Part shown: positions 1 through 64,000 of the stretch, in pieces
Layout: the number at the start of each line of letters is the position of its first letter
Numbering within the stretch: the stretch's first letter is position 1
Assembly: GCF_025399835.1 (NCBI RefSeq)
Contig: NZ_JAODVR010000001.1
Location: forward strand, 930,001 to 994,000
Length of the DNA: 64,000 nucleotides
Source: Haloarchaeobius sp. HME9146
Lineage (GTDB): Archaea; Halobacteriota; Halobacteria; Halobacteriales; Natrialbaceae
Direction of reading: 5' to 3'
Program-made: the position numbers and the translations under genes
The notes under the pieces: generated by a model
Database searches by the model: none
What the model was told of the DNA's origin: nothing
What the model saw: the letters and a program-made list of their open reading frames with translations, nothing else

Positions 1-1
1 C

Positions 2-898
2 GAGCACCTCATCTCCGGGCAGGGCGAGCTCCACCTCGAGGTCATCACCCAGCGCATCGAGCGCAACCAGGGCATCCCAGTCATCACCGGTGAGCCGATC
101 GTCGTCTACCGCGAGGCACCGCGCGCGGAGACCGGCGAGGTCGAGGGTATCTCCCCGAACCGCCACAACCGGTTCTACATGACCCTCGAGCCGATGGACG
201 AGGACATCGTCGAGAAGATCCGCATGGGCGAGGTCTCCATGGACATGCCCGAACTGGAACGCCGTGAGGCCTTCCAGGAGGCCGGCATGGACAAGGACAC
301 CTCCCAGAACGTCGAGCACATCTTCGGGACGAACGTCCTCATCGACGACACGAAGGGTATCCAGCACCTCAACGAGACGATGGAACTCGTCATCGAGGGC
401 CTCGAAGAGGCGCTCGCCGACGGTCCGCTCGCTGCCGAGCCCGTCCAGGGTGCGCTCCTTCGCCTGAAGGACGCCCGACTCCACGAGGACACCATCCACC
501 GTGGTCCGGCGCAGGTCATCCCTGCGGTCCGTGAGGCCGTCCACCGGTCGCTCATCCACGCGGGTGTCGCGCTGATGGAGCCGATGCAGGACGTCCGCCT
601 CGACGTGCCGAACGAGCACATGGGTGCGGCGTCCGGCGAGATCCAGGGTCGCCGTGGCCGCGTCGACGACATGTACCAGGAGGGTGACCTCATGGTCGTC
701 GAGGGTATCGCGCCCGTCGACGAGATGATCGGCTTCTCCTCCGACATCCGCAGCGCGACCGAGGGTCGTGCGTCGTGGAACACGGAGAACGCTGGCTTCG
801 AGTTCATGTCCGACAGTCTCCAGAAAGAGAAGATCATGGAGATCCGCGAGCGCAAGGGAATGAAGCTCGAACTCCCCGAAGGCGCAGACTACCTGTAA
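2..898 (+). CDS. fusA: Translation elongation factor aEF-2, C-terminal part (5' end outside window)
   Basis: Archaeal EF-2 is the GTPase that drives ribosomal translocation. The window holds about the last 298 codons, reading from base 2 without a start, so the gene begins upstream. The visible part covers domains III-V: a GQGELHLEV segment at the beginning, then domain IV with the TIHRGPAQ motif. The His of that motif (codon 497-499) is the residue that is converted to diphthamide in archaea and eukaryotes. The protein ends in the usual basic/acidic tail. Codon use is strongly biased to C/G-ending codons, as expected for a highly expressed gene. In haloarchaea this gene usually follows the ribosomal rpsL-rpsG genes, and the aEF-1A and S10 genes lie downstream here too. 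Confidence 0.97.
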
Positions 899-984
899 CT
901 CGGTTCTCTCCCTCTTTCGTTCTCGACCCCGCCCAGCGGCGCGTCTGTTGGTTGAACTGAGTGTATGATTCGTTATCAGGAAGG

Positions 985-990
985 TTTATT
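985..990 (+). promoter_or_regulatory. TATA-like box for the zinc-knuckle protein
   Basis: AGGTTTATTCTA lies about 30 nt upstream of an in-frame GTG at 1019. That is the spacing of a haloarchaeal leaderless promoter, and it argues against the longer start at 965, which would place the box inside the coding sequence. Confidence 0.4.
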
Positions 991-1018
991 CTATCCGACG
1001 AGACATACGGAATGTAAC

Positions 1019-1354
1019 GTGCCTGCAGGCTGCCCCCACTGTGGTCGTCAGCTCATCCCGGTCGGCGTCCACACGACGGTCATCTCGCCACCAGTCGCCG
1101 CCTCGGCCGGCGATGGAAGCGATGTCGAGTCAGCGGCGATGGCCGGTCCAGCGGGCGAACGCGAGGAACTGCGCCGGACGGTGGCCGAACTCACGGAACG
1201 GACCATCGTCATCAGGGCAGTCGCGCTCCGCCCTGACGACCCGGAGCCGGTCGTCGCGGAGTGGTGTCCCGAGGAGTCGTGCACCGGGCAGCAGGAGGCG
1301 AGGGACGCGGTCGGGGCCCACCTCGACCGGCTGGCCCAGACGTACCGGGAGTGA
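1019..1354 (+). CDS. Small zinc-knuckle hypothetical protein
   Basis: I do not recognise a family. From GTG 1019 it is 111 residues and opens VPAGCPHCGRQL, a CxxC pair that could be half of a zinc site. A second spaced Cys pair (WCPEESC) lies near the end, so a four-Cys zinc-binding fold is possible. The middle is acidic and looks helical (EREELRRTVAELTER). An ATG at 965 in the same frame adds 18 residues, but a TATA-like sequence sits inside that extension, so I prefer the GTG as a leaderless start. It is a single gene between aEF-2 and a convergent small membrane protein. Function is unknown. Confidence 0.6.
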   Translation: MPAGCPHCGRQLIPVGVHTTVISPPVAASAGDGSDVESAAMAGPAGEREELRRTVAELTERTIVIRAVALRPDDPEPVVAEWCPEESCTGQQEARDAVGAHLDRLAQTYRE

Positions 1355-1364
1355 TGTTCTCCGC

Positions 1365-1583
1365 TCAGAACGGCAGGTAGCGGTCGTACAGGTCGTCGAT
1401 ACGGTCGTTGATCTTCGTGCCGTCCTGTGACCCCCACGGATAGCGCGAGAAGTAGAACCCACAGGCGACGAGGATGGCGAGCGTCGAGGCCAGCTGTGGC
1501 GCGACGTAGCTTCCGAGGAACAGGATGACGAACGCGAGCACGCCCGCCACGAGGACGTCGAACAGTTGCCGTGCGATGGACAT
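1365..1583 (-). CDS. Small membrane protein, hypothetical
   Basis: A 72-residue protein on the minus strand. It has two hydrophobic stretches (about residues 8-28 and 30-45, separated by a Pro), followed by a polar tail with RYPWGSQDGTKINDRIDDLYDRYLPF-like composition. This fits two transmembrane helices or a hairpin with a cytoplasmic tail. It is transcribed convergently with the zinc-knuckle gene, with only 10 nt between the two stops. No family is recognised and no function can be inferred. Confidence 0.7.
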   Translation of the reverse strand: MSIARQLFDVLVAGVLAFVILFLGSYVAPQLASTLAILVACGFYFSRYPWGSQDGTKINDRIDDLYDRYLPF

Positions 1584-1709
1584 ACCGAAGGATTCGGTCG
1601 GGCGGCAAAGAAGTCACCGAAGGTGAAACCAGTCGCCGACGGCGAAACGAGTCGCCCGATGCGAAAGTACTCACCGAAGGAGAGGAGAGTTTTGCGAGTG
1701 GCTGAAGGC

Positions 1710-1717
1710 TTATATCG
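1710..1717 (+). promoter_or_regulatory. TATA box ahead of the ACT protein / homoserine dehydrogenase operon
   Basis: GGCTTATATCGC is a strong TATA element. Transcription would be expected to start about 25-28 nt downstream, near 1738-1740. That is at the ATG of a 16-codon reading frame and 30-40 nt before the ACT protein start. Confidence 0.6.
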
Positions 1718-1739
1718 CTCAGGCAGGTCAGACCTACGT

Positions 1740-1790
1740 ATGGACCGACGACGCGCCGTGTTCTTCGCGGGTGATTTCGATGGCGACTGA
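1740..1790 (+). CDS. Possible leaderless 16-codon upstream ORF
   Basis: ATG at 1740 sits where the transcript from the TATA box at 1710 should begin. It reads MDRRRAVFFAGDFDGD and stops at 1788-1790, just past the ATG at 1780 of the ACT protein. The overlap would allow translational coupling. The peptide is not rich in Thr, Ile or Met, so it does not look like a classical amino-acid attenuator. It could be chance. Confidence 0.3.
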   Translation: MDRRRAVFFAGDFDGD

Positions 1791-2313
1791 CGTCTCCGAG
1801 ACGCGGCGAGCGTACACAGTCCGGCTGGAACTCGTCGACGAGCCGGGCGAACTGTTGCGCGCGCTGCGTCCCATCGCGGACAACGGAGGGAACCTCCTCT
1901 CTATCTTCCACGAACGGGGGAACCTCACACCGCGGGGGAACATCCCGGTCGAGGTCGACCTGGAGTGTACGCCGAGTCGCTTCGACGACGTCGTCAACGG
2001 GCTTAGGGACGCGGGTGTGACCATCATCCAGGCGGGTGCCGACCAGTACGCCGAACAGGTGAGCGTCCTGCTCGTCGGGCACCTCGTCGAGACCGACCTC
2101 TCGGACACCCTGGAGACCATCGAGGAGTGCAGTGGGGCTTCGGTGACCGACTTCGCGCTCGACGCGCCAGCAGGTACCGACGACGTCTCGAGTGCACGTG
2201 CACAGCTCGCGATCGAGCCGGGCCAGACCGAGGAGGCGCTCTCGGTCGTCCGGACGGTCGCCGAACGCAAGGACCTGCGTGTCGTCGAACCGCTCGTGGA
2301 GGGTGAGGCATGA
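1771..2313 (+). CDS. ACT-domain amino-acid-binding regulatory protein
   Basis: A protein of 177-180 residues (GTG 1771 or ATG 1780; the ATG is the likelier start). The N-terminal half (about residues 12-85) is an ACT domain: YTVRLELVDEPGELLRALRPIADNGGNLLSIFHERG has the beta-alpha-beta pattern and the Pro-Gly turn typical of ligand-binding ACT folds. The second half (VSVLLVGHLVETD and following) looks like a second, divergent ACT-like repeat. The gene overlaps the homoserine dehydrogenase start by four bases (ATGA). It probably senses an end product such as threonine and modulates that enzyme, which itself lacks an ACT domain. The role is inferred from family and position. Confidence 0.85.
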   Translation: MISMATDVSETRRAYTVRLELVDEPGELLRALRPIADNGGNLLSIFHERGNLTPRGNIPVEVDLECTPSRFDDVVNGLRDAGVTIIQAGADQYAEQVSVLLVGHLVETDLSDTLETIEECSGASVTDFALDAPAGTDDVSSARAQLAIEPGQTEEALSVVRTVAERKDLRVVEPLVEGEA

Positions 2314-3257
2314 AGGTCGCCATCCTCGGTGCGGGCGCGGTCGGCCGGTCGGTCGCGCGACTCGCGGGCGACCACGGGCACACGGTGACGGGTATCGCGG
2401 ATTCGAGTTCGGGCGTGACGAACCCCGACGGCATCGACGTGGATGCAATACTCAGCCGGAAGTCGGCACGGGGCCACGTCGGCTCGGCCGACCCCGACGC
2501 GGTGCTCGATGGCGAGTACGACGTGCTCGTCGAGGCGACGCCGACGACGCTCGGTGACGCCGAGCCAGCCTTCTCGCACGTGCGCACCGCGCTGGAGCGC
2601 GACAGGCACGTCGTGCTGGCGAACAAGGGGCCGGTCGCGGAGCGATACGCGGACGTGCAGGCGCTCGAAGCCGAGAGCGAGGGTGAGGTGCTGTTCGAGG
2701 CGACCGTCGCCGGCGCGATCCCGGTGCTGGGCACGGTCGCGGACTACGGCCCGTCGCAGGTCACCGCGGTGCGGGGCGTCCTCAACGGGACGGCGAACTT
2801 CATCCTCTCGCGGATGGCTGCGGAAGGGCTGGACTACGAGCACGTCCTCGCGGAGGCCCAGGACCTCGGCGTCGCCGAGGCAGACCCCGCCTTCGACGTC
2901 GAAGGGACCGACGCCGCGCTCAAGTGCGTCATCCTCTCGAACGTGCTTGCGGAGGGTGAGACCGAGTACACGCTCGCGGACGCGGACGTGGAGGGTATCG
3001 TCGACATCCCGCCGAGCGCGCTCCAGCTCGCCCAGTCCGACGGCCAGACCGTCCGCCTCGTCGGCGAGGCGACCCCGTCGGGCATCCGTGTCGGCCCGCG
3101 ACTCGTCCCGACGGACAGCCCGCTTGCGGTGACCGGGACGGAGAACATCGTCCAGCTCGAGACGACCTACGCGGGCACGCTCGCGCTCCGGGGGCGCGGG
3201 GCGGGTGGTGACCCCACTGCGAGCGCGGTGCTCGCGGACATCGCGCGCCTCTCCTGA
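2310..3257 (+). CDS. hom: Homoserine dehydrogenase
   Basis: NAD(P)-dependent homoserine dehydrogenase reduces aspartate semialdehyde to homoserine in the threonine and methionine pathways. The 315-residue protein starts with a Rossmann motif (VAILGAGAVGRSVARL, residues 3-18). It then carries a VLANKGPVAERYADV segment with the conserved Lys of the family, and the GVLNGTANFILSRM and AEADPAFDVEGTDAALKCVIL motifs that form the catalytic and dimer region. It is a short form without the C-terminal ACT domain found in many bacterial enzymes. The separate ACT protein directly upstream, with a four-base overlap, may supply that regulatory function. Confidence 0.95.
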   Translation: MKVAILGAGAVGRSVARLAGDHGHTVTGIADSSSGVTNPDGIDVDAILSRKSARGHVGSADPDAVLDGEYDVLVEATPTTLGDAEPAFSHVRTALERDRHVVLANKGPVAERYADVQALEAESEGEVLFEATVAGAIPVLGTVADYGPSQVTAVRGVLNGTANFILSRMAAEGLDYEHVLAEAQDLGVAEADPAFDVEGTDAALKCVILSNVLAEGETEYTLADADVEGIVDIPPSALQLAQSDGQTVRLVGEATPSGIRVGPRLVPTDSPLAVTGTENIVQLETTYAGTLALRGRGAGGDPTASAVLADIARLS

Positions 3258-3332
3258 GCGCCCCTTTGGTGTGCATTCGCACGCCAAACCGCAAGACGGC
3301 GCGGGGCTGTCGTGAGGCCCGTATCGAAATGG

Positions 3333-3338
3333 TTTTAA
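3333..3338 (+). promoter_or_regulatory. TATA box of the aEF-1A gene
   Basis: GGTTTTAACTG lies about 55 nt upstream of the aEF-1A ATG. This implies a 5' leader of roughly 25-30 nt, an exception to the leaderless pattern of many genes here. The leader has no clear Shine-Dalgarno. Confidence 0.55.
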
Positions 3339-3390
3339 CTGTTTCTGCCGAAAGATTCCCACACAGCGCCTCTGCGCGTGAGATACAACA

Positions 3391-4656
3391 ATGAGCGACA
3401 AACCGCACCAGAACCTGGCCGTCATCGGCCACGTCGACCACGGTAAGAGCACACTGGTCGGGCGACTCCTCTTCGAGACGGGGAGCGTGCCCGAGCACGT
3501 CATCGAGCAGTACCGAGAAGAAGCAGAAGAGAAGGGCAAGGGTGGCTTCGAGTTCGCCTACGTCATGGACAACCTCGCCGAGGAGCGCGAGCGCGGTGTA
3601 ACCATCGACATCGCCCACCAGGAGTTCGACACGGACTCGTACTACTTCACCATCGTCGACTGTCCGGGTCACCGTGACTTCGTCAAGAACATGATCACGG
3701 GCGCGTCCCAGGCAGACAACGCCGTCCTCGTCGTCGCCGCAGACGACGGTGTCGCACCCCAGACCCGAGAGCACGTCTTCCTGGCCCGCACGCTGGGTAT
3801 CGACGAGCTCATCATCGGCGTCAACAAGATGGACGTCGTCGACTACGACGAGGCCAAGTACAAGGAGGTCAAGGCTGAGGTCCAGAAGCTCCTCAAGCAG
3901 GTCAACTTCCGCTCCGAGGACGCGACCTTCATCCCGATTTCCGCGTTCGAAGGCGACAACATCGCCGAGCGCTCCGACAACACCTCCTGGTACGATGGCG
4001 ACATCCTCCTCGAGGCCCTCAACAACCTCCCGGAGCCCCAGGAGCCGACCGACGCGCCCCTGCGCCTCCCGATCCAGGACGTCTACACCATCTCCGGCAT
4101 CGGTACGGTCCCGGTTGGCCGTGTCGAGACGGGTATGCTGAACATCGGCGAGAACGTCTCGTTCCAGCCGTCTGACGTCGGTGGCGAGGTCAAGACCATC
4201 GAGATGCACCACGAGGAAGTCCCGGAGGCTGGCCCCGGTGACAACGTCGGCTTCAACGTCCGTGGCATCGGTAAGGACGACATCCGCCGCGGTGACGTCT
4301 GTGGCCCCGCCGACGAGCCGCCGACGGTCGCCGAGACCTTCACGGCCCAGATCGTCGTCATGCAGCACCCGTCCGTGATCACGGCCGGCTACACGCCGGT
4401 CTTCCACGCCCACACGGCACAGGTCGCCTGTACCATCGAATCCATCGACAAGAAGATGGACCCCAGCTCGGGCGAGGTCGCCGAGGAGAACCCGGACTTC
4501 ATCCAGTCCGGCGACTCCGCGGTCGTCACCGTCCGTCCCCAGAAGCCGCTCAGCATCGAGCCCGCCGGCGAGATCCCGGAGCTCGGTTCCTTCGCAGTCC
4601 GCGACATGGGTCAGACCATCGCGGCTGGCAAGGTCATGAGCGTCAACGAGAAGTAA
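3391..4656 (+). CDS. tuf: Translation elongation factor aEF-1A
   Basis: The GTPase that delivers aminoacyl-tRNA to the ribosomal A site. The 421 residues match the archaeal family length. All G-box motifs are present: P-loop GHVDHGKST (13-21), switch II DCPGH (90-94) and NKMD (145-148). Domains 2 and 3 follow, with the RGxxRGDVCG region. The start ATG is preceded by an AT-rich leader. The S10 gene follows after three bases, forming the widespread archaeal tuf-rpsJ pair. Codon use is extremely C-biased, as expected for one of the most abundant proteins. Confidence 0.98.
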
Positions 4657-4659
4657 ACA

Positions 4660-4968
4660 ATGCAGCAGGCACGCGTCCGGCTCGCGGGAACGAGCCCCGA
4701 CGACCTCGACAACATCTGTGACGACGTTCGCGAGATCGCGAACAAGACGGGTGTGAACCTGTCGGGTCCCATCCCGCTGCCGACCAAGACGCTCGAAATC
4801 CCGACCCGCAAGTCCCCCGACGGTGAGGGTACTGCGACGTGGGAACACTGGGAGATGCGCGTCCACAAGCGTCTCATCGACCTCGACGCCGACGAGCGCG
4901 CACTTCGCCAGCTCATGCGGATCCAGGTCCCGAACGACGTCAGCATCGAGATCGTCCTCGAGGACTGA
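4660..4968 (+). CDS. rpsJ: 30S ribosomal protein S10
   Basis: A 102-residue uS10 protein of the small-subunit head. It has the family pattern [27 protein letters not shown], then the loop [23 protein letters not shown] that reaches into the ribosome, and [12 protein letters not shown]. It begins three bases after the aEF-1A stop and must share its transcript. A GC hairpin follows the stop. Confidence 0.97.
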
Positions 4969-4981
4969 CCCGAGGGCCCGA

Positions 4982-4998
4982 CGACGGCTCCGCCGTCG
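4982..4998 (+). terminator. Hairpin after tuf-rpsJ
   Basis: CGACGGC-TCC-GCCGTCG is a perfect 7-bp stem with a 3-nt loop, 13 bases after the S10 stop. T-rich sequence occurs only about 40 nt further on (TTTTACTCTCTTTC), so termination may rely on that oligo-T run with the hairpin protecting the 3' end. Confidence 0.4.
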
Positions 4999-5067
4999 CT
5001 CTCTCGCGCAGTTCCGTCGTCCGCCACCTCGGCCGCGAATTTTACTCTCTTTCATGACACCCGAATG

Positions 5068-5075
5068 TTTAGTAG
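5068..5075 (+). promoter_or_regulatory. TATA-like box of the rhomboid gene
   Basis: TTTAGTAG lies about 26 nt upstream of ATG 5097. This supports that start and a leaderless or nearly leaderless transcript. Confidence 0.45.
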
Positions 5076-5096
5076 CGACAGCGCCCGAGTACACGT

Positions 5097-5744
5097 ATGT
5101 CCCGCCGCTCCGGGAGCCCGACCCTCGAGACGTTCGCCCTCTTCGCGGTCGTCTTCGCCTTCCAGTCCGTCGTGAGCCTCTTCCAGGCGCTCGTCGGCTT
5201 CGCGGGCGTCTACGACTTCCTGTTCGTCCTCCACTCGCCACTCAGCCGGCCCTGGACGCTCGTCACGAGCGTGTACGCCCACGCGGGCCTGCTGCACCTC
5301 CTCTCGAACGCCATCGCGCTCGCGCTCGTCGGCTTCGCCCTCGAACGCAAGACCACCCGATTCCGCTACCACACCTTCTTCGTCGTCACCGGTGCCCTCG
5401 CCGGGGTCGCACAGGTCCTCACGAGCGGTTTCGTCGCCACCATCGGGTTCGGCCGCCCCACCGCCGTCCTCGGCGCCAGCGGTGCCGTCTTCGCCCTCTA
5501 CGGCTACGTGCTCGGCGGCAACCGCCTCACCGACGGCCTGCTGTCGCGCTTCGACCTCCCCGAGTGGGCCGAACTCGCCGGCTTCATCCTCGTCGCCGCC
5601 CTCGTCACCTGGGCCACCGGCTCCCCCGGCGTCGCCCTCATCGCCCACTTCACCGGCTTCCTCCTCGGCGTCGCCGCCGGCCGACTGCGCCTCCTCGCCA
5701 CGTCACACCAACCCACGTACGGCTCCCGAAAGGAAAGCTACTAA
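5097..5744 (+). CDS. Rhomboid family intramembrane serine protease
   Basis: A 215-residue polytopic membrane protein with about six hydrophobic segments. The rhomboid signature is complete: HLLSN (67-71) in the second helix, the nucleophile in GASGA (Ser128) and the catalytic His184 in the helix LIAHFTGFLLG. Such proteases cut substrate transmembrane helices within the membrane; substrates in haloarchaea are mostly unknown. It is a minimal rhomboid with no extra cytosolic domain except a short tail (RLRLLATSHQPTYGSRKESY). The gene stands alone and ends 34 bases before tRNA-Ala. Confidence 0.93.
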   Translation: MSRRSGSPTLETFALFAVVFAFQSVVSLFQALVGFAGVYDFLFVLHSPLSRPWTLVTSVYAHAGLLHLLSNAIALALVGFALERKTTRFRYHTFFVVTGALAGVAQVLTSGFVATIGFGRPTAVLGASGAVFALYGYVLGGNRLTDGLLSRFDLPEWAELAGFILVAALVTWATGSPGVALIAHFTGFLLGVAAGRLRLLATSHQPTYGSRKESY

Positions 5745-5778
5745 TACGCCGCGGGGGCAAGCTTTGGTTGCGTTCCGC

Positions 5779-5850
5779 GGGCTCGTAGATCAGGGGTAGA
5801 TCGCTTCCTTCGCAAGGAAGAGGCCTCGGGTTCAAATCCCGACGAGTCCA
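5779..5850 (+). tRNA. tRNA-Ala (anticodon CGC)
   Basis: A complete 72-nt cloverleaf. The acceptor arm is GGGCTCG/CGAGTCC with discriminator A. The D stem is GATC/GATC. The anticodon stem CTTCC/GGAAG encloses the loop TTCGCAA, giving anticodon CGC, which reads GCG. The T arm is TCGGG-TTCAAAT-CCCGA. The G3-T70 wobble pair of the acceptor is the alanine identity element. CCA is not encoded. The last 14 bases are repeated 77 nt downstream, and an AT-richer island follows, as expected for a tRNA gene used as an integration site. Confidence 0.96.
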
Positions 5851-5941
5851 TTTCCTTCGTTCACTACGTTCACTCAGTCAATGGACTCGTCGTAGTCCCA
5901 CTCGCTCGCTTCGCTCGCTCGCGGGACTCCCGACGAGTCCA
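5837..5941 (+). repeat. Duplicated tRNA-Ala 3' end with inverted copy (attachment-site relic or hairpin)
   Basis: TCCCGACGAGTCCA at the tRNA 3' end (5837-5850) recurs exactly at 5928-5941. Between them, TGGACTCGTCG (5882-5892) is the perfect inverse of CGACGAGTCCA. The central and distal copies could fold into a stem of about 17 bp whose loop is the GCTC/GCTT low-complexity tract at 5901-5921. The duplication points to past site-specific integration at the tRNA. The inverted copy could alternatively serve as a strong terminator or processing hairpin. No other gene is visible between 5851 and about 6217. Confidence 0.6.
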
Positions 5942-6217
5942 GCGTCGTTTGGGTTGTTTTCTCGGTGAGCCGTCCGACTGTCTTTCAGCACCGAGTGTGA
6001 TGAGAGGACCACCAAAGACGCCCGCTACTCGAAGGACGTCCTCGTGGCGGTACTCCGACCGCTGGAACAACGCTGGTTCGTCCGCGTGAAGCCGACGACA
6101 GCAGACCCAAAGCATGGAAGTACCGCTATACGGAGGGATTTGGCCGGAATTTCTCGGAAACCTGGCCCCGAACCGGGGTCGAAAATCGGTTCTGAGGCTG
6201 ATAACCGGTTTGGGGGC

Positions 6218-7369
6218 GTGATACTACAACTAATACAAACTAGGTTGTCAATACATAAACTAGCGATTAAGGGCTTAGAACGCAAGTATTTAGTCGAGAA
6301 GCACATAGTTGAGCGCGTGACAGAACTCACCGCCAATGAACGCGAGACCCTCAACAATGTCATTGAGGGCTTGGCTCTCGCGATCTCTCGTAGCGGTGAG
6401 CTTGAATCCGACGCAGTTACCAAGACCAGTAAAACAAAACTTGAGAAGTTTATCTTCCAGGCGTTGGCTGACACTGATGAACTGGACAGTATCACCTACA
6501 GTTGGTATATCGCTGGTGCGAAGACAGATACACCTAACTCAGAGCTCTCCATCGGCGCATTGGAAAACGCATTCAACCGTGTGACTGGTCAGACTGCGTC
6601 TCCTGATGTCCAAAAAGAATTCGTGGACAGTCGTTCGGATTATAATCCAATCCCTGAAGTTGAACGTTTCGCAGAGTACTTTCTACGCGAATTCGATTTG
6701 GAAGACAGCTGGTTTACTCGGGGAGAAATGTACCTCCTCGATTTCTATAAAGAACGAGCGCCTGAGGATCTTAGAGACCTCTACGTTGCAGTTCAAGAAC
6801 TTAGAAATACCCTGAATTATGCAATCAGAGAGATTCGCCGGGTGAAAACAGACTCCCCCAATGAAATGACCCTCTCTCAATTTCAGGTCAGCTCAGAGGT
6901 GAAGGGCCCAGATTTGTATGAAGAAGTTGCAGACTTGGTTTCAGAGATTCATCTCCAGATGGCTATGGATGAGCAACTGAAACCTCTCCTCAGCGATTTT
7001 AAGGCCTTCAGTGACATACTTGAAGACGCTTTCCTCGCCCTCAGCCAGATGAATGTGGAGCGACTCAGCGACTCACAGCTCCAAATGTTCCAAAGCCTCC
7101 GAAGATTCTATTTTTACGAGGCGTGGAAGCTCCCGAGCTACGCGATTTCTATGAGGACAGCATCTGGTCCTCGAGCTGAAGACCTGAAAGTTCGACACGC
7201 CCAAGAAATAGAGCAGCATCGAGAGGAATACAAGGATAAATTGGAGGCACTACGTCAGGACGCTGCAAGTAGTGCACTGGTGCCCACTGCAACCGATTAC
7301 CCTTGCCTCTCTGAGGATACGCCTCACATAGAGAGTCTCGTTGAACGGTATCTCACTACCGCAAAATGA
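6218..7369 (+). CDS. Unrecognised all-helical protein, first gene of the island pair
   Basis: I do not recognise this protein. From GTG 6218 it has 383 residues. The frame is open back to GTG 6044 (441 residues), but the sequence before about 6190 has host-like GC content, so the shorter form (GTG 6218 or TTG 6245) is preferred. It is polar and almost entirely helical, with no signal peptide, membrane segment or Cys-based metal site. A TKTSKTKLEKFIFQAL segment followed by ITYSWYIAGAKT vaguely recalls the core of Panacea-type antitoxin domains; this resemblance is weak. A charged coiled-coil-like stretch (AQEIEQHREEYKDKLEALRQD) lies near the C-terminus. Its stop overlaps the start of the PIN-like gene (ATGA), so the two should be co-translated. 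Codon use (AAA, ATA, TTA) is unlike the rest of the window, a sign of transfer. Confidence 0.75.
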   Translation: MILQLIQTRLSIHKLAIKGLERKYLVEKHIVERVTELTANERETLNNVIEGLALAISRSGELESDAVTKTSKTKLEKFIFQALADTDELDSITYSWYIAGAKTDTPNSELSIGALENAFNRVTGQTASPDVQKEFVDSRSDYNPIPEVERFAEYFLREFDLEDSWFTRGEMYLLDFYKERAPEDLRDLYVAVQELRNTLNYAIREIRRVKTDSPNEMTLSQFQVSSEVKGPDLYEEVADLVSEIHLQMAMDEQLKPLLSDFKAFSDILEDAFLALSQMNVERLSDSQLQMFQSLRRFYFYEAWKLPSYAISMRTASGPRAEDLKVRHAQEIEQHREEYKDKLEALRQDAASSALVPTATDYPCLSEDTPHIESLVERYLTTAK

Positions 7370-8043
7370 GCATTGACGGTCCTGAAAGGTTGCCTGGAGT
7401 ATTCTGCGACACTTCAGTACTCCTCAGATATGTGCTGGGACAAGGAGATACCGCAGCACAGGAGCTTTTAATTGAGAAAGAGAACTCCAAAATCATCAGT
7501 CCTAAAGTCAAAGAGGAATTCGAAATAGTTCCTGAAAGGAAAGAAGAAATCTACCTTGATTTCATGGAGCTTCTCACGTCCGAGGACAGGTCAATTGCGG
7601 AAGCCAAAGCAGAAGATAGAGACTATCTGAAGACCAATGATGTTGACTTTTTCAAATCCTTGAGGGACGAAATCGCCAGCAAGGATGATAAACGGGCGAA
7701 ATTAAAGACACTACGTGAGAAACAAAAAATAATCGACCAGCGCTGGGGTCGTGTTTCTGCTCTCGTCGAAGACACTAAAGAACAAAATGACGATTTGGGA
7801 TTGATTCTGAAACTCGGTAGAATCGTGGATAACGAGGATGATGTACAAGTCATCTGTGACGCAGCTCGATGGTCCGATAACGGAGGAAGCGGGTTATTTT
7901 GCACCCTTGATTATCACGATATCATCAATAACCGAGACGAGATTCGGGAGGCAATCCTGGATTACGATGAGAACTGTGACAGTCTGAAAATCGGTGACCC
8001 CTCGGGCATCTTATCGAGACTCGACGACCAAGACGACCCGTAA
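7366..8043 (+). CDS. PIN-like nuclease domain protein, second gene of the island pair
   Basis: A 225-residue protein with the layout of a PIN ribonuclease. It has an N-terminal beta-strand ending in Asp (VFCDTSVLLRYVLG, Asp15), an acidic position after the second strand (ISPKVKEEFE, Glu50/Glu51), then a long charged helical insert (about 60-140). Late in the protein are NEDDVQVICDAARWS (Asp158/159 and Asp165) and GLFCTLDYHDIINN (Thr180, Asp182, Asp185). These are the places where PIN domains carry their Mg-binding acidic residues. The assignment is from motif spacing only, but the four-site pattern is convincing. The coupled upstream gene may be its partner or antitoxin. PIN toxins usually have small partners of 70-100 residues, so a partner of 383 or more residues is unusual and the pair may instead be an anti-phage module. 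Confidence 0.75.
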   Translation: MSIDGPERLPGVFCDTSVLLRYVLGQGDTAAQELLIEKENSKIISPKVKEEFEIVPERKEEIYLDFMELLTSEDRSIAEAKAEDRDYLKTNDVDFFKSLRDEIASKDDKRAKLKTLREKQKIIDQRWGRVSALVEDTKEQNDDLGLILKLGRIVDNEDDVQVICDAARWSDNGGSGLFCTLDYHDIINNRDEIREAILDYDENCDSLKIGDPSGILSRLDDQDDP

Positions 8044-8050
8044 ATCTGGC

Positions 8051-8182
8051 TTACTCCAGTGCTCTTTGGATGAGCATCCAGATTATAGCAAGGATTGTCC
8101 CTCCAACACCACAGAATATCATCAACTCAGTAACGTACTGAACGAACTGGTCCCCAATCGTGGAGAGCACTATTGTCTCCAA
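8051..8182 (-). CDS. 43-residue single-span membrane peptide with strong Shine-Dalgarno
   Basis: The frame starts at TTG 8182 and stops at 8051, opposite and convergent to the PIN-like gene (7 nt between stops). GGAGG at 8191-8195 lies 8 nt before the TTG, an unusually good ribosome-binding site for this genome. AAATATAC-like TATA sequence is found further upstream (about 8213-8222). The peptide starts METIVLSTIGDQFVQY and has one hydrophobic helix (about residues 20-38, FCGVGGTILAIIWML) and a short basic/acidic end. It is too short for family assignment. Its place beside a nuclease module suggests a membrane-acting effector or toxin peptide, but this is inference. Confidence 0.55.
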   Translation of the reverse strand: METIVLSTIGDQFVQYVTELMIFCGVGGTILAIIWMLIQRALE

Positions 8183-8278
8183 AATCTACACCTCCTGTGG
8201 AAATAGAAGATATTCGTATATTTACCTTTACTGCATGAAGAAACAAGTTCTACTTTGAAGCCTTCATGGAAGCATCGA

Positions 8279-8587
8279 CTACAACCTGTACAGTTTTCTC
8301 CTCTCGTCGATAGCGCGAGAGATAGTCGCCCCGCCCACAGTCCAGTTCCCCAGCGGCCTTCCACTTGCTCAGGTCGCCCAACGCCACCGTATCGAGCACA
8401 GTCGTCACCCGGTCGTAGTCTTCGGCTCGACCAGCTCACTATCGTCCTTCTGGAATCCCAGCGGGGCCGGGCCGTGATGGTAGTCCTCGTTTTGCATCCG
8501 TGGCACGATACCCTTGTGAGTCCGCTTCTGTGCCATCTCGGTCTCCGACTGCGCGAACACACCGAGGAGCCGAAACAGCGCGTTCTA
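8279..8587 (-). pseudogene. Decayed serine recombinase (resolvase family), C-terminal fragment
   Basis: Reading from 8584 to about 8430 gives LFRLLGVFAQSETEMAQKR and then a HKGIVPRMQ and HHGPAPLGF segment. This is the long helix E and following linker typical of resolvase/invertase serine recombinases. The frame then breaks. A second frame gives GDLSKWKAAGELDCGR, and a third gives ATISRAIDERRKLYRL with a stop at 8279-8281, which is the helix-turn-helix DNA-binding tail of the family. Two frameshifts and the missing catalytic N-terminus (with a TAG at 8585-8587) show it is dead. It marks the distal edge of the tRNA-linked island. Confidence 0.8.
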
Positions 8588-8612
8588 GAACGGGTCGTCG
8601 GTCGCCCCGTTC
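8588..8612 (-). terminator. Hairpin at the end of the serine hydrolase gene
   Basis: GAACGGG (8588-8594) and CCCGTTC (8606-8612) form a 7-bp stem with an 11-nt loop, overlapping the stop codon of the minus-strand hydrolase gene. No T run follows on the minus strand. Confidence 0.3.
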
Positions 8613-10617
8613 AGAACAGGTCGAAGCTCGGCCAGCTGTCGACGTTGTCGATGGCGTTGTCGACGGCCTGTTTGAGCGAGTTTCCGAACCTGTCGCTCGA
8701 CGGGCGGGTGTTCGCGAGGGCGGCGAACGCGAAGCCGTCGGTGCGCTGGACCATGAAGCCGAGCGAGCCGGGCATGGCGCCGTTGTGGCCGCGCCAGGTC
8801 GACATGACGGTCCAGCCTTCGCCGTAGCTCGGGTTCGGTCCCTCCACGTCGTACAGTTCGGTCGTGGTCGCCGCGTCGAGGATGTCGCGTTTCCGGGGTT
8901 GGCCGTCGACCCGGGTGAGGAACCGGCAGAGGTCGATGGGCGTGCCGACCCAGCCGCCGTGGGCGTCCATCCTGGCGACGGGGATGTTGTACGCGTTGCT
9001 GCCGTAGTAGGTGACCTCCCCGGACTTGCGTAGGGCCTCCGTGTCGCCCGCGATCTCCATCCGGCTGATGCCGGCGGGTGCGAGGATGTCGGACCTGACG
9101 TAGTCCTCGTAGGACTGGCCGGAGACCGCCTCGATGATACGGCCGAGGACGCAGTACCCGAAGTTCGAGTACTGGTAGTTGGTGCCCGGTTCGGTCTGGA
9201 GCGGGCGGTTCGCCACCACGAACTCGATGAGTTCCTCCTGGTCCTTATCGAGGTAGTTGAACATCGGGTCGTTCGGGGTGTTCTGCCACCCGCTGGTGTG
9301 TTCGAGCAGGTGGTCGACGGTGACCCGGTTCGGGTTGCTGGTGGTGATGGCGGGGCCGTAGGTGGGCGTCCCGTATCTGGTCCCGAGGACGCCATCGGAG
9401 CCGAAGACGGGGTCGTCGAGGGCGAGCTGGTTCGTCTCGACGAGCTCCATGATGGCCACCGCGGTGATGGGTTTGGAGATGCTCGCGACCCGGAACCGGT
9501 GGGACGGGCGGACGAGTTCGCGGGTGTCGCTGTTCGCGAACCCGTAGCCCTTCGCGAACACGAGGCGCTCGTCCCTGGTGATGGCGACCGAGAGCCCGGT
9601 GATACCGTTTCGGCGGCGGTAGCCGTCGAGGAAGCGGTCGATGGTCCGGATGTCGCCCGGTGAGAGCCCCTCGGACTCCCAGATGGCGGCGTACCGGGCA
9701 CCGCGGCGGTCACTGTACCCGCTGATGTGGACGAGGCGGTAGCCCTGGTAGGCGTAGGACTCGAACTCACCCTGGTACTGGGCGCTGGTCATGCCGTGAC
9801 GGGCGACCCAGCCGGGGCCGGAGCGCTTCTCCCAGATGGCGGCGAAGCGGGGCCCACCGCGGACGGAGTAGCCGCTGACGTGGACGAGGCGGTAGCCCTC
9901 TCTCGCCCGTCTGCTGAACTCGGTCTGGTACTGGGCGTTGGTCATGCCGTGACGGGCGACCCAGCTGGGCCCGGAGCGCTTCTCCCAGATGGCGGCGTAC
10001 CGGGCGCTCCCGCCGACGCCGTAGCCGCTGACGTGGACGAGCCGGTAGCCGTCTCTGGCGCGGGTGGTGAACTCGGTCTGGTACTGGGCGCTGGTCATGC
10101 CGTGACGGGCGACCCAGGCGGTGCCGCGACGCTTCTCCCAGATGGCGGCGAAGCGGGGCTGGCCACGGACGGTGTACCCGCTGATGTCGGTGAGCCGGTA
10201 GCCCTCTCTCGCCCGTCTGCTGAACTCGGTCTGGTACTGGGCGCTGGTCATGCCGTGACGGGCGACCCAGGCGGGGCCGCGGCGCTTCTCCCAGATGGCG
10301 GCGAAGCGGGGCTGGCCACGGACGGTGTACCCGCTGATGTTCGTCAGGCGATACCCCTGTCTGGCGTAGCTGGTGAACGCACGCTGGTACTGCGACCCGG
10401 TCAAGCCGTGGCGGGCCACCCATTGCCCGCGCTGCCGGCGGCGATACTGGGCGTGTGGTGCCCACGGCGTGGCCGCCCGTGCGGGAACCGTCCCGCCGAC
10501 TGCACCGAGCGACAGGCCTGCCGACAGGGTTCCGAGTCCGGTGAGCAGTTCACGCCGCCCGATTCCGGGGCGGCGGGTCGCTGGCGGTCGCTGGTCGCGT
10601 TCTGGTAGCTGTCTCAT
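8611..10617 (-). CDS. Tat-exported serine hydrolase: five tandem repeats plus beta-lactamase-fold domain
   Basis: A 668-residue protein starting at ATG 10617; the frame is open further upstream but the Tat signal fixes this start. Residues 1-49 are a Tat signal (IGRRELLTGLG, hydrophobic core, cleavage near ARA). Residues 64-317 are five repeats of 50-51 residues (consensus W-V-A-R-H-G-M-T, Q-Y-Q, G-Y-R-L, I-S-G-Y, A-A-I-W-E-K), resembling the bacterial tandem repeat domain BTRD1. Residues 318-668 are a serine beta-lactamase/DD-peptidase fold with Ser379-x-x-Lys382, Tyr483-Ser-Asn485 and an HNGAMPG motif in place of KTG. This domain order is that of polyglycine hydrolases, secreted endopeptidases known from fungi. 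The substrate here is unknown; a glycine-rich surface or exogenous protein is plausible. It may act outside the cell. Confidence 0.88.
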   Translation of the reverse strand: MRQLPERDQRPPATRRPGIGRRELLTGLGTLSAGLSLGAVGGTVPARAATPWAPHAQYRRRQRGQWVARHGLTGSQYQRAFTSYARQGYRLTNISGYTVRGQPRFAAIWEKRRGPAWVARHGMTSAQYQTEFSRRAREGYRLTDISGYTVRGQPRFAAIWEKRRGTAWVARHGMTSAQYQTEFTTRARDGYRLVHVSGYGVGGSARYAAIWEKRSGPSWVARHGMTNAQYQTEFSRRAREGYRLVHVSGYSVRGGPRFAAIWEKRSGPGWVARHGMTSAQYQGEFESYAYQGYRLVHISGYSDRRGARYAAIWESEGLSPGDIRTIDRFLDGYRRRNGITGLSVAITRDERLVFAKGYGFANSDTRELVRPSHRFRVASISKPITAVAIMELVETNQLALDDPVFGSDGVLGTRYGTPTYGPAITTSNPNRVTVDHLLEHTSGWQNTPNDPMFNYLDKDQEELIEFVVANRPLQTEPGTNYQYSNFGYCVLGRIIEAVSGQSYEDYVRSDILAPAGISRMEIAGDTEALRKSGEVTYYGSNAYNIPVARMDAHGGWVGTPIDLCRFLTRVDGQPRKRDILDAATTTELYDVEGPNPSYGEGWTVMSTWRGHNGAMPGSLGFMVQRTDGFAFAALANTRPSSDRFGNSLKQAVDNAIDNVDSWPSFDLF
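9667..10428 (-). repeat. Five in-frame tandem repeats of about 153 bp within the hydrolase gene
   Basis: Each unit encodes 50-51 residues beginning near W-V-A-R-H-G. Units 2-4 are nearly identical at the DNA level (for example GTCATGCCGTGACGGGCGAC recurs), which points to recent duplication or gene conversion. The first and last units are more diverged. Copy number may vary between strains. Confidence 0.9.
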
Positions 10618-10951
10618 GTTGCCTCTCCTTGACCCCCCTCTGGCCAGGCCGGAGGCCGATTGTCGACATGTTGGCGTGTTCTCGTTCTGCCGGGGCCCCT
10701 CGGCGCTAGCAATGGCTAGTACGCCGGAGGGCCGAATAACCATTTTTCGCGCCTGCAGGCATTAGAACCGTGAATATCGGAGTCTCTGGGGTTTCGGGGC
10801 GACCCGGGGGATGGCGGGGTCGTCACCGTTGAGGGCCGGCACCCCACGGATGCGGCCCGGATTCGGGCAGCCCCGGACTGGATTCAAGCACAGTCATGTC
10901 GGCAAGAAGAGCTAAGTAGCGTTAGTTTAGTTTCCTACAATAATAGCACTC

Positions 10952-13900
10952 ATGTTAGGTGGGGATACGACAACAATTGACACACGAGGGGCACTCGCCG
11001 TGGTACTCGCAGTCGTCGCACTGACCGGGATGGTGACGCCAGCGCTCGCCGTCTCGGCGGCTCCGACGGCCCCGGCCGACCTGCACACGGGCCAGTCCCC
11101 GAGCACCGACGGCCAGGCGCCGGTCGGGACGCCGGCCGAACAGGCCTCGATCGCGCCACCGGAACGGAACGAGACGGCCACCGTGACGACGACGAACGTG
11201 ACGCTGGTCACGGGGCAGACGGTCACGGTCGTCGAACAGGGCAACGAGACGACGTACCAGGTCCACAGTCCGGGGCTGCGCAAGGTCGAGACCCGGCAGG
11301 GGACGTACGTCTTCCCGCAGTCGGTCGACTTCACGACGTTCGAGCCCGCCCTGTTCAACGTCGACCAGCTCGTCGCACAGAACTACACCGACGCTGACAC
11401 CGACAGCGTTCCCATCATCGTCGAGCGTCGAGAGACGGCAGGGACGTTCGGGCTCGAATCGTTCGGGTCCTCGCTGGCGGCCGCGGAGGGTGTCGAGACG
11501 AAGAGCGTGCTCGGTTCCGCCAACGCGGTCGCGAGCAGCGTCTCGAAGGCCGACGCAGCGGCCGCCGCCGCACGACTGCGGGCTGACCCGTCTGTCGAGC
11601 GGGTCCATCTCGACAGCCAGATCGAACTGAACCTCGACGAGGCGAACGAACTCGTCTCCGCGCCGAGTGGCCGACAGCAGTACAACGTGACCGGGACGAA
11701 CGTCACGGTCGCGGTGGTCGACTCCGGCGTCGACAACAGCCACCCAATGCTCGAAGACGCCGTCGTGGACGAGGCCGACATGGTCGAACACGATGGTGAG
11801 GCACAGGACACCGTCGGACACGGGACCCACGTCGCGGGCATCGTCGCGGGTCGGTCGGTCAACGGCAGCAACATCACCGGTATCGCGCCGAACGCGAGCA
11901 TCATGGACGTTCGCGTCGGCGACTACTACCTGACCGAGTCCGACATCATCGAGGGCGTCGAGTACGCGGTGACCAACGATGCCGATATCATCAGCATGAG
12001 TCTCGGTGGCTCGCCGTCGACGAACGACCCGCTGGTCGACGCGGTCCAGAACGCCTCGGACAACGGCGTCACCGTCGTGGTGGCTGCCGGCAACGACGGG
12101 TCCTATGGTCGAGAGACCATCGGGTCCCCCGGCGTCGCGCCCGAGGTCATCACGGTCGGTGCGAGCGACAAGTCGGACCAGCTCGCGTACTTCTCCTCGC
12201 GCGGACCCACGTCGCTCCAGCACTACGTCAAGCCGGACCTCGTCGCGCCCGGGGTCGACATCGAGAGCGCGGCGCAGGGGCGAAACGGGACGACCACGAT
12301 GAGCGGGACGAGCATGGCGACCCCGGCGGTCTCCGGGGCGGCGGCGCTCCTCATCGCCGAACACCCGGACTGGAACCAGAGCCAGGTCCGGAGCGCGCTC
12401 GTGACCACCACCGACCGACTCGACACGTCCTACGACGTGTACCAGACCGGCTCGGGGCGGCTCAACGTCTCCCGTGCGCTCGGCACCGACCTGCTCGTGA
12501 GTCCGAGCACGGTCCAGTTCGGGCTCGTCGACGGGTCGGCCAGCAAGAACGTCACCCTCCACAACTACGGGGACGAGAACCGGACCCTCTCGCTCGACGC
12601 ATCCGTTCGGGCCGTCAGCGGGAGTGGGAGCGGCACCGCGACCCTGGAGACGCGGTCGGTGACGCTCGCGCCCAACGAGACCGCGACGGTCGAACTCACC
12701 GTCACGGCGACCGGTAACGGGATCTTCTCGGGCCGGCTCGCGATCAACGACTCGGCCGCGACCGGCAACGAGAGCTGGCGACGCGCCAGTTTCGGCTTCG
12801 TCTCCCAGCGGACTGTCACCGTGCAATCCAACGGGCTCAACGGGACGAGCGTCGAGGGTGACGTGGTCACCATCAACGACGGCTACTACACCCGCTCTAT
12901 CGGTTCGCTCGACGAGAACGGGACCTACACCGCGACCGGGCTCCCGAACGGGACCTACACGGTCACCGTCCACGGGACGGACGAATCCTCGAACAATCAG
13001 TCGGTGCTCTCGTTCGCGCAGGTGAACGTCACGGGTGATACGACCGTCACGGTGAACGAGTCCGACACCGTCCGGTTCACGTTCGACACGTCGAACCTGT
13101 CCGGGGCGAACGAGTCGCTCTCGGTGCTGCAGCGGGACGTGATCGCCGAACTCGACGGCGTCCCCTTCCGAATCGACACGGCGTTCCCCGAGAGCACGAC
13201 GTTCCGGGTGTCGAATCTCTCGGACCTGAACGTGAGTACGCACCACATCGTCGTCCCGTCGGCCGCCTACCCGAACCAGTCGGACCACCTGGACACGCCC
13301 GAACTCTACGACGTGGTCAACGCGACGTGGGGTGTCGACGGGCCGGTGACGTACGCGCCGACGAAGGAGGCGCTCGCGGTCGAGAACATCACGTACCACC
13401 GGACCGACCCCGGTGCCACCATCTGGGTCGCCCGTCACTGGGGCATCACGAACCGGTCGGTCCACGAATCGACGTACCTGGTCCCCTACTACGACCTCGA
13501 CGGGCGGACGGACCAGACCATCTACGCCTCACAGCACGCAGCCAACGAGAGCGTCGAGTACGCCATCGAGGGCGTCGGCTACTGGTGGTGGACCGACGAC
13601 ACCACCAGCGTCGTTCAGGACGGGACGAACACGTCGCTGAACCGGTATCCGCTCCTCATCGACGTCGGGACGCCGGAGCCCGACTACGGCAAAGCGTTCA
13701 ACGTCGAGTCGACGACCATCGACCAGGCCGGTCGTGCCCTCGACGGCAACCCCGAGCCGGACCACTGTGAGCTGTACCGGAACGGCACGCAGGTCGACGA
13801 CTGGGGGAGCAGCTGGTGCTGGGACGCCTCCAGCAGCACCGAGGCGGTCGCGCCCAACGGGACGACCTACCGATACATGGTCGAGGGCGACTTCGACCGA

Positions 13901-15793
13901 GTCGGCTGGGACGGGAGCACTCGCGCAGTCTACGAGACGACCGTCCGGAACGGCTCCTACAGCGACGTGCCCGAGGTGACGGCCATCGACTTCGCCGAAC
14001 TGGACGCGAACAACTCGCTGCCGAAGCGACCCGTCTCGGCGACCATCACGGTCGACCAGAACCTGACGAACGCGACCGTCTACGTCCGCTACGCGTCCAA
14101 CTACGTGGACGAGGCACCCTACGAGGGTGACGTGAACACCACCAACTCCCCGTGGCGGGAGGCGGACGTCCAGGTGGTCGACGCGTCGGCTGGCACCATC
14201 CGCGCGACCCTCGACACGCGCAACGTCACGGACGGGCCGATGCACATCAGCGTGACCGTCGTCGACGCGGAGGGCGACCGCTACACGGTCACCGCCCGGC
14301 AGGGCGCGGACACCACCTGGGACCGCAACCCGGACCGGACCATCACGGCGACGGTCCTGAAACCCGATGGGAACGCCTCGAACACCACCGAGTTCGTCTC
14401 GTGGTACGACGGTACCACCGGCATCCACGCCATCGACGAGAACGGGACCACGTCGTTCACGCTTCCGAATCGGAGCAGCCCCACGCTCTGGGTCGCCGAG
14501 ACCGACCGCTTCGGCTACGACACCGAGGCACCCATCGACGGTATCGCTGACGTCCACACCGTCCCGGTCGGCACCATCGAGAACGACACCGACCTCGGGA
14601 CCGTCACGCTCCCGGAGGGACACCGGCTGAACGTGACCGTCGTCACCGACCGGGACAACCCGGTCTCGGACGCGCAGGTGTTCCTCATCGACGTCCCCAA
14701 CGGCACACCGACGCACGGCCAGGGCCTCGAAGTCGGTGGACGCATCAACGGGACGACCGACACGAACGGGTCGCTCGTGGTCGGCAACACGATCGGACTG
14801 GAGGCGAACGGGACCGTCCGCGTGGACGTCATCGTCCCCGACGCACCGCAGTTCCCCGAGAGCCTGAACGCGACCGTGGTGAACGTGACGAACGCGACGA
14901 ACCACACCGTCGTCCTCGAGACCCAGGACGTCTGGGCTCCGGACGTCTCGAACGTCAGCGCGACCCTCTCAGACCGGACAATCGGCTTCGAATTCGACAC
15001 GAACGAGACCATCGGGAGTATCGAGGGCGCGGTCCAGAACTCGGACGGCGTCACGGTGGAACCGCTCGAACTGAGCGACTTCACCCGGAACGGCTCGCAC
15101 TACGCGATGAACTACACGCCCGAAAGCGGTGGTGACTACAGTGTCGTCATCACGGAGATCGCCGACACGGCCGGTAACAGCGACTTCGTCGGGCTGTACT
15201 CGTTCGACGTGCCCGCAGAACAGACCAACACCGGCGGCGGTGGCGGTGGCGGCGGTGGCGGCCAGGGCGGTGGCCCCGCCGGCACGGTCAAGATCAGCGA
15301 CTGGTCGGTGTCTGACTCGACTGTCGCGCCTGGCGAACAGGTCACGATGACGGTGACCGTCTCGAACACTGCCGACAGCACGAAGACCATCACCCCCGCG
15401 CTGTACGTCGACGGCGAACTCGTCGAAGGCAAGCGCCTCTCGGTGCTGAAGGACATGGAACGCACTGTCAAGTTCACCTACCGGTTCGAGGAGTCGGGAA
15501 CGCACAGCCTCAGCCCCGACGGGAACGACTTCGAGTTCGTCACCGTCGAAGCAGCGGACGAGACGACGACCACGGCCGAGCAGACGACGGCGACGACCAC
15601 CCCGGTCACGACGACCGAACCGGGCGATGGCGGCGAGTCTGGCACGACCACGACGACCACAACCGAGCAGACGACGGCGACCGACGTGTCGGGTGGGTCC
15701 GGTGACGGACTCGGCCAGACGCCCGGCTTCGGCGTCACCGCGATGGTCGGTGCGCTCGTCGCGACGCTGCTGCTCGCTCGGCGACGGGACTGA
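10952..15793 (+). CDS. Large secreted subtilase (S8) with PGF-CTERM anchor
   Basis: A 1613-residue extracellular serine protease. It has an N-terminal Sec-type signal (hydrophobic core about 14-36), then a propeptide-like region to about 230. The S8 catalytic domain follows, with Asp257 (VVDSGVD), His290 (GHGTHVAG), oxyanion Asn381 (AAGNDGS) and Ser454 (GTSMATP). About 1000 residues of beta-rich, Ig-like and carboxypeptidase-regulatory-like modules come next, dense in N-glycosylation sequons (NGT, NVT, NET). A poly-Gly tract is at 15232-15262, then a Thr-rich stalk and a C-terminal TPGF motif with a hydrophobic helix ending in ARRRD. The last is the PGF-CTERM signal, which an archaeosortase removes while attaching a lipid anchor. 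The protein is therefore probably a glycosylated, surface-bound protease. Confidence 0.93.
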   Translation: MLGGDTTTIDTRGALAVVLAVVALTGMVTPALAVSAAPTAPADLHTGQSPSTDGQAPVGTPAEQASIAPPERNETATVTTTNVTLVTGQTVTVVEQGNETTYQVHSPGLRKVETRQGTYVFPQSVDFTTFEPALFNVDQLVAQNYTDADTDSVPIIVERRETAGTFGLESFGSSLAAAEGVETKSVLGSANAVASSVSKADAAAAAARLRADPSVERVHLDSQIELNLDEANELVSAPSGRQQYNVTGTNVTVAVVDSGVDNSHPMLEDAVVDEADMVEHDGEAQDTVGHGTHVAGIVAGRSVNGSNITGIAPNASIMDVRVGDYYLTESDIIEGVEYAVTNDADIISMSLGGSPSTNDPLVDAVQNASDNGVTVVVAAGNDGSYGRETIGSPGVAPEVITVGASDKSDQLAYFSSRGPTSLQHYVKPDLVAPGVDIESAAQGRNGTTTMSGTSMATPAVSGAAALLIAEHPDWNQSQVRSALVTTTDRLDTSYDVYQTGSGRLNVSRALGTDLLVSPSTVQFGLVDGSASKNVTLHNYGDENRTLSLDASVRAVSGSGSGTATLETRSVTLAPNETATVELTVTATGNGIFSGRLAINDSAATGNESWRRASFGFVSQRTVTVQSNGLNGTSVEGDVVTINDGYYTRSIGSLDENGTYTATGLPNGTYTVTVHGTDESSNNQSVLSFAQVNVTGDTTVTVNESDTVRFTFDTSNLSGANESLSVLQRDVIAELDGVPFRIDTAFPESTTFRVSNLSDLNVSTHHIVVPSAAYPNQSDHLDTPELYDVVNATWGVDGPVTYAPTKEALAVENITYHRTDPGATIWVARHWGITNRSVHESTYLVPYYDLDGRTDQTIYASQHAANESVEYAIEGVGYWWWTDDTTSVVQDGTNTSLNRYPLLIDVGTPEPDYGKAFNVESTTIDQAGRALDGNPEPDHCELYRNGTQVDDWGSSWCWDASSSTEAVAPNGTTYRYMVEGDFDRVGWDGSTRAVYETTVRNGSYSDVPEVTAIDFAELDANNSLPKRPVSATITVDQNLTNATVYVRYASNYVDEAPYEGDVNTTNSPWREADVQVVDASAGTIRATLDTRNVTDGPMHISVTVVDAEGDRYTVTARQGADTTWDRNPDRTITATVLKPDGNASNTTEFVSWYDGTTGIHAIDENGTTSFTLPNRSSPTLWVAETDRFGYDTEAPIDGIADVHTVPVGTIENDTDLGTVTLPEGHRLNVTVVTDRDNPVSDAQVFLIDVPNGTPTHGQGLEVGGRINGTTDTNGSLVVGNTIGLEANGTVRVDVIVPDAPQFPESLNATVVNVTNATNHTVVLETQDVWAPDVSNVSATLSDRTIGFEFDTNETIGSIEGAVQNSDGVTVEPLELSDFTRNGSHYAMNYTPESGGDYSVVITEIADTAGNSDFVGLYSFDVPAEQTNTGGGGGGGGGGQGGGPAGTVKISDWSVSDSTVAPGEQVTMTVTVSNTADSTKTITPALYVDGELVEGKRLSVLKDMERTVKFTYRFEESGTHSLSPDGNDFEFVTVEAADETTTTAEQTTATTTPVTTTEPGDGGESGTTTTTTTEQTTATDVSGGSGDGLGQTPGFGVTAMVGALVATLLLARRRD

Positions 15794-15814
15794 GCCCCGC
15801 CCGAGCACCTGTTT

Positions 15815-15988
15815 CTACCACACCGAGCGTTCGTCGGTCACGACCACCTCTTCGTCGACGACGGCACAGCAGTTCTCGTAGGGGACGAACGCGGCGAACT
15901 GGCCGTCGATGTAGCATTCGATGCCTCGCTCTATCTTCTCGTAGCTGTCGCACTCGATCTGGCCTTCGTGGAGGATGACGCGGTACAT
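15815..15988 (-). CDS. Small conserved-type hypothetical protein (57 aa)
   Basis: The frame is open far upstream, but MYRVILHEGQIECDSYEKIE at 15988 is a natural start and the upstream translation is proline-rich nonsense. The 57-residue protein has alternating beta-strand pattern (YIDGQFAAFVPYENCCAVVDEEVVV) and three Cys. It looks like a small beta-sheet domain. It lies convergent to the subtilase gene. I cannot name a family with confidence, and no function is inferred. Confidence 0.6.
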   Translation of the reverse strand: MYRVILHEGQIECDSYEKIERGIECYIDGQFAAFVPYENCCAVVDEEVVVTDERSVW

Positions 15989-16055
15989 GTACGAGAATAC
16001 GTGGTGAGGCGTAAAATCCGTGACGCGGGGTTTCAGCCCGTCGTCATTGTGGTCG

Positions 16056-16997
16056 TCACTCTCGTTCGGTGATGGGTTCGGCCTCGTCCGCGGTCGGGAG
16101 GTCGATGGCGGCTGCGTATTCGAGGGCGTCCGCGACCCAGCCGTCGCCGGCCCCAGCGTCCCCCGCACTGGGGTCGGGGCATCTGGGTGGCTCATCGGGT
16201 GGGACGAGGACCTGCACGATGTGGTCGCTGTCGGTCACCTCGACCAGGTGGCCTTCGGGGTACTCGTCGACGTGGGCGTGGTCGAAACGGTCGCGGAGGG
16301 CCCGGATGCGTGGTGTCTCCGCGGTCAGGAGGTCGCCGACGTCGAAGACCGGCGGGTTCCGGGTTCCGAAGTCCTCGGCGGCGGTGAACACCGGGCCGAA
16401 ACCCGTCTCGAGGGCGGTTCGGGCCGCGACGTGCCAGTTGGCCTCCTCGGGTGAGCGGCTCGCGCTCGCGTCGGAATCTGGTGGGTCGTCGGGGCCGTTG
16501 TCGGTTCCAGCGTCCTCGTCGACGGTCGGCGCGGCGACGGTGTAGTCAGTGGGTCCCTGGAACGCCCCGTACGCGGTTTCCGGGCCCGGAGACCCATTGC
16601 CCGGGGCGACACCCGCCTGGCCGCCATCCAGCGCGCCGGCACCCGGCCCGGCAGGGTCGACCGTTGCGGTCTCCTCGACCGGGTCGAAGCTGGTGACGGA
16701 AAAGCGAGCGGCGGCGGTGCCGTCGGTCACCACGACCTGCACACCGTCCTCGCTCGCGTGGAGGAGTTGACAGCGGAAGTTGTCGGTGAGTTGCTGAGAC
16801 AGTTCGTGATGGATAACCGCCCCTGTCGACGTGTCCGGTCCCGACGACGTGGTCGACTGCAAGCCGGTGGTCGAGCGCAGGGGGGTACTCGACTGCTCGG
16901 GCGGCATCGGCGTGCGCTCCTCGAACACGCGGGTGACGACCCAGAACGTCCCAACGAACAGGAGCAGCACGAGCGCCAGGAACACGAGGTAGTTCAC
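16056..16997 (-). CDS. Membrane-anchored hypothetical protein
   Basis: A 313-residue protein with one N-terminal transmembrane helix (about 3-23, YLVFLALVLLLFVGTFWVV). It then has a disordered Ser/Thr/Pro linker and a small beta-rich region (about 75-110, CQLLHASEDGVQVVVTDGTAAARFSV). A second acidic, Gly/Pro-rich disordered stretch (about 110-190) follows, and then a C-terminal helical domain (WHVAARTALETGFGPVFTAAEDFG onward). The topology suggests most of the protein faces one side of the membrane. No family is recognised. It is read in the same direction as the RNB nuclease gene upstream of it, about 90 nt away. Confidence 0.75.
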   Translation of the reverse strand: MNYLVFLALVLLLFVGTFWVVTRVFEERTPMPPEQSSTPLRSTTGLQSTTSSGPDTSTGAVIHHELSQQLTDNFRCQLLHASEDGVQVVVTDGTAAARFSVTSFDPVEETATVDPAGPGAGALDGGQAGVAPGNGSPGPETAYGAFQGPTDYTVAAPTVDEDAGTDNGPDDPPDSDASASRSPEEANWHVAARTALETGFGPVFTAAEDFGTRNPPVFDVGDLLTAETPRIRALRDRFDHAHVDEYPEGHLVEVTDSDHIVQVLVPPDEPPRCPDPSAGDAGAGDGWVADALEYAAAIDLPTADEAEPITERE

Positions 16998-17090
16998 GCT
17001 GGTCTCACCTGGTGGCCGAGGCTGGCGGTGGGAGGGCGTCGCATCTGTTCCTGTCTTTCACCGGACAGGAAGAAAACGGTGTCGTTCGGC

Positions 17091-18416
17091 TTACTGTTCG
17101 GCCGTCTCCGTGTCTTCAGCCTCCTCGTCCTCGTCGTCCGGGATGACCTCGATACCCCGGTTGTTCACGGCGTTGGGGTCGAGCCCGACCTCCTGGAGGA
17201 ACTGCTTGTACTCGCGCTCGCACGTCTCGGCGGCCTTCTGCTTGTCGGAGGCGGCCGAACAGAGCGCGGCGAGGTCCTCGGGCACGTCGTTGGTGTAGAC
17301 GATGTAGTGGTTGATGAGGTCGGAGAGGCGGCGAATGGGCGAGGTGAAGTGCCCGTAGATGTCGAAGTTCAGGGCGTGGTGGCCGCCGAACGGGTCGGAC
17401 ATGTACTTCGCGCGGGGCATGACCTTCATCACGGCCCACTGGATCTTGCCGAGCTGGCGCTCGGGGGCGGTCTCCAGCGTCGCGTTGACGGCCTTCCGGG
17501 GGTCGTCCCACGTGTCGCCGGGGATGGAGACGCCATCGAGGTCCTGTATCTCGACCAGCGCCTTGTCCCACTCGTCGGGGGTGGGCTGGGGGTGGACGCG
17601 GTACATCGCCTCGACGCCGCGGTTCCACATCAGGACGTGCGTGACGGCCTTGTTCGCCTTCAGCATGCACTCCTCGATGATGGTGTGGGCGCGGTCCCGG
17701 CGCGGGTTCAGGACGAGCGAGCCGTCCTCCTTGCGCTGCTCGTGCAGGCGGTCGGCGACCTCGAACACGAGCGAAATCTCGTCGTGGAGGTCGGCGTCGG
17801 GTTCGTCGAGGCGGCGCTCGGTCTGGGTGTAGGTCAGGCGCTCGTCCGAGTGGATGACGGACTTGTAGATGTCGATCTCGTCGTAGCTGAGCGTCTCCTT
17901 GTCCAGTTCCATCTGGACGGTGTGGGCGAGGCGGTCCTCGTTGGGGACCAGCGAGCAGACGGTTTCGGCCAGCATCGGCGGGAGCATGTGGATGGTGTAG
18001 GCGGGGAGATAGACGGTGTTCCCGCGCTCGACGGCCTCGGCCCACATCGCGCTCTCGGGGTGGACGTAGTGGGTCACGTCGGCGATGTGGACCCACAGCG
18101 TGAACGTCTCCTCGTTCTCGCGGATGGAGATGGCGTCGTCGAAGTCCTGGGCGTCGACCGGGTCGGTGGTCCACGTCGTCAGGTCCCGCAGGTCCTCCCG
18201 CTCGTCGAGTTCGTCCTGTATCTCCTGCTGGACGTCTGTGGTCCGTTCCTCGGCCTCGTCCATCACCTTCTGGGGGAACTCGTCGCGGATCTCGAACTTC
18301 TCGAAGAGTTCCTCTCGCTTGTTCTCGAGATGGCGCGCGAGTTCCTCGTCGATCTCGACGGGGCCCTGGCCTTCCGCAGTCCCGGCCGCGGCCTGCGCGC
18401 TCGTATCATCACTCAT
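17091..18416 (-). CDS. RNB-domain exoribonuclease (RNase R/II-like)
   Basis: A 441-residue protein made almost only of the RNB catalytic domain. The metal-binding signature DPVDAQDFDDAIS gives Asp85, Asp91, Asp93 and Asp94, the exact spacing of the four catalytic Asp of RNase II. The HFTSPIRRLSDLINH motif near the end is the second family hallmark. There are no cold-shock or S1 RNA-binding domains, the usual state of haloarchaeal RNase R. It degrades RNA from the 3' end; haloarchaea have this enzyme instead of an exosome-only system. The tail is acidic (DDEDEEAEDTETAEQ). Confidence 0.93.
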   Translation of the reverse strand: MSDDTSAQAAAGTAEGQGPVEIDEELARHLENKREELFEKFEIRDEFPQKVMDEAEERTTDVQQEIQDELDEREDLRDLTTWTTDPVDAQDFDDAISIRENEETFTLWVHIADVTHYVHPESAMWAEAVERGNTVYLPAYTIHMLPPMLAETVCSLVPNEDRLAHTVQMELDKETLSYDEIDIYKSVIHSDERLTYTQTERRLDEPDADLHDEISLVFEVADRLHEQRKEDGSLVLNPRRDRAHTIIEECMLKANKAVTHVLMWNRGVEAMYRVHPQPTPDEWDKALVEIQDLDGVSIPGDTWDDPRKAVNATLETAPERQLGKIQWAVMKVMPRAKYMSDPFGGHHALNFDIYGHFTSPIRRLSDLINHYIVYTNDVPEDLAALCSAASDKQKAAETCEREYKQFLQEVGLDPNAVNNRGIEVIPDDEDEEAEDTETAEQ

Positions 18417-18495
18417 ATCACTGGCCTACGCCCGGCCTGCACGAAAACGTGTCGGGGCGGCCGCGCCGCGGTGGCGGGTGCCCCTGTCTCGCCCG

Positions 18496-18789
18496 TTACT
18501 GCTCGGAAGCGCCGTAGCGCTCCTGTACGAGGCGGTCGTACGTTTCGAGGAACTCCTCCTGGCTCATCGTCGCTTCGTCGATCTCGCAGAGGAGCGATTC
18601 CAGTTCGTCTCGCGGCTGGTGGCACTCGGCACGATAACACGGCTTGCAGAGGAACTCGAACTCCTTGCCGGTGCGCTCCCAGCGGTTACCGTACTTGTCG
18701 TACTCCCGTGCGTTCCGACGTGGAACGTCCTCGCCACACGAGATGCACGTAACGGTCTCGTCTCCCCGGTCTGTCCGGGAACCCCACAT
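18496..18789 (-). CDS. Small double-CxxC zinc protein
   Basis: A 97-residue protein starting at ATG 18789. A TTTAA element about 30 nt upstream on the minus strand supports this start over the longer open frame. Residues 15-18 (CISCGEDVPRRNAREYDKYGNRWER) and 48-51 (CKPCYRAECH) make a zinc ribbon of about 35 residues. A helical acidic tail follows (SQEEFLETYDRLVQERYG). Proteins of this kind are common in haloarchaea and mostly uncharacterised. Zinc binding is likely; DNA, RNA or protein binding cannot be told apart. Confidence 0.75.
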   Translation of the reverse strand: MWGSRTDRGDETVTCISCGEDVPRRNAREYDKYGNRWERTGKEFEFLCKPCYRAECHQPRDELESLLCEIDEATMSQEEFLETYDRLVQERYGASEQ

Positions 18790-18877
18790 ACATCCACAGA
18801 TGCAGGGGAGGGTTAAAGCCCTTGTCGCGGTGAGGCATGCTAGTTCTTGAAGGCGCGTGCTCGGTGAGAGCGCGTCG

Positions 18878-18883
18878 TTTATG
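18878..18883 (+). promoter_or_regulatory. TATA box of the PUA protein gene
   Basis: TTTATG lies about 28 nt upstream of ATG 18908. It selects this start (MQVKSRHHLR) over an in-frame ATG at 18857. Confidence 0.55.
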
Positions 18884-18907
18884 CGGCTTCCCTTCGACCG
18901 CCCGAGT

Positions 18908-19387
18908 ATGCAGGTCAAGTCACGCCATCACCTTCGCAGCGACGACGTGAACGAGGTCGAATCCGCGGTCTCGGAACAGCTCGGCGTCGAACTCGATGGG
19001 GACGCCTACGAGCTCGTCGAGCTCGACGGGAGCGAGTTCGACCTCGTCCTGGTCGACGGCGAGCCCCACATCTGTTACGTCGACGACGAACCGTTCCTGA
19101 CCGTCGCGGGCGCGAACGCCCACGAGGTGACCCGCCGCGCGGTGACGGTCGACGCCGGTGCCATCTCGTTCGTCTCCGGCGGCGCGGACGTGATGCGCCC
19201 GGGCATCGTCGAGGCGGACTCGGACATCGCCGAGGGCGACCTGGTCGTCATCGTCGAGGAGACCCACGGGAAGGCGCTCGCCATCGGTCGCGCGCTGACG
19301 AACGGGGACGACATGGTCGGCGACTCGGGCAAGGTCGTCGAGTCGCTCCACCACGTCGGCGACGACCTCTACGAGTTCCGGGTCTGA
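18908..19387 (+). CDS. PUA-domain RNA-binding protein
   Basis: A 159-residue protein. The N-terminal half (MQVKSRHHLRSDDVNEVESAV) is a pre-PUA domain. The C-terminal half (about residues 75-152) is a PUA domain: FLTVAGANAHEVTRRAVTVDAGAISFVSGGADVMRPGIVEADSDIAEGDLVVIVEE, with the conserved ...GADVMRPGI... and ...GDLVVIV... strands. This matches the archaeal MCT-1/ligatin-like family of stand-alone PUA proteins, which bind structured RNA and may act on the ribosome or in RNA modification. The exact target is unknown. A stable hairpin follows the gene at 19440. Confidence 0.9.
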   Translation: MQVKSRHHLRSDDVNEVESAVSEQLGVELDGDAYELVELDGSEFDLVLVDGEPHICYVDDEPFLTVAGANAHEVTRRAVTVDAGAISFVSGGADVMRPGIVEADSDIAEGDLVVIVEETHGKALAIGRALTNGDDMVGDSGKVVESLHHVGDDLYEFRV

Positions 19388-19439
19388 CCCCGGCGTAGTC
19401 TCTCGATTCCGCTCGTCTCACCTCTGCTGGATGCCACTG

Positions 19440-19459
19440 GTGCCTGAGGAGTCAGGCAC
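19440..19459 (+). terminator. Perfect hairpin downstream of the PUA gene
   Basis: GTGCCTGA-GGAG-TCAGGCAC is a perfect 8-bp stem with a GGAG tetraloop, 52 nt after the stop. It lies between a plus-strand and a convergent minus-strand gene and could block read-through from either. No long T tract follows. Confidence 0.45.
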
Positions 19460-19596
19460 GTAACTCATCCGCTCTGCGACCATCCATCTACTCGAGGACA
19501 GGGCATCCCCCTGGTCTCACAGTGCCTCTGTGCGCCGCTGCCCGCGGCGCCATCTTCACGTATCACATACCGCCGAGTAGCCGGTGCGCTGCCGTC

Positions 19597-20310
19597 TCAG
19601 GCGTCCGATACCGCATCCATGTCGTCGTCCTCGTAGGCGTCACCGTACTTCTCCAGCGCGGCCTCGAACCCCTCGCGCGCCAGCTCGTAGGTCTCGCGCA
19701 GGTCCGAGATGGGCGTCTCGGTGGCGTCGACCCGGAGGTCGTCGTAGTAGGGTTCGGGGTCGCGCTCCTCGGTGGTCGCCACGCGCAGGGCTGCGCTCTG
19801 GATGGTGAGGTCCTCGCGCTTGTCCCCGCCTGCGGCTTGGCCCGCCTCCAGGGCGTCCACGAGTCGTTTCGCCAGTGGCTCGTCGCGGTCGCCTGCCTCG
19901 TACTCCTCGGCCACGGCATCGACGACGCCCTCGCCGGCGAGCAGGTTGCCTGCGACGGTGTAGTTCTCACCGACACGGTCGCCGGCCCAGTCCATGCACT
20001 CGTCGCCCGTGAACGCGAACTCACCCTCGTGGCCGACGCCGTGGAGCTGGCGCGCCGGGGCGTTGTCGTCGGCGTTCAGGAGGCCCTGCAGGGCGTCCGC
20101 GACCGCGAGCCCGTCGTCGAGGTACTCGATGCCCTTCCGTCCGAGCCGGACGTTGGTCAGGCTCTGTGTCGAGACGGCCCCGTTCTCGCTGACCCAGGGG
20201 CACAGCGCGCCGACGCCCGGCAGCCGGGTGGTCACCGCGACGCCGAAGCGGGTCTGCTCGTCGCCGTCGTCGTCCTCGTACGTCTCGCGCACGCAGATGC
20301 TGAAGGTCAT
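19597..20310 (-). CDS. DUF1028 family protein (Ntn-hydrolase-like)
   Basis: A 237-residue protein. The N-terminus MTFSICVRE, followed by FGVAVTTRLPGVGALCPWVSENGAVSTQSLTN, is characteristic of DUF1028, whose members have an N-terminal-nucleophile hydrolase-like fold; Ser4 is in the position of the conserved N-terminal Ser. TGDECMDWAGDRVGENYTVAGNLLAGEGVVDA is the second conserved block. The substrate is unknown. The end is acidic. It is on the same strand as the halolysin but about 30 nt upstream of that gene's stop region, so the two do not form an obvious operon in the usual order. Confidence 0.88.
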   Translation of the reverse strand: MTFSICVRETYEDDDGDEQTRFGVAVTTRLPGVGALCPWVSENGAVSTQSLTNVRLGRKGIEYLDDGLAVADALQGLLNADDNAPARQLHGVGHEGEFAFTGDECMDWAGDRVGENYTVAGNLLAGEGVVDAVAEEYEAGDRDEPLAKRLVDALEAGQAAGGDKREDLTIQSAALRVATTEERDPEPYYDDLRVDATETPISDLRETYELAREGFEAALEKYGDAYEDDDMDAVSDA

Positions 20311-20343
20311 GTCCCTCGCTTCGGAGTGGAGGACGAAAAGTGT

Positions 20344-23061
20344 CTATCTCGCGCGCTTCCCGGCCGCGGTCACGCTGCGGGTCGCGTTCGCGGTTCGGCC
20401 GGTCGCGTCGGTGACGGTCAGGGTGGCGGTGTAGGTCTGGCCGCCGCCCTTCTTCACCTGCACGGTGGCGCTGTCGCTGTGCTGCCCGCCGGAGACCGAC
20501 CGGACCACTGCGCCGACGCTGGCACCGCCCTCGTCGAACACCTCGAAGACGACCTCGGCGAGGTCGCCGTCCGAATCCGTGACCTCCCACGTGCCGGTCA
20601 CCTCGGCGTGTGGGTTCGGGCTCCCGGCTTCGGTCACGGCGAAGCTCACGACCTCGGGTGCGACCGCTGCCGGCGGTTCCGGGGCCGTCCCGGCGGTCGT
20701 GAACGCTGCCACGTCGCCGGTCATCGAGCCGGCGCTGTTCTTCCCGACGATGCGGTACTCGTAGTCGGTGCCGGGGGTGAGCTCGGTGAGGCTGGCGGTC
20801 ACCTGCCCCGTCTCCGAGCGGACCTGTTCCGGGGTCGTGACCGACAGTGAGCCCGCCTCGCCCCACTCGAAGTACACCGTCGCGGTGTCCTCCGACCCGA
20901 GGTCGGTCAGCTGGCCGGTGAGGTCGGCGGCCGTCTCGGTGACCGCACTCGCGGGCTCGGTGGCGACCGTGGGCGGTGTCCCGGGGTCGCCGCCACCGTC
21001 GCCGACAACCACGCTCTCGGTGACGGTCGTGGACCCGTCCATCACCGTCAGTCGCGCCTCGTAGGTCCGCCCGCCACCCTTGTGGATGTGGATTGTCGCG
21101 CTGTCTTCCGTCGTCACGCCGATGGCCGTGCGGGTCACCGAGTCGACCAGCGCCCCGCCCTCGTACACCGCGTAGACGACCGACTGGATGTCACCGTTGG
21201 GGTCCGAGACGGTCCACTGGCCGGTGAGGTCGGCGTGCGGGTTGTTCCCGCTCGTATCGCTCGCGGTGAAGGCGTCGATGCTCGGCGGGGTCGGTGTCCC
21301 CGAGAGCGTCGTGAACTGTCGGATGGCACCCGAATCGCCGCCGTCGCTGCCGGACACGAGTGCCTGCACCTCGTAGGTGGTCTCGTCGGTCAACCCGGTC
21401 ACCGGGGCCGTGTAGCCCGTCGGCGCGGTCGTGAGCGTCTCGGGAGCCGTCTCGGTCCACGAGCCGCCGACCGGCCGGTACCGGAACCAGGCCTCGACGC
21501 TGTCGGCGGTGCCGAGATCGCCGAGGGTGCCCCGGAGGGTGGCTGCGTCGCCGGTCACGTCCGTCGGGTCACCGGTCAGGACGACCGGGGGTTCCGGGGT
21601 CGTCCCGGTCGTGAGGAACGACAGGGTGTCGCCACTCGCGAACCCGGCGTCGTTGGTCGCCACCAGCTGGAATTCGTATGCGCTGCCGGCGGTGAGGCCG
21701 GTCAGGTCCGCGACGATTTCACCGGTCGCAGAGACCGGCTGTTCGGGGGTGGTCGTCGTGAGACCCATCCCGGCGAGCCCCCACTCGAAGTAGGCCGTGA
21801 CGTCGCCGGCCGTCCCGAGGTCGGTCACCCGACCGCGAAGCTGGGCGGTCGTCTCGCTGACGCCACTGGCCGAATCGGTGAGCACGGTCGGGAGCGTCCC
21901 TGCCGTGGGCTCGACGCCCAGGGCCCGGTCGACGCGGGCCAGCCCAGCGCCCTGCTGGGACGCCGAGAGTCCGAGGTCGTCGGCGGTCGCTTTCAGCTGC
22001 TGGCGGGCCTGGGTGCCGGTGTAGCCCGCCGCCAGCAACAACGCGACCGCGGCGGTGACGTGTGGACACGACATCGAGGTACCGTTCTTCAGCCCGTAGC
22101 TCCCACCGGCGAGCGCGGACCGGACGGCGACACCGGGTGCGATGAGGTCGACCTCGGGGCCCGTCGAGGAGAACGAGGCGAGGCCGTCGCCCTCGTCGCT
22201 GGCCGACACCGCGATGACGTCGGGGTAGGCCGCCGGGTAGCCCACACAGTCCGAACAGCCGCCGTTGCCCGCCGAGGCGACGAGCGTCACCCCGGCCGCG
22301 ACGGCGTAGGCGACCGCGTCCGAGACGAGATTGGAGTCGCCGCCGCCGAGGCTCATGTTCGCCACGTCCCAGCCCTGGTCGGCGACGTGCTGGATGCCCG
22401 CGGCCACGTTCTCGTAGGAGCCACCCCCGTTGCAGTTGAGGACCTTCACGGCGTGCAGCTCTACCCCCGGTGCGACGCCGATGACACCAAGCTCGTTCAC
22501 CTGGGCCGCGACGGTGCCGGCGACGTGGGTCCCGTGTCCGTCGTCGTCGTCCCAGCCGTGGTGGCAGGTGTTCGGGACGCCACAGCTCTCGCAGGCGACG
22601 AAACTCGCGCCCGCGCCGACGACCGCCTGCAGGTCGGGGTGGTCCGAATCGATGCCGGTGTCGACGATGGCGACGTGGACCGGTGTTCCGCTCCCCGTCA
22701 CGCCGGTCTGCCCGGCGGCCTGGGCCGTCATCGCGCCGACGCGCTCGATACCCCACGGCACGGTCTGGCCGGTGGCCTGCATCGTCCCGTTCGCCTCGAC
22801 GTACCGGACGTGCGGGTTCCGGCGAAGACCGTCGAGCGCGGCCGCCGGGAAGGTCCCCACGAGCGCCTGCCCGATGGCCGGACCGAAGTCGAACTCGCGA
22901 CTCACACGGGTCGCGACCTCGCGGGCGCGGGCGAGCCCGACCGCGTCGCTCGTCCCGACGATATGCTCTCCTGTCACTGCGCTGGCAGCGGCCGGTGCCA
23001 GTCCGAGTCCGACCGTACTGCCGGCGAGGCCACGGAGCAGCTGACGGCGTGAAAACTGCAT
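20344..23061 (-). CDS. Halolysin-type Tat-secreted subtilase with multiple Ig-like domains
   Basis: A 905-residue secreted protease. It has a Tat signal (FSRRQLLRGLAG, cleavage near residue 28), then an inhibitor-I9-like propeptide (about 30-95). The S8 domain follows with Asp134, His176 (GHGTHVAG), Asn266 and Ser329 (NGTSMSCPHV). Several Cys in the catalytic domain (157, 160, 166, 210, 269, 272) may form disulphides or bind metal. From about residue 390 there are alternating fibronectin-III-like modules (VSATGEIVADLTGLTAGSAYEF type) and two copies of a module with W-x-V-x-D-x-D-G-D (about 600-700 and 810-900). The protein ends without a PGF-CTERM anchor, so it should be released. A stand-alone homologue of the W-x-V module lies directly upstream. 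Confidence 0.94.
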   Translation of the reverse strand: MQFSRRQLLRGLAGSTVGLGLAPAAASAVTGEHIVGTSDAVGLARAREVATRVSREFDFGPAIGQALVGTFPAAALDGLRRNPHVRYVEANGTMQATGQTVPWGIERVGAMTAQAAGQTGVTGSGTPVHVAIVDTGIDSDHPDLQAVVGAGASFVACESCGVPNTCHHGWDDDDGHGTHVAGTVAAQVNELGVIGVAPGVELHAVKVLNCNGGGSYENVAAGIQHVADQGWDVANMSLGGGDSNLVSDAVAYAVAAGVTLVASAGNGGCSDCVGYPAAYPDVIAVSASDEGDGLASFSSTGPEVDLIAPGVAVRSALAGGSYGLKNGTSMSCPHVTAAVALLLAAGYTGTQARQQLKATADDLGLSASQQGAGLARVDRALGVEPTAGTLPTVLTDSASGVSETTAQLRGRVTDLGTAGDVTAYFEWGLAGMGLTTTTPEQPVSATGEIVADLTGLTAGSAYEFQLVATNDAGFASGDTLSFLTTGTTPEPPVVLTGDPTDVTGDAATLRGTLGDLGTADSVEAWFRYRPVGGSWTETAPETLTTAPTGYTAPVTGLTDETTYEVQALVSGSDGGDSGAIRQFTTLSGTPTPPSIDAFTASDTSGNNPHADLTGQWTVSDPNGDIQSVVYAVYEGGALVDSVTRTAIGVTTEDSATIHIHKGGGRTYEARLTVMDGSTTVTESVVVGDGGGDPGTPPTVATEPASAVTETAADLTGQLTDLGSEDTATVYFEWGEAGSLSVTTPEQVRSETGQVTASLTELTPGTDYEYRIVGKNSAGSMTGDVAAFTTAGTAPEPPAAVAPEVVSFAVTEAGSPNPHAEVTGTWEVTDSDGDLAEVVFEVFDEGGASVGAVVRSVSGGQHSDSATVQVKKGGGQTYTATLTVTDATGRTANATRSVTAAGKRAR

Positions 23062-23187
23062 GATATCTCTCTTGCAGAGAGGGTTCGAACCCGTATGAAC
23101 GGGTCCTGAGCGGTCAGAAAGGAGCTAACCAGCGAGATGGCCGCCCGTGTCAGCAGGGATGTAGGTGGTAGTGCCGCCGCGAGAGAC

Positions 23188-23619
23188 TCAGACCCGCGGG
23201 TCGTCGAGTTGCACCGGACGGATAGCCGTCGCGGTCGCGCCCGTCTCGTCACGCGCGGTCACACGGACGAGGACTCGGCCGGACCGGGTCGTGCGCGCGT
23301 CGTCGCCGACGCCGACCGCGGTCGTCCCGGTCACCGTCTCACCTTCGACCGATTCGGTCACCGCGGTCCGTTCGCTGTTCTGGCCGATGACGCAGACGGT
23401 GACCGCCTCGAGGTCACCGTCACCGTCGGTCGCCTCCCACGAGACCACGACCGCCCGTTCGTCGGTGTCGGTGTCGGTCAGGACGGCGTCGAGCGTGACG
23501 CCCTCGACCCGCGGCGGAATCGGCTGGGTGGCCCGTGTCTTCCCTGTTGTGTCGGCATCGGTCCGGATCGTGTCGGCGTCGTCGCCTGTCGACAGTCGCC
23601 TCGTTCTCTCCCCTGTCAT
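23188..23619 (-). CDS. Stand-alone Ig-like domain related to the halolysin C-terminus
   Basis: A 143-residue protein with no signal peptide or membrane segment. After about 45 polar residues it has a single beta-rich domain: VVSWEATDGDGDLEAVTVCV, then a Ser/Thr-rich loop and a strand pair VLVRVTARDETGATATA. The same order (W, D-x-D-G-D, V-x-V, then V-T-D-x-x-G-x-T) occurs twice in the halolysin encoded 126 nt downstream on the same strand. The two genes may share a transcript. The role is unknown; possibly an intracellular chaperone or inhibitor of the protease, or a leftover of domain duplication. Confidence 0.65.
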   Translation of the reverse strand: MTGERTRRLSTGDDADTIRTDADTTGKTRATQPIPPRVEGVTLDAVLTDTDTDERAVVVSWEATDGDGDLEAVTVCVIGQNSERTAVTESVEGETVTGTTAVGVGDDARTTRSGRVLVRVTARDETGATATAIRPVQLDDPRV

Positions 23620-24100
23620 CGTCGTTCACCTAGACAGAGGTTCGCATGGGTCATGAGGCCCCCACGGACCACACCGTGAGTACCTGCGCGTGAGGTGCGT
23701 CGCCCCCGGTAGGTGCGGGCGAGCGAGGGACTCATCGCGCTCCGCTGTGCGTCTCTCCCCGTTGTCTCGGCCCTTCCGGCCGCCCGCGTCCCCCGTGCGC
23801 CGGCGGCGATAGAAGGGAGCGACCCCCTCCGGTGTCGTTCCATAACCTCTCAGTAAACATAGGTCTCCCGTGGGTATGAGTGTTCGCTAGCCCGCCACGT
23901 GCGGACGTCGGCGTCGCCGAGGGCCCAGCCGGAATCAGGTGCAGAAAGACGGGCGTGGCGGGAGCGTTCCAATCGTTCGACTCCCACTCACCGACCGACT
24001 GAGAGACGCCGAAAAAGTAACAGTTCTGGGACAATTGTGTCACGTGTCTGCGGTGTGTCCGACGCAAGAACTATACCGGTCCCGACGGACCTTCTCGGGT
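23620..24100 (+). other. 480-bp gene-free region with long inverted repeat
   Basis: No convincing protein gene is seen. CCCGCCACG (23891-23899) and CGTGGCGGG (23954-23962) are perfect inverse copies enclosing 54 nt with further GC-rich self-complementarity. A TATA-like TAAACATA lies about 30 nt upstream. This could be a small structured RNA of about 75-80 nt, but nothing identifies a family. AACTATACC at 24069-24077 is the SepF promoter. Confidence 0.35.
24069..24077 (+). promoter_or_regulatory. TATA box of the SepF gene
   Basis: AACTATACC lies about 28 nt before ATG 24101. It supports that start (MGFMSKILG) and a leaderless mRNA. Confidence 0.6.
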
Positions 24101-24460
24101 ATGGGGTTCATGTCCAAGATCCTCGGCACGAGTGGTTCGCGTAGCACCGAGGACTATCTCGAACTCGATCTCGACGACTTCGATACCGTCTCCGGCGAGG
24201 CAGCGATGCAAGTACACATCGCGGAAGTCGCCGGACAGGCGGACGCTATCGATATCAAGGACGCGGTGTACGACGGAGACCTCGTCATCGCCGACATCAC
24301 ACGGTTGCGCACCGAAGACCGCACCGTCGACCACATCATCGACGAACTCCGTCAGGTGGCACAGGAGGTCGACGGCGACATCGTCCAGAAGGGTGACGAC
24401 CAGCTCATCGTCACGCCGACGGGCGTGAAGATCAGCCGCGAGAAACTCGGGCGCGACTGA
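24101..24460 (+). CDS. sepF: Cell division protein SepF
   Basis: A 119-residue archaeal SepF. This protein anchors the FtsZ1/FtsZ2 ring to the membrane at mid-cell and is essential in Haloferax volcanii. The N-terminal MGFMSKILG is the short amphipathic membrane-targeting helix. An acidic linker (EDYLELDLDDFD) follows, then the globular SepF domain (about 40-115: MQVHIAEVAGQADAIDIKDAVYDGDLVIADI and ELRQVAQEVDGDIVQKGDDQLIVTPTGVKI). The start is supported by the TATA box 28 nt upstream. The frame is open further upstream, but that extension lacks the family N-terminus. Confidence 0.95.
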   Translation: MGFMSKILGTSGSRSTEDYLELDLDDFDTVSGEAAMQVHIAEVAGQADAIDIKDAVYDGDLVIADITRLRTEDRTVDHIIDELRQVAQEVDGDIVQKGDDQLIVTPTGVKISREKLGRD

Positions 24461-24500
24461 ACCAGCCTCGCTCGCGACCCGGGCGTCGGCGAGACCGTCT

Positions 24501-24507
24501 TTTATAT
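24501..24507 (+). promoter_or_regulatory. Orphan TATA box
   Basis: TCTTTTATATCCTA is one of the clearest TATA boxes in the window, yet no plus-strand protein gene follows. An ATG-TCC-TGA minimal frame is at 24531. See the hairpin at 24548-24588. Confidence 0.5.
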
Positions 24508-24524
24508 CCTATCGAGCGGCCAGC

Positions 24525-24590
24525 AACGGCATGTCCTGACCACCTGTTCGCGACGGGTCTGGGCCGTTGTGCAGCGTGCCCGTCGCGAGA
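24525..24590 (+). ncRNA. Candidate small RNA with 10-bp hairpin
   Basis: About 22 nt after the orphan TATA box a transcript would begin near 24527. TCGCGACGGG (24548-24557) pairs perfectly with CCCGTCGCGA (24579-24588) around a 21-nt loop. The loop contains GCCGTTG (24563-24569), which is the inverse of CAACGGC (24524-24530). A loop-5' end pseudoknot, or an alternative fold, is therefore possible. It faces the 3' end of the NifU-like gene on the other strand. No RNA family is recognised; it may be a terminator-like structure instead. Confidence 0.35.
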
Positions 24591-24645
24591 CACCGCGTCG
24601 CTGCCTGTTCACTCGCTCCGAAACCCACCAGCGGCGGCGGGAGAC

Positions 24646-25017
24646 TCAGAAGTGGTCCTTGCCCGGGTTCGAGGAGCCCCAGTCGCCCCGGCCGCCCTCG
24701 GTCCGGTCGACGCCCATGATGGACTCGGCCTGCTCGACGCCGAGCGATTCGCCCGTCTCGGGGACCCGCACCGTGACGTCCTGTATCTCGGGCCACTTGT
24801 AGAGCTCTGCCTCGATGTTCCCGGTGGTGATATCGGCCACCGAGCAGCCGCTACAGCCGCCGCCGAGTTCGATGACGACCTCACCGGTCTCGGGGTCGGC
24901 CTCGCGGACGGCACTGGTCCCGCCGTGCATCTGGATGATCGGCATCTCGCGGGCGAGCCAGCGTTCGAGGCGCTCTTTCAGCGTGTCCCCCTCGCCGTCT
25001 GACGAGTCGGTACTCAT
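24646..25017 (-). CDS. NifU-like Fe-S scaffold domain protein
   Basis: A 123-residue protein with one NifU C-terminal-type domain (about 13-85). The cluster-binding CSGC motif (GGGCSGCSVADIT, Cys55 and Cys58) is intact, preceded by PIIQMHGGTSAVREADPETGEVVIELGG. Such domains carry and deliver Fe-S clusters as dimers sharing a 4Fe-4S cluster. The C-terminal 35 residues (MGVDRTEGGRGDWGSSNPGKDHF) are a disordered tail seen in haloarchaeal versions. No suf genes are next to it. Confidence 0.92.
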   Translation of the reverse strand: MSTDSSDGEGDTLKERLERWLAREMPIIQMHGGTSAVREADPETGEVVIELGGGCSGCSVADITTGNIEAELYKWPEIQDVTVRVPETGESLGVEQAESIMGVDRTEGGRGDWGSSNPGKDHF

Positions 25018-25100
25018 TACCGAACCGTAGGCGGCCCGAACGTGAGAAAGCTTTGGGTCTCGTTCGCACGATTCCGCAGGAACGACCGTGAGGAACCGGG

Positions 25101-26582
25101 TTACTCCCGGTTGCGCTGGCGGAGGAGTCGTGCCCCGGCCAGCCCCGCACCGGCGAGCGTCGCGAGGATACCGAAGCCCGGCGTGGCGCTGGTCGACGCG
25201 TCGTCTTCAGTGGTCGGTGCCTCGGTGGCCGTGGCTGTCGGGGTCGGGGTCGCCGTCTCGGTCGGCGTGGGCGTCGGGGTCGCGGTGGCAGTCGTCTCCG
25301 TCGTCATCGGCCGGTCCTCGCCCCACCACACGTCGGTCGGTACCTCGTCCATCTCGCCGGCGGTGTCGGGGAACGTCACGAGGCCCTCTGCGTTGACGCT
25401 CCCGACCTTGTGCGCCGAGGCCACGTAGAACTCGCCGTCGACGGCGGTCCGGGCGGTCCAGAACGCGTAGGTGCCGGGGTCGGCCCACCACGCGATGCGC
25501 TCGGGGTTCTCGGGGTCCGACACGTCGTGGACCGTCACGCCGCCCTGGTACCAGCTGGTGTAGAGGCGGTCACCCCGAATCTCGAAGTTGTGCGCGGTCG
25601 TCCACGTCCCGTTCCGGTAGGTGTTGCTCACCGAGTTCGGCGCGTCGATAGCCGACAGCTTCTGCGGGTTCGCGGGGTCGCTGATGTCGAAGAGTTCGAG
25701 GCCGGACGGGCCGCCCTCGTCGTCGTCCGGGTTGGTGTCCCAGGACTCGCCGCCTTCGACCATGATGCTGGCGTCGTCGTTCACCGTGACGTAGTGGTCG
25801 TTCCCGAGCGGTTCGAGGTACTTCGACTGGCTCAGCTCGTCGAGTTCGGCACGGGTGTAATCACCCTTCCGCCCGACGAAGGAGGGGTTCGCCGGGTCGC
25901 TCACGTCGACCAGGAACACGCCCGCGTCCCAGTAGGCGCAGTAGGCGATGCCGTCCTGGACGTACAGGTCGTGGAGGACCGTGTTCGGGGGAATCTCCGC
26001 CCACTCGTCCGACCAGTCGCCGGGGTTCCACGTCGCGAGGCGCTCGAACGACGAGCCGGAGACGTCGATGATGTCGAGGTCGTAGCCGCCGGTGAGGTAG
26101 GCCACACCGTCGACCAGGTGGGAGTTGTGGTTACCGTGGCTGGGCGTCTCGAACCAGTCGCCGACCTGCTCGGGGTTGGCCGGGTCGGAGACGTCGAACA
26201 CGAAGATACCCCGGGGACCGCCGTTCTGTGCGGCCGTCGGGACCAGCACGCGGTCGTTCTCGTACTTCACGTCGAGGACCTCCCGTACGCTGTCCCCGTC
26301 CGGGTCGGTGAGGCCGGCGGCGTCACCCAGTATCGAGAGGTCGCTCGGGTCGGAGATATCGACCGAGACGAACCCGGAGCCGACCGCGACGTAGGCGACG
26401 GTGGCGTCTTCGTTCACGACGGCCTCGGCCGCGCCGTCGAGTTCGATGCTGTCGAGGGGTTCGTAGCCGGCCTGTTGGTCGGTCGCGCCAGCTGCTGCAC
26501 CGCCGAGCAGCGGGAGCGCGAGCGCACCGGCACCGGCTCGCAGCAGTGTCCGTCTATCGATTCGTGAGGGGGACTCGTCCAT
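25101..26582 (-). CDS. LVIVD-repeat beta-propeller surface protein, Tat signal and PGF-CTERM (copy 1)
   Basis: A 493-residue protein starting at ATG 26582; the frame is open into the neighbouring gene but the Tat signal (RIDRRTLLRAGAGALALPLLGG) fixes the start. Repeats of the LVIVD type run through residues 60-410: VSVDISDPSDL, VFDVSDPANPEQVGDW, LDIIDVSGSSFERL, VFLVDVSDPANPSFVG, LELFDISDPANPQKL, VTVHDVSDPENPERIAWW. They should form a seven- or eight-bladed propeller. A Thr/Pro-rich stalk (TETTATATPTPTPTETATPT) and a PGF-CTERM (TPGFGILATLAGAGLAG...RQRNRE) follow. It is probably lipid-anchored on the outside, with unknown binding partner. It is a paralogue of the gene 68 nt upstream in the same direction. 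Confidence 0.9.
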   Translation of the reverse strand: MDESPSRIDRRTLLRAGAGALALPLLGGAAAGATDQQAGYEPLDSIELDGAAEAVVNEDATVAYVAVGSGFVSVDISDPSDLSILGDAAGLTDPDGDSVREVLDVKYENDRVLVPTAAQNGGPRGIFVFDVSDPANPEQVGDWFETPSHGNHNSHLVDGVAYLTGGYDLDIIDVSGSSFERLATWNPGDWSDEWAEIPPNTVLHDLYVQDGIAYCAYWDAGVFLVDVSDPANPSFVGRKGDYTRAELDELSQSKYLEPLGNDHYVTVNDDASIMVEGGESWDTNPDDDEGGPSGLELFDISDPANPQKLSAIDAPNSVSNTYRNGTWTTAHNFEIRGDRLYTSWYQGGVTVHDVSDPENPERIAWWADPGTYAFWTARTAVDGEFYVASAHKVGSVNAEGLVTFPDTAGEMDEVPTDVWWGEDRPMTTETTATATPTPTPTETATPTPTATATEAPTTEDDASTSATPGFGILATLAGAGLAGARLLRQRNRE

Positions 26583-26650
26583 GGTCCGGGTGACCCCTGT
26601 AGAAAGATAAATCTGTCCGAACCCCTGTGAAAGATACTGATTTTCGACTG

Positions 26651-28201
26651 TCAGTCGTCCCGTCGGCGGCGGAACCGGGCCGCGCCGAGCCCGAGGCCGG
26701 CGACCGTCGCGAGGATGCCGAAGCCAGGGGTACTGCCTTCGCTGTCGGCCGCGGTGCCGGTCGGGGTCGCCGTGTCGGTGTCCGCCTGGGTCGTGGTCGT
26801 CTCGGTCGGGTCGCTTGTCGTGGGCTGGGCCGTCGTCTGCTCGGTCGTGGTCGGCTGGGCCGTCGTGGTGGTCGTCTGTGACTCCTTGCTCACGTAGTCG
26901 GGCCAGTCGCTCTCGGTGACGATGCTCGTGTTCGAGGGCGCAGTGAACACACCCGGCGGGTCCGCCATCTCGCCGGCGGTGTCGGGGAACGTCATGAGGC
27001 CACCCGTGGTGTCCTGGCCGGGGCCCATGTTGCCGGCGACGAAGAAGTCGCGGTCGCCCGCGGCCTTCGCGCCCCAGAACTGCGTCGACTCGGGGTCGCG
27101 CCACCAGGTGATGCGTTCCGGGCTGGCGGGGTCCGAGACGTCGTGGATCATCACGCCGCCGTAGTACCAGCTGGTGTAGAGGCGACCGTCGCGCACGTCG
27201 AAGTTGTGGGAGGTGGTGAACTTCCCCTGGAAGCTCTCGTCGGCGGAGCCGGGGGCGCGGATGGTCGTGAGCTCCTCGGGGTTGGTCTTGTCGCTGATGT
27301 CCCAGACGTCGATACCGGAGGCCCCACGGGTCTCGTCGTCCGGGTGCATGTCCCAGGACTCGGCACCGATGTACAGCGTCTCCGCGTCGTCGTCGACCGT
27401 GACGTAGTGGTTGTTGCCCGCCGGCTGGATGCCGATACGGCTGAAGTCCTCCTGTTTCAGCTGGGAGAGCTTCGCGGCATCGAGGCCGCCCAGCCGGGAG
27501 ACGACCTCGGGGTTGGCTTTGTCCGAGATGTCGACGATGAACGTCCCGGCTTCCCAGTTCGCGAAGTAGGCGTAGTCACCCTGCACGTACAGGTCGTGCA
27601 GGCTGCGGAGCCAGCCGTGGACGTCTTGCCACTTCTCGTCGTGGTCGATGATGCCGAACTCGCTGACCTCGCTGAAGCTGTCCTCGGACACGTCGAAGAT
27701 GCGCATCGTCTCGCGGTCGAAGTCGCTCCGGGTGAGGTAGGCGTGGCCGTCTGCGAGGAACGAGTTGTGGATGGGGTGGTCGACCTTCTGCACCGCGAGC
27801 TGTTCCGGGTTCGCGGGGTCGGACACGTCGTACAGCAGGGCGGCCTTGACGAGCTTGTCGCGGCTCGGGCCGTTGGGACCGACAACGAGCAGGCGGTCAC
27901 CGTCGGCCTTCACGTCGGCGACCATCTTCATCGGGCCGTTCTCGGCGTCGGCGAGGAGGTCGCGCTGCTCGGACACGACGGTGGGGCTCGCCGGGTCGGT
28001 CACGTCGACGGCGGCGAAGCCGCTGCCGGCGGCGACGTAGGCGGTCTTCCCGTCGTCGCTGACGGTCACTTCCTGGGTCCCGTCGACGGTAGCACTGCCG
28101 AGAGGAGCGTACGATTCGGTAGGGAGGGCGGTTGCGACGGAGCCGACGGCGCTCGCCGCGAGCACGCCGGCACCCGTTCGCAGGACGTCTCTGCGTCGCA
28201 T
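26651..28201 (-). CDS. LVIVD-repeat beta-propeller surface protein, Tat signal and PGF-CTERM (copy 2)
   Basis: A 516-residue paralogue of the downstream protein with the same order. The Tat signal is MRRRDVLRTGAGVLAAS. LVIVD blades include FAAVDVTDPASPTVV, LLYDVSDPANPEQLAV, TFIVDISDKANPEVVSRLGG, IDVWDISDKTNPEELTTI and VMIHDVSDPASPERITWW. A Thr/Gln stalk and a PGF-CTERM helix (TPGFGILATVAGLGLGAARF) follow. Both proteins share HxxHDLYVQ-, NNHYVTVDDDA- and HNFDVRDGRLYTSWYYGGV-type motifs rich in His, Asp and Trp. Metal binding or catalysis in the propeller core is therefore possible. The pair looks like a tandem duplication within one operon. Confidence 0.9.
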   Translation of the reverse strand: MRRRDVLRTGAGVLAASAVGSVATALPTESYAPLGSATVDGTQEVTVSDDGKTAYVAAGSGFAAVDVTDPASPTVVSEQRDLLADAENGPMKMVADVKADGDRLLVVGPNGPSRDKLVKAALLYDVSDPANPEQLAVQKVDHPIHNSFLADGHAYLTRSDFDRETMRIFDVSEDSFSEVSEFGIIDHDEKWQDVHGWLRSLHDLYVQGDYAYFANWEAGTFIVDISDKANPEVVSRLGGLDAAKLSQLKQEDFSRIGIQPAGNNHYVTVDDDAETLYIGAESWDMHPDDETRGASGIDVWDISDKTNPEELTTIRAPGSADESFQGKFTTSHNFDVRDGRLYTSWYYGGVMIHDVSDPASPERITWWRDPESTQFWGAKAAGDRDFFVAGNMGPGQDTTGGLMTFPDTAGEMADPPGVFTAPSNTSIVTESDWPDYVSKESQTTTTTAQPTTTEQTTAQPTTSDPTETTTTQADTDTATPTGTAADSEGSTPGFGILATVAGLGLGAARFRRRRDD

Positions 28202-28308
28202 ACCGCCACGGACGATTTGTGCACCTGAAAAACTGCTGTAATGTAAGTCGCTGTTTGTGTTATGGGCTCACACGATTCCGGGTGCCGAGCCTGTCGGTTC
28301 CCCGGTGG

Positions 28309-29286
28309 CTACCGCCGGAGCTTGGACCGGTCGCCGGTCCCCGCGGTCAGGGCGCTGGCGAGTGCCCCCTTGACGACGACGTCGTCGCCGAGGGTGGTCA
28401 GCTGGATGTCGGGGACGTTCGTCATCACCATGTCGTCGACCCGCTCGCGGATGGGATCGAGCACCATCTCGGTGTTGTTGAGCGCGACCGCGCCGCCGAT
28501 GTAGACGACGATGGGTGCGAACGAGTGGACGACGTTGGTGACGCCGATGGCGTTCCAGTGCGAGAACTGGTCGACGACGTGGCTGGCGAACTCGTCGTCG
28601 TGGGCGTGTTCGAACACGTCTTTCGCGGAGAAATCGGGGTCGTCGAGTGGCAGGGCCGTTTCGAATTCGGGGTCGTCGTCGGCGAGAAGTCGGGCGTAGC
28701 GTGGAATGTTGTTTCCAGAACAGTACGCCTCCCAGTGTCCGTCTTTGCCACAGCCGCAGGTGAGTCGTCCCTGTGGGTCGACGACGTAGTGCCCGACCTC
28801 ACCGGCGTTCCCGTCCCAGCCGTCGACGACCTTGCCGTCGATGCAGACACCCGCGCCGATACCCGAGGAGATGGTGATGTACACCATGTCGTCGGGGTTG
28901 CGGTCGGCGAAGAAGCGCTGGCCGATACAGCCGGCGTTGGTGTCGTTGTGGAGGTAGACGCGCTCGGAGTCGACGAGCTGCTCGACCGGGCCCGTCAGGG
29001 GAACGCGCTCGACGGTGTCGGGCAGGTTCGGGGGGTTCTCGAGGGTGCCCTGGGCGAGGTCGAGCGGCCCGGCCGCACCGATACCCGTCGCGTAGACGTC
29101 GGTCGGCTCGACGCCGGCGTCCGCGCAGGCCCGGCGGAGCGTGTCGAGGACGGCCTCCGTCACGTCGATGCCGGTCGGTCCCTGTGGCGTCTTCGTGCGA
29201 TACGAGCCGATGATTCGCGCGTCGTCGTCGCCGACGACGGCTCGGACGTTCGTCGCGCCGAGGTCGACGCCCGCGTACGTGGCCAT
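28309..29286 (-). CDS. ROK family sugar kinase (glucokinase-like)
   Basis: A 325-residue protein. It starts at ATG 29286, which is supported by a TATA sequence 28 nt upstream. The N-terminal phosphate-binding motif is DLGATNVRAVVGDDD (about 8-22). The ISSGIGAGVCIDGKVVDGWDGNAGEVGHYVVDP stretch contains the catalytic and second ATP-binding region and the ExGH motif. The ROK zinc site CGCGKDGHWEAYCS follows. ROK kinases phosphorylate hexoses; the archaeal glucokinase of halophiles belongs here, so glucokinase is the best guess. There is no helix-turn-helix, so it is an enzyme and not a ROK repressor. Confidence 0.88.
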   Translation of the reverse strand: MATYAGVDLGATNVRAVVGDDDARIIGSYRTKTPQGPTGIDVTEAVLDTLRRACADAGVEPTDVYATGIGAAGPLDLAQGTLENPPNLPDTVERVPLTGPVEQLVDSERVYLHNDTNAGCIGQRFFADRNPDDMVYITISSGIGAGVCIDGKVVDGWDGNAGEVGHYVVDPQGRLTCGCGKDGHWEAYCSGNNIPRYARLLADDDPEFETALPLDDPDFSAKDVFEHAHDDEFASHVVDQFSHWNAIGVTNVVHSFAPIVVYIGGAVALNNTEMVLDPIRERVDDMVMTNVPDIQLTTLGDDVVVKGALASALTAGTGDRSKLRR

Positions 29287-29310
29287 TGAATGGGACACGG
29301 ACGGGCGGAC

Positions 29311-29317
29311 ACTTAAT
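29311..29317 (-). promoter_or_regulatory. TATA box of the ROK kinase gene
   Basis: ATTAAGT on the minus strand lies about 28 nt before the ATG at 29286. It supports that start. Confidence 0.5.
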
Positions 29318-29366
29318 TCGTTAGATTTACTCGCGAATGAGTACGGGAACCCGTCACATTCCCGGC

Positions 29367-30047
29367 TCAGTCGCCGGACCGCGAGGGAAGCCGCGGGATT
29401 AGCCACGAGAGGAACGCGTCCTCGCTGCGGGTCTGGAGCCAGACGGTGCCGGGCCCTTCGAAGTCGACGACGAGCCCTTCACCCGAGAACAGGGTGGACT
29501 TCAGGCCGCCGACGCGGCGGACGTCCCAGCTGGTCGTGCCCTCGAAGGCGACGATGTGACCGGAGTCGATGGTGTAGCGCTCGCCCGCGGCGAGTTCGAC
29601 CGGTTCGACCGCGCCGTAGCTGGACATGAACACGGGGCCCTCGCCCGTGAGTTCGAGGAGGAAGAAGCCTTCCCCGCCGAGGAAGGACCGACCGCCGCCG
29701 AAGGTCGTGTCGACGGAGAGTGAGGGGTCCGAGGCGAGGTACGAGCCGGCCTGGACGTACAGCGTCTCGCCGGTCAGTTCGTGAGCGACCACGTCGCCGG
29801 GCAGGGCAGGCGCGAGGGTGACGTGCCCGGGCTGCTCCGCGGTGTAGGTGTTGCGGAAGAACGACTCGCCGCCGAGGACCGAGCGCTTGACGCTCTTGAA
29901 CAGGCCGCCCTCGCCGCGGCTCGTGTTGATGCTCATGCCGTCTGTGTGCGAGACCAGTGCGCCGGCCTCGGCCATCAGGGACTCAACGGTCGTGAGGTCG
30001 ACGTCGAGCAGGGCGAAGGAGGGACGGTTTCGAATCTCGTATTCCAT
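29367..30047 (-). CDS. AIM24 family protein (TIGR00266 type)
   Basis: A 226-residue beta-barrel-like protein. It begins MEYEIRNRPSFALLDVDL and runs through ESLMAEAGALVSHTDGMSINTS, FRNTYTAEQPGHVTLAPALPGDVV, and a C-terminal repeat of the same fold (GEGFFLLELTGEGPVFMSSYG...YTIDSGHIVAFE). This is the tryptophan-RNA-binding-attenuator-like AIM24 fold found across all domains of life. The mitochondrial member affects inner-membrane organisation; the prokaryotic role is unknown. An ATATATC sequence upstream on the minus strand is its likely TATA box. Confidence 0.9.
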   Translation of the reverse strand: MEYEIRNRPSFALLDVDLTTVESLMAEAGALVSHTDGMSINTSRGEGGLFKSVKRSVLGGESFFRNTYTAEQPGHVTLAPALPGDVVAHELTGETLYVQAGSYLASDPSLSVDTTFGGGRSFLGGEGFFLLELTGEGPVFMSSYGAVEPVELAAGERYTIDSGHIVAFEGTTSWDVRRVGGLKSTLFSGEGLVVDFEGPGTVWLQTRSEDAFLSWLIPRLPSRSGD

Positions 30048-30127
30048 GGCGGAGTAATCGCTTCACAGATATATCTCCCAATCGGTGTGTGCGACATCCT
30101 CAGGCATGTCGACGTACTACACGGTAC

Positions 30128-30544
30128 ATGGACCAGCCAGACCTGACAGACGTCGAGATAGACGCGCTCCACCGGACCGAACTCGCTCTGGAGTGGCTCC
30201 GGCGGGCCCACGGACACCTGCTGGAGTTCCATCACGGTATCGGGCACGCCATGGACCACCTCGACGCCGCCGAGGAACTCCTCCGCGAGAGCGGGCACAC
30301 CGACCTCGCGGACGAGATTCGTGACCAGCACCTCCCTCGCGGCGTCATCGACCACGGCCCGACGCCGGAGGAGGGCGACCGCTGGTCCTACGACGTCGTG
30401 GAGACGTTCGAGGCCGGGTTCCTCGCGGACATGGTCGGCTTCGAGTCGCGAACCAGGAACGAGGTGGCCGACGGGAAGCGACACGTCGCCGAGCGCCGGC
30501 AGGAACGCGAGTGGCGCGAGCGGGCTAGTCGCGGACGAACGTGA
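30128..30544 (+). CDS. Hypothetical helical protein
   Basis: A 138-residue acidic, helical protein starting at ATG 30128 (MDQPDLTDVEIDAL). The His-rich helix (HGHLLEFHHGIGHAMDHLDAAEELL) is notable and could bind metal, but the spacing does not match a family I know. The end is Arg/Glu-rich (RHVAERRQEREWRERA). Its last 20 bases overlap the 3' end of the convergent UspA gene. Confidence 0.7.
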   Translation: MDQPDLTDVEIDALHRTELALEWLRRAHGHLLEFHHGIGHAMDHLDAAEELLRESGHTDLADEIRDQHLPRGVIDHGPTPEEGDRWSYDVVETFEAGFLADMVGFESRTRNEVADGKRHVAERRQEREWRERASRGRT

Positions 30545-30971
30545 CCGGGCACGGGGCCGACAGCATCACTTCCTGCGCGGTCGAGCCGAAGACGGCCTTC
30601 CCGGTCGGCGAGCGCTTGCGGCCCGCGACGTACACGCGGTCGGCGGAGACGGACTCGGCGACGTCGACGATGGCGCGGCCGTGGTCACCGACGGCACCTC
30701 TGACCGAGTAGTCGACGGCGGCGTCGTCGAGGTGGGTCGTGAGGTCGCGGATGGTCGCCTGTCGGCTCGCGACCTCGTCGGGGGTCGCGTCGTTCGGGTT
30801 CGCGAAGTCGAGGCGGTCGCGGGTGCTGTCGTACTCGTCCTCGGTGAAGGCGTGGGTCAGCACGACCGACGCACCGGTCGGGTCGGCGACTTCGACGACC
30901 GATTCTGCGAGTCGTTCCGTGCGGTCGCCGTCGCTCGGGCCGACGGCGAGCACGATGGTCTGGATGGACAT
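30525..30971 (-). CDS. Universal stress protein (UspA family)
   Basis: A 148-residue single Usp domain. The first strand is IQTIVLAVGPSDGD. The C-terminal part has VSADRVYVAGRKRSPTGKAVFGSTAQEVMLSAPCPVTFVRD, containing the G-x2-G-x9-G-S type ATP-binding signature (here GRKRSPTGKAVFGS). It is thus probably an ATP-binding Usp. The genome context gives no partner. Confidence 0.92.
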   Translation of the reverse strand: MSIQTIVLAVGPSDGDRTERLAESVVEVADPTGASVVLTHAFTEDEYDSTRDRLDFANPNDATPDEVASRQATIRDLTTHLDDAAVDYSVRGAVGDHGRAIVDVAESVSADRVYVAGRKRSPTGKAVFGSTAQEVMLSAPCPVTFVRD

Positions 30972-31078
30972 GGAACGTCCTGGTCACCGGAGCCAGTAAA
31001 AACTTCTGGAAATTTACTCGCTTCTGAAGAAAATTCTTGGAACGACTCGTTATGGGGCTCCGGGGCCAACGCATCGAC

Positions 31079-31819
31079 ATGATTCGACCCGACCTCACCG
31101 ACCAGGTCGCACTCGTCACGGGGAGCGCGAAGGGCCTCGGCCGCGAACTCCTCCTCGCCATCGCCGAGTGCGGTGCCAGCGTCGCCGTCCACTACCGCAC
31201 CAGCGGTGACGAGGCCGAGACGGTCGCCGAACTCGCTCGTGAGTGCGGCGCACCCGGCGTCACGACCGTCCAGGCCGACGTGACCGACCCCGACGACGTG
31301 GCGGCACTGTTCGATGCGGTCGAGGCCGACCTCGGAACCGTCGACGTCCTCGTGAACAACGTCGGCGCGTTCGCCCCCCGGCACTGGTCCGACATCGACT
31401 ATGGGACCTGGCAGACCGTCTTCCAGACCAACGTCGACGCAACCTTCCTGACCTGTCGGCGCGCCATCCCCGCCATGCGCGAGCAGGCGTACGGCCGCAT
31501 CGTCAACGTCGGCTATGCGTCCAGCGAGAAGGGACTCGTCAACCCGAAGAACGCGCCCTATTTCATGGCCAAGGCGGGCGTCCTGATGTTCACCCGGATG
31601 CTCGCCGCCGACACCCAGGACGACGGTATCACGGTCAACGCCATCTCGCCCTACGTCATCGAGAACTCCGACGAGTTCCCCGACGAACTCCCGCGGGGGA
31701 GAGCCGCCAGTTACGCCGACATGGAGCAGGCCATGCTGTTCTTCCTCGACGAGGACTCGGACTACATTAGCGGCGAGAACGTCGAGGTCGACGGCGGCTG
31801 GCTGCCCGAGAAGGTGTAG
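31079..31819 (+). CDS. Short-chain dehydrogenase/reductase
   Basis: A 246-residue classical SDR. The start is ATG 31079 (MIRPDLTDQVALVTG); an upstream ATG adds 14 residues without family support. Cofactor motif TGSAKGLG is at 14-21, NNVG at 93-96, and the catalytic Ser148 (YASSE), Tyr161 and Lys165 (YxxxK) are present. Arg40 after the second strand suggests NADPH preference. The C-terminus SGENVEVDGGW is typical of the 3-oxoacyl-ACP-reductase-like branch. Substrate unknown. Confidence 0.9.
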   Translation: MIRPDLTDQVALVTGSAKGLGRELLLAIAECGASVAVHYRTSGDEAETVAELARECGAPGVTTVQADVTDPDDVAALFDAVEADLGTVDVLVNNVGAFAPRHWSDIDYGTWQTVFQTNVDATFLTCRRAIPAMREQAYGRIVNVGYASSEKGLVNPKNAPYFMAKAGVLMFTRMLAADTQDDGITVNAISPYVIENSDEFPDELPRGRAASYADMEQAMLFFLDEDSDYISGENVEVDGGWLPEKV

Positions 31820-31919
31820 GCCGGAGGCCCGGCGACGCAACCACACCGGTGGTAGTTTTCACCCGAACCGGAGTCAGTTTCATGTGTACCCACCCCCATC
31901 GTTGGGGTGACACGTCGTA

Positions 31920-34115
31920 ATGAGTGCGCGAACCGGGGTGCTATGGATCGAGGGGGCGGCAGGGGAGTCGCCCCTGTCCGACCAGCCCGCGGTCCGCGTT
32001 CACGAGGCCGCCGACCGGGCCGAGGCGGCCGCCACACTCGCGTCGGCCCGGGTTGATTGCATCGTCTGTCCACAGGCCCGTGAGGGCCTCACCGGGCTCG
32101 CACTGCTCGAACGACTCGGCACCTCGCACCCGAACGTCCCGAGCGTCCTGGTCTCCGAGACGCCCGACGACGACCTGGCGACTGCGGTCGCGAGCGGTGC
32201 CATCACGGAGTACCTCCCGCTGGCCATCTGGGAGGACCCCGGCGCACGCCTCGCGGACCGGGTCCACGCGCTCGCCGACGCGCACGACCCGACCCGACCC
32301 GACGAACGGACCCTCTCGGGGCTGCTCGCGACGGCCCGGGAGCTGATGACGACGCGGGCACCCGCCGACATCGCGAGCGTCGTCGCCGACGCCGCGAGCG
32401 AGATTCTCGAGTACGAGAGCGCCGCGGTCTGGCTCGTCGACGACCACGAGGAGGTGTTGCGACTCGCCGCTGGCTCGGACGTCGCGAACTACGGTGTGGG
32501 GTCGGGACCCGTCGGCTCGGTGTTCGAGTCCGGCGAACCGACCGTCCACGAGACCGACGAGGGGGCGACGATGTACTATCCGCTGGGCGACCACGGCGTC
32601 ATGGCCGTCACCGCCGACAGCGTCCGGGCGATGGAGGACGCCGACGTCCAGCTCGCGGAGATACTCGCGGCCAACGCTTCCGCCGCGTTCGGCCGTGCTG
32701 CTCGCGAACAGGCACTCGAACTCTACCAGACTGTCGTCGACAACGTCCGTGAGATGGTGTACGTCCTCGACGAGGACGGCCGGGTCGTCCTGGCCAGCCA
32801 GCAGATCGTCGACGCGGCGGGGTACGACCGTGACGAGATCGTCGGCAAACACGTCTCGAAGTTCTTCACGCCCGACGGCCTCGAGAAGGGGACCAGGGTC
32901 ATCACCGAGATGCTCGCCGAGGACGAGCCCGGGAACCGGACCTACCGGACCGAGGCGATTCAGGCCGACGGGACGACGATTCCCGTCGAGATAGAGCTCT
33001 CGCTGTTGCCGACGGAGAACGGCGAGTTTCGGGGGACCATCGGCGCGATCCGGGACATCTCCGACCTCGTCGAGACCGAAGAGCGACTGGAACACGAGCG
33101 CGACCGCTTCCGGTCGCTGTTCCGGCACATCCCCGACCCGGTCGTCGACACCTGTTTCGAGGGCGGCGAACCCATCATCGAGGGTGTCAACCCGGCGTTC
33201 GAACGCGTCTTCGGCCACGACGCGGCCGACGTCATCGGCTCGTCCGTCAACGACGTCCTCGTCCCGGCCGGCGACGAGGCGGGCGGGCGCGAACTGGACC
33301 GCCAGACGCTTGATGAGGCCCCGACCTCGGCCGAGGTCCGGCGCGAGACCGCCGACGGCGAGCGCTTCTTCCTGTTCCGGGGCATCCCCTACCGGGCCGG
33401 CGACCAGGAGACCCACGCGTTCGGCATCTACACCGACATCACCGACCAGCGCGACCGCGAGCGCCACCTGCAGGTGCTCCACCGGGTGCTCCGGCACAAC
33501 CTCCGGACGGACATGGGCGTCGTCATCGGCTACCTCGGTGAACTCGAGGGTGAACTGGACGACGAGGACCAGCTCGCGCTCATCGAGCGCGTCACCGACC
33601 GGGCCGAGGACGCCGCCCGGCTGGCCGACAAGGTCCACCAGCTCGAACAGGTCATCCGGCGCGACTCCGACCTGAACCCCGAGCCCATCGACGTCACCGA
33701 GCGCGTCGAACCGCTCGTCGACCGGGCCCGCGAGGTCGAGCCGGACGCGACCATCCGCTTCTCGAGCCCATCGGCCTGCGTCGCCTACGCGGACGAACGC
33801 CTCGACCTCGCGGTGGAGAACCTCATCGAGAACAGCATCGAGCACACGCCGAAGGACCAGCCGACCGTCGAGGTGACGGTCGACCGGACACCGGAGTACG
33901 TCGAGATCGGCGTCGCGGACGACGGCCCGGGCATCCCCGAACACGAGCGGGCGTTGCTCACCGGCGACCGCGACGTGACGCGGGTCGAACACGGTGACGG
34001 GCTCGGGCTCTGGGTGGTCAACTGGGTGGCACGGTCGCTCGGCGGCGACGTGCGGTTCGGCGACCCCACGGAGGGGAGCGAGGTCGTGTTACGACTGCGG
34101 CCGGACGATTCCTGA
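31920..34115 (+). CDS. Sensor histidine kinase: degenerate receiver, GAF, two PAS, kinase core
   Basis: A 731-residue soluble signal transducer. Residues about 5-125 resemble a receiver domain, but the phospho-acceptor strand reads VDCIVCPQ, so the usual Asp is missing. Residues about 135-265 are a GAF domain (SVVADAASEILEYESAAVWLVD). Two PAS domains follow at about 270-395 and 400-525, each closing with a PAC motif. The dimerisation helix HRVLRHNLRTDMGVVIGYLGEL supplies the phospho-His (HNLR type). The ATPase domain has N box NLIENSIEHT, G1 DDGPGIP and G2 GDGLGLW. No membrane segments are present, so it senses a cytoplasmic signal. No response regulator is adjacent. A 6-bp hairpin (31891-31909) sits just before its start. 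Confidence 0.92.
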   Translation: MSARTGVLWIEGAAGESPLSDQPAVRVHEAADRAEAAATLASARVDCIVCPQAREGLTGLALLERLGTSHPNVPSVLVSETPDDDLATAVASGAITEYLPLAIWEDPGARLADRVHALADAHDPTRPDERTLSGLLATARELMTTRAPADIASVVADAASEILEYESAAVWLVDDHEEVLRLAAGSDVANYGVGSGPVGSVFESGEPTVHETDEGATMYYPLGDHGVMAVTADSVRAMEDADVQLAEILAANASAAFGRAAREQALELYQTVVDNVREMVYVLDEDGRVVLASQQIVDAAGYDRDEIVGKHVSKFFTPDGLEKGTRVITEMLAEDEPGNRTYRTEAIQADGTTIPVEIELSLLPTENGEFRGTIGAIRDISDLVETEERLEHERDRFRSLFRHIPDPVVDTCFEGGEPIIEGVNPAFERVFGHDAADVIGSSVNDVLVPAGDEAGGRELDRQTLDEAPTSAEVRRETADGERFFLFRGIPYRAGDQETHAFGIYTDITDQRDRERHLQVLHRVLRHNLRTDMGVVIGYLGELEGELDDEDQLALIERVTDRAEDAARLADKVHQLEQVIRRDSDLNPEPIDVTERVEPLVDRAREVEPDATIRFSSPSACVAYADERLDLAVENLIENSIEHTPKDQPTVEVTVDRTPEYVEIGVADDGPGIPEHERALLTGDRDVTRVEHGDGLGLWVVNWVARSLGGDVRFGDPTEGSEVVLRLRPDDS

Positions 34116-34125
34116 GCGACCGGGC

Positions 34126-34689
34126 TCAGTTCCCTTCGAGCGCGTCGATTGCGATACCCGCGACGACCAGCGCCTCCTTCGGGGCGTCGCCGCTGTCGGT
34201 GATGTTCACCTCGTACTTGTCGGCCAGCGAGAGCTGGCCCTCGATGGTTCCCAGGGACTTGCCATCGGGCGATTCGATGGTGTACTTGTGCGGGAGGAAG
34301 CCCATCAGCGGGACCTGGTGGCGGAGGAACTCGAGCAGCGCCCCCTGCCCTTCGATCTTCGCGAGGACGCGGCCGTCCGGTGCCCGGACCTGCCACTTGT
34401 GCTGGAAGAAGGTGAAGTTCTTGTCGAGGATGGCGACCTCCTCGCCGGTGCGCTCGTCGGTGATGGTGTAGTCGCCGGCGTGGTCCATGATGCCGCCGGC
34501 CTTGATGGTGAACACCGTCTCGCCGTCGGGGGACTTGAACGGGAACTCCTCCTTGAGCTTGAAGCGCTTCTTCTTCGCCTTGAGCACCACGTCGCCCGCC
34601 TTGTCGAAGACGGTGTACTTGCTCCGTATGAGGCTCTGTTTGATGTCGTAGTGGTCGTCGCTGAGGTCGATGCCCGATATCACACTCAT
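34126..34689 (-). CDS. LURP-one-related family protein
   Basis: A 187-residue protein of the tubby/scramblase-like beta-barrel fold. The repeated strand pattern is clear: YTVFDKAGDVVLKAKKKRFKLKEEF, YTITDERTGEEVAILDKNFTFFQHKWQV and YTIESPDGKSLGTIEGQLSLADKYEVNI. A Lys-rich patch (KAKKKRFKLK) is unusual for an acidic haloarchaeal proteome and may contact membrane lipids. The molecular role of prokaryotic members is unknown. It is convergent with the sensor kinase gene. Confidence 0.88.
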   Translation of the reverse strand: MSVISGIDLSDDHYDIKQSLIRSKYTVFDKAGDVVLKAKKKRFKLKEEFPFKSPDGETVFTIKAGGIMDHAGDYTITDERTGEEVAILDKNFTFFQHKWQVRAPDGRVLAKIEGQGALLEFLRHQVPLMGFLPHKYTIESPDGKSLGTIEGQLSLADKYEVNITDSGDAPKEALVVAGIAIDALEGN

Positions 34690-34710
34690 GGCCTTTCGTT
34701 CCCCGGTATC

Positions 34711-34720
34711 GTATTTAAAA
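34711..34720 (-). promoter_or_regulatory. TATA box of the LURP-one-related gene
   Basis: TTTTAAATAC on the minus strand lies 22-31 nt before ATG 34689, a textbook haloarchaeal core promoter for a leaderless gene. Confidence 0.65.
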
Positions 34721-34829
34721 CCTTACCCGTGTCTGGGTGGACTCTTTCCTGTCACCTCGCCGTCTTCTGTCCCCCACGCTCGTCCGGAACCGACACCCTA
34801 AGGATGGTACCGCCCTTGCCAACAACCGA

Positions 34830-37796
34830 ATGACCAAGGAGTACATCGAGGTCAGGGGTGCCGAGGAGCACAACCTCAAGGACCTCGACGTGCGTATCCC
34901 CCGCGAGCAGTTCAACGTCGTCACCGGGCTCTCGGGGTCGGGCAAGTCCTCGCTCGCGTTCGAGACGGTGTACGCCGAGGGCCAGCGCCGATACATCGAG
35001 TCGCTCTCTGCCTACGCGAGGAACTTCCTCGGGCAGATGGACAAACCGCAGGTCGAGACGGTCGAGGGGCTTTCCCCGGCGATCTCCATCGACCAGAAGA
35101 ACGCGGCGAACAACCCGCGGTCGACGGTCGGGACCGTGACGGAACTCCACGACTATCTCCGCCTGCTGTACGCCCGCGTCGGCACGCCGCACTGTCCCGA
35201 GTGTGGCCGTGAGGTCGGCGAGCAGTCCGCCCAGACGATGGTGTCTCGCCTGCTCGACCTCCCCGAGGGGACGAAGGCGATGATCGCCGCGCCGGTCGTC
35301 CGCGACCAGAAGGGCGCGTTCGAGGACCTGTTCGACGACCTCGTCTCGGAAGGCTATGCGAGGGTCGAGGTCGACGGCGAACAGTACGACCTCACCATCG
35401 AGAAACCCGAACTCGACGAGAACTACGACCACACCATCGACGTCATCGTCGACCGCGTGAAGCTCTCGACGGAGTCCCGGGCACGCATCGGCGACTCGGT
35501 CGAGACCGCCCTGGAGGAGGCCGAGGGCCTGCTGAAGGTCATCCTCCCCGACCCGCCGGAGGACGTGGACATCGGCGGCTCCGAGTCCCGCTCGACCGGC
35601 GACCTGGCAGGTGAGGGCGACGACCGACTCGTCCTCGAGTTCTCCGAGGACCTCGCCTGCACGCACTGCGGCATCGACTTCGCCGAGATAGAGACGCGCA
35701 GTTTCTCGTTCAACTCTCCCCATGGCGCGTGCCCGGAGTGTGAGGGTATCGGCGAGACGAAGGAGGTCTCCGAGGACCTGGTCGTCCTCGACGAGTCCAA
35801 ACCTATCAAGCACGCCTTCGAGCCGTGGAGCTACAACCGGTCGTACTACCGGACCCGGCTCGACAACGTCGCGGCCCACTTCGGCGTCTCGGTCGACACC
35901 CCCCTCGAGGACCTCGACGAGGACGTGAAACGGCAGTTCCTCTACGGCACCGACGAGGAGGTCGTGTTCAAGCGCCAGACGAAGAACGGTATCCGGCGCA
36001 AGGAGAAGCGCTTCGAGGGCATCATCCCGAACCTCGAACGCCGCTACGTCGAGACCGACTCGCAGGGCACCCGCGAGCACATCGAGGACTACATGTCCGT
36101 CACCGAGTGCCCGGCGTGTGAGGGGACCCGACTCAAGCCCGCCTCCCGGTCGGTGCTCATCGCGGACACCGCCATCACGGAGATAAACGGCATGAGCATC
36201 GGCGACGCGCTGGAACACTTCGAGGGGCTCGAAGCCCACCTGAACGAGCGCGAGACCCACATCGCCGAGGAGATCCTCAAGGAGATTCGCGCCCGTCTCG
36301 GCTTCATGACCGAGGTCGGCCTTGAGTACCTCACGCTGGACCGCGAAGCCTCCACACTTTCGGGTGGAGAGAGCCAGCGCATCCGCCTCGCGACCCAGAT
36401 CGGCTCCGGCCTCGTCGGCGTCCTCTACGTGCTGGACGAGCCGAGCATCGGCCTGCATCAGCGCGACAACGACCGGCTGCTCAACACCCTCGAGGAGCTT
36501 CGCGACCTCGGGAACACCCTCATCGTCGTCGAACACGACGAGGAGACGATGCGCCGCGCCGACAACGTCATCGACATGGGCCCCGGTCCGGGCAAGCGCG
36601 GTGGCGAGGTCGTCGCACAGGGTGATGCGGACGACATCATGGGCACCGAGGGCTCCATCACCGGCGACTTCCTCGCCGGCCGCAAGCAGATTCCCGTGCC
36701 CGCCACCCGGCGCACCGCTGACAGCCACCTCACCATCGAGGGGGCCCGCCAGCACAACCTCACGGACATCGACGTGGACATCCCGATGGGCTGTTTCACC
36801 GCCATCACCGGCGTCTCCGGCTCCGGGAAGTCCACCCTGATGCACGACGTGCTGTACAAGAGCCTCGTCCGCCGGATGAACGACAACAAGTCGGTGAAAC
36901 CCGGCGAACACGACGACATCTCCGGCATCGACAACATCGAGACGGTCCGCCTCATCGACCAGTCGCCCATCGGTCGCACCCCACGGTCGAACCCGGCGAC
37001 CTACACCGGCGTCTTCGACTACATCCGCGAGCTGTTCGCCGAGACCAAGCTCTCGAAGCAGCGCGGCTACAAGAAGGGCCGCTTCTCGTTCAACGTCAAG
37101 GGCGGCCGCTGTGAGGAGTGTGGCGGGCAGGGTACCGTCAAGATCGAGATGAACTTCCTCTCGGACGTGTACGTTCCCTGCGAGGAGTGTGACGGCGCGC
37201 GCTACAACGACGCCACGCTCGACGTGACCTACAAGGGCGCGACCATCGCAGACGTGCTCGACATGAGCGTCGAGGAGGCGTACGACTTCTTCGAGTCCTC
37301 CTCGCGCATCCGCCGCAAACTCAAGCTGCTGAAGGATGTGGGCCTGGACTACATGAAGCTCGGCCAGCCCTCGACCACCCTTTCGGGTGGGGAGGCCCAG
37401 CGCGTCAAGCTCGCCGAGGAACTGGGTAAGCGCGACACCGGCAACACGCTCTACCTGCTGGACGAGCCGACGACCGGCCTGCACTCGGCCGACGAGAAGA
37501 AGCTCATCGACGTGCTCCACCGGCTGGTCGACAACGACAACACGGTCGTCGTCATCGAACACGAGCTCGACCTCGTGAAGAACGCCGACCACGTCATCGA
37601 CCTCGGCCCCGAGGGCGGCGAGAAGGGCGGCCAGCTCGTCGCCGAGGGGACGCCCGAAGAACTCGCCGAACATGACGACTCCCACACCGGGCGCTACCTC
37701 CGCGACCTGCTTCCCAGCGTGGACCGCGAGGGCCCACGCGGCCAGCGCGTCGAACCCGAGACGCGCGAGATGGCGGTGCCGACCGACGACGACTGA
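34830..37796 (+). CDS. uvrA: Excinuclease ABC subunit A
   Basis: UvrA recognises bulky DNA lesions and loads UvrB in nucleotide excision repair. The 988-residue protein starts at ATG 34830 ([20 protein letters not shown]). It has the first Walker [10 protein letters not shown] (32-41), three zinc modules ([17 protein letters not shown] with [14 protein letters not shown] with CEECDG), two ABC signatures ([14 protein letters not shown] and [14 protein letters not shown]) and the second Walker [11 protein letters not shown]. It is full-length and intact. Haloarchaea acquired UvrABC from bacteria; UvrB and UvrC are not in this window. Confidence 0.98.
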
Positions 37797-37805
37797 GTCC
37801 GGCCC

Positions 37806-37890
37806 TTTTTACCTGAAGCCGCGGCCACACCGGCCGTGCCCTGACCCTCACCGCGCGACGGGCAGCGGGTGTACGACACGTCGTCGCGCG
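37806..37890 (+). terminator. Oligo-T run and hairpin after uvrA
   Basis: TTTTT at 37806-37810 follows the uvrA stop by 10 bases. Further on, CGCGCGACG (37852-37860) and CGTCGCGCG (37882-37890) form a perfect 9-bp stem. Archaeal termination uses T runs, so the first element is the likelier terminator. Confidence 0.45.
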
Positions 37891-38025
37891 AGGCCAAGTG
37901 TCGTCTGTTCGCCATACCATTCCGGCCGGAGCGCTACTGTCAAGTATATATTCGTTCGCCGATAGCTATTTGAGCGACTGCTGGTAACACCCGCACGACC
38001 GACCGAACCCCCCGGTCACACACGC

Positions 38026-39468
38026 ATGACCGACGACGCACGAGCAACCGTCTTGATCACCGTCGATTCGTTGCGGGCGGATGCGCTCGACCTCGACTCG
38101 GAGGACACACACACGCCGACCCTCCGGTCTCTGGCCGACGACGCGACCGTCTTCGAGAACGCCTTCGCACAGGGCAACTGGACGCCCTTCTCCTTCCCGA
38201 GCATCCTCGGGGGCACGCCAGTGTTCGCCGATGGCCCACGTATCGGGGTCGGCCCCGGTGCCACGCTCGCGGAGACGCTCCAGCGCGCCGGGGTCACCAC
38301 CGGTGGCTTCAACGCCTCGAACGGCTTCCTCACCGCCTACTGGGGCTACGACCGCGGCTTCGAGGAGTTCGACGCCTTCCACGCCGAGGCGACGAACCCG
38401 GTGAGCAAGCTGTTCTCCGCGCACCCGACCTGGCAGGCCTGGGCACAGTTCGCCACGCAGCCGATGCGCGCAGCAGTCCGCCGACTCAAGGGTGAGGAGA
38501 GCTACCCGGCCGAGAACACCTCGCGGATGCGCGACGTGGAGAACGCGGCCATCTCGTTCATCGAGAACGCCGAGGGCGAATTCTTCTGCTGGATCCACTA
38601 CATGGACACCCACACGCCGTACGTCCCGGCACCGGTACACGTCCGCGAGGTCGCCGACGAGCCGTTCAGCACGCTGCGGATGCTCAGCCCGCACTTCCGC
38701 ACCGGCCTCGGCCGTGGCATCGAGGAGGGAAGCAAGACGCTGGCCGACCTGCAGACGCTGTACAAGGCCGCTGCCCTGCAGGTCGACCAGAGCATCGGCC
38801 GCGTCCTCTCGGCGCTCGAAGACGCCGGCATCCGCGACGAGACCTGCGTCGTCGTCGCAGGCGACCACGGCGAGGAGTTCCTCGAACACGGTCACCTCGC
38901 ACACTACCCGAAGCTCTACCGCGAGCTCGTCGAGGTCCCGTTCATCGTCGACGCACCCGAGAGCGACGGCCAGCGGGTATCCGACCCGGTCGCACTCGAC
39001 GCGATTCCGCCGACGGTGTGTGACGCGATGGGCGTCCGCGCACCGGACCACTACACCGGCGAGAGCGTCATGCCGACGGTCCACGACGGCGTCGCGCCCG
39101 AGCAGGAGCCGGTCGTCTCCGTCACCGTCAGGGGGGACTCGGTCACCCAGCAGCCGATTCCGCGTCGGCTCGGCGACGGCGACGTGCTCGTCAGCGCCCG
39201 GAGCGAGGAGTGGACGTACATCGAGCACCCCGAGGCCGGCGAGCGAGAGCTCTACGACCGCCAGGCAGACCCCGAGGAGCAAGACGACCAGTGGGACGGC
39301 GAGCCACCGAACGAGGTCGTCGCGCGGCTCCAGTCCGCCGCCGAGCAACGCGTCATGGCGCTCGACTCCGTCGCGGACGCGTCGCGCTCGGACACGGACC
39401 GCGGCGAGGACGAGGAGGTCGTCCCCGAGGAGATCGAAGACCGATTGAGCGCGCTCGGCTACAAGTAG
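38026..39468 (+). CDS. Sulfatase-like enzyme (alkaline phosphatase superfamily)
   Basis: A 480-residue cytosolic protein of the alkaline phosphatase fold. The metal-binding start is TVLITVDSLRADALD. A nucleophile region follows at about 50-60 (GNWTPFSFPSILGG); it lacks the C-x-P-S-R of formylglycine sulfatases, so a Ser or Thr would be the nucleophile. The second metal site is AGDHGEEFLEHGHLAHY. No signal peptide is present. Relatives in haloarchaea often lie in surface-polysaccharide or glycosylation loci; here none is adjacent. It may be a phosphodiesterase, phosphotransferase or sulfatase. A TATATATT-type element (37944-37951) is about 80 nt upstream. Confidence 0.85.
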   Translation: MTDDARATVLITVDSLRADALDLDSEDTHTPTLRSLADDATVFENAFAQGNWTPFSFPSILGGTPVFADGPRIGVGPGATLAETLQRAGVTTGGFNASNGFLTAYWGYDRGFEEFDAFHAEATNPVSKLFSAHPTWQAWAQFATQPMRAAVRRLKGEESYPAENTSRMRDVENAAISFIENAEGEFFCWIHYMDTHTPYVPAPVHVREVADEPFSTLRMLSPHFRTGLGRGIEEGSKTLADLQTLYKAAALQVDQSIGRVLSALEDAGIRDETCVVVAGDHGEEFLEHGHLAHYPKLYRELVEVPFIVDAPESDGQRVSDPVALDAIPPTVCDAMGVRAPDHYTGESVMPTVHDGVAPEQEPVVSVTVRGDSVTQQPIPRRLGDGDVLVSARSEEWTYIEHPEAGERELYDRQADPEEQDDQWDGEPPNEVVARLQSAAEQRVMALDSVADASRSDTDRGEDEEVVPEEIEDRLSALGYK

Positions 39469-39531
39469 TCGGGCCACCGGAAGGATATCTCAGGACGGAG
39501 AGTTTTGTCGCGGGCCGACGTACAGCGAGCC

Positions 39532-40485
39532 ATGCAGTTCGTCGCACTTTCCGACACCCTTCTGACGGTCCGCGAGGGGGAGACGGTCGCACGGTTCGAT
39601 GGCCACGACTTCGAGTGTGTCGCGGCCGACGGCGACCACGTCTTCGCGGGCACGTTCGACGCCGGACTCTGGCACAGCGAGGACCGCAGTGAATCGTGGG
39701 ACCGAGTCGACGCCGAACTCCCGGACGCGGTGATGTCGGTCGCGTTCGACCCGCACGACACCGGCGGTGTCTGGGTCGGGACCGAGCCGAGCCGCGTCTT
39801 CTATTCGCCGGATTACGGCGACACCTGGACCGAGCGACCCGGCCTCACCGACCTTCCCTCCGCCGACTCGTGGTACTTTCCGCCCCGGCCCGACACGCAC
39901 CACGTCCGCTGGCTCCAGCCCGACCCGAATCGCCAGGGTCGACTCTTCGTCGGCATCGAAGCCGGTGCGCTCGTCGTCACCGAGGACGGTGGCGAAACGT
40001 GGTGCGAGCGCCCCGAGGGGAGCCGTCGCGACAACCACCAGCTCGCGACCCACCTGGACGCCCCGGGCCGCGTATACAGCGCCGCCGGTGACGGCTACGC
40101 CGAGAGCGACGACGGCGGCGAGACGTGGACCCAGCCACAGGATGGCCTCGAGCACCGCTACTGCTGGAGCGTCGCGGTCGACCCGGGCAACCCCGACGTG
40201 CGACTCGTCTCGGCGGCCGATGGGGCGTACGCGGCCCACCGGACCGAGACCGCGGAATCCTACGTCTACCGGAAGATCGGTGACGACCCCTGGACGCTCG
40301 CGATGCGCGGTCTGCCCGAGCCAGACGGGTTCCGCCGGCCGGTGCTGGCACCGGGGACCGACCCGGGGACGTTCTTCGCCGCCACGGACGACGGACTCTA
40401 CCAGACCGACGACCGGGCCGGTGCCTGGAACCGCGTCGAATCGTGGGACGTGGCCGGCCCGGTCCGGGGACTCGCGGTCCAGTGA
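39532..40485 (+). CDS. BNR/VPS10-type beta-propeller protein
   Basis: A 317-residue protein starting at ATG 39532. Asp-box (BNR) motifs S/T-x-D-x-G-x-T-W recur: SEDRSESWDRV, SPDYGDTWTERPG, TEDGGETWCERPEG, SDDGGETWTQPQDG and TDDRAGAWNRVES. They define a propeller of about six or seven blades, the fold shared by sialidases, plant-pathogenesis YCF48 and photosystem assembly factors. No signal peptide and no catalytic sialidase Arg triad are evident, so it is probably a cytosolic binding protein. It is read in the same direction as its two neighbours with short gaps of about 55-65 nt. Confidence 0.85.
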   Translation: MQFVALSDTLLTVREGETVARFDGHDFECVAADGDHVFAGTFDAGLWHSEDRSESWDRVDAELPDAVMSVAFDPHDTGGVWVGTEPSRVFYSPDYGDTWTERPGLTDLPSADSWYFPPRPDTHHVRWLQPDPNRQGRLFVGIEAGALVVTEDGGETWCERPEGSRRDNHQLATHLDAPGRVYSAAGDGYAESDDGGETWTQPQDGLEHRYCWSVAVDPGNPDVRLVSAADGAYAAHRTETAESYVYRKIGDDPWTLAMRGLPEPDGFRRPVLAPGTDPGTFFAATDDGLYQTDDRAGAWNRVESWDVAGPVRGLAVQ

Positions 40486-40510
40486 GGACTGTCGACGCGA
40501 ACCGGGAAGG

Positions 40511-40517
40511 TATTTAG
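40511..40517 (+). promoter_or_regulatory. TATA box of the flavoprotein gene
   Basis: GGTATTTAGCC lies about 27 nt before ATG 40541. The flavoprotein gene therefore has its own promoter even though it closely follows the propeller gene. Confidence 0.55.
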
Positions 40518-40540
40518 CCGCGACTCACTAGGCGACGGAC

Positions 40541-41620
40541 ATGTACGACTTCGTCGTGGTCGGCGCTGGTCCCGCCGGCGCACGCTTCGCCCGCCGCGCC
40601 AGCGAGGCGGGATACGACGTCCTCGCACTCGAACAGGGCCGCGTCGGTGAGCCGCTGGCCTGTTCGGGACACGTCAGCACCGACATCTGGGAGTTCACCG
40701 GTGACGGTGCCCGCGATGAGCTGCTCCAGAACGAGGTGTTCGGGGCGCGCTTCCACGTCGGCGGCCCCCATAGCAACGCCCACGAGTTCTACAAGCGCGA
40801 GGTCGTCTCGAACGTCATCGACCGGGTCGGTCTCGACCGGCATCTCGCCGACCTCGCCCGCGAGGCCGGGGCGGACCTCCGCGAACAGCACACTGTGACG
40901 GGTGTCGAGGAGCATCGCGACCGCGTCGAGGTCACGGCTCGCGGCCCCGACGGTGTCGAGACCCACGAGGGGAAGATGGTCGTCGGCGCGGACGGCCCGC
41001 GCTCGCGGGTCCGGCAGGCACTCGGCCTCCCCGAGCCCGGGGAACTGCTCCACGGCGTCCTCGGCTTCTCAGACGAACCCGACCCACAGGACTTCGTGGA
41101 CGTCCACCTCACCGCGCCCCGGTTCTTCGCGTGGCGCATCCCCCGGGACGAGTCCGGCGTCGAGTACGGGCTGGCCTGTCCCCCGGGTGAACAGGTGAAC
41201 GAGCTGTTCGACGAACTCGTCGCGGGCTACGACGTGGACATCGTCCGCCGGTGTTCCGGGCTCATCCCCATCGGCCCCCCGGGCGTCGTGACGACCCGCC
41301 GCGGGTTGCTGGTCGGTGACGCGGCTGCACAGACGAAACCGTTCACCGGCGGTGGCATCCTCTACGGGATGACCTGTGCGGACCACGCGGTCCGGACGGT
41401 CGACCCCGACGACCCGCGCACGCTTGCAGACTACGAGTCGGCGTGGCGTGACGACCTCGCCAGCGAGATTCGACTCGGCCACTGGATTCGCAAGGCGTAC
41501 TCGCTCCCCGAGCCGGTGCAGACGCTCGGGCTGTCGACGCTGTCCGGCGAGATCGGCGTCCACATGGACCGTCCCACCTCGCTGTTTTCGACGGACCAGC
41601 TGAAAGCGTTCCTGCGCTGA
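40541..41620 (+). CDS. Geranylgeranyl reductase family flavoprotein
   Basis: A 359-residue FAD-dependent oxidoreductase. The dinucleotide motif GAGPAGARFARR starts at residue 8, LALEQGRVGEPLACSGHVS follows (with the family Cys), and the second FAD motif is GLLVGDAAAQTKPFTGGGILYGM. This is the pattern of geranylgeranyl reductases, which saturate the isoprenoid chains of archaeal membrane lipids or of quinones and other prenyl compounds. The genome surely has several members, so the exact substrate cannot be given. Confidence 0.88.
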   Translation: MYDFVVVGAGPAGARFARRASEAGYDVLALEQGRVGEPLACSGHVSTDIWEFTGDGARDELLQNEVFGARFHVGGPHSNAHEFYKREVVSNVIDRVGLDRHLADLAREAGADLREQHTVTGVEEHRDRVEVTARGPDGVETHEGKMVVGADGPRSRVRQALGLPEPGELLHGVLGFSDEPDPQDFVDVHLTAPRFFAWRIPRDESGVEYGLACPPGEQVNELFDELVAGYDVDIVRRCSGLIPIGPPGVVTTRRGLLVGDAAAQTKPFTGGGILYGMTCADHAVRTVDPDDPRTLADYESAWRDDLASEIRLGHWIRKAYSLPEPVQTLGLSTLSGEIGVHMDRPTSLFSTDQLKAFLR

Positions 41621-41627
41621 GTGGCGC

Positions 41628-42374
41628 TCAGTCCCGGGTCTCGTCCCGGTCGCGGCTGATGCCGAGGTAGCCCGACACGGTCCCGTTCTCGATGGTGATG
41701 GGGCGAAGCTCGACCGAGAGCGATTCGGTTCCCCCGACCAGTCGGACGTGTTCGACCGAGAGCTCGGGCCGCCCGAACAGACGCTCGACCCGGTCTCTGT
41801 CCTCGGTCGCGACCAGTTCGTCGAGGCGTCGGCCATGCAGGTCCTCGGGGTCGGCACCGAGCGCCCGGCTGAGAGTACTGTTCAGCTCTGTCACGACGCC
41901 GTCGACCACGACGAACGTCGCGAACGGCAACGCCTCGACGACCGCGCCCAGCGAGAGCGTCCCGGTCGCCTCCTCCCCGGGTCGGTGCTGCTCGAGCAGG
42001 CTATCGATACGGTGGCGGAGTGTCTTGGGGTCTATCGGGACCGTGATGAGCTCGTCGACGAAGTCGAACCGGGTGTCGTCGCTGGCGGCGACCCGAGGGC
42101 CGAGGCGCTGTGGGACCACCAGCAAGCAGGGAAGGAACTCGTCAACCTCGTCCCGCTGCTCCTTCTGACGACGTATCACGGCGGCTGCACGCGACAGCGC
42201 ACCGATGTCGACCAGACAGAGGCTGGTGTCCTCTGGCAGTGGGTCGCCCGGCTCGATGGCTTCCGCGGCGATGCCGTGCTCGTCGAGCCACGTCGTCAAG
42301 ACGTGCTCGTTCCCACTGTCTGCCAGCACGAGTGCGACAGCGCGTGGAGGTGAGGGGGCGTCGAAATCACTCAC
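41628..42374 (-). CDS. Receiver-like plus PAS domain signalling protein
   Basis: A 248-residue protein. Residues about 10-125 are a receiver-like alpha/beta domain (AVALVLADSGNEHVLTTWLDEHG, then LCLVDIGALS with an Asp at the acceptor strand, then FVDELITVPIDPKTLRHRI). Residues about 140-245 are a PAS domain (VVEALPFATFVVVDGVVTELNSTLSRALGADPEDLHGRRLDEL, ending VSGYLGISRDRDETRD). There is no output domain. Its start overlaps the stop of the KaiC-like ATPase gene by 8 nt, so it is its translationally coupled partner and probably a sensor or modulator of it. Confidence 0.87.
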   Translation of the reverse strand: MSDFDAPSPPRAVALVLADSGNEHVLTTWLDEHGIAAEAIEPGDPLPEDTSLCLVDIGALSRAAAVIRRQKEQRDEVDEFLPCLLVVPQRLGPRVAASDDTRFDFVDELITVPIDPKTLRHRIDSLLEQHRPGEEATGTLSLGAVVEALPFATFVVVDGVVTELNSTLSRALGADPEDLHGRRLDELVATEDRDRVERLFGRPELSVEHVRLVGGTESLSVELRPITIENGTVSGYLGISRDRDETRD

Positions 42375-43812
42375 CGCTGTCCTCGACGAACTCTGGCGTT
42401 CCGGTCAACACCCCGCGGAGACCGGTCAGCGGTCCTCCGAGATGGAGACCATCGGAGCGTATCTCGAACTCTCGGAGCGTTCGCTCGAAGTCGCTCGTCC
42501 GCATCTTCAGGACGCCCATCGCCCGGTTTATCTCACCGTTCACTTCGAGGTACCGGAGGAAGAGGATGTTGTCACCGAGGTAGCTTATCCGTTCGCTGGT
42601 CGGCTGGAAGTCGCCGGTGACCGTGGCCACGTCGTCGATGAGCAGGGACGTGACACCCATCCCTCGCAGGTAGCGACACAGCGCATGCAGTTCACGGACG
42701 AGGTCGTCGTCGTCACCACGGATGGAGAGCCGGTAGCCACTGATACCGTCTATCATGACGAGTTTCGCTCCTTTCTCCTCGACCTCCTGGCGGACCATGT
42801 GTGCGAACTCGTCCGACGAGACCGCCAGCGGTTCGACCTCGACGATCTCGAGGGTCCCCTTCGCTTGCATCTTCTTGACTGGAATCCCGATGGCCTCCGA
42901 CCGGTGGACGAACGTGTCGGTCGACTCTTCGAACATGTAGATGACGGAGCGCTCGCCGCGCTCGGCGGCGGCGCTCATGAGCTGCGAGCCGGTCGTCGTC
43001 TTCCCGACCCCACTCGGGCCGCTGATGACCGTCACCGTCCCGCGTTCGATACCGCCGGCGAGGAGACTGTCCATCTCGGAGAGTCCGGTCGACATGGCCA
43101 CGGCCTCGAAGTCGCGCGAGCGAACCGTCGGGACCAGTTCGGGGAACACGTCGATTCCGGTCTCCGTGATCCGCATGGTGTGGGTACCACCCTGGAAGCC
43201 CGACCCGCGGAACTTCGTGACGGTGAGTGTGCGGCCCTTGGTGGCGTAGCCCAGTTCGATGCTCCCGTCGCAGATGAACTCGAGGTCGGCGTCGGGCATG
43301 TTCGGCATCGGCTGCGTGGAGAACACGATGGTCGCCTCGGAGTCCTTGAGAAAGCTCATGAAGCCAGCGACCTCCGTGCGGAACTGGTAGTCGTCGGGCG
43401 CGAAGTAGCGGAGCTGGGTCAACGGGTCGACGAACACCCGGTTCGGTTCGGTTTCCTCGACGGCCCTGACGACGTGTTCCGTGATGTCGTCCTCGACGTC
43501 GGGTGGTTCGAACACGTCGTAGTGCGTCCGCGACTGGAACGACTCCGAGTCGGGGCTCAGGTCCAGAATCGTGATATCGGAGAGGTCGAACCCGAGTGCA
43601 GCCGCGTTCGCCAGGATGTCCTTCTCGCGCTCCTCGAACGCGACGTAGAGGCTATTCTCCGGGTCTTCGAGTAGAAAATGCAGGCCGAGAATCGTCTTCC
43701 CTGTGCCGGGCTGGCCACTGACCATGTACGACCGGCCCGGAATGAAGCCGCCATGAAGGACGTGGTCAAGACCGGAGATTCCGGTCGAGTATCGAACTCC
43801 GGTATCATCCAT
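42367..43812 (-). CDS. KaiC-like double RecA-fold ATPase
   Basis: A 481-residue protein starting at ATG 43812. Two RecA-like domains each carry a Walker A: GQPGTGKT (33-40) and GPSGVGKTT (Lys271). Catalytic Glu pairs occur in YVAFEEREKD and YMFEESTDTF. The linker TGLSEMDSLLAGGIERGTVTVISG is the standard KaiC domain boundary. Archaeal members of this family are clock-like or signal-relay ATPases, often next to PAS or histidine-kinase proteins. No KaiA or KaiB is present, so a circadian role is not implied. The coupled PAS protein downstream is the natural partner. Confidence 0.92.
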   Translation of the reverse strand: MDDTGVRYSTGISGLDHVLHGGFIPGRSYMVSGQPGTGKTILGLHFLLEDPENSLYVAFEEREKDILANAAALGFDLSDITILDLSPDSESFQSRTHYDVFEPPDVEDDITEHVVRAVEETEPNRVFVDPLTQLRYFAPDDYQFRTEVAGFMSFLKDSEATIVFSTQPMPNMPDADLEFICDGSIELGYATKGRTLTVTKFRGSGFQGGTHTMRITETGIDVFPELVPTVRSRDFEAVAMSTGLSEMDSLLAGGIERGTVTVISGPSGVGKTTTGSQLMSAAAERGERSVIYMFEESTDTFVHRSEAIGIPVKKMQAKGTLEIVEVEPLAVSSDEFAHMVRQEVEEKGAKLVMIDGISGYRLSIRGDDDDLVRELHALCRYLRGMGVTSLLIDDVATVTGDFQPTSERISYLGDNILFLRYLEVNGEINRAMGVLKMRTSDFERTLREFEIRSDGLHLGGPLTGLRGVLTGTPEFVEDSGE

Positions 43813-43871
43813 GGCTAGATGGAAACCGCCAGTGACCAAAAGTCATCTGGCGATTTCCTCGCTCAAATGAG

Positions 43872-44960
43872 CTAAGACGGGTATTCTGGAACTCTGGACG
43901 ACCGGTCGCTCTCGGCGAAGAACGGCAGCGAGACGCGGGTCGCCGACACCTCGTCGCCGTCGACACGGACGGTAAGGTCGGTCGTCTCGGAGTCGTAGGG
44001 GACGAGCGCCATGGCGAGCGGCCGGTCCAGCGACGGGCTCTCGCACGCGCGGGTCACCTCGCCGATGGCGTCGTCACCGTCGAAGACCGCGGCTCCGGAG
44101 TCGGGGACGACCTCGGGTTCGAGTCCGACGAGTCGGCGCGACGGTTGGCCACGGTTCTCCACGCGGGAGACGACCTCCTGGCCGACGAAACAGCCCTTCT
44201 CGAAGTCCATCGCGTTCCGCAGGCCGAGGACGTTCGGGAGCCGCTCCTGGAGTTCGGTGTCGAACAGGGGCGTCCCGCCTTCGAGGGTCAGGGCATCCCA
44301 CGTCTGGTAGCCGAAGGGGGCCGCGTTCAGCCCGTGGTTGACGAGCGTGCTGAACACCGCCCTGGCGTCGTCCGCGGCACAGATGACCTCGTAGCCCTCG
44401 TCGCCGATGAGGCCGTCGCCCCGGATTACGGTGACACCTTCGTCGCCCATCGTCCCGCGGACGAACGAGAGGTGGCGGTCCGGGGTCGCGGACTTGTTGA
44501 GGACGCTCGCGACCTTCTCGGTCGACTTCGGTCCGTGGACGCCGAAGGTGGCGAAGTCGTCGGTGGCGGCCCGTAACTCGACGTCCTGGATGAACACCTT
44601 CTCGCCCCAGTCCTCGACCAGCTCGTCGGCCAGTCCCGGCGGCACGAACAGGAGCAGGCGTTCGCCAGCGTTGTAGACGTACATGTCCATCCGGATCTTG
44701 CCCTGGGGGTCGAGCAAGAGCGCGTAACAGCCCTCGCCGTCCTCACCGGGCACCCGGTTCGAGACGGCGTTGTCGACGAACTCGACCCTGTCCTCGCCGG
44801 TGACCGTGACGACGCCGTACACCATCTCGCAGACGCCGGAGACGTTCCTGACCGCCTTGTGGACTCGCTCCGGTCGCCCGTAGTGTTCGACGACGGTTCG
44901 GCCGCCGCGCTCGCCGAACGTCGCCCCGTGGTCCGCGTGGACCGACTCGATGACCGTCAT
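43872..44960 (-). CDS. YgfZ/GcvT-family folate-binding protein
   Basis: A 362-residue aminomethyltransferase-fold protein, start ATG 44960. The YgfZ signature KGCFVGQE is present (in AMDFEKGCFVGQEVVSRV), with the conserved Cys. GcvT-like upstream motifs include YGVVTVTGEDRVEFVDNAVSN and LLLDPQGKIRMDMYVY. YgfZ/IBA57 proteins bind folate and help maintain Fe-S enzymes. No glycine-cleavage genes are nearby, which favours the YgfZ role over aminomethyltransferase. Confidence 0.87.
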   Translation of the reverse strand: MTVIESVHADHGATFGERGGRTVVEHYGRPERVHKAVRNVSGVCEMVYGVVTVTGEDRVEFVDNAVSNRVPGEDGEGCYALLLDPQGKIRMDMYVYNAGERLLLFVPPGLADELVEDWGEKVFIQDVELRAATDDFATFGVHGPKSTEKVASVLNKSATPDRHLSFVRGTMGDEGVTVIRGDGLIGDEGYEVICAADDARAVFSTLVNHGLNAAPFGYQTWDALTLEGGTPLFDTELQERLPNVLGLRNAMDFEKGCFVGQEVVSRVENRGQPSRRLVGLEPEVVPDSGAAVFDGDDAIGEVTRACESPSLDRPLAMALVPYDSETTDLTVRVDGDEVSATRVSLPFFAESDRSSRVPEYPS

Positions 44961-45063
44961 TGATACCTGAGGGTTGGGCGGGTTCGCGGGTAAAGGCTCT
45001 CGTTTCTCCGGGCGATGTCTCTGGAGGCGCGAAAAACGCAGAAGCACCGCACAGGGTCGCTGT

Positions 45064-45453
45064 TCAGGCGTCGACGTCGTGGTCCGGGTCGTCCTCGACG
45101 GCGCGCTTCATGGACTCGCGGCGGGACTTGGCGTCACGGCCGGTCGCCTCGAGGAGGAACTCGTTCTTCTTGGAGACGGCGTCGCCAGCGGCTTCGAGCT
45201 CGTCCGGCGAGAGTTCGGCCGGGTTGCGCTCGACGAAATCGACCGCGAGCTTGTCCTTCTTGCCCGAGTACTCCACAGCGCCGACGACGATGCGCTCGAA
45301 GACAGGGTTCGTCGGTTCGCCGATGACATAGAGGTCGCTGCCCTTGAACTCCTCCGTACCTGTCACGGGGCCGAAGTACTCCTCGATACTCGCTTTCAGG
45401 TCCGGAATGCGCTCTTCGAGGTACTCGCCGCGTCGCATCTTGTACTCCTTCAT
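45064..45453 (-). CDS. DUF5611 family protein
   Basis: A 129-residue protein starting at ATG 45453: MKEYKMRRGEYLEERIPDLK. The central part is a beta-sheet unit (FKGSDLYVIGEPTNPVFERIVVGAVEYSGKKDKLAVDFVER), followed by helices with many Lys/Glu and an Asp tail. The sequence fits the archaeal DUF5611 family. No activity is known. It lies just upstream, on the same strand, of the YgfZ gene. Confidence 0.8.
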   Translation of the reverse strand: MKEYKMRRGEYLEERIPDLKASIEEYFGPVTGTEEFKGSDLYVIGEPTNPVFERIVVGAVEYSGKKDKLAVDFVERNPAELSPDELEAAGDAVSKKNEFLLEATGRDAKSRRESMKRAVEDDPDHDVDA

Positions 45454-45490
45454 GGATGGGACATGGGCAGGTGGGTGTTTACCTGTTTCG

Positions 45491-46594
45491 TCACTCCTCG
45501 GCGAGGTAGCCCCGTTTGCACTCGGGACAGATGTCCCCGGCGCGCAGCGAGGTCCGTGCGGCGAGTTCGGTGTTGTCACAGGCTGGACAGACGAGATCGC
45601 CGCCAGACCGCGATGGCGAGCCGGTGCCCGGGGCCCGGGCCTCGTTGGCGGAGGCGATGCCCGTCGGGGAGTTACTGGCGGCGCTGCGGGCTCGCTGGTC
45701 GACCTCCTGTTCGACGGACTGGGCACCCGTGTTGTCGATGAACTCCGCGTCGTGCCCCTTCTCGGGCTTGCCCTCGGCGTCCGTCTGCGGGTGGCCGCCT
45801 TCGAACTCGACGTCAGCCGCCTCGCCGTCGGGCGCGGTCGCATCGAAGCCGTCGTCCTCGTCCCCGTGGTCGGGCCACTCGCGCGCCTCGGTCGTGGCGT
45901 TCGCGTGGCCGCCCTCGTGCTCCGGCCACTCGCCGTGTTCGCGTTCGGTCTTCTCGGGCTCGGAGCCGTCGCCCGGGAGGATGACGCCGTCGTCGGTCTC
46001 CGGGTTCTCGTGGGGGTCTGCAGGCGCGTCCTCCACGAACTCGCCAGCGTCGTCGGCGTCCGTCGCGGTCGCCTCGGCGGTGTCGGCCTCGGCGTCGACC
46101 GCGTCACCCGCCGGTTCCGGCTCGTCGTCGCCGTCGATGATCATCGCGTCGTCGTCGGCCGCCACGGCCGCCGCGTCGTCCGGCGTCGAATCGGGACTCG
46201 CCGGCTCGTCGTCGCCGTCGACAGCCTCGTCGTCTACGACCTCGGCGTCTTCCGTCTCGGCGTCGTCGTCCGTCTCGCCCTCGCTCTCGACCGCGACATC
46301 GGGCTCGTCGTCGTCGACGAGTTCCGCGTCGGCCTCGTCGGCTGTCGCCTCGGCGACCACCTCGGCCGCGACCGTATCAGCGTCGTCTGCCGGCTCCGCC
46401 GCCGAGTCGGTCGGCTGTCCGTTCGAGACGCTCGTTACCTCGGTGTTCTCGCTGATGAGAGTCTTCTCGCCACAGCGCGCGCACACCTCGTACTCACGGA
46501 CGGTCATCACGACCTCGTTGCCCTGCTCGTCGCGCTCGTCCTCTATCTCCGTCTCGCTCCAGTCGTGACCGAGGAGCGAACACCTCAGACCCAT
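45491..46594 (-). CDS. Acidic low-complexity protein with terminal zinc ribbons
   Basis: A 367-residue protein. The N-terminus (MGLRCSLLGHDWSETEIE, then YEVCARCGEKTLISENTEV) and the C-terminus (DLVCPACDNTELAARTSLRAGDICPECKRGYL) are zinc ribbons. About 230 residues between them are almost only Asp, Glu, Ala and Ser, clearly disordered. The ends resemble the haloarchaeal DUF7093 group. It may be a nucleic-acid-associated or scaffold protein; function unknown. Both zinc ends are intact. Confidence 0.8.
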   Translation of the reverse strand: MGLRCSLLGHDWSETEIEDERDEQGNEVVMTVREYEVCARCGEKTLISENTEVTSVSNGQPTDSAAEPADDADTVAAEVVAEATADEADAELVDDDEPDVAVESEGETDDDAETEDAEVVDDEAVDGDDEPASPDSTPDDAAAVAADDDAMIIDGDDEPEPAGDAVDAEADTAEATATDADDAGEFVEDAPADPHENPETDDGVILPGDGSEPEKTEREHGEWPEHEGGHANATTEAREWPDHGDEDDGFDATAPDGEAADVEFEGGHPQTDAEGKPEKGHDAEFIDNTGAQSVEQEVDQRARSAASNSPTGIASANEARAPGTGSPSRSGGDLVCPACDNTELAARTSLRAGDICPECKRGYLAEE

Positions 46595-46754
46595 TATGAC
46601 GGCCTACCCCGTCCGGCCGTAAAAGACTTTGCCGACCTGGCAATCGGAGGGTGACGCACCGATGGCTGTGCTAGCAGGCAGCGCGGGAAGCCCAGCCAGC
46701 CACTGCTCGTCGACACCGACAGCCATCCGGGTCAGTAAGACACAGCCCACAGCG

Positions 46755-46790
46755 ACTCGGCCCGGACTGGGGACTCGGCACGGACTGGGG
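46755..46790 (+). repeat. Two tandem 18-bp repeats in a 309-bp gene-free gap
   Basis: ACTCGGCCCGGACTGGGG is followed directly by ACTCGGCACGGACTGGGG (one mismatch) and a partial third unit. The gap 46595-46903 has no other recognisable element; the divergent promoters of the acidic protein and the DUF6432 gene must lie in it. Confidence 0.7.
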
Positions 46791-46903
46791 ACTGGACCCG
46801 AATCGACGACTCCACATGAACCGACGAACCCACCGCTCGACACCCTGGCAGACCACCACGACAGGGGCAAGCGTGAAATCGTATCCGCACGAAGTGGACA
46901 CTG

Positions 46904-47200
46904 ATGAAGGCAAAGCGGGAGTTCCGGAATCGAGCCGACATCGACGTATCCGTGCTCGATGCCCTCGTAGACCGTGCCGACGACGGGATGACAGTCTTCG
47001 AGCTCCGCTCGCACGTCGAGGCGGACATCGACGACCTGGAGACGGCCCTCGCGGGGTTGAAAGAGGACGGACTCATCGTCGTCGAACAGTCGACCGGCCG
47101 GACGGTCATCAAGCCCGCGGACCAGGTCATCCCCGACCCCGAGGACCTCGCGGAGGACCCGTCGCTCATCGACGAGTTACGGAAGAAACTACCCTTCTAG
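46904..47200 (+). CDS. DUF6432 winged-helix protein
   Basis: A 98-residue protein, MKAKREFRNRADIDVSVLDALVDRADDGMTVFELRSHVEADIDDLETALAGLKEDGLIVVEQS. It is a single winged helix of the kind used in archaeal transcription regulators, matching DUF6432. A conserved acidic/basic tail follows (PDPEDLAEDPSLIDELRKKLPF). It may act as a DNA-binding regulator; target unknown. Confidence 0.87.
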   Translation: MKAKREFRNRADIDVSVLDALVDRADDGMTVFELRSHVEADIDDLETALAGLKEDGLIVVEQSTGRTVIKPADQVIPDPEDLAEDPSLIDELRKKLPF

Positions 47201-47230
47201 GCGGGCCTGTCGCCCGTCACGGCCGCTGTT

Positions 47231-48649
47231 CTAGCTGAGTGCCCGCTCGACCGCGCTGGCGACGCTCCGGGCCTTCTCCGCGAGCGCTTCCGAGACGTGC
47301 CCCGACGCCACGGCCTCGTCGAGTTCGTCGTCGTCGACGCGTTCGACGGTTCCATCCGCGTGTTTCACCACGTCGACGTGGAGGTCGACGTAGCGAGCCT
47401 CGTCGGGGAACAGCTCGACCGGCGTGCAGATGTTCACGTAGGTGCCCTTCTTTTCGCCGTCCTCGCCGCGGTAGACCGTCGGATACCACCAGCGTCCTTC
47501 CTTGAGCTTCGTGATGGCCACGTCGCCCTGCTCGCGCGGGACGCCGAGCGCGTCGTAGGTGCCGCCGCCGGACATCTGGCGTTCGAGGGTCACCTGCCCG
47601 TCGGGGTCGTAGTCCGTTATCTCGCCGCGGCCGAGGACGATGAGCCGCCCTTCGGGTTTCCCGTGCGCGAGGGCGATGCGGTCGCCGAGCAGCGGGCCGA
47701 ACTGTTCGGTGACCGCCCGGAACGGGAACTCGCCGCCGGGGTCGTCACAGACCGCCTCGACGAAGTCGACCGCCGTACTGGCGGCGCGGTGGGCCGCCTT
47801 GATGCGATGGTGGCCGATCATGGTTCGCTCGACCCCCCGGCGAATCTCGTCGAGGGCGAAGCGGCACTCGCGGCCGAACCAGACCCAGGCGGTGCCCTCA
47901 CCGGGGGCGAGCTGGTCCGGGGCGTCGTCGGGGTCGCCGCCGGCCGACGCCAGCTGGTCGTCAAGTTCCTCGGCGCGGTCGACCGCGGCCTGGAGGGCGT
48001 CGCCGAGCGCGGACATGTCCGCGTCGGCGGCCGCGCGCTGCCAGCGGACGCCCCAGCCGTCGGGTACCTCCACGGGAAGGATGTCGGTGGTGCGGACGAT
48101 TTCGGTCGCGCGCTCACCCTTGACGTTCGCGGAGACCCCCGAGCGCCCCTGCGAGAGTTCGACCAGTCCGTCGTGGACCGTGATGTCGGTCGAGAGGAGC
48201 GGGCGGTCGTCGCTCCAGGGGGCGGCCGGTTCGTGGACCTGCACGCGAACCACGTCGCCGTCATCCACGTAGCCCTCCACCGTCCGGAACGGGAGGAAGC
48301 CTTCGGTGTCGCCCAGATCGACGACCGCGCCGCTGCCGAGCGTCTCGGTGACGATACCGTCGAACACCGCCCCGCGGGGAGCGGCGCTATCCCAGTGGAG
48401 CGCGTCGACGCCCACGGTGGCGACGACCTCGCGGACCGCCGCGAGGGTCTCGCGCTCGCCGATGAGGCCGACGCCCTGCCGGTCGTCGGTCGTCTCGATC
48501 TCGACCGCGGCCGGTCTCGCAGCGAGGTCGGCCTCGTGCTCCTCGAAGCGCCGCCGGATAGGCGGGGAGGCCTGCACCACGTCGAACCCCTCCTCGAGCA
48601 GTAGCTGGGTGAGTGCGGTCGTGTAGATGCCCCGAACCCTGACCGTCAT
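47231..48649 (-). CDS. FAU-1 family RNA-binding ribonuclease
   Basis: A 472-residue protein starting at ATG 48649 (MTVRVRGIYTTALTQLLLEEG). The family combines an S1-like RNA-binding N-terminal part similar to RNase E/G (DGIVTETLGSGAVVDLGDTEGFLPF at about 95-120) with a C-terminal DUF402 domain (YPTVYRGEDGEKKGTYVNICTPVELFPDEARYVDLHVDVVKHADG). The Pyrococcus member binds AU-rich RNA and processes 5S rRNA precursors. The start overlaps the stop of the upstream 124-residue gene by four bases, so the two are coupled. Confidence 0.9.
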   Translation of the reverse strand: MTVRVRGIYTTALTQLLLEEGFDVVQASPPIRRRFEEHEADLAARPAAVEIETTDDRQGVGLIGERETLAAVREVVATVGVDALHWDSAAPRGAVFDGIVTETLGSGAVVDLGDTEGFLPFRTVEGYVDDGDVVRVQVHEPAAPWSDDRPLLSTDITVHDGLVELSQGRSGVSANVKGERATEIVRTTDILPVEVPDGWGVRWQRAAADADMSALGDALQAAVDRAEELDDQLASAGGDPDDAPDQLAPGEGTAWVWFGRECRFALDEIRRGVERTMIGHHRIKAAHRAASTAVDFVEAVCDDPGGEFPFRAVTEQFGPLLGDRIALAHGKPEGRLIVLGRGEITDYDPDGQVTLERQMSGGGTYDALGVPREQGDVAITKLKEGRWWYPTVYRGEDGEKKGTYVNICTPVELFPDEARYVDLHVDVVKHADGTVERVDDDELDEAVASGHVSEALAEKARSVASAVERALS

Positions 48650-49020
48650 AGCTGGTCGCGGGTCGGTGCGAAACGGACACGGTCGTGGACGCTCGGACCG
48701 AGCGTGAGTTCGACCGTCCCGTCGTCGAGGAGTCTGCCGTCTTCGACGAACACGCCCCAGGTGTCGAAGCGCAGCCAGCCGCGCATCTCGGCCGCGTGCG
48801 TGGTGATGTCGCAATATTCGACGGTGTGTTCGGGGTACTCGCTCGCGCTGTGGGCCATCTCCATGTCGGAGTAGACCACGTCGTTCGTCTCGAAGAACTC
48901 CATCAGCGCCGCGGCGTCGGCTTCGGTCTGCTCGGCGACGGCCGCGGAGGCTGCCTGCAGCTCGTCGGTCGACAGGCCGACCTCGCGCAAGGCGGCCTGC
49001 GTCCGCTGGTCGAAGTGCAT
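48646..49020 (-). CDS. Hypothetical haloarchaeal protein coupled to FAU-1 gene
   Basis: A 124-residue protein (MHFDQRTQAALREVGLSTDELQAAS...). It has two N-terminal helices, then a beta-rich part (VEYCDITTHAAEMRGWLRFDTWGVFVEDGRLLDDGTVELTLGPSVHDRVRF). It resembles small haloarchaeal DUF7532-type proteins; I am not certain of the number. Its stop overlaps the FAU-1 start (ATGA), suggesting a role in the same RNA-processing step. Confidence 0.75.
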   Translation of the reverse strand: MHFDQRTQAALREVGLSTDELQAASAAVAEQTEADAAALMEFFETNDVVYSDMEMAHSASEYPEHTVEYCDITTHAAEMRGWLRFDTWGVFVEDGRLLDDGTVELTLGPSVHDRVRFAPTRDQL

Positions 49021-49087
49021 ACTCGGCGCTACAGGTGGCAGGGTCTTTACTCGTACGACAGCGTCCGCGTGAGTCGGTCGTCGGGAA

Positions 49088-49273
49088 TCAGTCGTCGGCC
49101 GCGGTGCCGCCCCAGCGGGACGACGCTTCGGCCGTGGTGCGAGAAGAGGGAGGCGTGGTGGTCGTCTTCGGTTCGTCGTCGGTCGGTGTAAGTGTGGGTA
49201 CTGGTTTCTTAAAGCCGTCTTCCTCCGTCGGAAGCGGTGTGTATAGCATCTGTCGGCTGTTGTTCTCTGTCAT
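49088..49273 (-). CDS. Small disordered hypothetical protein
   Basis: A 61-residue, Thr/Pro-rich protein (MTENNSRQMLYTPLPTEEDG...). No structured domain. A TTATGA sequence about 28 nt upstream supports transcription. It could be real, but composition alone does not prove it. Confidence 0.4.
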   Translation of the reverse strand: MTENNSRQMLYTPLPTEEDGFKKPVPTLTPTDDEPKTTTTPPSSRTTAEASSRWGGTAADD

Positions 49274-49435
49274 TGTCTCGCATAGAGGAGTCCCCCATCA
49301 TAAGCTTCCCCCTATTACGCGTTATGTGGATTAATGTCATTCTAGGATTTGACGGTCGTCACCTAGGACACCGGGTCGGCACACAGCCTGCCGTAGGGGG
49401 AAGCGTTACAGGCCGGATGTCCGTACGCTTGGGCA

Positions 49436-50470
49436 ATGAGTCCACGCCGTGACCCGGTCGAGCGGGCCGCCGACCGGGCCAGTGACCTGTACGAGATCGC
49501 GACGTGGGAGCCACGCACCGAGTTCGACGGGTTCGCGGTCTCTGTCTACGAGGGGCTCCGCCCCGCTGCTCGGTTCGGCGTCATCGTCCTCGCGGGCATC
49601 CTCGCGCTCGTGCTGTTCGGCCTGGTCGCCATCGGAGCCATCACCACCCCACTGGTCGGCGGCTTCGTCGTGCTCTCCATCGTTCCCGCACTGCTCTTTG
49701 CGGTCTACGTCTACCGGAGCGACGTGACGACACAGGAGCCACTGCGGCTCGTCGTCGGTACGTTCCTGCTCGCCATCCTGTTCTCGACGTTCGCCAGCGT
49801 CGTCAACACCGTGATGAGCGCGGGCTTCAGTTTCGTCGGCCTCCCGACCAGCACGCTGCTCGGCGGCTTCGTCTACTTCTTCTTCATCGTCGCGCCCGGT
49901 GAGGAGTTCGTGAAGTGGCTCGCCATCCGCATGTACCCCTACCGGCGCCCCGAGTTCGACGCGGTCATCGACGGCGCGGTGTACGGTGCCATCGCCGGCC
50001 TCGGCTTCGCCACTATCGAGAACGCGGTCTACATCACGGGGAGCATCAACCAGGCGTCGACCGTCCCCATCGTCGACGCGGGCTCGGCCATCGCGACCGT
50101 CCGGGCGTTCGCCGGGCCGGGCCACGTCATCTACTCCGCCATCGCCGGGTTCTACCTCGGACTCGCGAAGTTCAACCGGGACTACTTCGGTCCCATCGTC
50201 GTGAAGGGCCTCCTGCTCGCGGCGCTGTTCCACGCGACCTACAACATGACCGTCAGCCGGGTCCCGCAGGTGCTCTCGACCGCACTCGACATCAGTCCCA
50301 TCGCGGCGTTCTTCGGCTACGTCGTCGTCTACGACACCGTCATCGGGCTGTTCCTCTACCGCAAGATACGGAACTACCGGCGGGCCTACGACGAGGTCGG
50401 TGCCCACCGGAACGGGGTCGCGGCGGGCGAATCCGAACTCACCGAGTTCGACCAGCCCCCGCGGTACTGA
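49436..50470 (+). CDS. PrsW family intramembrane metalloprotease
   Basis: A 344-residue membrane protein with about eight hydrophobic segments from residue 45 on. The PrsW/CAAX-like motifs are present: GEEFVKW (Glu156, Glu157), FATIEN (Glu195), GHVIYSAIAG (His230) and FHATYN (His266). In Bacillus, PrsW performs site-1 cleavage of an anti-sigma factor; archaea have no such sigma system, so the substrate here is unknown. The N-terminal 40 residues are cytosolic and polar. Confidence 0.93.
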   Translation: MSPRRDPVERAADRASDLYEIATWEPRTEFDGFAVSVYEGLRPAARFGVIVLAGILALVLFGLVAIGAITTPLVGGFVVLSIVPALLFAVYVYRSDVTTQEPLRLVVGTFLLAILFSTFASVVNTVMSAGFSFVGLPTSTLLGGFVYFFFIVAPGEEFVKWLAIRMYPYRRPEFDAVIDGAVYGAIAGLGFATIENAVYITGSINQASTVPIVDAGSAIATVRAFAGPGHVIYSAIAGFYLGLAKFNRDYFGPIVVKGLLLAALFHATYNMTVSRVPQVLSTALDISPIAAFFGYVVVYDTVIGLFLYRKIRNYRRAYDEVGAHRNGVAAGESELTEFDQPPRY

Positions 50471-50482
50471 GTTCCATCCGCC

Positions 50483-51088
50483 TCAGGCCAGCCGGTCGGT
50501 GTAGCCGTCGAGCATGTTCTCTACGTACTTCGCCATCACGTCCACCTCCAGGTGGACGAAGTCACCCGGCTCCTTCGCCGAGAGGTTCGTCAGCTCGTAC
50601 GTCGTCGGGATGATGGCGACCGCGAACTCCCCCTCGCCCTTCTCGGCGACGGTCAGGCTGATGCCGTCGAGGGTGACCGACCCCTTGTCGACGACGTACT
50701 GCTCGTAGCCCTCGGGGAGTTCGAACGTGAACCGCCAGTCCTCGCCGACCCGGTCGACCGCGAGGACCTCGGCCGTCGTGTCGACGTGACCCTGCACGAT
50801 GTGGCCGTCGAACCGCCCGTCCGCGGGCATCGCTCGCTCCAGGTTCACGAGGTCGCCCGCCTCGACGGTACCAAGGTAGGTCTTCGCGACGGTCTCCTCC
50901 GCGAGGAACACCTCGAACGTCTCCGCGTCGAACTCTTCGACGGTCAGACAGACTCCGCTGACGGCGATGCTCGCGCCGTGGCCGATGTCTTCGAGGACCA
51001 CGTCGCCCGCGATTCGCAGGCGTCGCCCGTCGTCGGTCTCTGTCACCTCGACCACCTCGCCCGTCTCCTCGACGATACCGGTGAACAT
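50483..51088 (-). CDS. ribE: Riboflavin synthase, alpha type
   Basis: A 201-residue enzyme that converts two molecules of lumazine to riboflavin. It is the bacterial-type alpha subunit with two homologous beta-barrels. Both begin with the family pattern: MFTGIVEETGEVVEV (1-15) with SIAVSGVCLTVEEF, and HIVQGHVDTTAEVLAV (about 97-112) with KGSVTLDGISLTVAE. Haloarchaea use this bacterial form instead of the archaeal RibC type. It is convergent with the PrsW gene. Confidence 0.95.
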   Translation of the reverse strand: MFTGIVEETGEVVEVTETDDGRRLRIAGDVVLEDIGHGASIAVSGVCLTVEEFDAETFEVFLAEETVAKTYLGTVEAGDLVNLERAMPADGRFDGHIVQGHVDTTAEVLAVDRVGEDWRFTFELPEGYEQYVVDKGSVTLDGISLTVAEKGEGEFAVAIIPTTYELTNLSAKEPGDFVHLEVDVMAKYVENMLDGYTDRLA

Positions 51089-51492
51089 AGCCGGGGGTTC
51101 GGGGCGGGTGGCGGAAAGGGTTGCTATCTCGGGTGCTCGTCTGCTGGTGAAACTACCGGGTGGCGCGTGCGGTCGGCGGTGCGAGCGATAGCGAGGTCGC
51201 CGACGAAAGCACGCGAGGGATGAGAAGCGCAGGCGGAGCCGAGCATCGAAATCGGCTGGGGAGGGCGTGGTGCGGTTGCGGTGCCGCGCGGGGCGGGGGC
51301 GGTCTCCACTGCCACCAGCGCGAGTGACCTGCTCGTCGCCACCAGCCACCGCCTGAACGCCATGTCGAACAGCCACCGTTTCGAGTCGACAACCGAAACC
51401 GACAATCGGTCCGACTGCGCAAGCCACCAATCTGCACTCACTCACCACTGGGTCCGCACCCTTTTTGTCGTGCTGTCGCCAACGAACTGTCG
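51089..51492 (+). other. 400-bp gene-free region
   Basis: I see no supported gene. The stretch is GC-rich, and a CCTTTTTGTCG run about 30 nt before ATG 51493 may serve as promoter of the small membrane protein. Confidence 0.5.
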
Positions 51493-51753
51493 ATGGGTCG
51501 GAGCATCATCGAATCGGTGAAACTGCTGGCGGTACTCGTGTTCGCACTCCCTGCCATCGCCGCGGGGCTGGACATGGTCTTCCTGCGCGGAGAGACCACC
51601 ATGGGTGCGGCACTGGTCGTCATCGGGGTCCTCATGATACTGGTCGAGAAGTACATCGACAGCCCGTTCGACCTCCCGGGCAAGCTGACCGGCAAGGCGG
51701 TCGATACGGTCATCAAGGAGCCCGAGGAGATCGACGAGTCGAGCAGCGAGTAG
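51493..51753 (+). CDS. Small two-span membrane protein
   Basis: An 86-residue protein with two transmembrane helices (about 8-27 KLLAVLVFALPAIAAGLDMV and 37-53 MGAALVVIGVLMILVEKY). An acidic tail follows (IDSPFDLPGKLTGKAVDTVIKEPEEIDESSSE). It resembles haloarchaeal DUF7533-type proteins. Function unknown. Confidence 0.8.
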   Translation: MGRSIIESVKLLAVLVFALPAIAAGLDMVFLRGETTMGAALVVIGVLMILVEKYIDSPFDLPGKLTGKAVDTVIKEPEEIDESSSE

Positions 51754-51768
51754 CGAGAACAGTCTTTC

Positions 51769-52979
51769 TCAGGGTGCCAGCGACCGCGGGAACGCGCCGA
51801 GTGCGCGCCCGCCGTCGGCCGTAATCACGACGAGGTCGGCGAGCCTGACCGTCCCTTCGTCTGCGTCACTGACCGTGGCATCGAGCGCCAGCACCGTCCC
51901 GGCGTCGAGTTCTGCGTCGTCGTCCAGCTCGCCGAGCAGCGGCGCTTCGCGGCGTTCCAGTCCGACGCCGTAGGCCGTCCCGTCGTCGCCGTCGAATCCG
52001 TAGGCAGCGACCTCGGCTTCGAGTTCCAGCAGCACCTCGCCGACCGTGATACCGGGTTCGAGTTCGCCGAGGGCCGCGTCGAGGGCGGTCTCGGCGGCCA
52101 GTTGCGCACGCCGGGTCCAGCCGCCGTCACCGTCGACGACGAACGTCCGGACCAGCCGGCCGTGGTAGCCGTCCTGCCCGTGGGGCGCGAGGTCGACGAC
52201 GACGGTGTCGCCCGGTTCGATGGGGTCGTCGCTCCGCGGGGTCGCCGTCCGGCCCGCGACGCCGATGGCGGTCGTCCCGGGGTGGACGCCCTCGGCTGCG
52301 AGGGCGGCGTTGGCCTCCCACCGCAGCCGGAGCGCGGTGAGGGGGGCGTCGTTCCAGACGAGGGGGCCGTCGTGGTCGTGGCCCTCGTCGCTGTCGTCAC
52401 CGGCGCTGTGGCTGTGGCCGTGGCCGTGGGCGTGTCCGCTGTGGCCATGGCCGTGCCCTGGGTCTTCCTCGGTGAGGTCACCGGGTTCGGCCTCGGCCAG
52501 AACTTCGGCGACGCGGCGCATGCCCGCACAGGCCGCCGACTGGACCGTTGTCTGGCGGAGCTGTTCGGCGTCGGTCTTCGTCTCCCTTGCCTGGTCGACG
52601 ACCGCGGTCGAGGCCACCTCGAAGCCCTCGTTCTCCAGGTACAGCGCGGCGTCGTGGGGGACCGTTCGGGGGTCAGGACGGTGCCGGACAGCCCGAGGTC
52701 GTCGAGTACCGTTGCGACGCGGGTGCCCGTCGGGATGTCCTCGCCTGCGGGAAGAACCTGCGCGTCGGGGTACGCTTCCGTCGCGGCGTCGGGTGCCTCG
52801 GGCGCGAGCAACAGCGCCTGCTCATCGGTGACGACGACCGCGAGTTCGCCCTCGATTTGTGCAGTTCGGGCGAGATAGCGAAGCGTCGGGTCGGACTCGC
52901 GGCCGACGTGGATGAACGCACAGGCATCGCGGGCTCGCAGCTCGCGCTGGACGGGCTCGAAATCGATTGAAAGCGACAT
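51769..52979 (-). pseudogene. M24 (creatinase/prolidase-fold) protein with one frameshift and His-rich insert
   Basis: One frame (52979 to about 52665) encodes the N-terminal creatinase-like domain (MSLSIDFEPVQRELRARDACAFIHVG ... VLDDLGLSGTVLTPE). A second frame from about 52664 to 51769 continues it (VPHDAALYLENEGFEVAS ...). Restoring one base at 52663-52664 gives 403 residues. The C-terminal M24 fold keeps the first metal Asp (VVVDLAP), but the second Asp aligns with Arg (GRLVRT), the GHG His with Tyr (AYGVGLE), the TIEP Glu with Asp and the last Glu with Ala (VRLADLV). It should therefore not be an active metallopeptidase. A His/Asp/Gly segment (HGHGHSGHAHGHGHSHS, near 52440-52390) is inserted. 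The frameshift beside a C/G run may be an assembly error. Confidence 0.8.
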
Positions 52980-52983
52980 GGCC

Positions 52984-54831
52984 TCAGTCGGCAGCTTCCG
53001 GCTCGACGGGCTGTTTCGCCATCTCGATGAGCTCGTCGAGGTCGATGCCGGTTATCTCGTTGTTCAGGAGCACGTCGACCGAGAGGGTCGGCGCGCCGTC
53101 GACGAGGTTCTCCAGCAGGACGAGGCGCTCGCGGGCACGGGACATCCCGACGTAGAACACACGTCGCTCGTTGTCGGTCAGGATGGGGACCGGCGAGGTC
53201 GTCTTGGTGAACTCGATGTCGTCGTCCAGTGCGTCCTCGTCGACCGTCGCGACCATCTGCTCGACGACCTTCTCGGTGAGGTCGGTCGCCATGAACACGT
53301 GGTCGGCCTCGCGACCCTTCGCGGAGTGGATGGTGCCGAGACGGACGTGGTCGCGGTCCATGTCGCGGTGCTCGCCGGTCGCGAAGTACGCCTTCATCGA
53401 CTTGCGCTGGAAGGAGGTGACCTTCCGGACCATGTCCGACGCCGACGCCGGGCCGGGCATGAAGGGGACGAAGTCGCTCACGAGGTCGGGCGAGATGGTG
53501 AGCTCGGTGAGGTCCTCGACACCGGCCTCTTCCTGGGCCTCGTCGATGGCGTCGAAGAACTCGTCGCGCTCGTTCGTACCGAAGGCGGACTCCTGCAGCA
53601 TGTCGGCGAGTCGTCGAGCCTGCAGCCCGTTGATGTCCTCGCCTTCCTCGATCTGCTCGACCGCGGTGACGTAGTCGTTCAGGCGGTCGGTCCACATGCG
53701 CTGGTCGGTCAGCGACTTGAACGGGATGCCCTCCGTGATGAACTCGTCGATGAACTGGAACATCTGGTAGCGCGCCCGGAACAGGATCATGACCGTCCCG
53801 TCGTCGTTCTGGATGGTCCGGCGGACGTTCCGCACGAGGTCGAGCATCGACGGGTTCTGGACGGCTTCGACGACGCCGCCCTCTTTGCGGGGTTTGAGGT
53901 CCTTGTCCTGGCGCTTCTCGATGTGGCGGATCTCCTTGTTGACGATGTTGAGGATGCGCGAGGGGAGCCGGTAGGAGTTGGGGAGGATGATGTCGTCGTC
54001 CGGCTCGGCGTCGAGCAGGAGGTCGGGGTCGGCACCCTGCCAGGCGTAGACGACCTGGTCGTCGTCACCCGCGATGAGGACGCCCTTCATGTGAGGCCGC
54101 CACTCGTCGTAGACGCGGTGCTGGAGCGTCGTGATGTCCTGGAACTCGTCGATGACGAGGTAGTCGACGTTCGGGAGCAGGGAGCGCTGTTCGACGCGTT
54201 CGAGCATGTCCGCGAAGCCGACGAGCTCGTTGTCGCCCTTGTACTTGCGCCACGCCCGGATGGTCTCGGGGACGTCGATGCGGTCGTCGTCCGAGGGCCA
54301 CGTCGGGGTGTACTTGTTGCCTTCCTGGGCGTTGGGGTCGATCTCGGGCGGGAGACGGACCGTCTCGACGTCCCACTGGAACGGCACGTCGTACCAGTCG
54401 GCGACCTCGCGGTTGGTCCGCTGGAGCCACTGGCTCGTCGCGATGATCTTGTTCCCGATGGTGGTCGAGCGGGCGGTGCGGCGGCCGGCACCACCGTACT
54501 CGTCCTCGTACTCGATGCCGTACTCCTCGCAGAACTCCTCCTTGTCGGACTCGCCGACGACGTCGTTGCGGGAGAGGTTCAGGAGGTCGTACGCCTTCGC
54601 GTGCATGGTACAGACGTTCCCCTGGAGGGAGCGGGGATTGATGTCGAGGCGCTCGGCGAGACGCTCGCGGATCTCGGCTGCTGCCGCACGAGTGTAGGAG
54701 ACGACGAGGATGTCGCGGAAGGTCACGTCCTCGTCTTCGAGGATCTCCTCCACCTTGTCGAGGAGGGCTGTCGTCTTCCCGCTTCCCGGGCCACCGAAGA
54801 GGCGGGTTACTTTCGTCTCGGCGTCAGTCAT
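52984..54831 (-). CDS. UvrD/Rep-type superfamily 1 DNA helicase
   Basis: A 615-residue ATP-dependent helicase (618 if ATG 54840 is used; a TTAT element upstream slightly favours that). Motifs: Walker A FGGPGSGKTTALL (near the start), Ia VVSYTRAAAAEIRERL, II YLVIDEFQDI, III GDDDQVVYAWQGAD, IV ILFRARYQ, V GTIHSAKGREADHVFMATD and VI RRVFYVGMSRARERLVLL. It translocates 3'-5' on single-stranded DNA in repair or replication-fork rescue. It is shorter than bacterial UvrD because the 1B/2B subdomains are reduced. Its stop lies 4 nt from the start of the M24-like gene on the same strand. Confidence 0.94.
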   Translation of the reverse strand: MTDAETKVTRLFGGPGSGKTTALLDKVEEILEDEDVTFRDILVVSYTRAAAAEIRERLAERLDINPRSLQGNVCTMHAKAYDLLNLSRNDVVGESDKEEFCEEYGIEYEDEYGGAGRRTARSTTIGNKIIATSQWLQRTNREVADWYDVPFQWDVETVRLPPEIDPNAQEGNKYTPTWPSDDDRIDVPETIRAWRKYKGDNELVGFADMLERVEQRSLLPNVDYLVIDEFQDITTLQHRVYDEWRPHMKGVLIAGDDDQVVYAWQGADPDLLLDAEPDDDIILPNSYRLPSRILNIVNKEIRHIEKRQDKDLKPRKEGGVVEAVQNPSMLDLVRNVRRTIQNDDGTVMILFRARYQMFQFIDEFITEGIPFKSLTDQRMWTDRLNDYVTAVEQIEEGEDINGLQARRLADMLQESAFGTNERDEFFDAIDEAQEEAGVEDLTELTISPDLVSDFVPFMPGPASASDMVRKVTSFQRKSMKAYFATGEHRDMDRDHVRLGTIHSAKGREADHVFMATDLTEKVVEQMVATVDEDALDDDIEFTKTTSPVPILTDNERRVFYVGMSRARERLVLLENLVDGAPTLSVDVLLNNEITGIDLDELIEMAKQPVEPEAAD

Positions 54832-54996
54832 TAGACGCATACTGGGGGCCGACACGGATAAGAGCCATGGGTTTGCTCCGCCCCCTGTGAGGCGATACCA
54901 ACGGCGCCGCAGGATGGTGAAAATCCGACGTGAGAACGGCGGATGAACGGCCGGGTCGCGAACGGTCTGTAGACGGTCCTCGATCTGTAGACGGTA

Positions 54997-55167
54997 CTAG
55001 TTGTTTCGAGGAGAACGAGCCTCTCGTACGTCGCTTCCGTCACGGATCTTGTCCTTGCAGTTAGGACAGACACGGGGGTCCTCGATGCCTCGTGGTGTGA
55101 ACACTCTGGCATACGCATCTGTGACGAAAGACCCGCAGTTCTGGCATTCCGGCATTTGAATCTCCAT
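54997..55167 (-). CDS. 56-residue zinc-ribbon protein (DUF7563 type)
   Basis: A gene below the usual length cut-off. It starts at ATG 55167 (MEIQMPECQNCGSFVTDAY) or ATG 55155 (MPEC...). It carries CQNCG and CPNCKDKIRDG, forming a compact four-Cys zinc ribbon, then the tail DVREARSPRNN. This matches the very widespread haloarchaeal DUF7563 pattern. A TTATTAAAGA TATA element lies 19-29 nt upstream of 55167. Likely a zinc micro-protein of regulatory or RNA-binding function; unknown. Confidence 0.85.
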   Translation of the reverse strand: MEIQMPECQNCGSFVTDAYARVFTPRGIEDPRVCPNCKDKIRDGSDVREARSPRNN

Positions 55168-55500
55168 TCTGTGGAGATGGAATTATCTTTAATAATGTTT
55201 CCCCCTAGTGACCTCGGTTGCCGGTTCTCAGGTAGATGATACCACGGCCCGCTCGAACGGCCATGAATGGGAAAGGCTGGGTGGTCTCTGGAGGGTTACC
55301 GTGGTATCAACTTCGGCGGAAGTCCGCCCGATTGAACTGTTGACGGCGGGGTGTGCGGCTGGGCCGCGCTGCTTACGGTGATTACTACTGTCGAAAGAAG
55401 TGCTACCCGTGGTCGCGCGCGGTCCGCCGCCACGACCACCGGTCGGTCATCTACGCGGTACTGGTCGGTCCCTGTTCATCGGGCCGCGCTGTCGCTGGGG
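55168..55500 (+). other. 330-bp gene-free region with bidirectional AT-rich promoter
   Basis: TCTTTAATAAT at 55186-55196 serves the minus-strand zinc gene and could also fire rightward. An 11-bp inverted repeat (55237-55309, listed separately) and a GGCGGA-AG-TCCGCC hairpin near 55315 follow. No protein gene is supported. Confidence 0.5.
55237..55309 (+). ncRNA. Candidate 73-nt structured RNA or small mobile relic
   Basis: TGATACCACGG (55237-55247) and CCGTGGTATCA (55299-55309) are perfect inverse copies, closing a 73-nt unit. The inside has GGCC/GGCC self-complementarity. The length is tRNA-like, but there is no T-loop GTTC and the closing stem is 11 bp, so it is not a tRNA. A TATA-like sequence is about 45 nt upstream. 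No flanking target duplication is evident, which argues against a transposon-derived element. Confidence 0.35.
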
Positions 55501-55680
55501 TCAGTTCGGTGCCCAGCCACAGACCCCGCAGTCGTCGGCGGCCTCGTCGTGGAGCGCCATACAATCGGGGCACTGGAGCTTGTTGTAACTTCGATCCCAC
55601 CCTACCGGTTCTGTCTCGTGACCGCGGTCTGCGAGGAATTGGTCGAACACGTCGTCACCGGATTGGGGTGCGGACGCCAT
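55501..55680 (-). CDS. HVO_0416-type zinc-finger micro-protein (59 aa)
   Basis: Start ATG 55680: MASAPQSGDDVFDQFLADRGHETEPVGWDRSYNK, then CPDCMALHDEAADDCGVCGW with two CxxC pairs. This agrees with the HVO_0416 family of haloarchaeal small zinc-finger proteins. The longer open frame upstream runs through the promoter. A TATTAAA box at 55704-55710 (read on the minus strand as TTTAATA) is 24-30 nt upstream, and a perfect palindrome lies just beyond it. Confidence 0.85.
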   Translation of the reverse strand: MASAPQSGDDVFDQFLADRGHETEPVGWDRSYNKLQCPDCMALHDEAADDCGVCGWAPN

Positions 55681-55714
55681 GTGACATGGTAAAGCACACC
55701 ACGTATTAAACGAT

Positions 55715-55731
55715 TGTGGTGTGACACCACA
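55715..55731 (-). promoter_or_regulatory. Perfect palindrome upstream of the zinc micro-protein TATA box
   Basis: TGTGGTGT-G-ACACCACA is an 8+1+8 palindrome directly upstream of the TATA/BRE of the HVO_0416-like gene (about -35 to -51 from its ATG). Such symmetric sites are typical of dimeric archaeal transcription factors; at this position an activator or a repressor is possible. A related CACACCAC half-site occurs near 55695. Confidence 0.55.
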
Positions 55732-55823
55732 AAACACGCCTAGGCAATATTTAGCATACTAATGCCCAAACCCCGTCCCGAGCGAGGCGTGAGAGTTTTT
55801 CCCCCACCGACCGAAGACGCAGT

Positions 55824-56636
55824 ATGACCGGCCTCAGTCTCGATCCGACGCAGCTCGACCGCTACTCCCGGCACATCATCATGGACGAGGTCGGCCCCGA
55901 GGGTCAGGAGCGTCTCCTCGACGCGGCCGTCCTCTGTGTCGGCGCGGGTGGCCTCGGCTCACCCGTCATCGAGTACCTCGCCGCCGCGGGCGTCGGCCGT
56001 CTTGGTATCGCGGACGACGACGTGGTCGAACGCTCGAACCTCCAGCGACAGGTCATCCACCGCGACGCGGACGTAGGCGAACCCAAGGCCGAGAGCGCCG
56101 CCCGGTTCGTCCGCGACCTGAACCCCGACGTGACCGTCGACGTGCACGAGACCCGCGTCGGCCCCGACAACGTGACCGACCTCGTCGCGGAGTACGACCT
56201 CGTCGTCGACGGGAGCGACAACTTCGCGACGCGCTACCTCGTGAACGACGCGTGTGTGCTCTCGGAGACCCCGTTCGTCCACGGGGCCATCTACAAGTTC
56301 GAGGGGCAGGCGACCACCTACGAACCGGGTGCGCCCTGCTACCGGTGCGTGTTCCCGGAAGCACCCGAACCCGGCACCGTCGCCGACTGTGCCACGACCG
56401 GCGTCCTCGGCGTATTGCCCGGAACGCTGGGCTGCATCATGGCGACCGAGGCCGTCAAGAAGGTACTCGGGGCCGGCGAGAGTCTCGATGACAGGCTGTT
56501 GCTGTACGACGCCATGGACATGAGCTTCGACGAGGTGCCGGTGCGCCAGAACCCCGACTGCCCGGTGTGCGGGGACGAACCACAGATCGGGTCGGTCGCG
56601 GACGTGGACTACGCAGAGACGTGTGCTATCGAGTGA
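55824..56636 (+). CDS. ubaA: E1-like ubiquitin-like activating enzyme UbaA
   Basis: A 270-residue ThiF/MoeB/E1-like enzyme. In Haloferax, UbaA adenylates the C-termini of SAMP proteins for protein conjugation and for sulfur transfer to tRNA and molybdopterin. Motifs: YSRHIIMDEVGPEGQERL (15-32), nucleotide-binding VGAGGLGSPVIEYLAAAGVG (39-58), RSNLQRQVIHRDADVG (70-85), the zinc Cys pairs C172/C175 and C246/C249, and the catalytic Cys189 (ADCATTGVLG). All key residues are intact. The JAMM peptidase at 58854 removes SAMPs. Confidence 0.93.
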   Translation: MTGLSLDPTQLDRYSRHIIMDEVGPEGQERLLDAAVLCVGAGGLGSPVIEYLAAAGVGRLGIADDDVVERSNLQRQVIHRDADVGEPKAESAARFVRDLNPDVTVDVHETRVGPDNVTDLVAEYDLVVDGSDNFATRYLVNDACVLSETPFVHGAIYKFEGQATTYEPGAPCYRCVFPEAPEPGTVADCATTGVLGVLPGTLGCIMATEAVKKVLGAGESLDDRLLLYDAMDMSFDEVPVRQNPDCPVCGDEPQIGSVADVDYAETCAIE

Positions 56637-56694
56637 GGTTTCACCGGGTTCTCGAAATTCTGGATTCAGGGCTGTGTCCCGGTGGACCCACCCA

Positions 56695-57000
56695 CTACAG
56701 TTGCACGCCGAGGATAGCCAATATCCCTGTCAGGAGGAAGTACAGGAGACTCAGTCCGAAGAATAGTACCATTGACGTGATGAGGACCGCCTTGAGGGTT
56801 TCAGTTCTCGAGTCCGTCGAATCACTACCGGTCCTGTGCGTTCCCACTTCACCGTCGACGTATCCCATCGACTCGAGGACTGACGACTCGGAATCCACAG
56901 ACTCTCCGTGGGGTCGTTCCATCCCGGGGACGTAGTCTCCGATCAGCGCTCCCAGTTCGAACCTGTCCATTCCCCCGTCGTCTCCACCGTCTCCGTCCAT
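56695..57000 (-). CDS. Small C-terminally anchored membrane protein
   Basis: A 101-residue protein. The first 67 residues are acidic and disordered (MDGDGGDDGGMDRFELGALIGDYVPGMERPHGESV...). The end is one or two hydrophobic helices (VLITSMVLFFGLSLLYFLLTGILAILGVQL). A TTATCAG element 28 nt upstream supports the start at 57000. Its codon use is less G/C-biased than the neighbours. No family recognised. Confidence 0.65.
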   Translation of the reverse strand: MDGDGGDDGGMDRFELGALIGDYVPGMERPHGESVDSESSVLESMGYVDGEVGTHRTGSDSTDSRTETLKAVLITSMVLFFGLSLLYFLLTGILAILGVQL

Positions 57001-57132
57001 ACGCGTTTCAAGTTCCTTGTTACTGATAAGTTTTCTCCGCTGTCTAATCCACGCTCTCGAATCGTTCTTGTCGTCTATCTGAACTCCGTCCCGTGGAGTG
57101 GACAGATGGGTTCGAGAACTCCGGAAGGCCGC

Positions 57133-57903
57133 CTACAGGATCTCCTCGATGTCCCCCAGCGACTCCAGAATGTGGTCCGGCTGGACGTCCGATGCCACCG
57201 CCTCCTCCCGCGTCGTCGCGCCCGTCAGTACCAGCACGGTCTCCATCCCGGCACGCTCGCCCATCAGGATGTCAGTGTGCAGGTTGTCGCCGACGACGAG
57301 GCACTCGCTCGGTTTCACACCGAGTGTTTCACAGACGGCATCGGCCATGTGCTCGGAGGGTTTCCCGATGACCAGCGGGTCGCGGCCGGTCATGCCCTCG
57401 ATGGCACCGATGGTCGCGCCAGCACCGGGTTCCAGTCCCTCCGGCGTGGGGTAGGTCCGGTCGGGGTTCGTCGCGACGAACAGGGTCCCCTTGTGGAACG
57501 CCCTGAGCGTCTCGGTCAGCAACTCGTGGCTGATGTCGTAGGCCTTCCCGGCGGCGACCACGTCGGCGTCGCCCGATTCGACGACGGTGAGGCCGGCGTC
57601 CTGAATCTCTTCGTGCAGGACCGCGTGACCGACGACGAACACGTCGGCGTCGGGGTGGTGCTCGGCGAGGTAGGTCGCGGTGGCCGACGCGGAGGAGGAG
57701 AGGCCGCCGATGTCCCCCGGGATGCCGAGCGATTCCAGGGTCGCGGGGAACCGTCCCCGGTCCACGCTGGTGCTATTGGTGACGAACCGGACCGCGACCC
57801 CGGCGTCCCGCAATGCGAGCACGCCCTCGTCTGCGCCGGGTATCAGTTGCTCGCTGCGCCAGACGGTCCCGTCGAGGTCCACGATGGCCGCGCGTCGCGT
57901 CAT
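57133..57903 (-). CDS. HAD-IIA family phosphatase
   Basis: A 256-residue NagD/p-nitrophenylphosphatase-type hydrolase starting at ATG 57903. Motif I is AIVDLDGTVWRS (Asp9 nucleophile, Asp11), motif II VRFVTNSTS, the Lys motif IGKPSEHM, and motif IV VVGDNLHTDI. The cap of type C2 lies between motifs II and III. Natural substrates of archaeal members are sugar or nucleotide phosphates. The frame extends upstream, but that part lacks the family. Confidence 0.92.
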   Translation of the reverse strand: MTRRAAIVDLDGTVWRSEQLIPGADEGVLALRDAGVAVRFVTNSTSVDRGRFPATLESLGIPGDIGGLSSSASATATYLAEHHPDADVFVVGHAVLHEEIQDAGLTVVESGDADVVAAGKAYDISHELLTETLRAFHKGTLFVATNPDRTYPTPEGLEPGAGATIGAIEGMTGRDPLVIGKPSEHMADAVCETLGVKPSECLVVGDNLHTDILMGERAGMETVLVLTGATTREEAVASDVQPDHILESLGDIEEIL

Positions 57904-58015
57904 TGGCGGGGATTCACCCGCCGGGGTTGTAACGCTGCCCCTGGCACCAGCAGACGGCCACCAGCAAGTCGCCACCAGCAACTGCCGGACGGGAGTTGAC
58001 ACGGCTCAGGCGCGC

Positions 58016-58022
58016 TTTATCG
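58016..58022 (+). promoter_or_regulatory. TATA box of the DUF4097 lipoprotein gene
   Basis: GCTTTATCG lies about 27 nt before ATG 58045 and supports that start. Confidence 0.6.
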
Positions 58023-58044
58023 TCTCAGCCGGCGAATATGTCCC

Positions 58045-58857
58045 ATGCAATCATTCTCGCGGAGAGATCTCATCGGTGCCGGGGCCGCGGCGCTCACCCT
58101 CGGCCTCGCCGGCTGTACCGGACTCGCGGTGAGCACCGAGGTCCGGTCGGATTCCTACGTCGTCGACGGCGGCACCCTTGTCGTCGAGACGAGCAACGGC
58201 GACGTGCTGGTCGAACCGACCTACGGCGAGCAGCTCGATGTCGCGTACACGATGCAGACGAACGGACCGCGCTCGGAGTTCGACCGGGTGAGCGTCGACG
58301 TCGAGACCGGTGCGGAGAACCGGGTCGTCGCGAGCATCGACGCCAGTGGCTTCATCCCGCTGAGTGTCTCTGTCGACCTCCGAATCCGCGTCCCGGAGGG
58401 TGTCCGGGTCGTCGGCGCGAAGACTGCGAACGGCGACATCATCGTCGAGAACGTCGCCGGTGACCTCGTGGCCGAGACGGACAACGGCGACGTCCAGGTC
58501 ACCGACGTCGAGGGCTACGTCACGCTGCGCTCGACCAACGGCGACGTCACGGCCAGGAACATCCAGGGGCTCGACGCGGCGGTCAGCACGAACGGTGCAG
58601 TGGACGTGGACGTGCTCGGCCTGCGTGGGGACGCCGAGGTCCGGTCGTCGAACGGCGACGTGACGGCGCGCCTCGACCCGTCGTTGCAGGCCGCCCTCGA
58701 GGCGAAGACGAGCAACGGCGAGGTGACCTGGCGCGACATCGAACTCGTGACGACCACCTGGGACGACAACGAGGTCCAGGGGAACATCAACGGCGGGAAC
58801 AGCCCGCTCATCCGGGTGCAGTCGAGCAACGGTGACGTGACCATCCGGGCCCGCTAA
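58045..58857 (+). CDS. Tat lipoprotein with DUF4097 beta-repeats
   Basis: A 270-residue exported lipoprotein. The signal has a twin Arg (SFSRRDLIGAGAAALTLGLAGC) and a lipobox ending in Cys24. The mature part is a right-handed beta-solenoid of DUF4097 repeats; the units carry the signature (S/T)-x-N-G-D-V (ETSNGDVLV, KTANGDIIV, ETDNGDVQV, RSTNGDVTA, SSNGDVTAR, KTSNGEVTW, QSSNGDVTI). It is probably a cell-surface adhesive or structural protein. It overlaps the convergent JAMM gene by four bases. Confidence 0.92.
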   Translation: MQSFSRRDLIGAGAAALTLGLAGCTGLAVSTEVRSDSYVVDGGTLVVETSNGDVLVEPTYGEQLDVAYTMQTNGPRSEFDRVSVDVETGAENRVVASIDASGFIPLSVSVDLRIRVPEGVRVVGAKTANGDIIVENVAGDLVAETDNGDVQVTDVEGYVTLRSTNGDVTARNIQGLDAAVSTNGAVDVDVLGLRGDAEVRSSNGDVTARLDPSLQAALEAKTSNGEVTWRDIELVTTTWDDNEVQGNINGGNSPLIRVQSSNGDVTIRAR

Positions 58858-59300
58858 TCGCGGTCGTCTCCCGTCTGCAGTGTCTCGAACTCGTCGCCCG
58901 TCCAGACCCACGCGCCGATGGTCGCGGCGTCCTTCTCCGTGGTCTCCCCGGCCAGTGAGACGATACAGTACACCTTTCCCTTCCACGTCGCCTGTGCCCG
59001 GTCGGTCGAGCTCGGCCCGGCGGGCCCGGCTGGATGCGAGTGGTAGAAACCGACGACGTCGTGCCCCGACTCTTCCAGTTTGTCGATGACGTGGACCGTC
59101 TCCGTGGGGTCGAGTTCGTACCGGGTTCGCGGGCTGTCCGCGACGTTCGTGACGGGGTGGACGCTCGTCACCGTCCGGTCGCCGTCCGGGTCCTCCGTGC
59201 CGCCGAGGACGCCACAGGCCTCGTCAGGGGCGACGGCCCGGGCGTGCGCGAGAAGGTGGCTCCGGCAGTCGTCCGGGAGCAGAAGGTGTCGGTTCCCCAT
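58854..59300 (-). CDS. JAMM/MPN+ metalloprotease (desampylase-type)
   Basis: A 148-residue zinc protease of the RPN11/JAB1 family. The signature is complete: Glu27 (DEACGVLGG), His87-x-His89 (YHSHP), Ser97 and Asp100, which is exactly H-x-H-x7-S-x2-D. In Haloferax, HvJAMM1 cleaves SAMP1/2 conjugates. A short, single-domain form is typical. UbaA lies 2.2 kb upstream, so both ends of the SAMP cycle are close, though not in one operon. Confidence 0.93.
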   Translation of the reverse strand: MGNRHLLLPDDCRSHLLAHARAVAPDEACGVLGGTEDPDGDRTVTSVHPVTNVADSPRTRYELDPTETVHVIDKLEESGHDVVGFYHSHPAGPAGPSSTDRAQATWKGKVYCIVSLAGETTEKDAATIGAWVWTGDEFETLQTGDDRD

Positions 59301-59304
59301 CCGG

Positions 59305-60240
59305 TCAGACCGTCCCGAACCGGCGCTCGTACAGTGTCGATAGCGGCTGGGCGGCGGACTCGGGCGGGCGCTCGAACGCCTCGGGGTGCACGACGCTCGC
59401 GAGAATCTCCAGCGAGTCCACGGCCCGTGGGCCGGGGCGGTTCATGTACTGGTCGCCGTCGATGGCCCAGACGTTCCCCTCCTGGACCGCGGTCAGGTTC
59501 TCCCAGCCCTCGCGCTCGGTCAGGTCGCCCAGGTTCCGCCGGGTCTGGTCGAGGTCGAATCCGCAGGGTGCGACCACGAGCACGTCCGGGTCGTACCGCA
59601 GCAGGTCGTCCCACTCGCGAGGGATGGACCGGTCGCCGGGGGCGGCCATCCCGTACTCGCAGTTCGCGCGGTGGGCGAGTTCGGGCACCCAGTGACCCGC
59701 GACCATCACGGGGTCGGTCCAGTCCAGCACGGCGAGATGTTGCTGTTCGCAGCCGTCCCCCCTGCTGCGTTCCTCGACCGCGGCGACCCGCGACCGGAGC
59801 GAGTCGACGAAGTCGGCGGCGTCGGCCTGCTTGCCGAGTGCGGCCCCGATGCGCTGGATGTCGTCGTAGATGTCGGAGAGGCTGTGTGGGTCGGTCGTGA
59901 GTACCTCGGGAGTCGCGTCGATGGCGTCGATGGCCTCCTCGACGAGCACCTCGTCGACGGCACACACGTCGCACATGCCCTGCGTGACGACGAGGTCCGG
60001 GTCGAGGTCGTCCAGCAGGTCGACGTCGATGCCGTAGACGCTCCCGTGCTCGGACTGGGCCTCGTGCACCTGCTGGTCGATGTCGTCGCTGCTGGCGCTC
60101 GCATCGACGTGGCTGTACTCGACCACGGGCAGGTCCTGTGCCGCCGGCGGGTAGTCGCACTCGTGCGAGACGCCGACGGGCTCCACCCCGAGCGCGTAGA
60201 CTATCTCCGTCGCGGCAGGCAACAGCGTCACGACGTTCAT
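59305..60240 (-). CDS. BtuF-like cobalamin-binding protein without signal peptide
   Basis: A 311-residue protein of the ABC vitamin-B12 receptor fold (MNVVTLLPAATEIVYALGVEPVGVSHECDYPPAA, then LVVTQGMCDVCAV, and VLDWTDPVMVAGHWVPELAHRANCEYG). It starts directly with the mature domain; a TTTTATCT TATA box about 28 nt upstream confirms the ATG at 60240. It should therefore be cytosolic, and is not followed by an ABC permease. It may bind corrinoids for salvage or act as a chaperone. Cys in CDVC could matter for ligand or metal. Confidence 0.88.
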   Translation of the reverse strand: MNVVTLLPAATEIVYALGVEPVGVSHECDYPPAAQDLPVVEYSHVDASASSDDIDQQVHEAQSEHGSVYGIDVDLLDDLDPDLVVTQGMCDVCAVDEVLVEEAIDAIDATPEVLTTDPHSLSDIYDDIQRIGAALGKQADAADFVDSLRSRVAAVEERSRGDGCEQQHLAVLDWTDPVMVAGHWVPELAHRANCEYGMAAPGDRSIPREWDDLLRYDPDVLVVAPCGFDLDQTRRNLGDLTEREGWENLTAVQEGNVWAIDGDQYMNRPGPRAVDSLEILASVVHPEAFERPPESAAQPLSTLYERRFGTV

Positions 60241-60262
60241 ACTGGCCAGTCCGGTGCGAGCC

Positions 60263-60272
60263 GAGATAAAAG
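60263..60272 (-). promoter_or_regulatory. TATA box of the BtuF-like gene
   Basis: CCTTTTATCTC on the minus strand lies 23-33 nt before ATG 60240, a good leaderless promoter. It fixes the start and excludes an upstream signal peptide. Confidence 0.65.
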
Positions 60273-60296
60273 GCGTGTCGGCGGCAGTCACCGCAG

Positions 60297-60638
60297 TCAG
60301 AGGACGGAGATGACGATGGCGAGGACGCCACCGACGACCATGAGCAGGCCACCGCGCTTTCGTTGTTTCACGTCGTCGGGGTCCACCTCGACCGCGTCGT
60401 AGTCGGTCTCGCCCGCCATGAGCCCGGCGAGCCAGGCCGAGTAGGCTTCGGCGTAGACGAGGTACTGCAGGCCGACGAGGGCGATGATGCCGCCCATCCC
60501 GGCGACCAGGGTGTTGCGCTGGGTGAGGTCACCGACGGTCACCCCGAGGCCGAGTGTCGCGACCACGAGGAGGGCGAAGAGGGCGACGGCCCCGCCGAGG
60601 GCGAACTTCGCGTGACGGACCGATTGTGCACGACTCAT
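60297..60638 (-). CDS. Small three-span membrane protein
   Basis: A 113-residue protein starting at ATG 60638 (MSRAQSVRHAKFALGG). Three hydrophobic segments (about 14-36 GAVALFALLVVATLGLGV, 46-65 LVAGMGGIIALVGLQYLVY, 95-113 GGLLMVVGGVLAIVISVL) with a polar loop (ETDYDAVEVDPDDVKQRKR). Of unknown function. It is read in the same direction as the BtuF-like gene but with a separate promoter there. Confidence 0.75.
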   Translation of the reverse strand: MSRAQSVRHAKFALGGAVALFALLVVATLGLGVTVGDLTQRNTLVAGMGGIIALVGLQYLVYAEAYSAWLAGLMAGETDYDAVEVDPDDVKQRKRGGLLMVVGGVLAIVISVL

Positions 60639-60710
60639 GTGTGGGGGCTCTCTCCCGGGTGATTTCAAGCTTGTCGAACTGACCCGCCCGCGATGGCCGG
60701 TCGCCCCGCG

Positions 60711-62191
60711 CTACAGGTCGTACAGCTCGCCGTACTTCTCGCGGACGTGGTCGAGATAGTACTCGGCAGTCAGGGGTTCGCCGGTCGCCTCCTCGATGAG
60801 TTCGTCCGTGGTGTACCGGCAGCCGTGTTCGTGGACGTTCTCGGTGAGCCACTCGTGCATGGGCTCGAACTCGCCGCGGCGGATGTGCCCGTCGAGGTCG
60901 CCGATGTCGTCTTCCATGGCGGCCGCCAGTTGCGCCGCGAGGACGCTCCCGACGGTGTAGTTCTGGAAGCCGGCGAAGCTGTAGGACCAGTGGATGTCCT
61001 GCAGGCAGCCCTCGGCGTCGTTCCGGGGGCGAATCCCGAGGTAGTCGGCCATCTTCGCGTTCCAGGTCGCGGGAATCTCGTCGGCGGCGAGGTCGCCCTC
61101 GACGAAGGCGCGGTCGATCTCACAGCGCAGGATGATGTGGAGGTGGTAGGTTATCTCGTCGGCCTCGACGCGGATGCGGTTGTCCGGGCGGACCTTGTTC
61201 ACGGCCTGGTAGATCTCGTCGACCGTGGCATCAGAATGCTGTGGGAACCGGTCGGTGAACTTCGGGAGGAACGCCTCCCAGAACGCCCGGGACCGCCCCA
61301 CGTGATTCTCCCAGAAGCGGCTCTGGGACTCGTGAACCCCCGAGGAACGCGGTTCCCCGAGGGGTGTCGCGTAGGCGTCGTCGCGCAGGCCCAGCTGGTA
61401 GGTCGCGTGGCCGAACTCGTGGATGGCCGCGGTCAGGGCGTCGAGTGGTTCGCCGTCTTTGAACCGGGTCGTGATGCGGGCGTCGAACTGGTTGCCGGAC
61501 ATGAACGGGTGCGGGGCGGTGTCGAGCCGGCCGCGGTCCCAGTCGTAGCCGAGGAAGTCGAGCGCGTCCTCGCAGAGGCCCAGCTGGGCGTCCTCGCTGT
61601 AGCTCCCCTCGAAGGGCCACGCGACCTCGCTATCGGACGCCCGAATCGCCTCGATGAGGTCGGGGAGCTCGGCTTTCAGCTCCTCGAACACCTGCTCGAC
61701 CCGCGAGAGCGGGAGGTAGGGCTCGCCGTCCTCGAACATGACCTCGTAGGGCGATTTCGACTCGTCGATGTGTCCGGCGCGCTCGCGGTGGAGGTCTCGG
61801 AGGCTCTGGAGGGTCGGTGCGAACGCCTCGAAGTCGCTCTCGGCTTTCGCCTCCTGCCAGGTCTCCTGGGCGTCGGACTGGGTGCGCGTGAGTTCGTCGA
61901 CGAGGGCGCTCGGCACGTCGGTCTCGCGCTCGTACTCGCGTCGAACCTCGCGGACGACGGCCTGCTCGTCGGGTTCGAGTCCCTCCTGGTCGGCGGCGTC
62001 GAGCAGGTCGGCGGTCTCGTCGCTCACCAGCAACTCGTGTCGCGTGGTCGAGAGCGCGGCGAGTTGCTGGGAGCGCGCGGGTGTCCCCCGTCGGGCATCA
62101 TCACCTGCTGGTCCCAGTTCAACAGCCCGGCGGCGTTCCCGATATTGGAGAGGCGGCGATACCGGTCGAGCAGGTCGTCGTATGCTGCCAT
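60711..62191 (-). pseudogene. Carboxypeptidase M32 with one apparent frameshift near the N-terminus
   Basis: A zinc metallocarboxypeptidase of the Taq family. The start is ATG 62191 (MAAYDDLLDRYRRLSNIGNAAGLLNWDQQVMMPDGG). At the G5 run (62085-62089 on the plus strand as CCCCC) the frame changes to TPARSQQLAALSTTRHEL... and stays open to 60711. Restoring one G gives 493 residues, the normal family length. The active site is intact: HEFGHATYQLGL (zinc ligands and catalytic Glu) and the following HESQSRFWEN with the third ligand. The single deletion in a homopolymer makes a sequencing or assembly error likely, in which case the gene is functional. A second, separate M32 gene follows upstream of it at 63515. 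Confidence 0.9.
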
Positions 62192-62253
62192 ATCTCACAC
62201 TGGGGCCGACGCGGTAATCAACGTCGGGGGTCAACCGCTGCGAGCAGGACGAC

Positions 62254-63471
62254 TCAGATGGGACGATACCACTCGACCGGGGCGTCCCGGTACGCCGTCG
62301 GGGCCTCACCGACGTCCCACCCGAGCTCGGTCGTCTCGACGAAGGCGTAGGTCCGACCGTCGAGTGTGTAGGTGTCGCCCGTCGCCGAGTCGTCTCGCAG
62401 CCCCACGGCCGCGTGACCGACCCCCTCAGCCGCGTTACCGTCGACGACCATCATCACCACGTCCAGATCGAACGGTGCAGTCGCCAGGAGGCCGGCCAGC
62501 AACAACGACCGGTCCTCGCTGTCACCGCCGAGCTCGGTGACAGTTTGCGCGAGCGACTTCCGGTTGCTGTCGTAGCTCTCGGTCACCGATTTGGGGCCGT
62601 TCGGCAGTGCCTGCACCACGTCGATGGCGTGGTTCACCAGCTCGCGGGGTGTGCTCGCGACGCCATCGGCAGACGCCTGCCCGACGATGCTCCGGGCGAG
62701 CCGGGGGACGACGCCGTTGCGCACGGACGCCGAGACGAGTGACTGTGGGGCCAGTGTCTGGAAGGCGTAGTGCCCGGCCCGCAGGTAGGCTGACTTGGGG
62801 ACCGAGAGCGCGATGCGGTGGTCCCCGACAGGGTACTCCACGCGGATTGCGCCCTCGACGCTGGTCCGGCGCGCGCCGCTGTCGTTCTCGACGTCGGCCA
62901 GCTCTTCGGACGCCTGGGACCGGACCGCCGTGATACTGTCCGCGCTCACGAGGAACGGGTCCGTCTCGTGGAGGTGGACGGGCGCGGACTCCTCGGCGTC
63001 GCCACCAGGAAGCAACGCGACGGTGTAGTAGACGGTCCGGTGGTCCGGGGCCGCACGCGGGTCCAGCGGCACCGTCACGCCCGTCCGACCGTCGGCCGCG
63101 GGCTCGACGGTGACTCGCTTCTCGTCGTACACCTCGCCCGGCTCCGGCGCGGGGTATCCCTGTGCCCGGATTCGCAGCGTGAGCTCGTCGTCTGGGACCG
63201 TCTGCATGACGAGGCTGCTCGGGTCGACCAGGAACTGGAGCCCGCGCTGGTCGTACGCCCGGACGAACGAGCCACTGTCTGGCGGTTCGACACGCCGCTG
63301 GAGGTCACCCGGGTCGAGCGATGGTGCCTCAGGGTTAGCCGGTCGGGTCGTCCGCGTCGGGGTGACGCTGAACCGGTCGGGGCGATTCTGGATGGTCCCG
63401 CCACAGCCGGCGAGGAGGCTCACACCGCCGGTGACGCCGCTGAGGAATGCACGCCTGGAGGGCTGGGGCAT
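62254..63471 (-). CDS. Tat lipoprotein with transglutaminase-like domain lacking the catalytic Cys
   Basis: A 405-residue lipoprotein starting at ATG 63471. The signal is PSRRAFLSGVTGGVSLLAGCG with the lipobox Cys. After a Pro/Thr-rich region and a beta-rich middle, residues about 300-370 resemble a transglutaminase core (SVTESYDSNRKSLAQTVTELGGDSEDRSLLLAGLL, then GVGHAAVGL). In active enzymes the first motif is G-D-C-E-D; here it is G-D-S-E-D, so the Cys is replaced by Ser while the His motif is kept. It may be a non-enzymatic binding protein. It lies between the two M32 genes. Confidence 0.75.
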   Translation of the reverse strand: MPQPSRRAFLSGVTGGVSLLAGCGGTIQNRPDRFSVTPTRTTRPANPEAPSLDPGDLQRRVEPPDSGSFVRAYDQRGLQFLVDPSSLVMQTVPDDELTLRIRAQGYPAPEPGEVYDEKRVTVEPAADGRTGVTVPLDPRAAPDHRTVYYTVALLPGGDAEESAPVHLHETDPFLVSADSITAVRSQASEELADVENDSGARRTSVEGAIRVEYPVGDHRIALSVPKSAYLRAGHYAFQTLAPQSLVSASVRNGVVPRLARSIVGQASADGVASTPRELVNHAIDVVQALPNGPKSVTESYDSNRKSLAQTVTELGGDSEDRSLLLAGLLATAPFDLDVVMMVVDGNAAEGVGHAAVGLRDDSATGDTYTLDGRTYAFVETTELGWDVGEAPTAYRDAPVEWYRPI

Positions 63472-63514
63472 GCCCCTCAGTACTTGGAAGCTCCGCAAAA
63501 AGATTACGGGGAAG

Positions 63515-64000
63515 CTACAGGTCGTACAGCGCCCCGTACTTCGACTCGACGTAGTCGACGAAGTAGTCGGCCGTGAACTCCTCACCCGTGGCCTCGCGGA
63601 CGAGGTCGTCGGTCGTGTAGCGCTTGCCGTGGCGGTGAATCTTGTCCGTGAGCCAGGCGTGGAGCTCCTCGAAGTCGCCCTCGCGGACCTTCGATTCGAG
63701 GTCGTCGATGTCGTCCTCGGCGGCGTCGTAGAGCTGCGCCGCGAGGACCGACCCGAGCGAGTACGTCGAGAAGTAGCCGAAGGAGCCGTGGCTCCAGTGG
63801 ATGTCCTGCAGGCAGCCCTCCGCGTCGGTGTCGGGGCGGATGCCGAGGTACTGCTCGTACTTGTCGTTCCACGCTTCAGGGACGTCCTCGACGTCGAGGT
63901 CGCCCGAGATGAGTTCGCGCTCGATCTCGAAGCGGACCACGATGTGCATGTGGTAGGTGAGTTCGTCCGCCTCGACGCGGATGAGGTTGTCCTCCTTCAC
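63515..64000 (-). CDS. Second carboxypeptidase M32, C-terminal part (5' end outside window)
   Basis: The last about 160 residues of an M32 metallocarboxypeptidase: IRVEADELTYHMHIVVRFEIERELISGDL, DVPEAWNDKYEQYLGIRPDTDAEGCLQDIHWSHGSFGYFSTYSLGSVLAAQLY and EYFVDYV-like end KYGALYDL. It aligns closely with the C-terminus of the gene at 60711, so this is a tandem paralogue pair. The zinc-binding HExxH part lies beyond the window edge. Confidence 0.95.
   Translation of the reverse strand: MKEDNLIRVEADELTYHMHIVVRFEIERELISGDLDVEDVPEAWNDKYEQYLGIRPDTDAEGCLQDIHWSHGSFGYFSTYSLGSVLAAQLYDAAEDDIDDLESKVREGDFEELHAWLTDKIHRHGKRYTTDDLVREATGEEFTADYFVDYVESKYGALYDL

Follow-up and report, generated by a model that had tools for sequence, protein, structure and literature searches.

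A haloarchaeal M24-type protein without its metal site: a probable pseudopeptidase in a helicase-linked orthologous family

The present analysis favours a model in which an M24-type protein of Haloarchaeobius sp. HME9146 belongs to a helicase-linked orthologous family of haloarchaea and is a maintained pseudopeptidase, its two-metal site gone and its job a non-catalytic one; a probability of roughly 60% is given to this reading. The gene lies in a window of 64,000 nucleotides (the whole stretch of DNA that was analysed), directly downstream of a helicase gene and on the same strand, and the role of its product is probably related to the helicase. The reading is supported by the loss of the metal ligands, the conserved gene order, purifying selection, a GGxxRR motif shared by members with and without the metal site, and the scatter of the latter over the helicase tree. 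The model proposes that the M24 protein would assist the helicase as an accessory factor or scaffold, that the region around GGxxRR may bind the helicase or its substrate, and that the peptidase activity predicted for members with an intact site would be a dispensable extra. The features on which the model draws are as follows.

51769-52979, minus strand: M24-type gene, split across two frames (from open frames and family profile)
52656-52979, minus strand: N-terminal part of the M24-type gene, first frame, ATG at 52979 (profile positions 43-150)
52654-52676, minus strand: frame-shift stretch, mutation or sequencing error (from the frames; single frame in five congeners)
51769-52659, minus strand: C-terminal part, M24 domain without metal site, second frame, stop at 51769 (PF00557; ligand columns D,R,Y,D,A)
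52105-52125, minus strand: GGWTRRA, the GGxxRR motif after the TRT strand (from the alignment; coordinates derived by hand)
52984-54855, minus strand: UvrD/Rep-type helicase gene, 4 bp upstream of the M24-type gene (PF00580, E 8.2e-29; PF13361, E 3.1e-15)

The C-terminal part matches Peptidase_M24 (PF00557, E 2.6e-21) with 76.8 bits against a Pfam cut-off of 23, a score on which chance resemblance to M24 was rejected. A search of solved structures with a profile of the family matched 37 sequences at E 1e-5, the best being the Pyrococcus furiosus prolidase 1pv9 (E 1e-29). The fold is assigned by sequence alone, as an AlphaFold model of the C-terminal part, supplied with one distant relative, reached a mean pLDDT of 41. 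That relative (L039, 5161-6303), the only one to emerge from a scan of genome contigs, is an M24-like protein of Paraburkholderia nodosa in which, by eye, the histidine of the GHG motif is also absent. When the genome's own PepQ is taken as the reference, its ligand set D,D,H,E,E is replaced by D,R,Y,D,A in the window protein, and the same letters stand in its five congeners; the six genomes of the genus have all lost four of the five ligands, and the full set of an active M24B peptidase is found in none of them. The first-pass annotation, made from the window alone, had proposed both the M24 fold and the replacement of four of five ligands, and the alignments bear it out. It had also held that the protein is not a peptidase, which the residues favour, the histidine columns that are invariant in 36 live relatives being gone as well. 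An M24 fold from which the metal site is lost makes the window protein, by prediction, an M24 pseudopeptidase. The archaeal prolidase PepQ shares the domain, and live members of the present family keep its DDHEE set; however, the window part scores 44.3 bits against the NCBIfam PepQ model NF040821, below the cut-off of 630, and has four ligands replaced.

The gene had been taken for a single open frame from 51769 to 52979, which has to be corrected: it occupies two frames, with the shift near 52654-52676 in a C-rich stretch. The N-terminal part covers positions 43-150 of the family profile and the C-terminal part positions 150-415, and the two parts abut. The gene is in a single frame in all five congeners and at the other 101 helicase-adjacent loci (of which 99 pass the coverage limits and 2 stop about 20 positions before the end of the model), although a search by protein match, such as yielded these loci, favours genes that are whole. 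A programmed frameshift was discarded, as the five congeners and the 101 other loci are all read in a single frame. The shift in the window is thus either a real mutation or an isolated sequencing error, and unless it is an error, the window strain may no longer make the whole M24 protein. The nearest congener, G234, is 85% identical to the window protein over the C-terminal part. When the open frames from 60 kb of G234 were compared with the window, 9 of 40 rows had matches in two or more frames, the M24 gene among them; by eye, the other eight are stop-to-stop extensions, antisense shadows or second copies.

Relatives of the helicase occur in 386 of 391 Halobacteria genomes (match at E 1e-100), and one candidate orthologue is considered to be HVO_0415, which is called UvrD in the available text of a review (PMC7776575). 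For the comparison, 130 loci were assembled, one per genome. An M24 gene adjoins the helicase on the same strand at 77 of the 78 loci fetched through an M24 match to the window, at all 22 fetched through the helicase from other genera of the window's family, and at 2 of the 30 fetched by profile from other groups; these 101 and the window make up the 102 rows discussed below, and the pairing is seen across five families (f1, f2, f4, f7 and f9; f1 contains Natronococcus). The remaining 29 loci have no helicase on the stretch at hand. Two of them (L110 and L142) are members of the family sited elsewhere in the genome. Each of the other 27 is the top M24 match in its genome, and these were excluded from the ligand tally. 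Within these 27 genomes, the helicase is without an M24 neighbour in 24, has an eroded one in G080 (L194), and gave no match in G218 and G021. A further 30 helicase loci, mostly of other families, have an M24 neighbour in four cases (G132, G173, G080 and G030) and none within 1.5 kb in 26 (15 in f3, 3 each in f2, f6 and f8, and 2 in f10), from which it follows that the helicase does not need the M24 protein. The loci without the neighbour are L195-L199 and L201-L221 (f3, f6, f8, f10 and part of f2). The later helicase-adjacent copies (L192, L193, L194 and L200) were read and kept outside the 102 rows. Two of these, L193 and L194 from genus g57 of family f4, are far more eroded, with a seemingly short N-terminus, and retain GGWERRA. 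One genome holds both states: L110 (G132:C3, matching the Natronococcus occultus plasmid NC_019976) keeps five ligands, and L192 beside the helicase is dead.

Among the 102 rows, five ligands are kept in 35, four in 1, two in 10, one in 34 and none in 22. Rows with two or fewer ligands (66) are here called dead, and the single DDHEG row was counted as live in trees and groups (36 live); the loci come mostly from best matches to the window protein or its helicase, and 66 to 36 is no population estimate. All 22 loci of the window's family chosen by their helicase are dead. On a helicase tree of 83 tips the dead forms make up nine all-dead clades (midpoint root), with at least eight changes between live and dead; a tree of 59 tips has eight changes. 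The helicase data reject a single dead clade (p-AU 1e-43), and the largest dead clade on the helicase tree is weakly supported (0.623). The helicase trees do not include the dead pair of genus g30, which would raise the number of changes by one. Counts of changes have no direction, and the changes are taken as losses because the outgroups are live. This pattern suggests several independent losses of the metal site in a gene that was itself kept.

However, the M24 domain itself groups most dead forms, 64 of the 66 falling into one clade of a FastTree (support 0.964), which counts against the preferred reading; with the ligand columns and three columns either side omitted, a mixture-model tree of 65 rows has three changes. 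Such groupings would be expected if a single loss of the site, or a few losses, had been followed by an exchange of M24 genes, dead or live, between lineages. This is the main alternative for the history and, although unlikely, the strongest one; it could also draw on live copies on other replicons, as on the Natronococcus occultus plasmid, in a genome with a dead helicase-adjacent copy. Yet each transfer would have had to reach the same slot behind a helicase, the dead g30 pair (the two rows outside the large clade) nests among live copies on both M24 trees, and long branches may attract one another. In addition, three of four groupings like those of the helicase tree are not rejected by the M24 data (g34 with g30 and g74, p 0.20; g52 and g53 with g48, 0.50; g32 with g62 and g70, 0.46) and the fourth is borderline (g79 with g35, p 0.053), the four having been picked after the helicase tree was known. 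The two sets of trees are read here as repeated loss of the metal site together with some long-branch attraction in the M24 tree. A stronger version of the pseudopeptidase model can be put forward only tentatively, namely that the ancestral main function of the M24 protein in the slot behind the helicase was non-catalytic, as a cofactor or scaffold acting through GGxxRR, and that the metal site was discarded repeatedly, perhaps nine times.

What has been retained may be seen from the 42 columns that are at least 85% conserved (genus-weighted) in both the live and the dead group, the clearest being GGxxRR. The motif is found in 102 of 102 helicase-adjacent rows, live and dead alike, and in all four of the later helicase-adjacent copies; with its GGWTRRA and its position directly behind the helicase, the window protein takes its place in this helicase-linked family. 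The same alignment shows no GGxxRR in seven PepQ-type sequences and two non-adjacent family sequences. Three other non-adjacent copies (L225, L226 and L227), judged by eye, keep five ligands and lack GG, with RR kept in L225 and L226. Being present beside the helicase and incomplete away from it, the motif appears to track proximity to the helicase and not the state of the metal site; non-adjacent copies number only five and may be of one origin. A pseudoenzyme could also be maintained for a role unrelated to the helicase, with the pair held together by operon inertia. The helicase link is drawn from gene order, which alone may be such inertia; structural demands could account for most of the constrained positions, there are intact family copies at sites not adjoining the helicase, and the absence of the neighbour at 26 of the 30 further helicase loci speaks for inertia as it does against the preferred reading. 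However, a pairing that spans five families and a motif that goes with the helicase neighbourhood and not with the metal site, few as the non-adjacent copies are, make a role apart from the helicase rather unlikely.

Dead copies are also under selection. Pairwise dN/dS (Nei-Gojobori) lies between 0.14 and 0.36 in 17 of 18 dead pairs, the remaining pair having 0.87 at a dS of 0.05, and between 0.10 and 0.24 in all nine live pairs; some rows were used twice and the broken copy of the window is among them. The helicase is under stronger constraint than the M24 gene (0.03-0.16, n=22), and this, the single high pair, the far more eroded g57 copies and the broken window copy all weigh against the preferred reading. 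The same frameshift and the same g57 copies, along with the absence of the gene beside the helicase in several families, could be taken to mean that a dispensable peptidase gene is on its way out, the window copy being one stage of its decay. Such plain decay is improbable in view of the purifying selection in dead pairs and of the single frame at all 101 other helicase-adjacent loci, even with a protein-match sampling that favours whole genes. The first-pass annotation had expected homologues that possess the five ligands and lack the His insert to indicate simple decay. Five-ligand homologues without the insert do exist (35 of 102), yet simple decay cannot be concluded from them, since the dead copies are under purifying selection and keep the family-specific motif.

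The M24 fold includes metal-free enzymes, and creatinase is one that uses it without metal. It is conceivable that the dead proteins are likewise metal-free hydrolases in which the fold works with other pocket residues, and creatinase (1chm) is a weak match to the family profile (E 9.6e-7). However, the five ligand columns of the dead rows hold over 40 letter combinations, the pocket columns vary between dead clades, and the histidine of three other columns, which all 36 live rows have, survives in 1, 5 and 6 of the 66 dead rows. No common new catalytic set is therefore visible, such as would be shared in the manner of creatinase, at least in the three histidine columns tallied, and a hydrolase of this kind is highly improbable.

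The window protein further carries a histidine-rich linker, which had been described as a loop of about 12 histidines; the count is 10.

52372-52455, minus strand: His-rich linker, 10 His in 45 residues (from the linker survey)
52408-52438, minus strand: hexamer repeat, 5.2 copies, part of the His-rich linker (from repeat analysis)

Stretches of the type (HG)n can bind nickel or zinc, and the first-pass annotation had proposed a metal store or metallochaperone, in which a His-rich loop binding nickel, zinc or cobalt would replace the function of the lost site. Ten histidines in 45 residues, and the presence of His-rich linkers in G234 as well as in two genomes from g22, the sister genus, could be cited for it. 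However, across the 102 rows the linker varies from 3 to 45 residues (median 9), and three or more histidines occur in four rows only, the window with 10, G234 with 7 and the two of g22 with 6 and 5; in the four remaining congeners, out of six genomes in the genus, the linker is nine residues long and contains two. Elsewhere in the family the linker is short or acidic, and many dead forms have no histidine in it at all. The neighbours in the window are the helicase, a riboflavin synthase and a PrsW-type protein, with no metal gene among them. No M24 protein is named in the available text of work on metal homeostasis in haloarchaea (PMC3600143). A metallochaperone was rejected as the main reading on the four rows in 102, and it is the least probable of the alternatives. 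Of the two features whose conservation in haloarchaea the annotation had wished to see surveyed, the ligand loss is far wider (66 of 102 rows) than the His insert. The stretch is read here as a fast-changing, low-complexity linker. At the DNA level, runs of five alternating His codons in any frame occur at six sites of the genome against five for a reversed-pattern control, and such a run is therefore not extraordinary. Slippage in a tolerant linker would fit, perhaps begun in the common ancestor of g1 and g22. Incidental binding of metal by the linker is possible, and would not be what the family is kept for.

M24-type proteins that have lost their site and serve as partners of other molecules have precedents. 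Ebp1 (PA2G4) is an M24 pseudopeptidase that, according to the available text of PMC11266112, keeps two of the five ligands; it is a binding platform rather than an enzyme. It resembles the present family in its M24 fold and lost metal site; however, it is eukaryotic, belongs to the methionine-aminopeptidase branch, has no helicase neighbour and lies outside the 37 structures matched. The N-terminal domain of Spt16, a subunit of FACT, is an aminopeptidase-like pita-bread domain without activity, which binds histones in human and S. pombe, whereas tail binding was not seen for that of S. cerevisiae, as the accessible portion of PMC4741192 has it. Here the likeness is an inactive M24-type domain in a DNA-related complex, and the difference is that the Spt16 domain is fused into a eukaryotic histone chaperone; it, too, is outside the 37. 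A helicase-linked haloarchaeal M24 family was not reported among the titles and abstract openings listed in the literature searched, from which subscription journals were mostly absent. The dead M24 proteins known so far stand on single branches, and in the present case live and dead forms share one chromosomal slot within one archaeal class; with at least eight changes of state on the tree of the neighbour, it can be asked which function outlives catalysis. If the pseudopeptidase model and its stronger version are true, orthologues of both kinds side by side would form a natural series from enzyme to pseudoenzyme and would give archaea a counterpart, in DNA transactions, of the dead M24 domain that Spt16 carries. 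The M24 protein may be regarded as a candidate partner of a helicase found in nearly all haloarchaeal genomes searched. On a practical level, haloarchaeal genes annotated as M24 family metallopeptidase or Xaa-Pro peptidase may be without a metal site.

Some minor observations concern the window and its genome. The PrsW-type membrane protein is encoded at 49436-50470 on the plus strand (PF13367, E 4.6e-41), and a DUF402 protein with a weak S1 match at 47231-48760 on the minus strand. A second contig of the genome carries two more M24 genes (L003 and L004) in which several of the five ligands are, by eye, seemingly absent; these are perhaps metal-free enzymes resembling creatinase or ectoine hydrolase.
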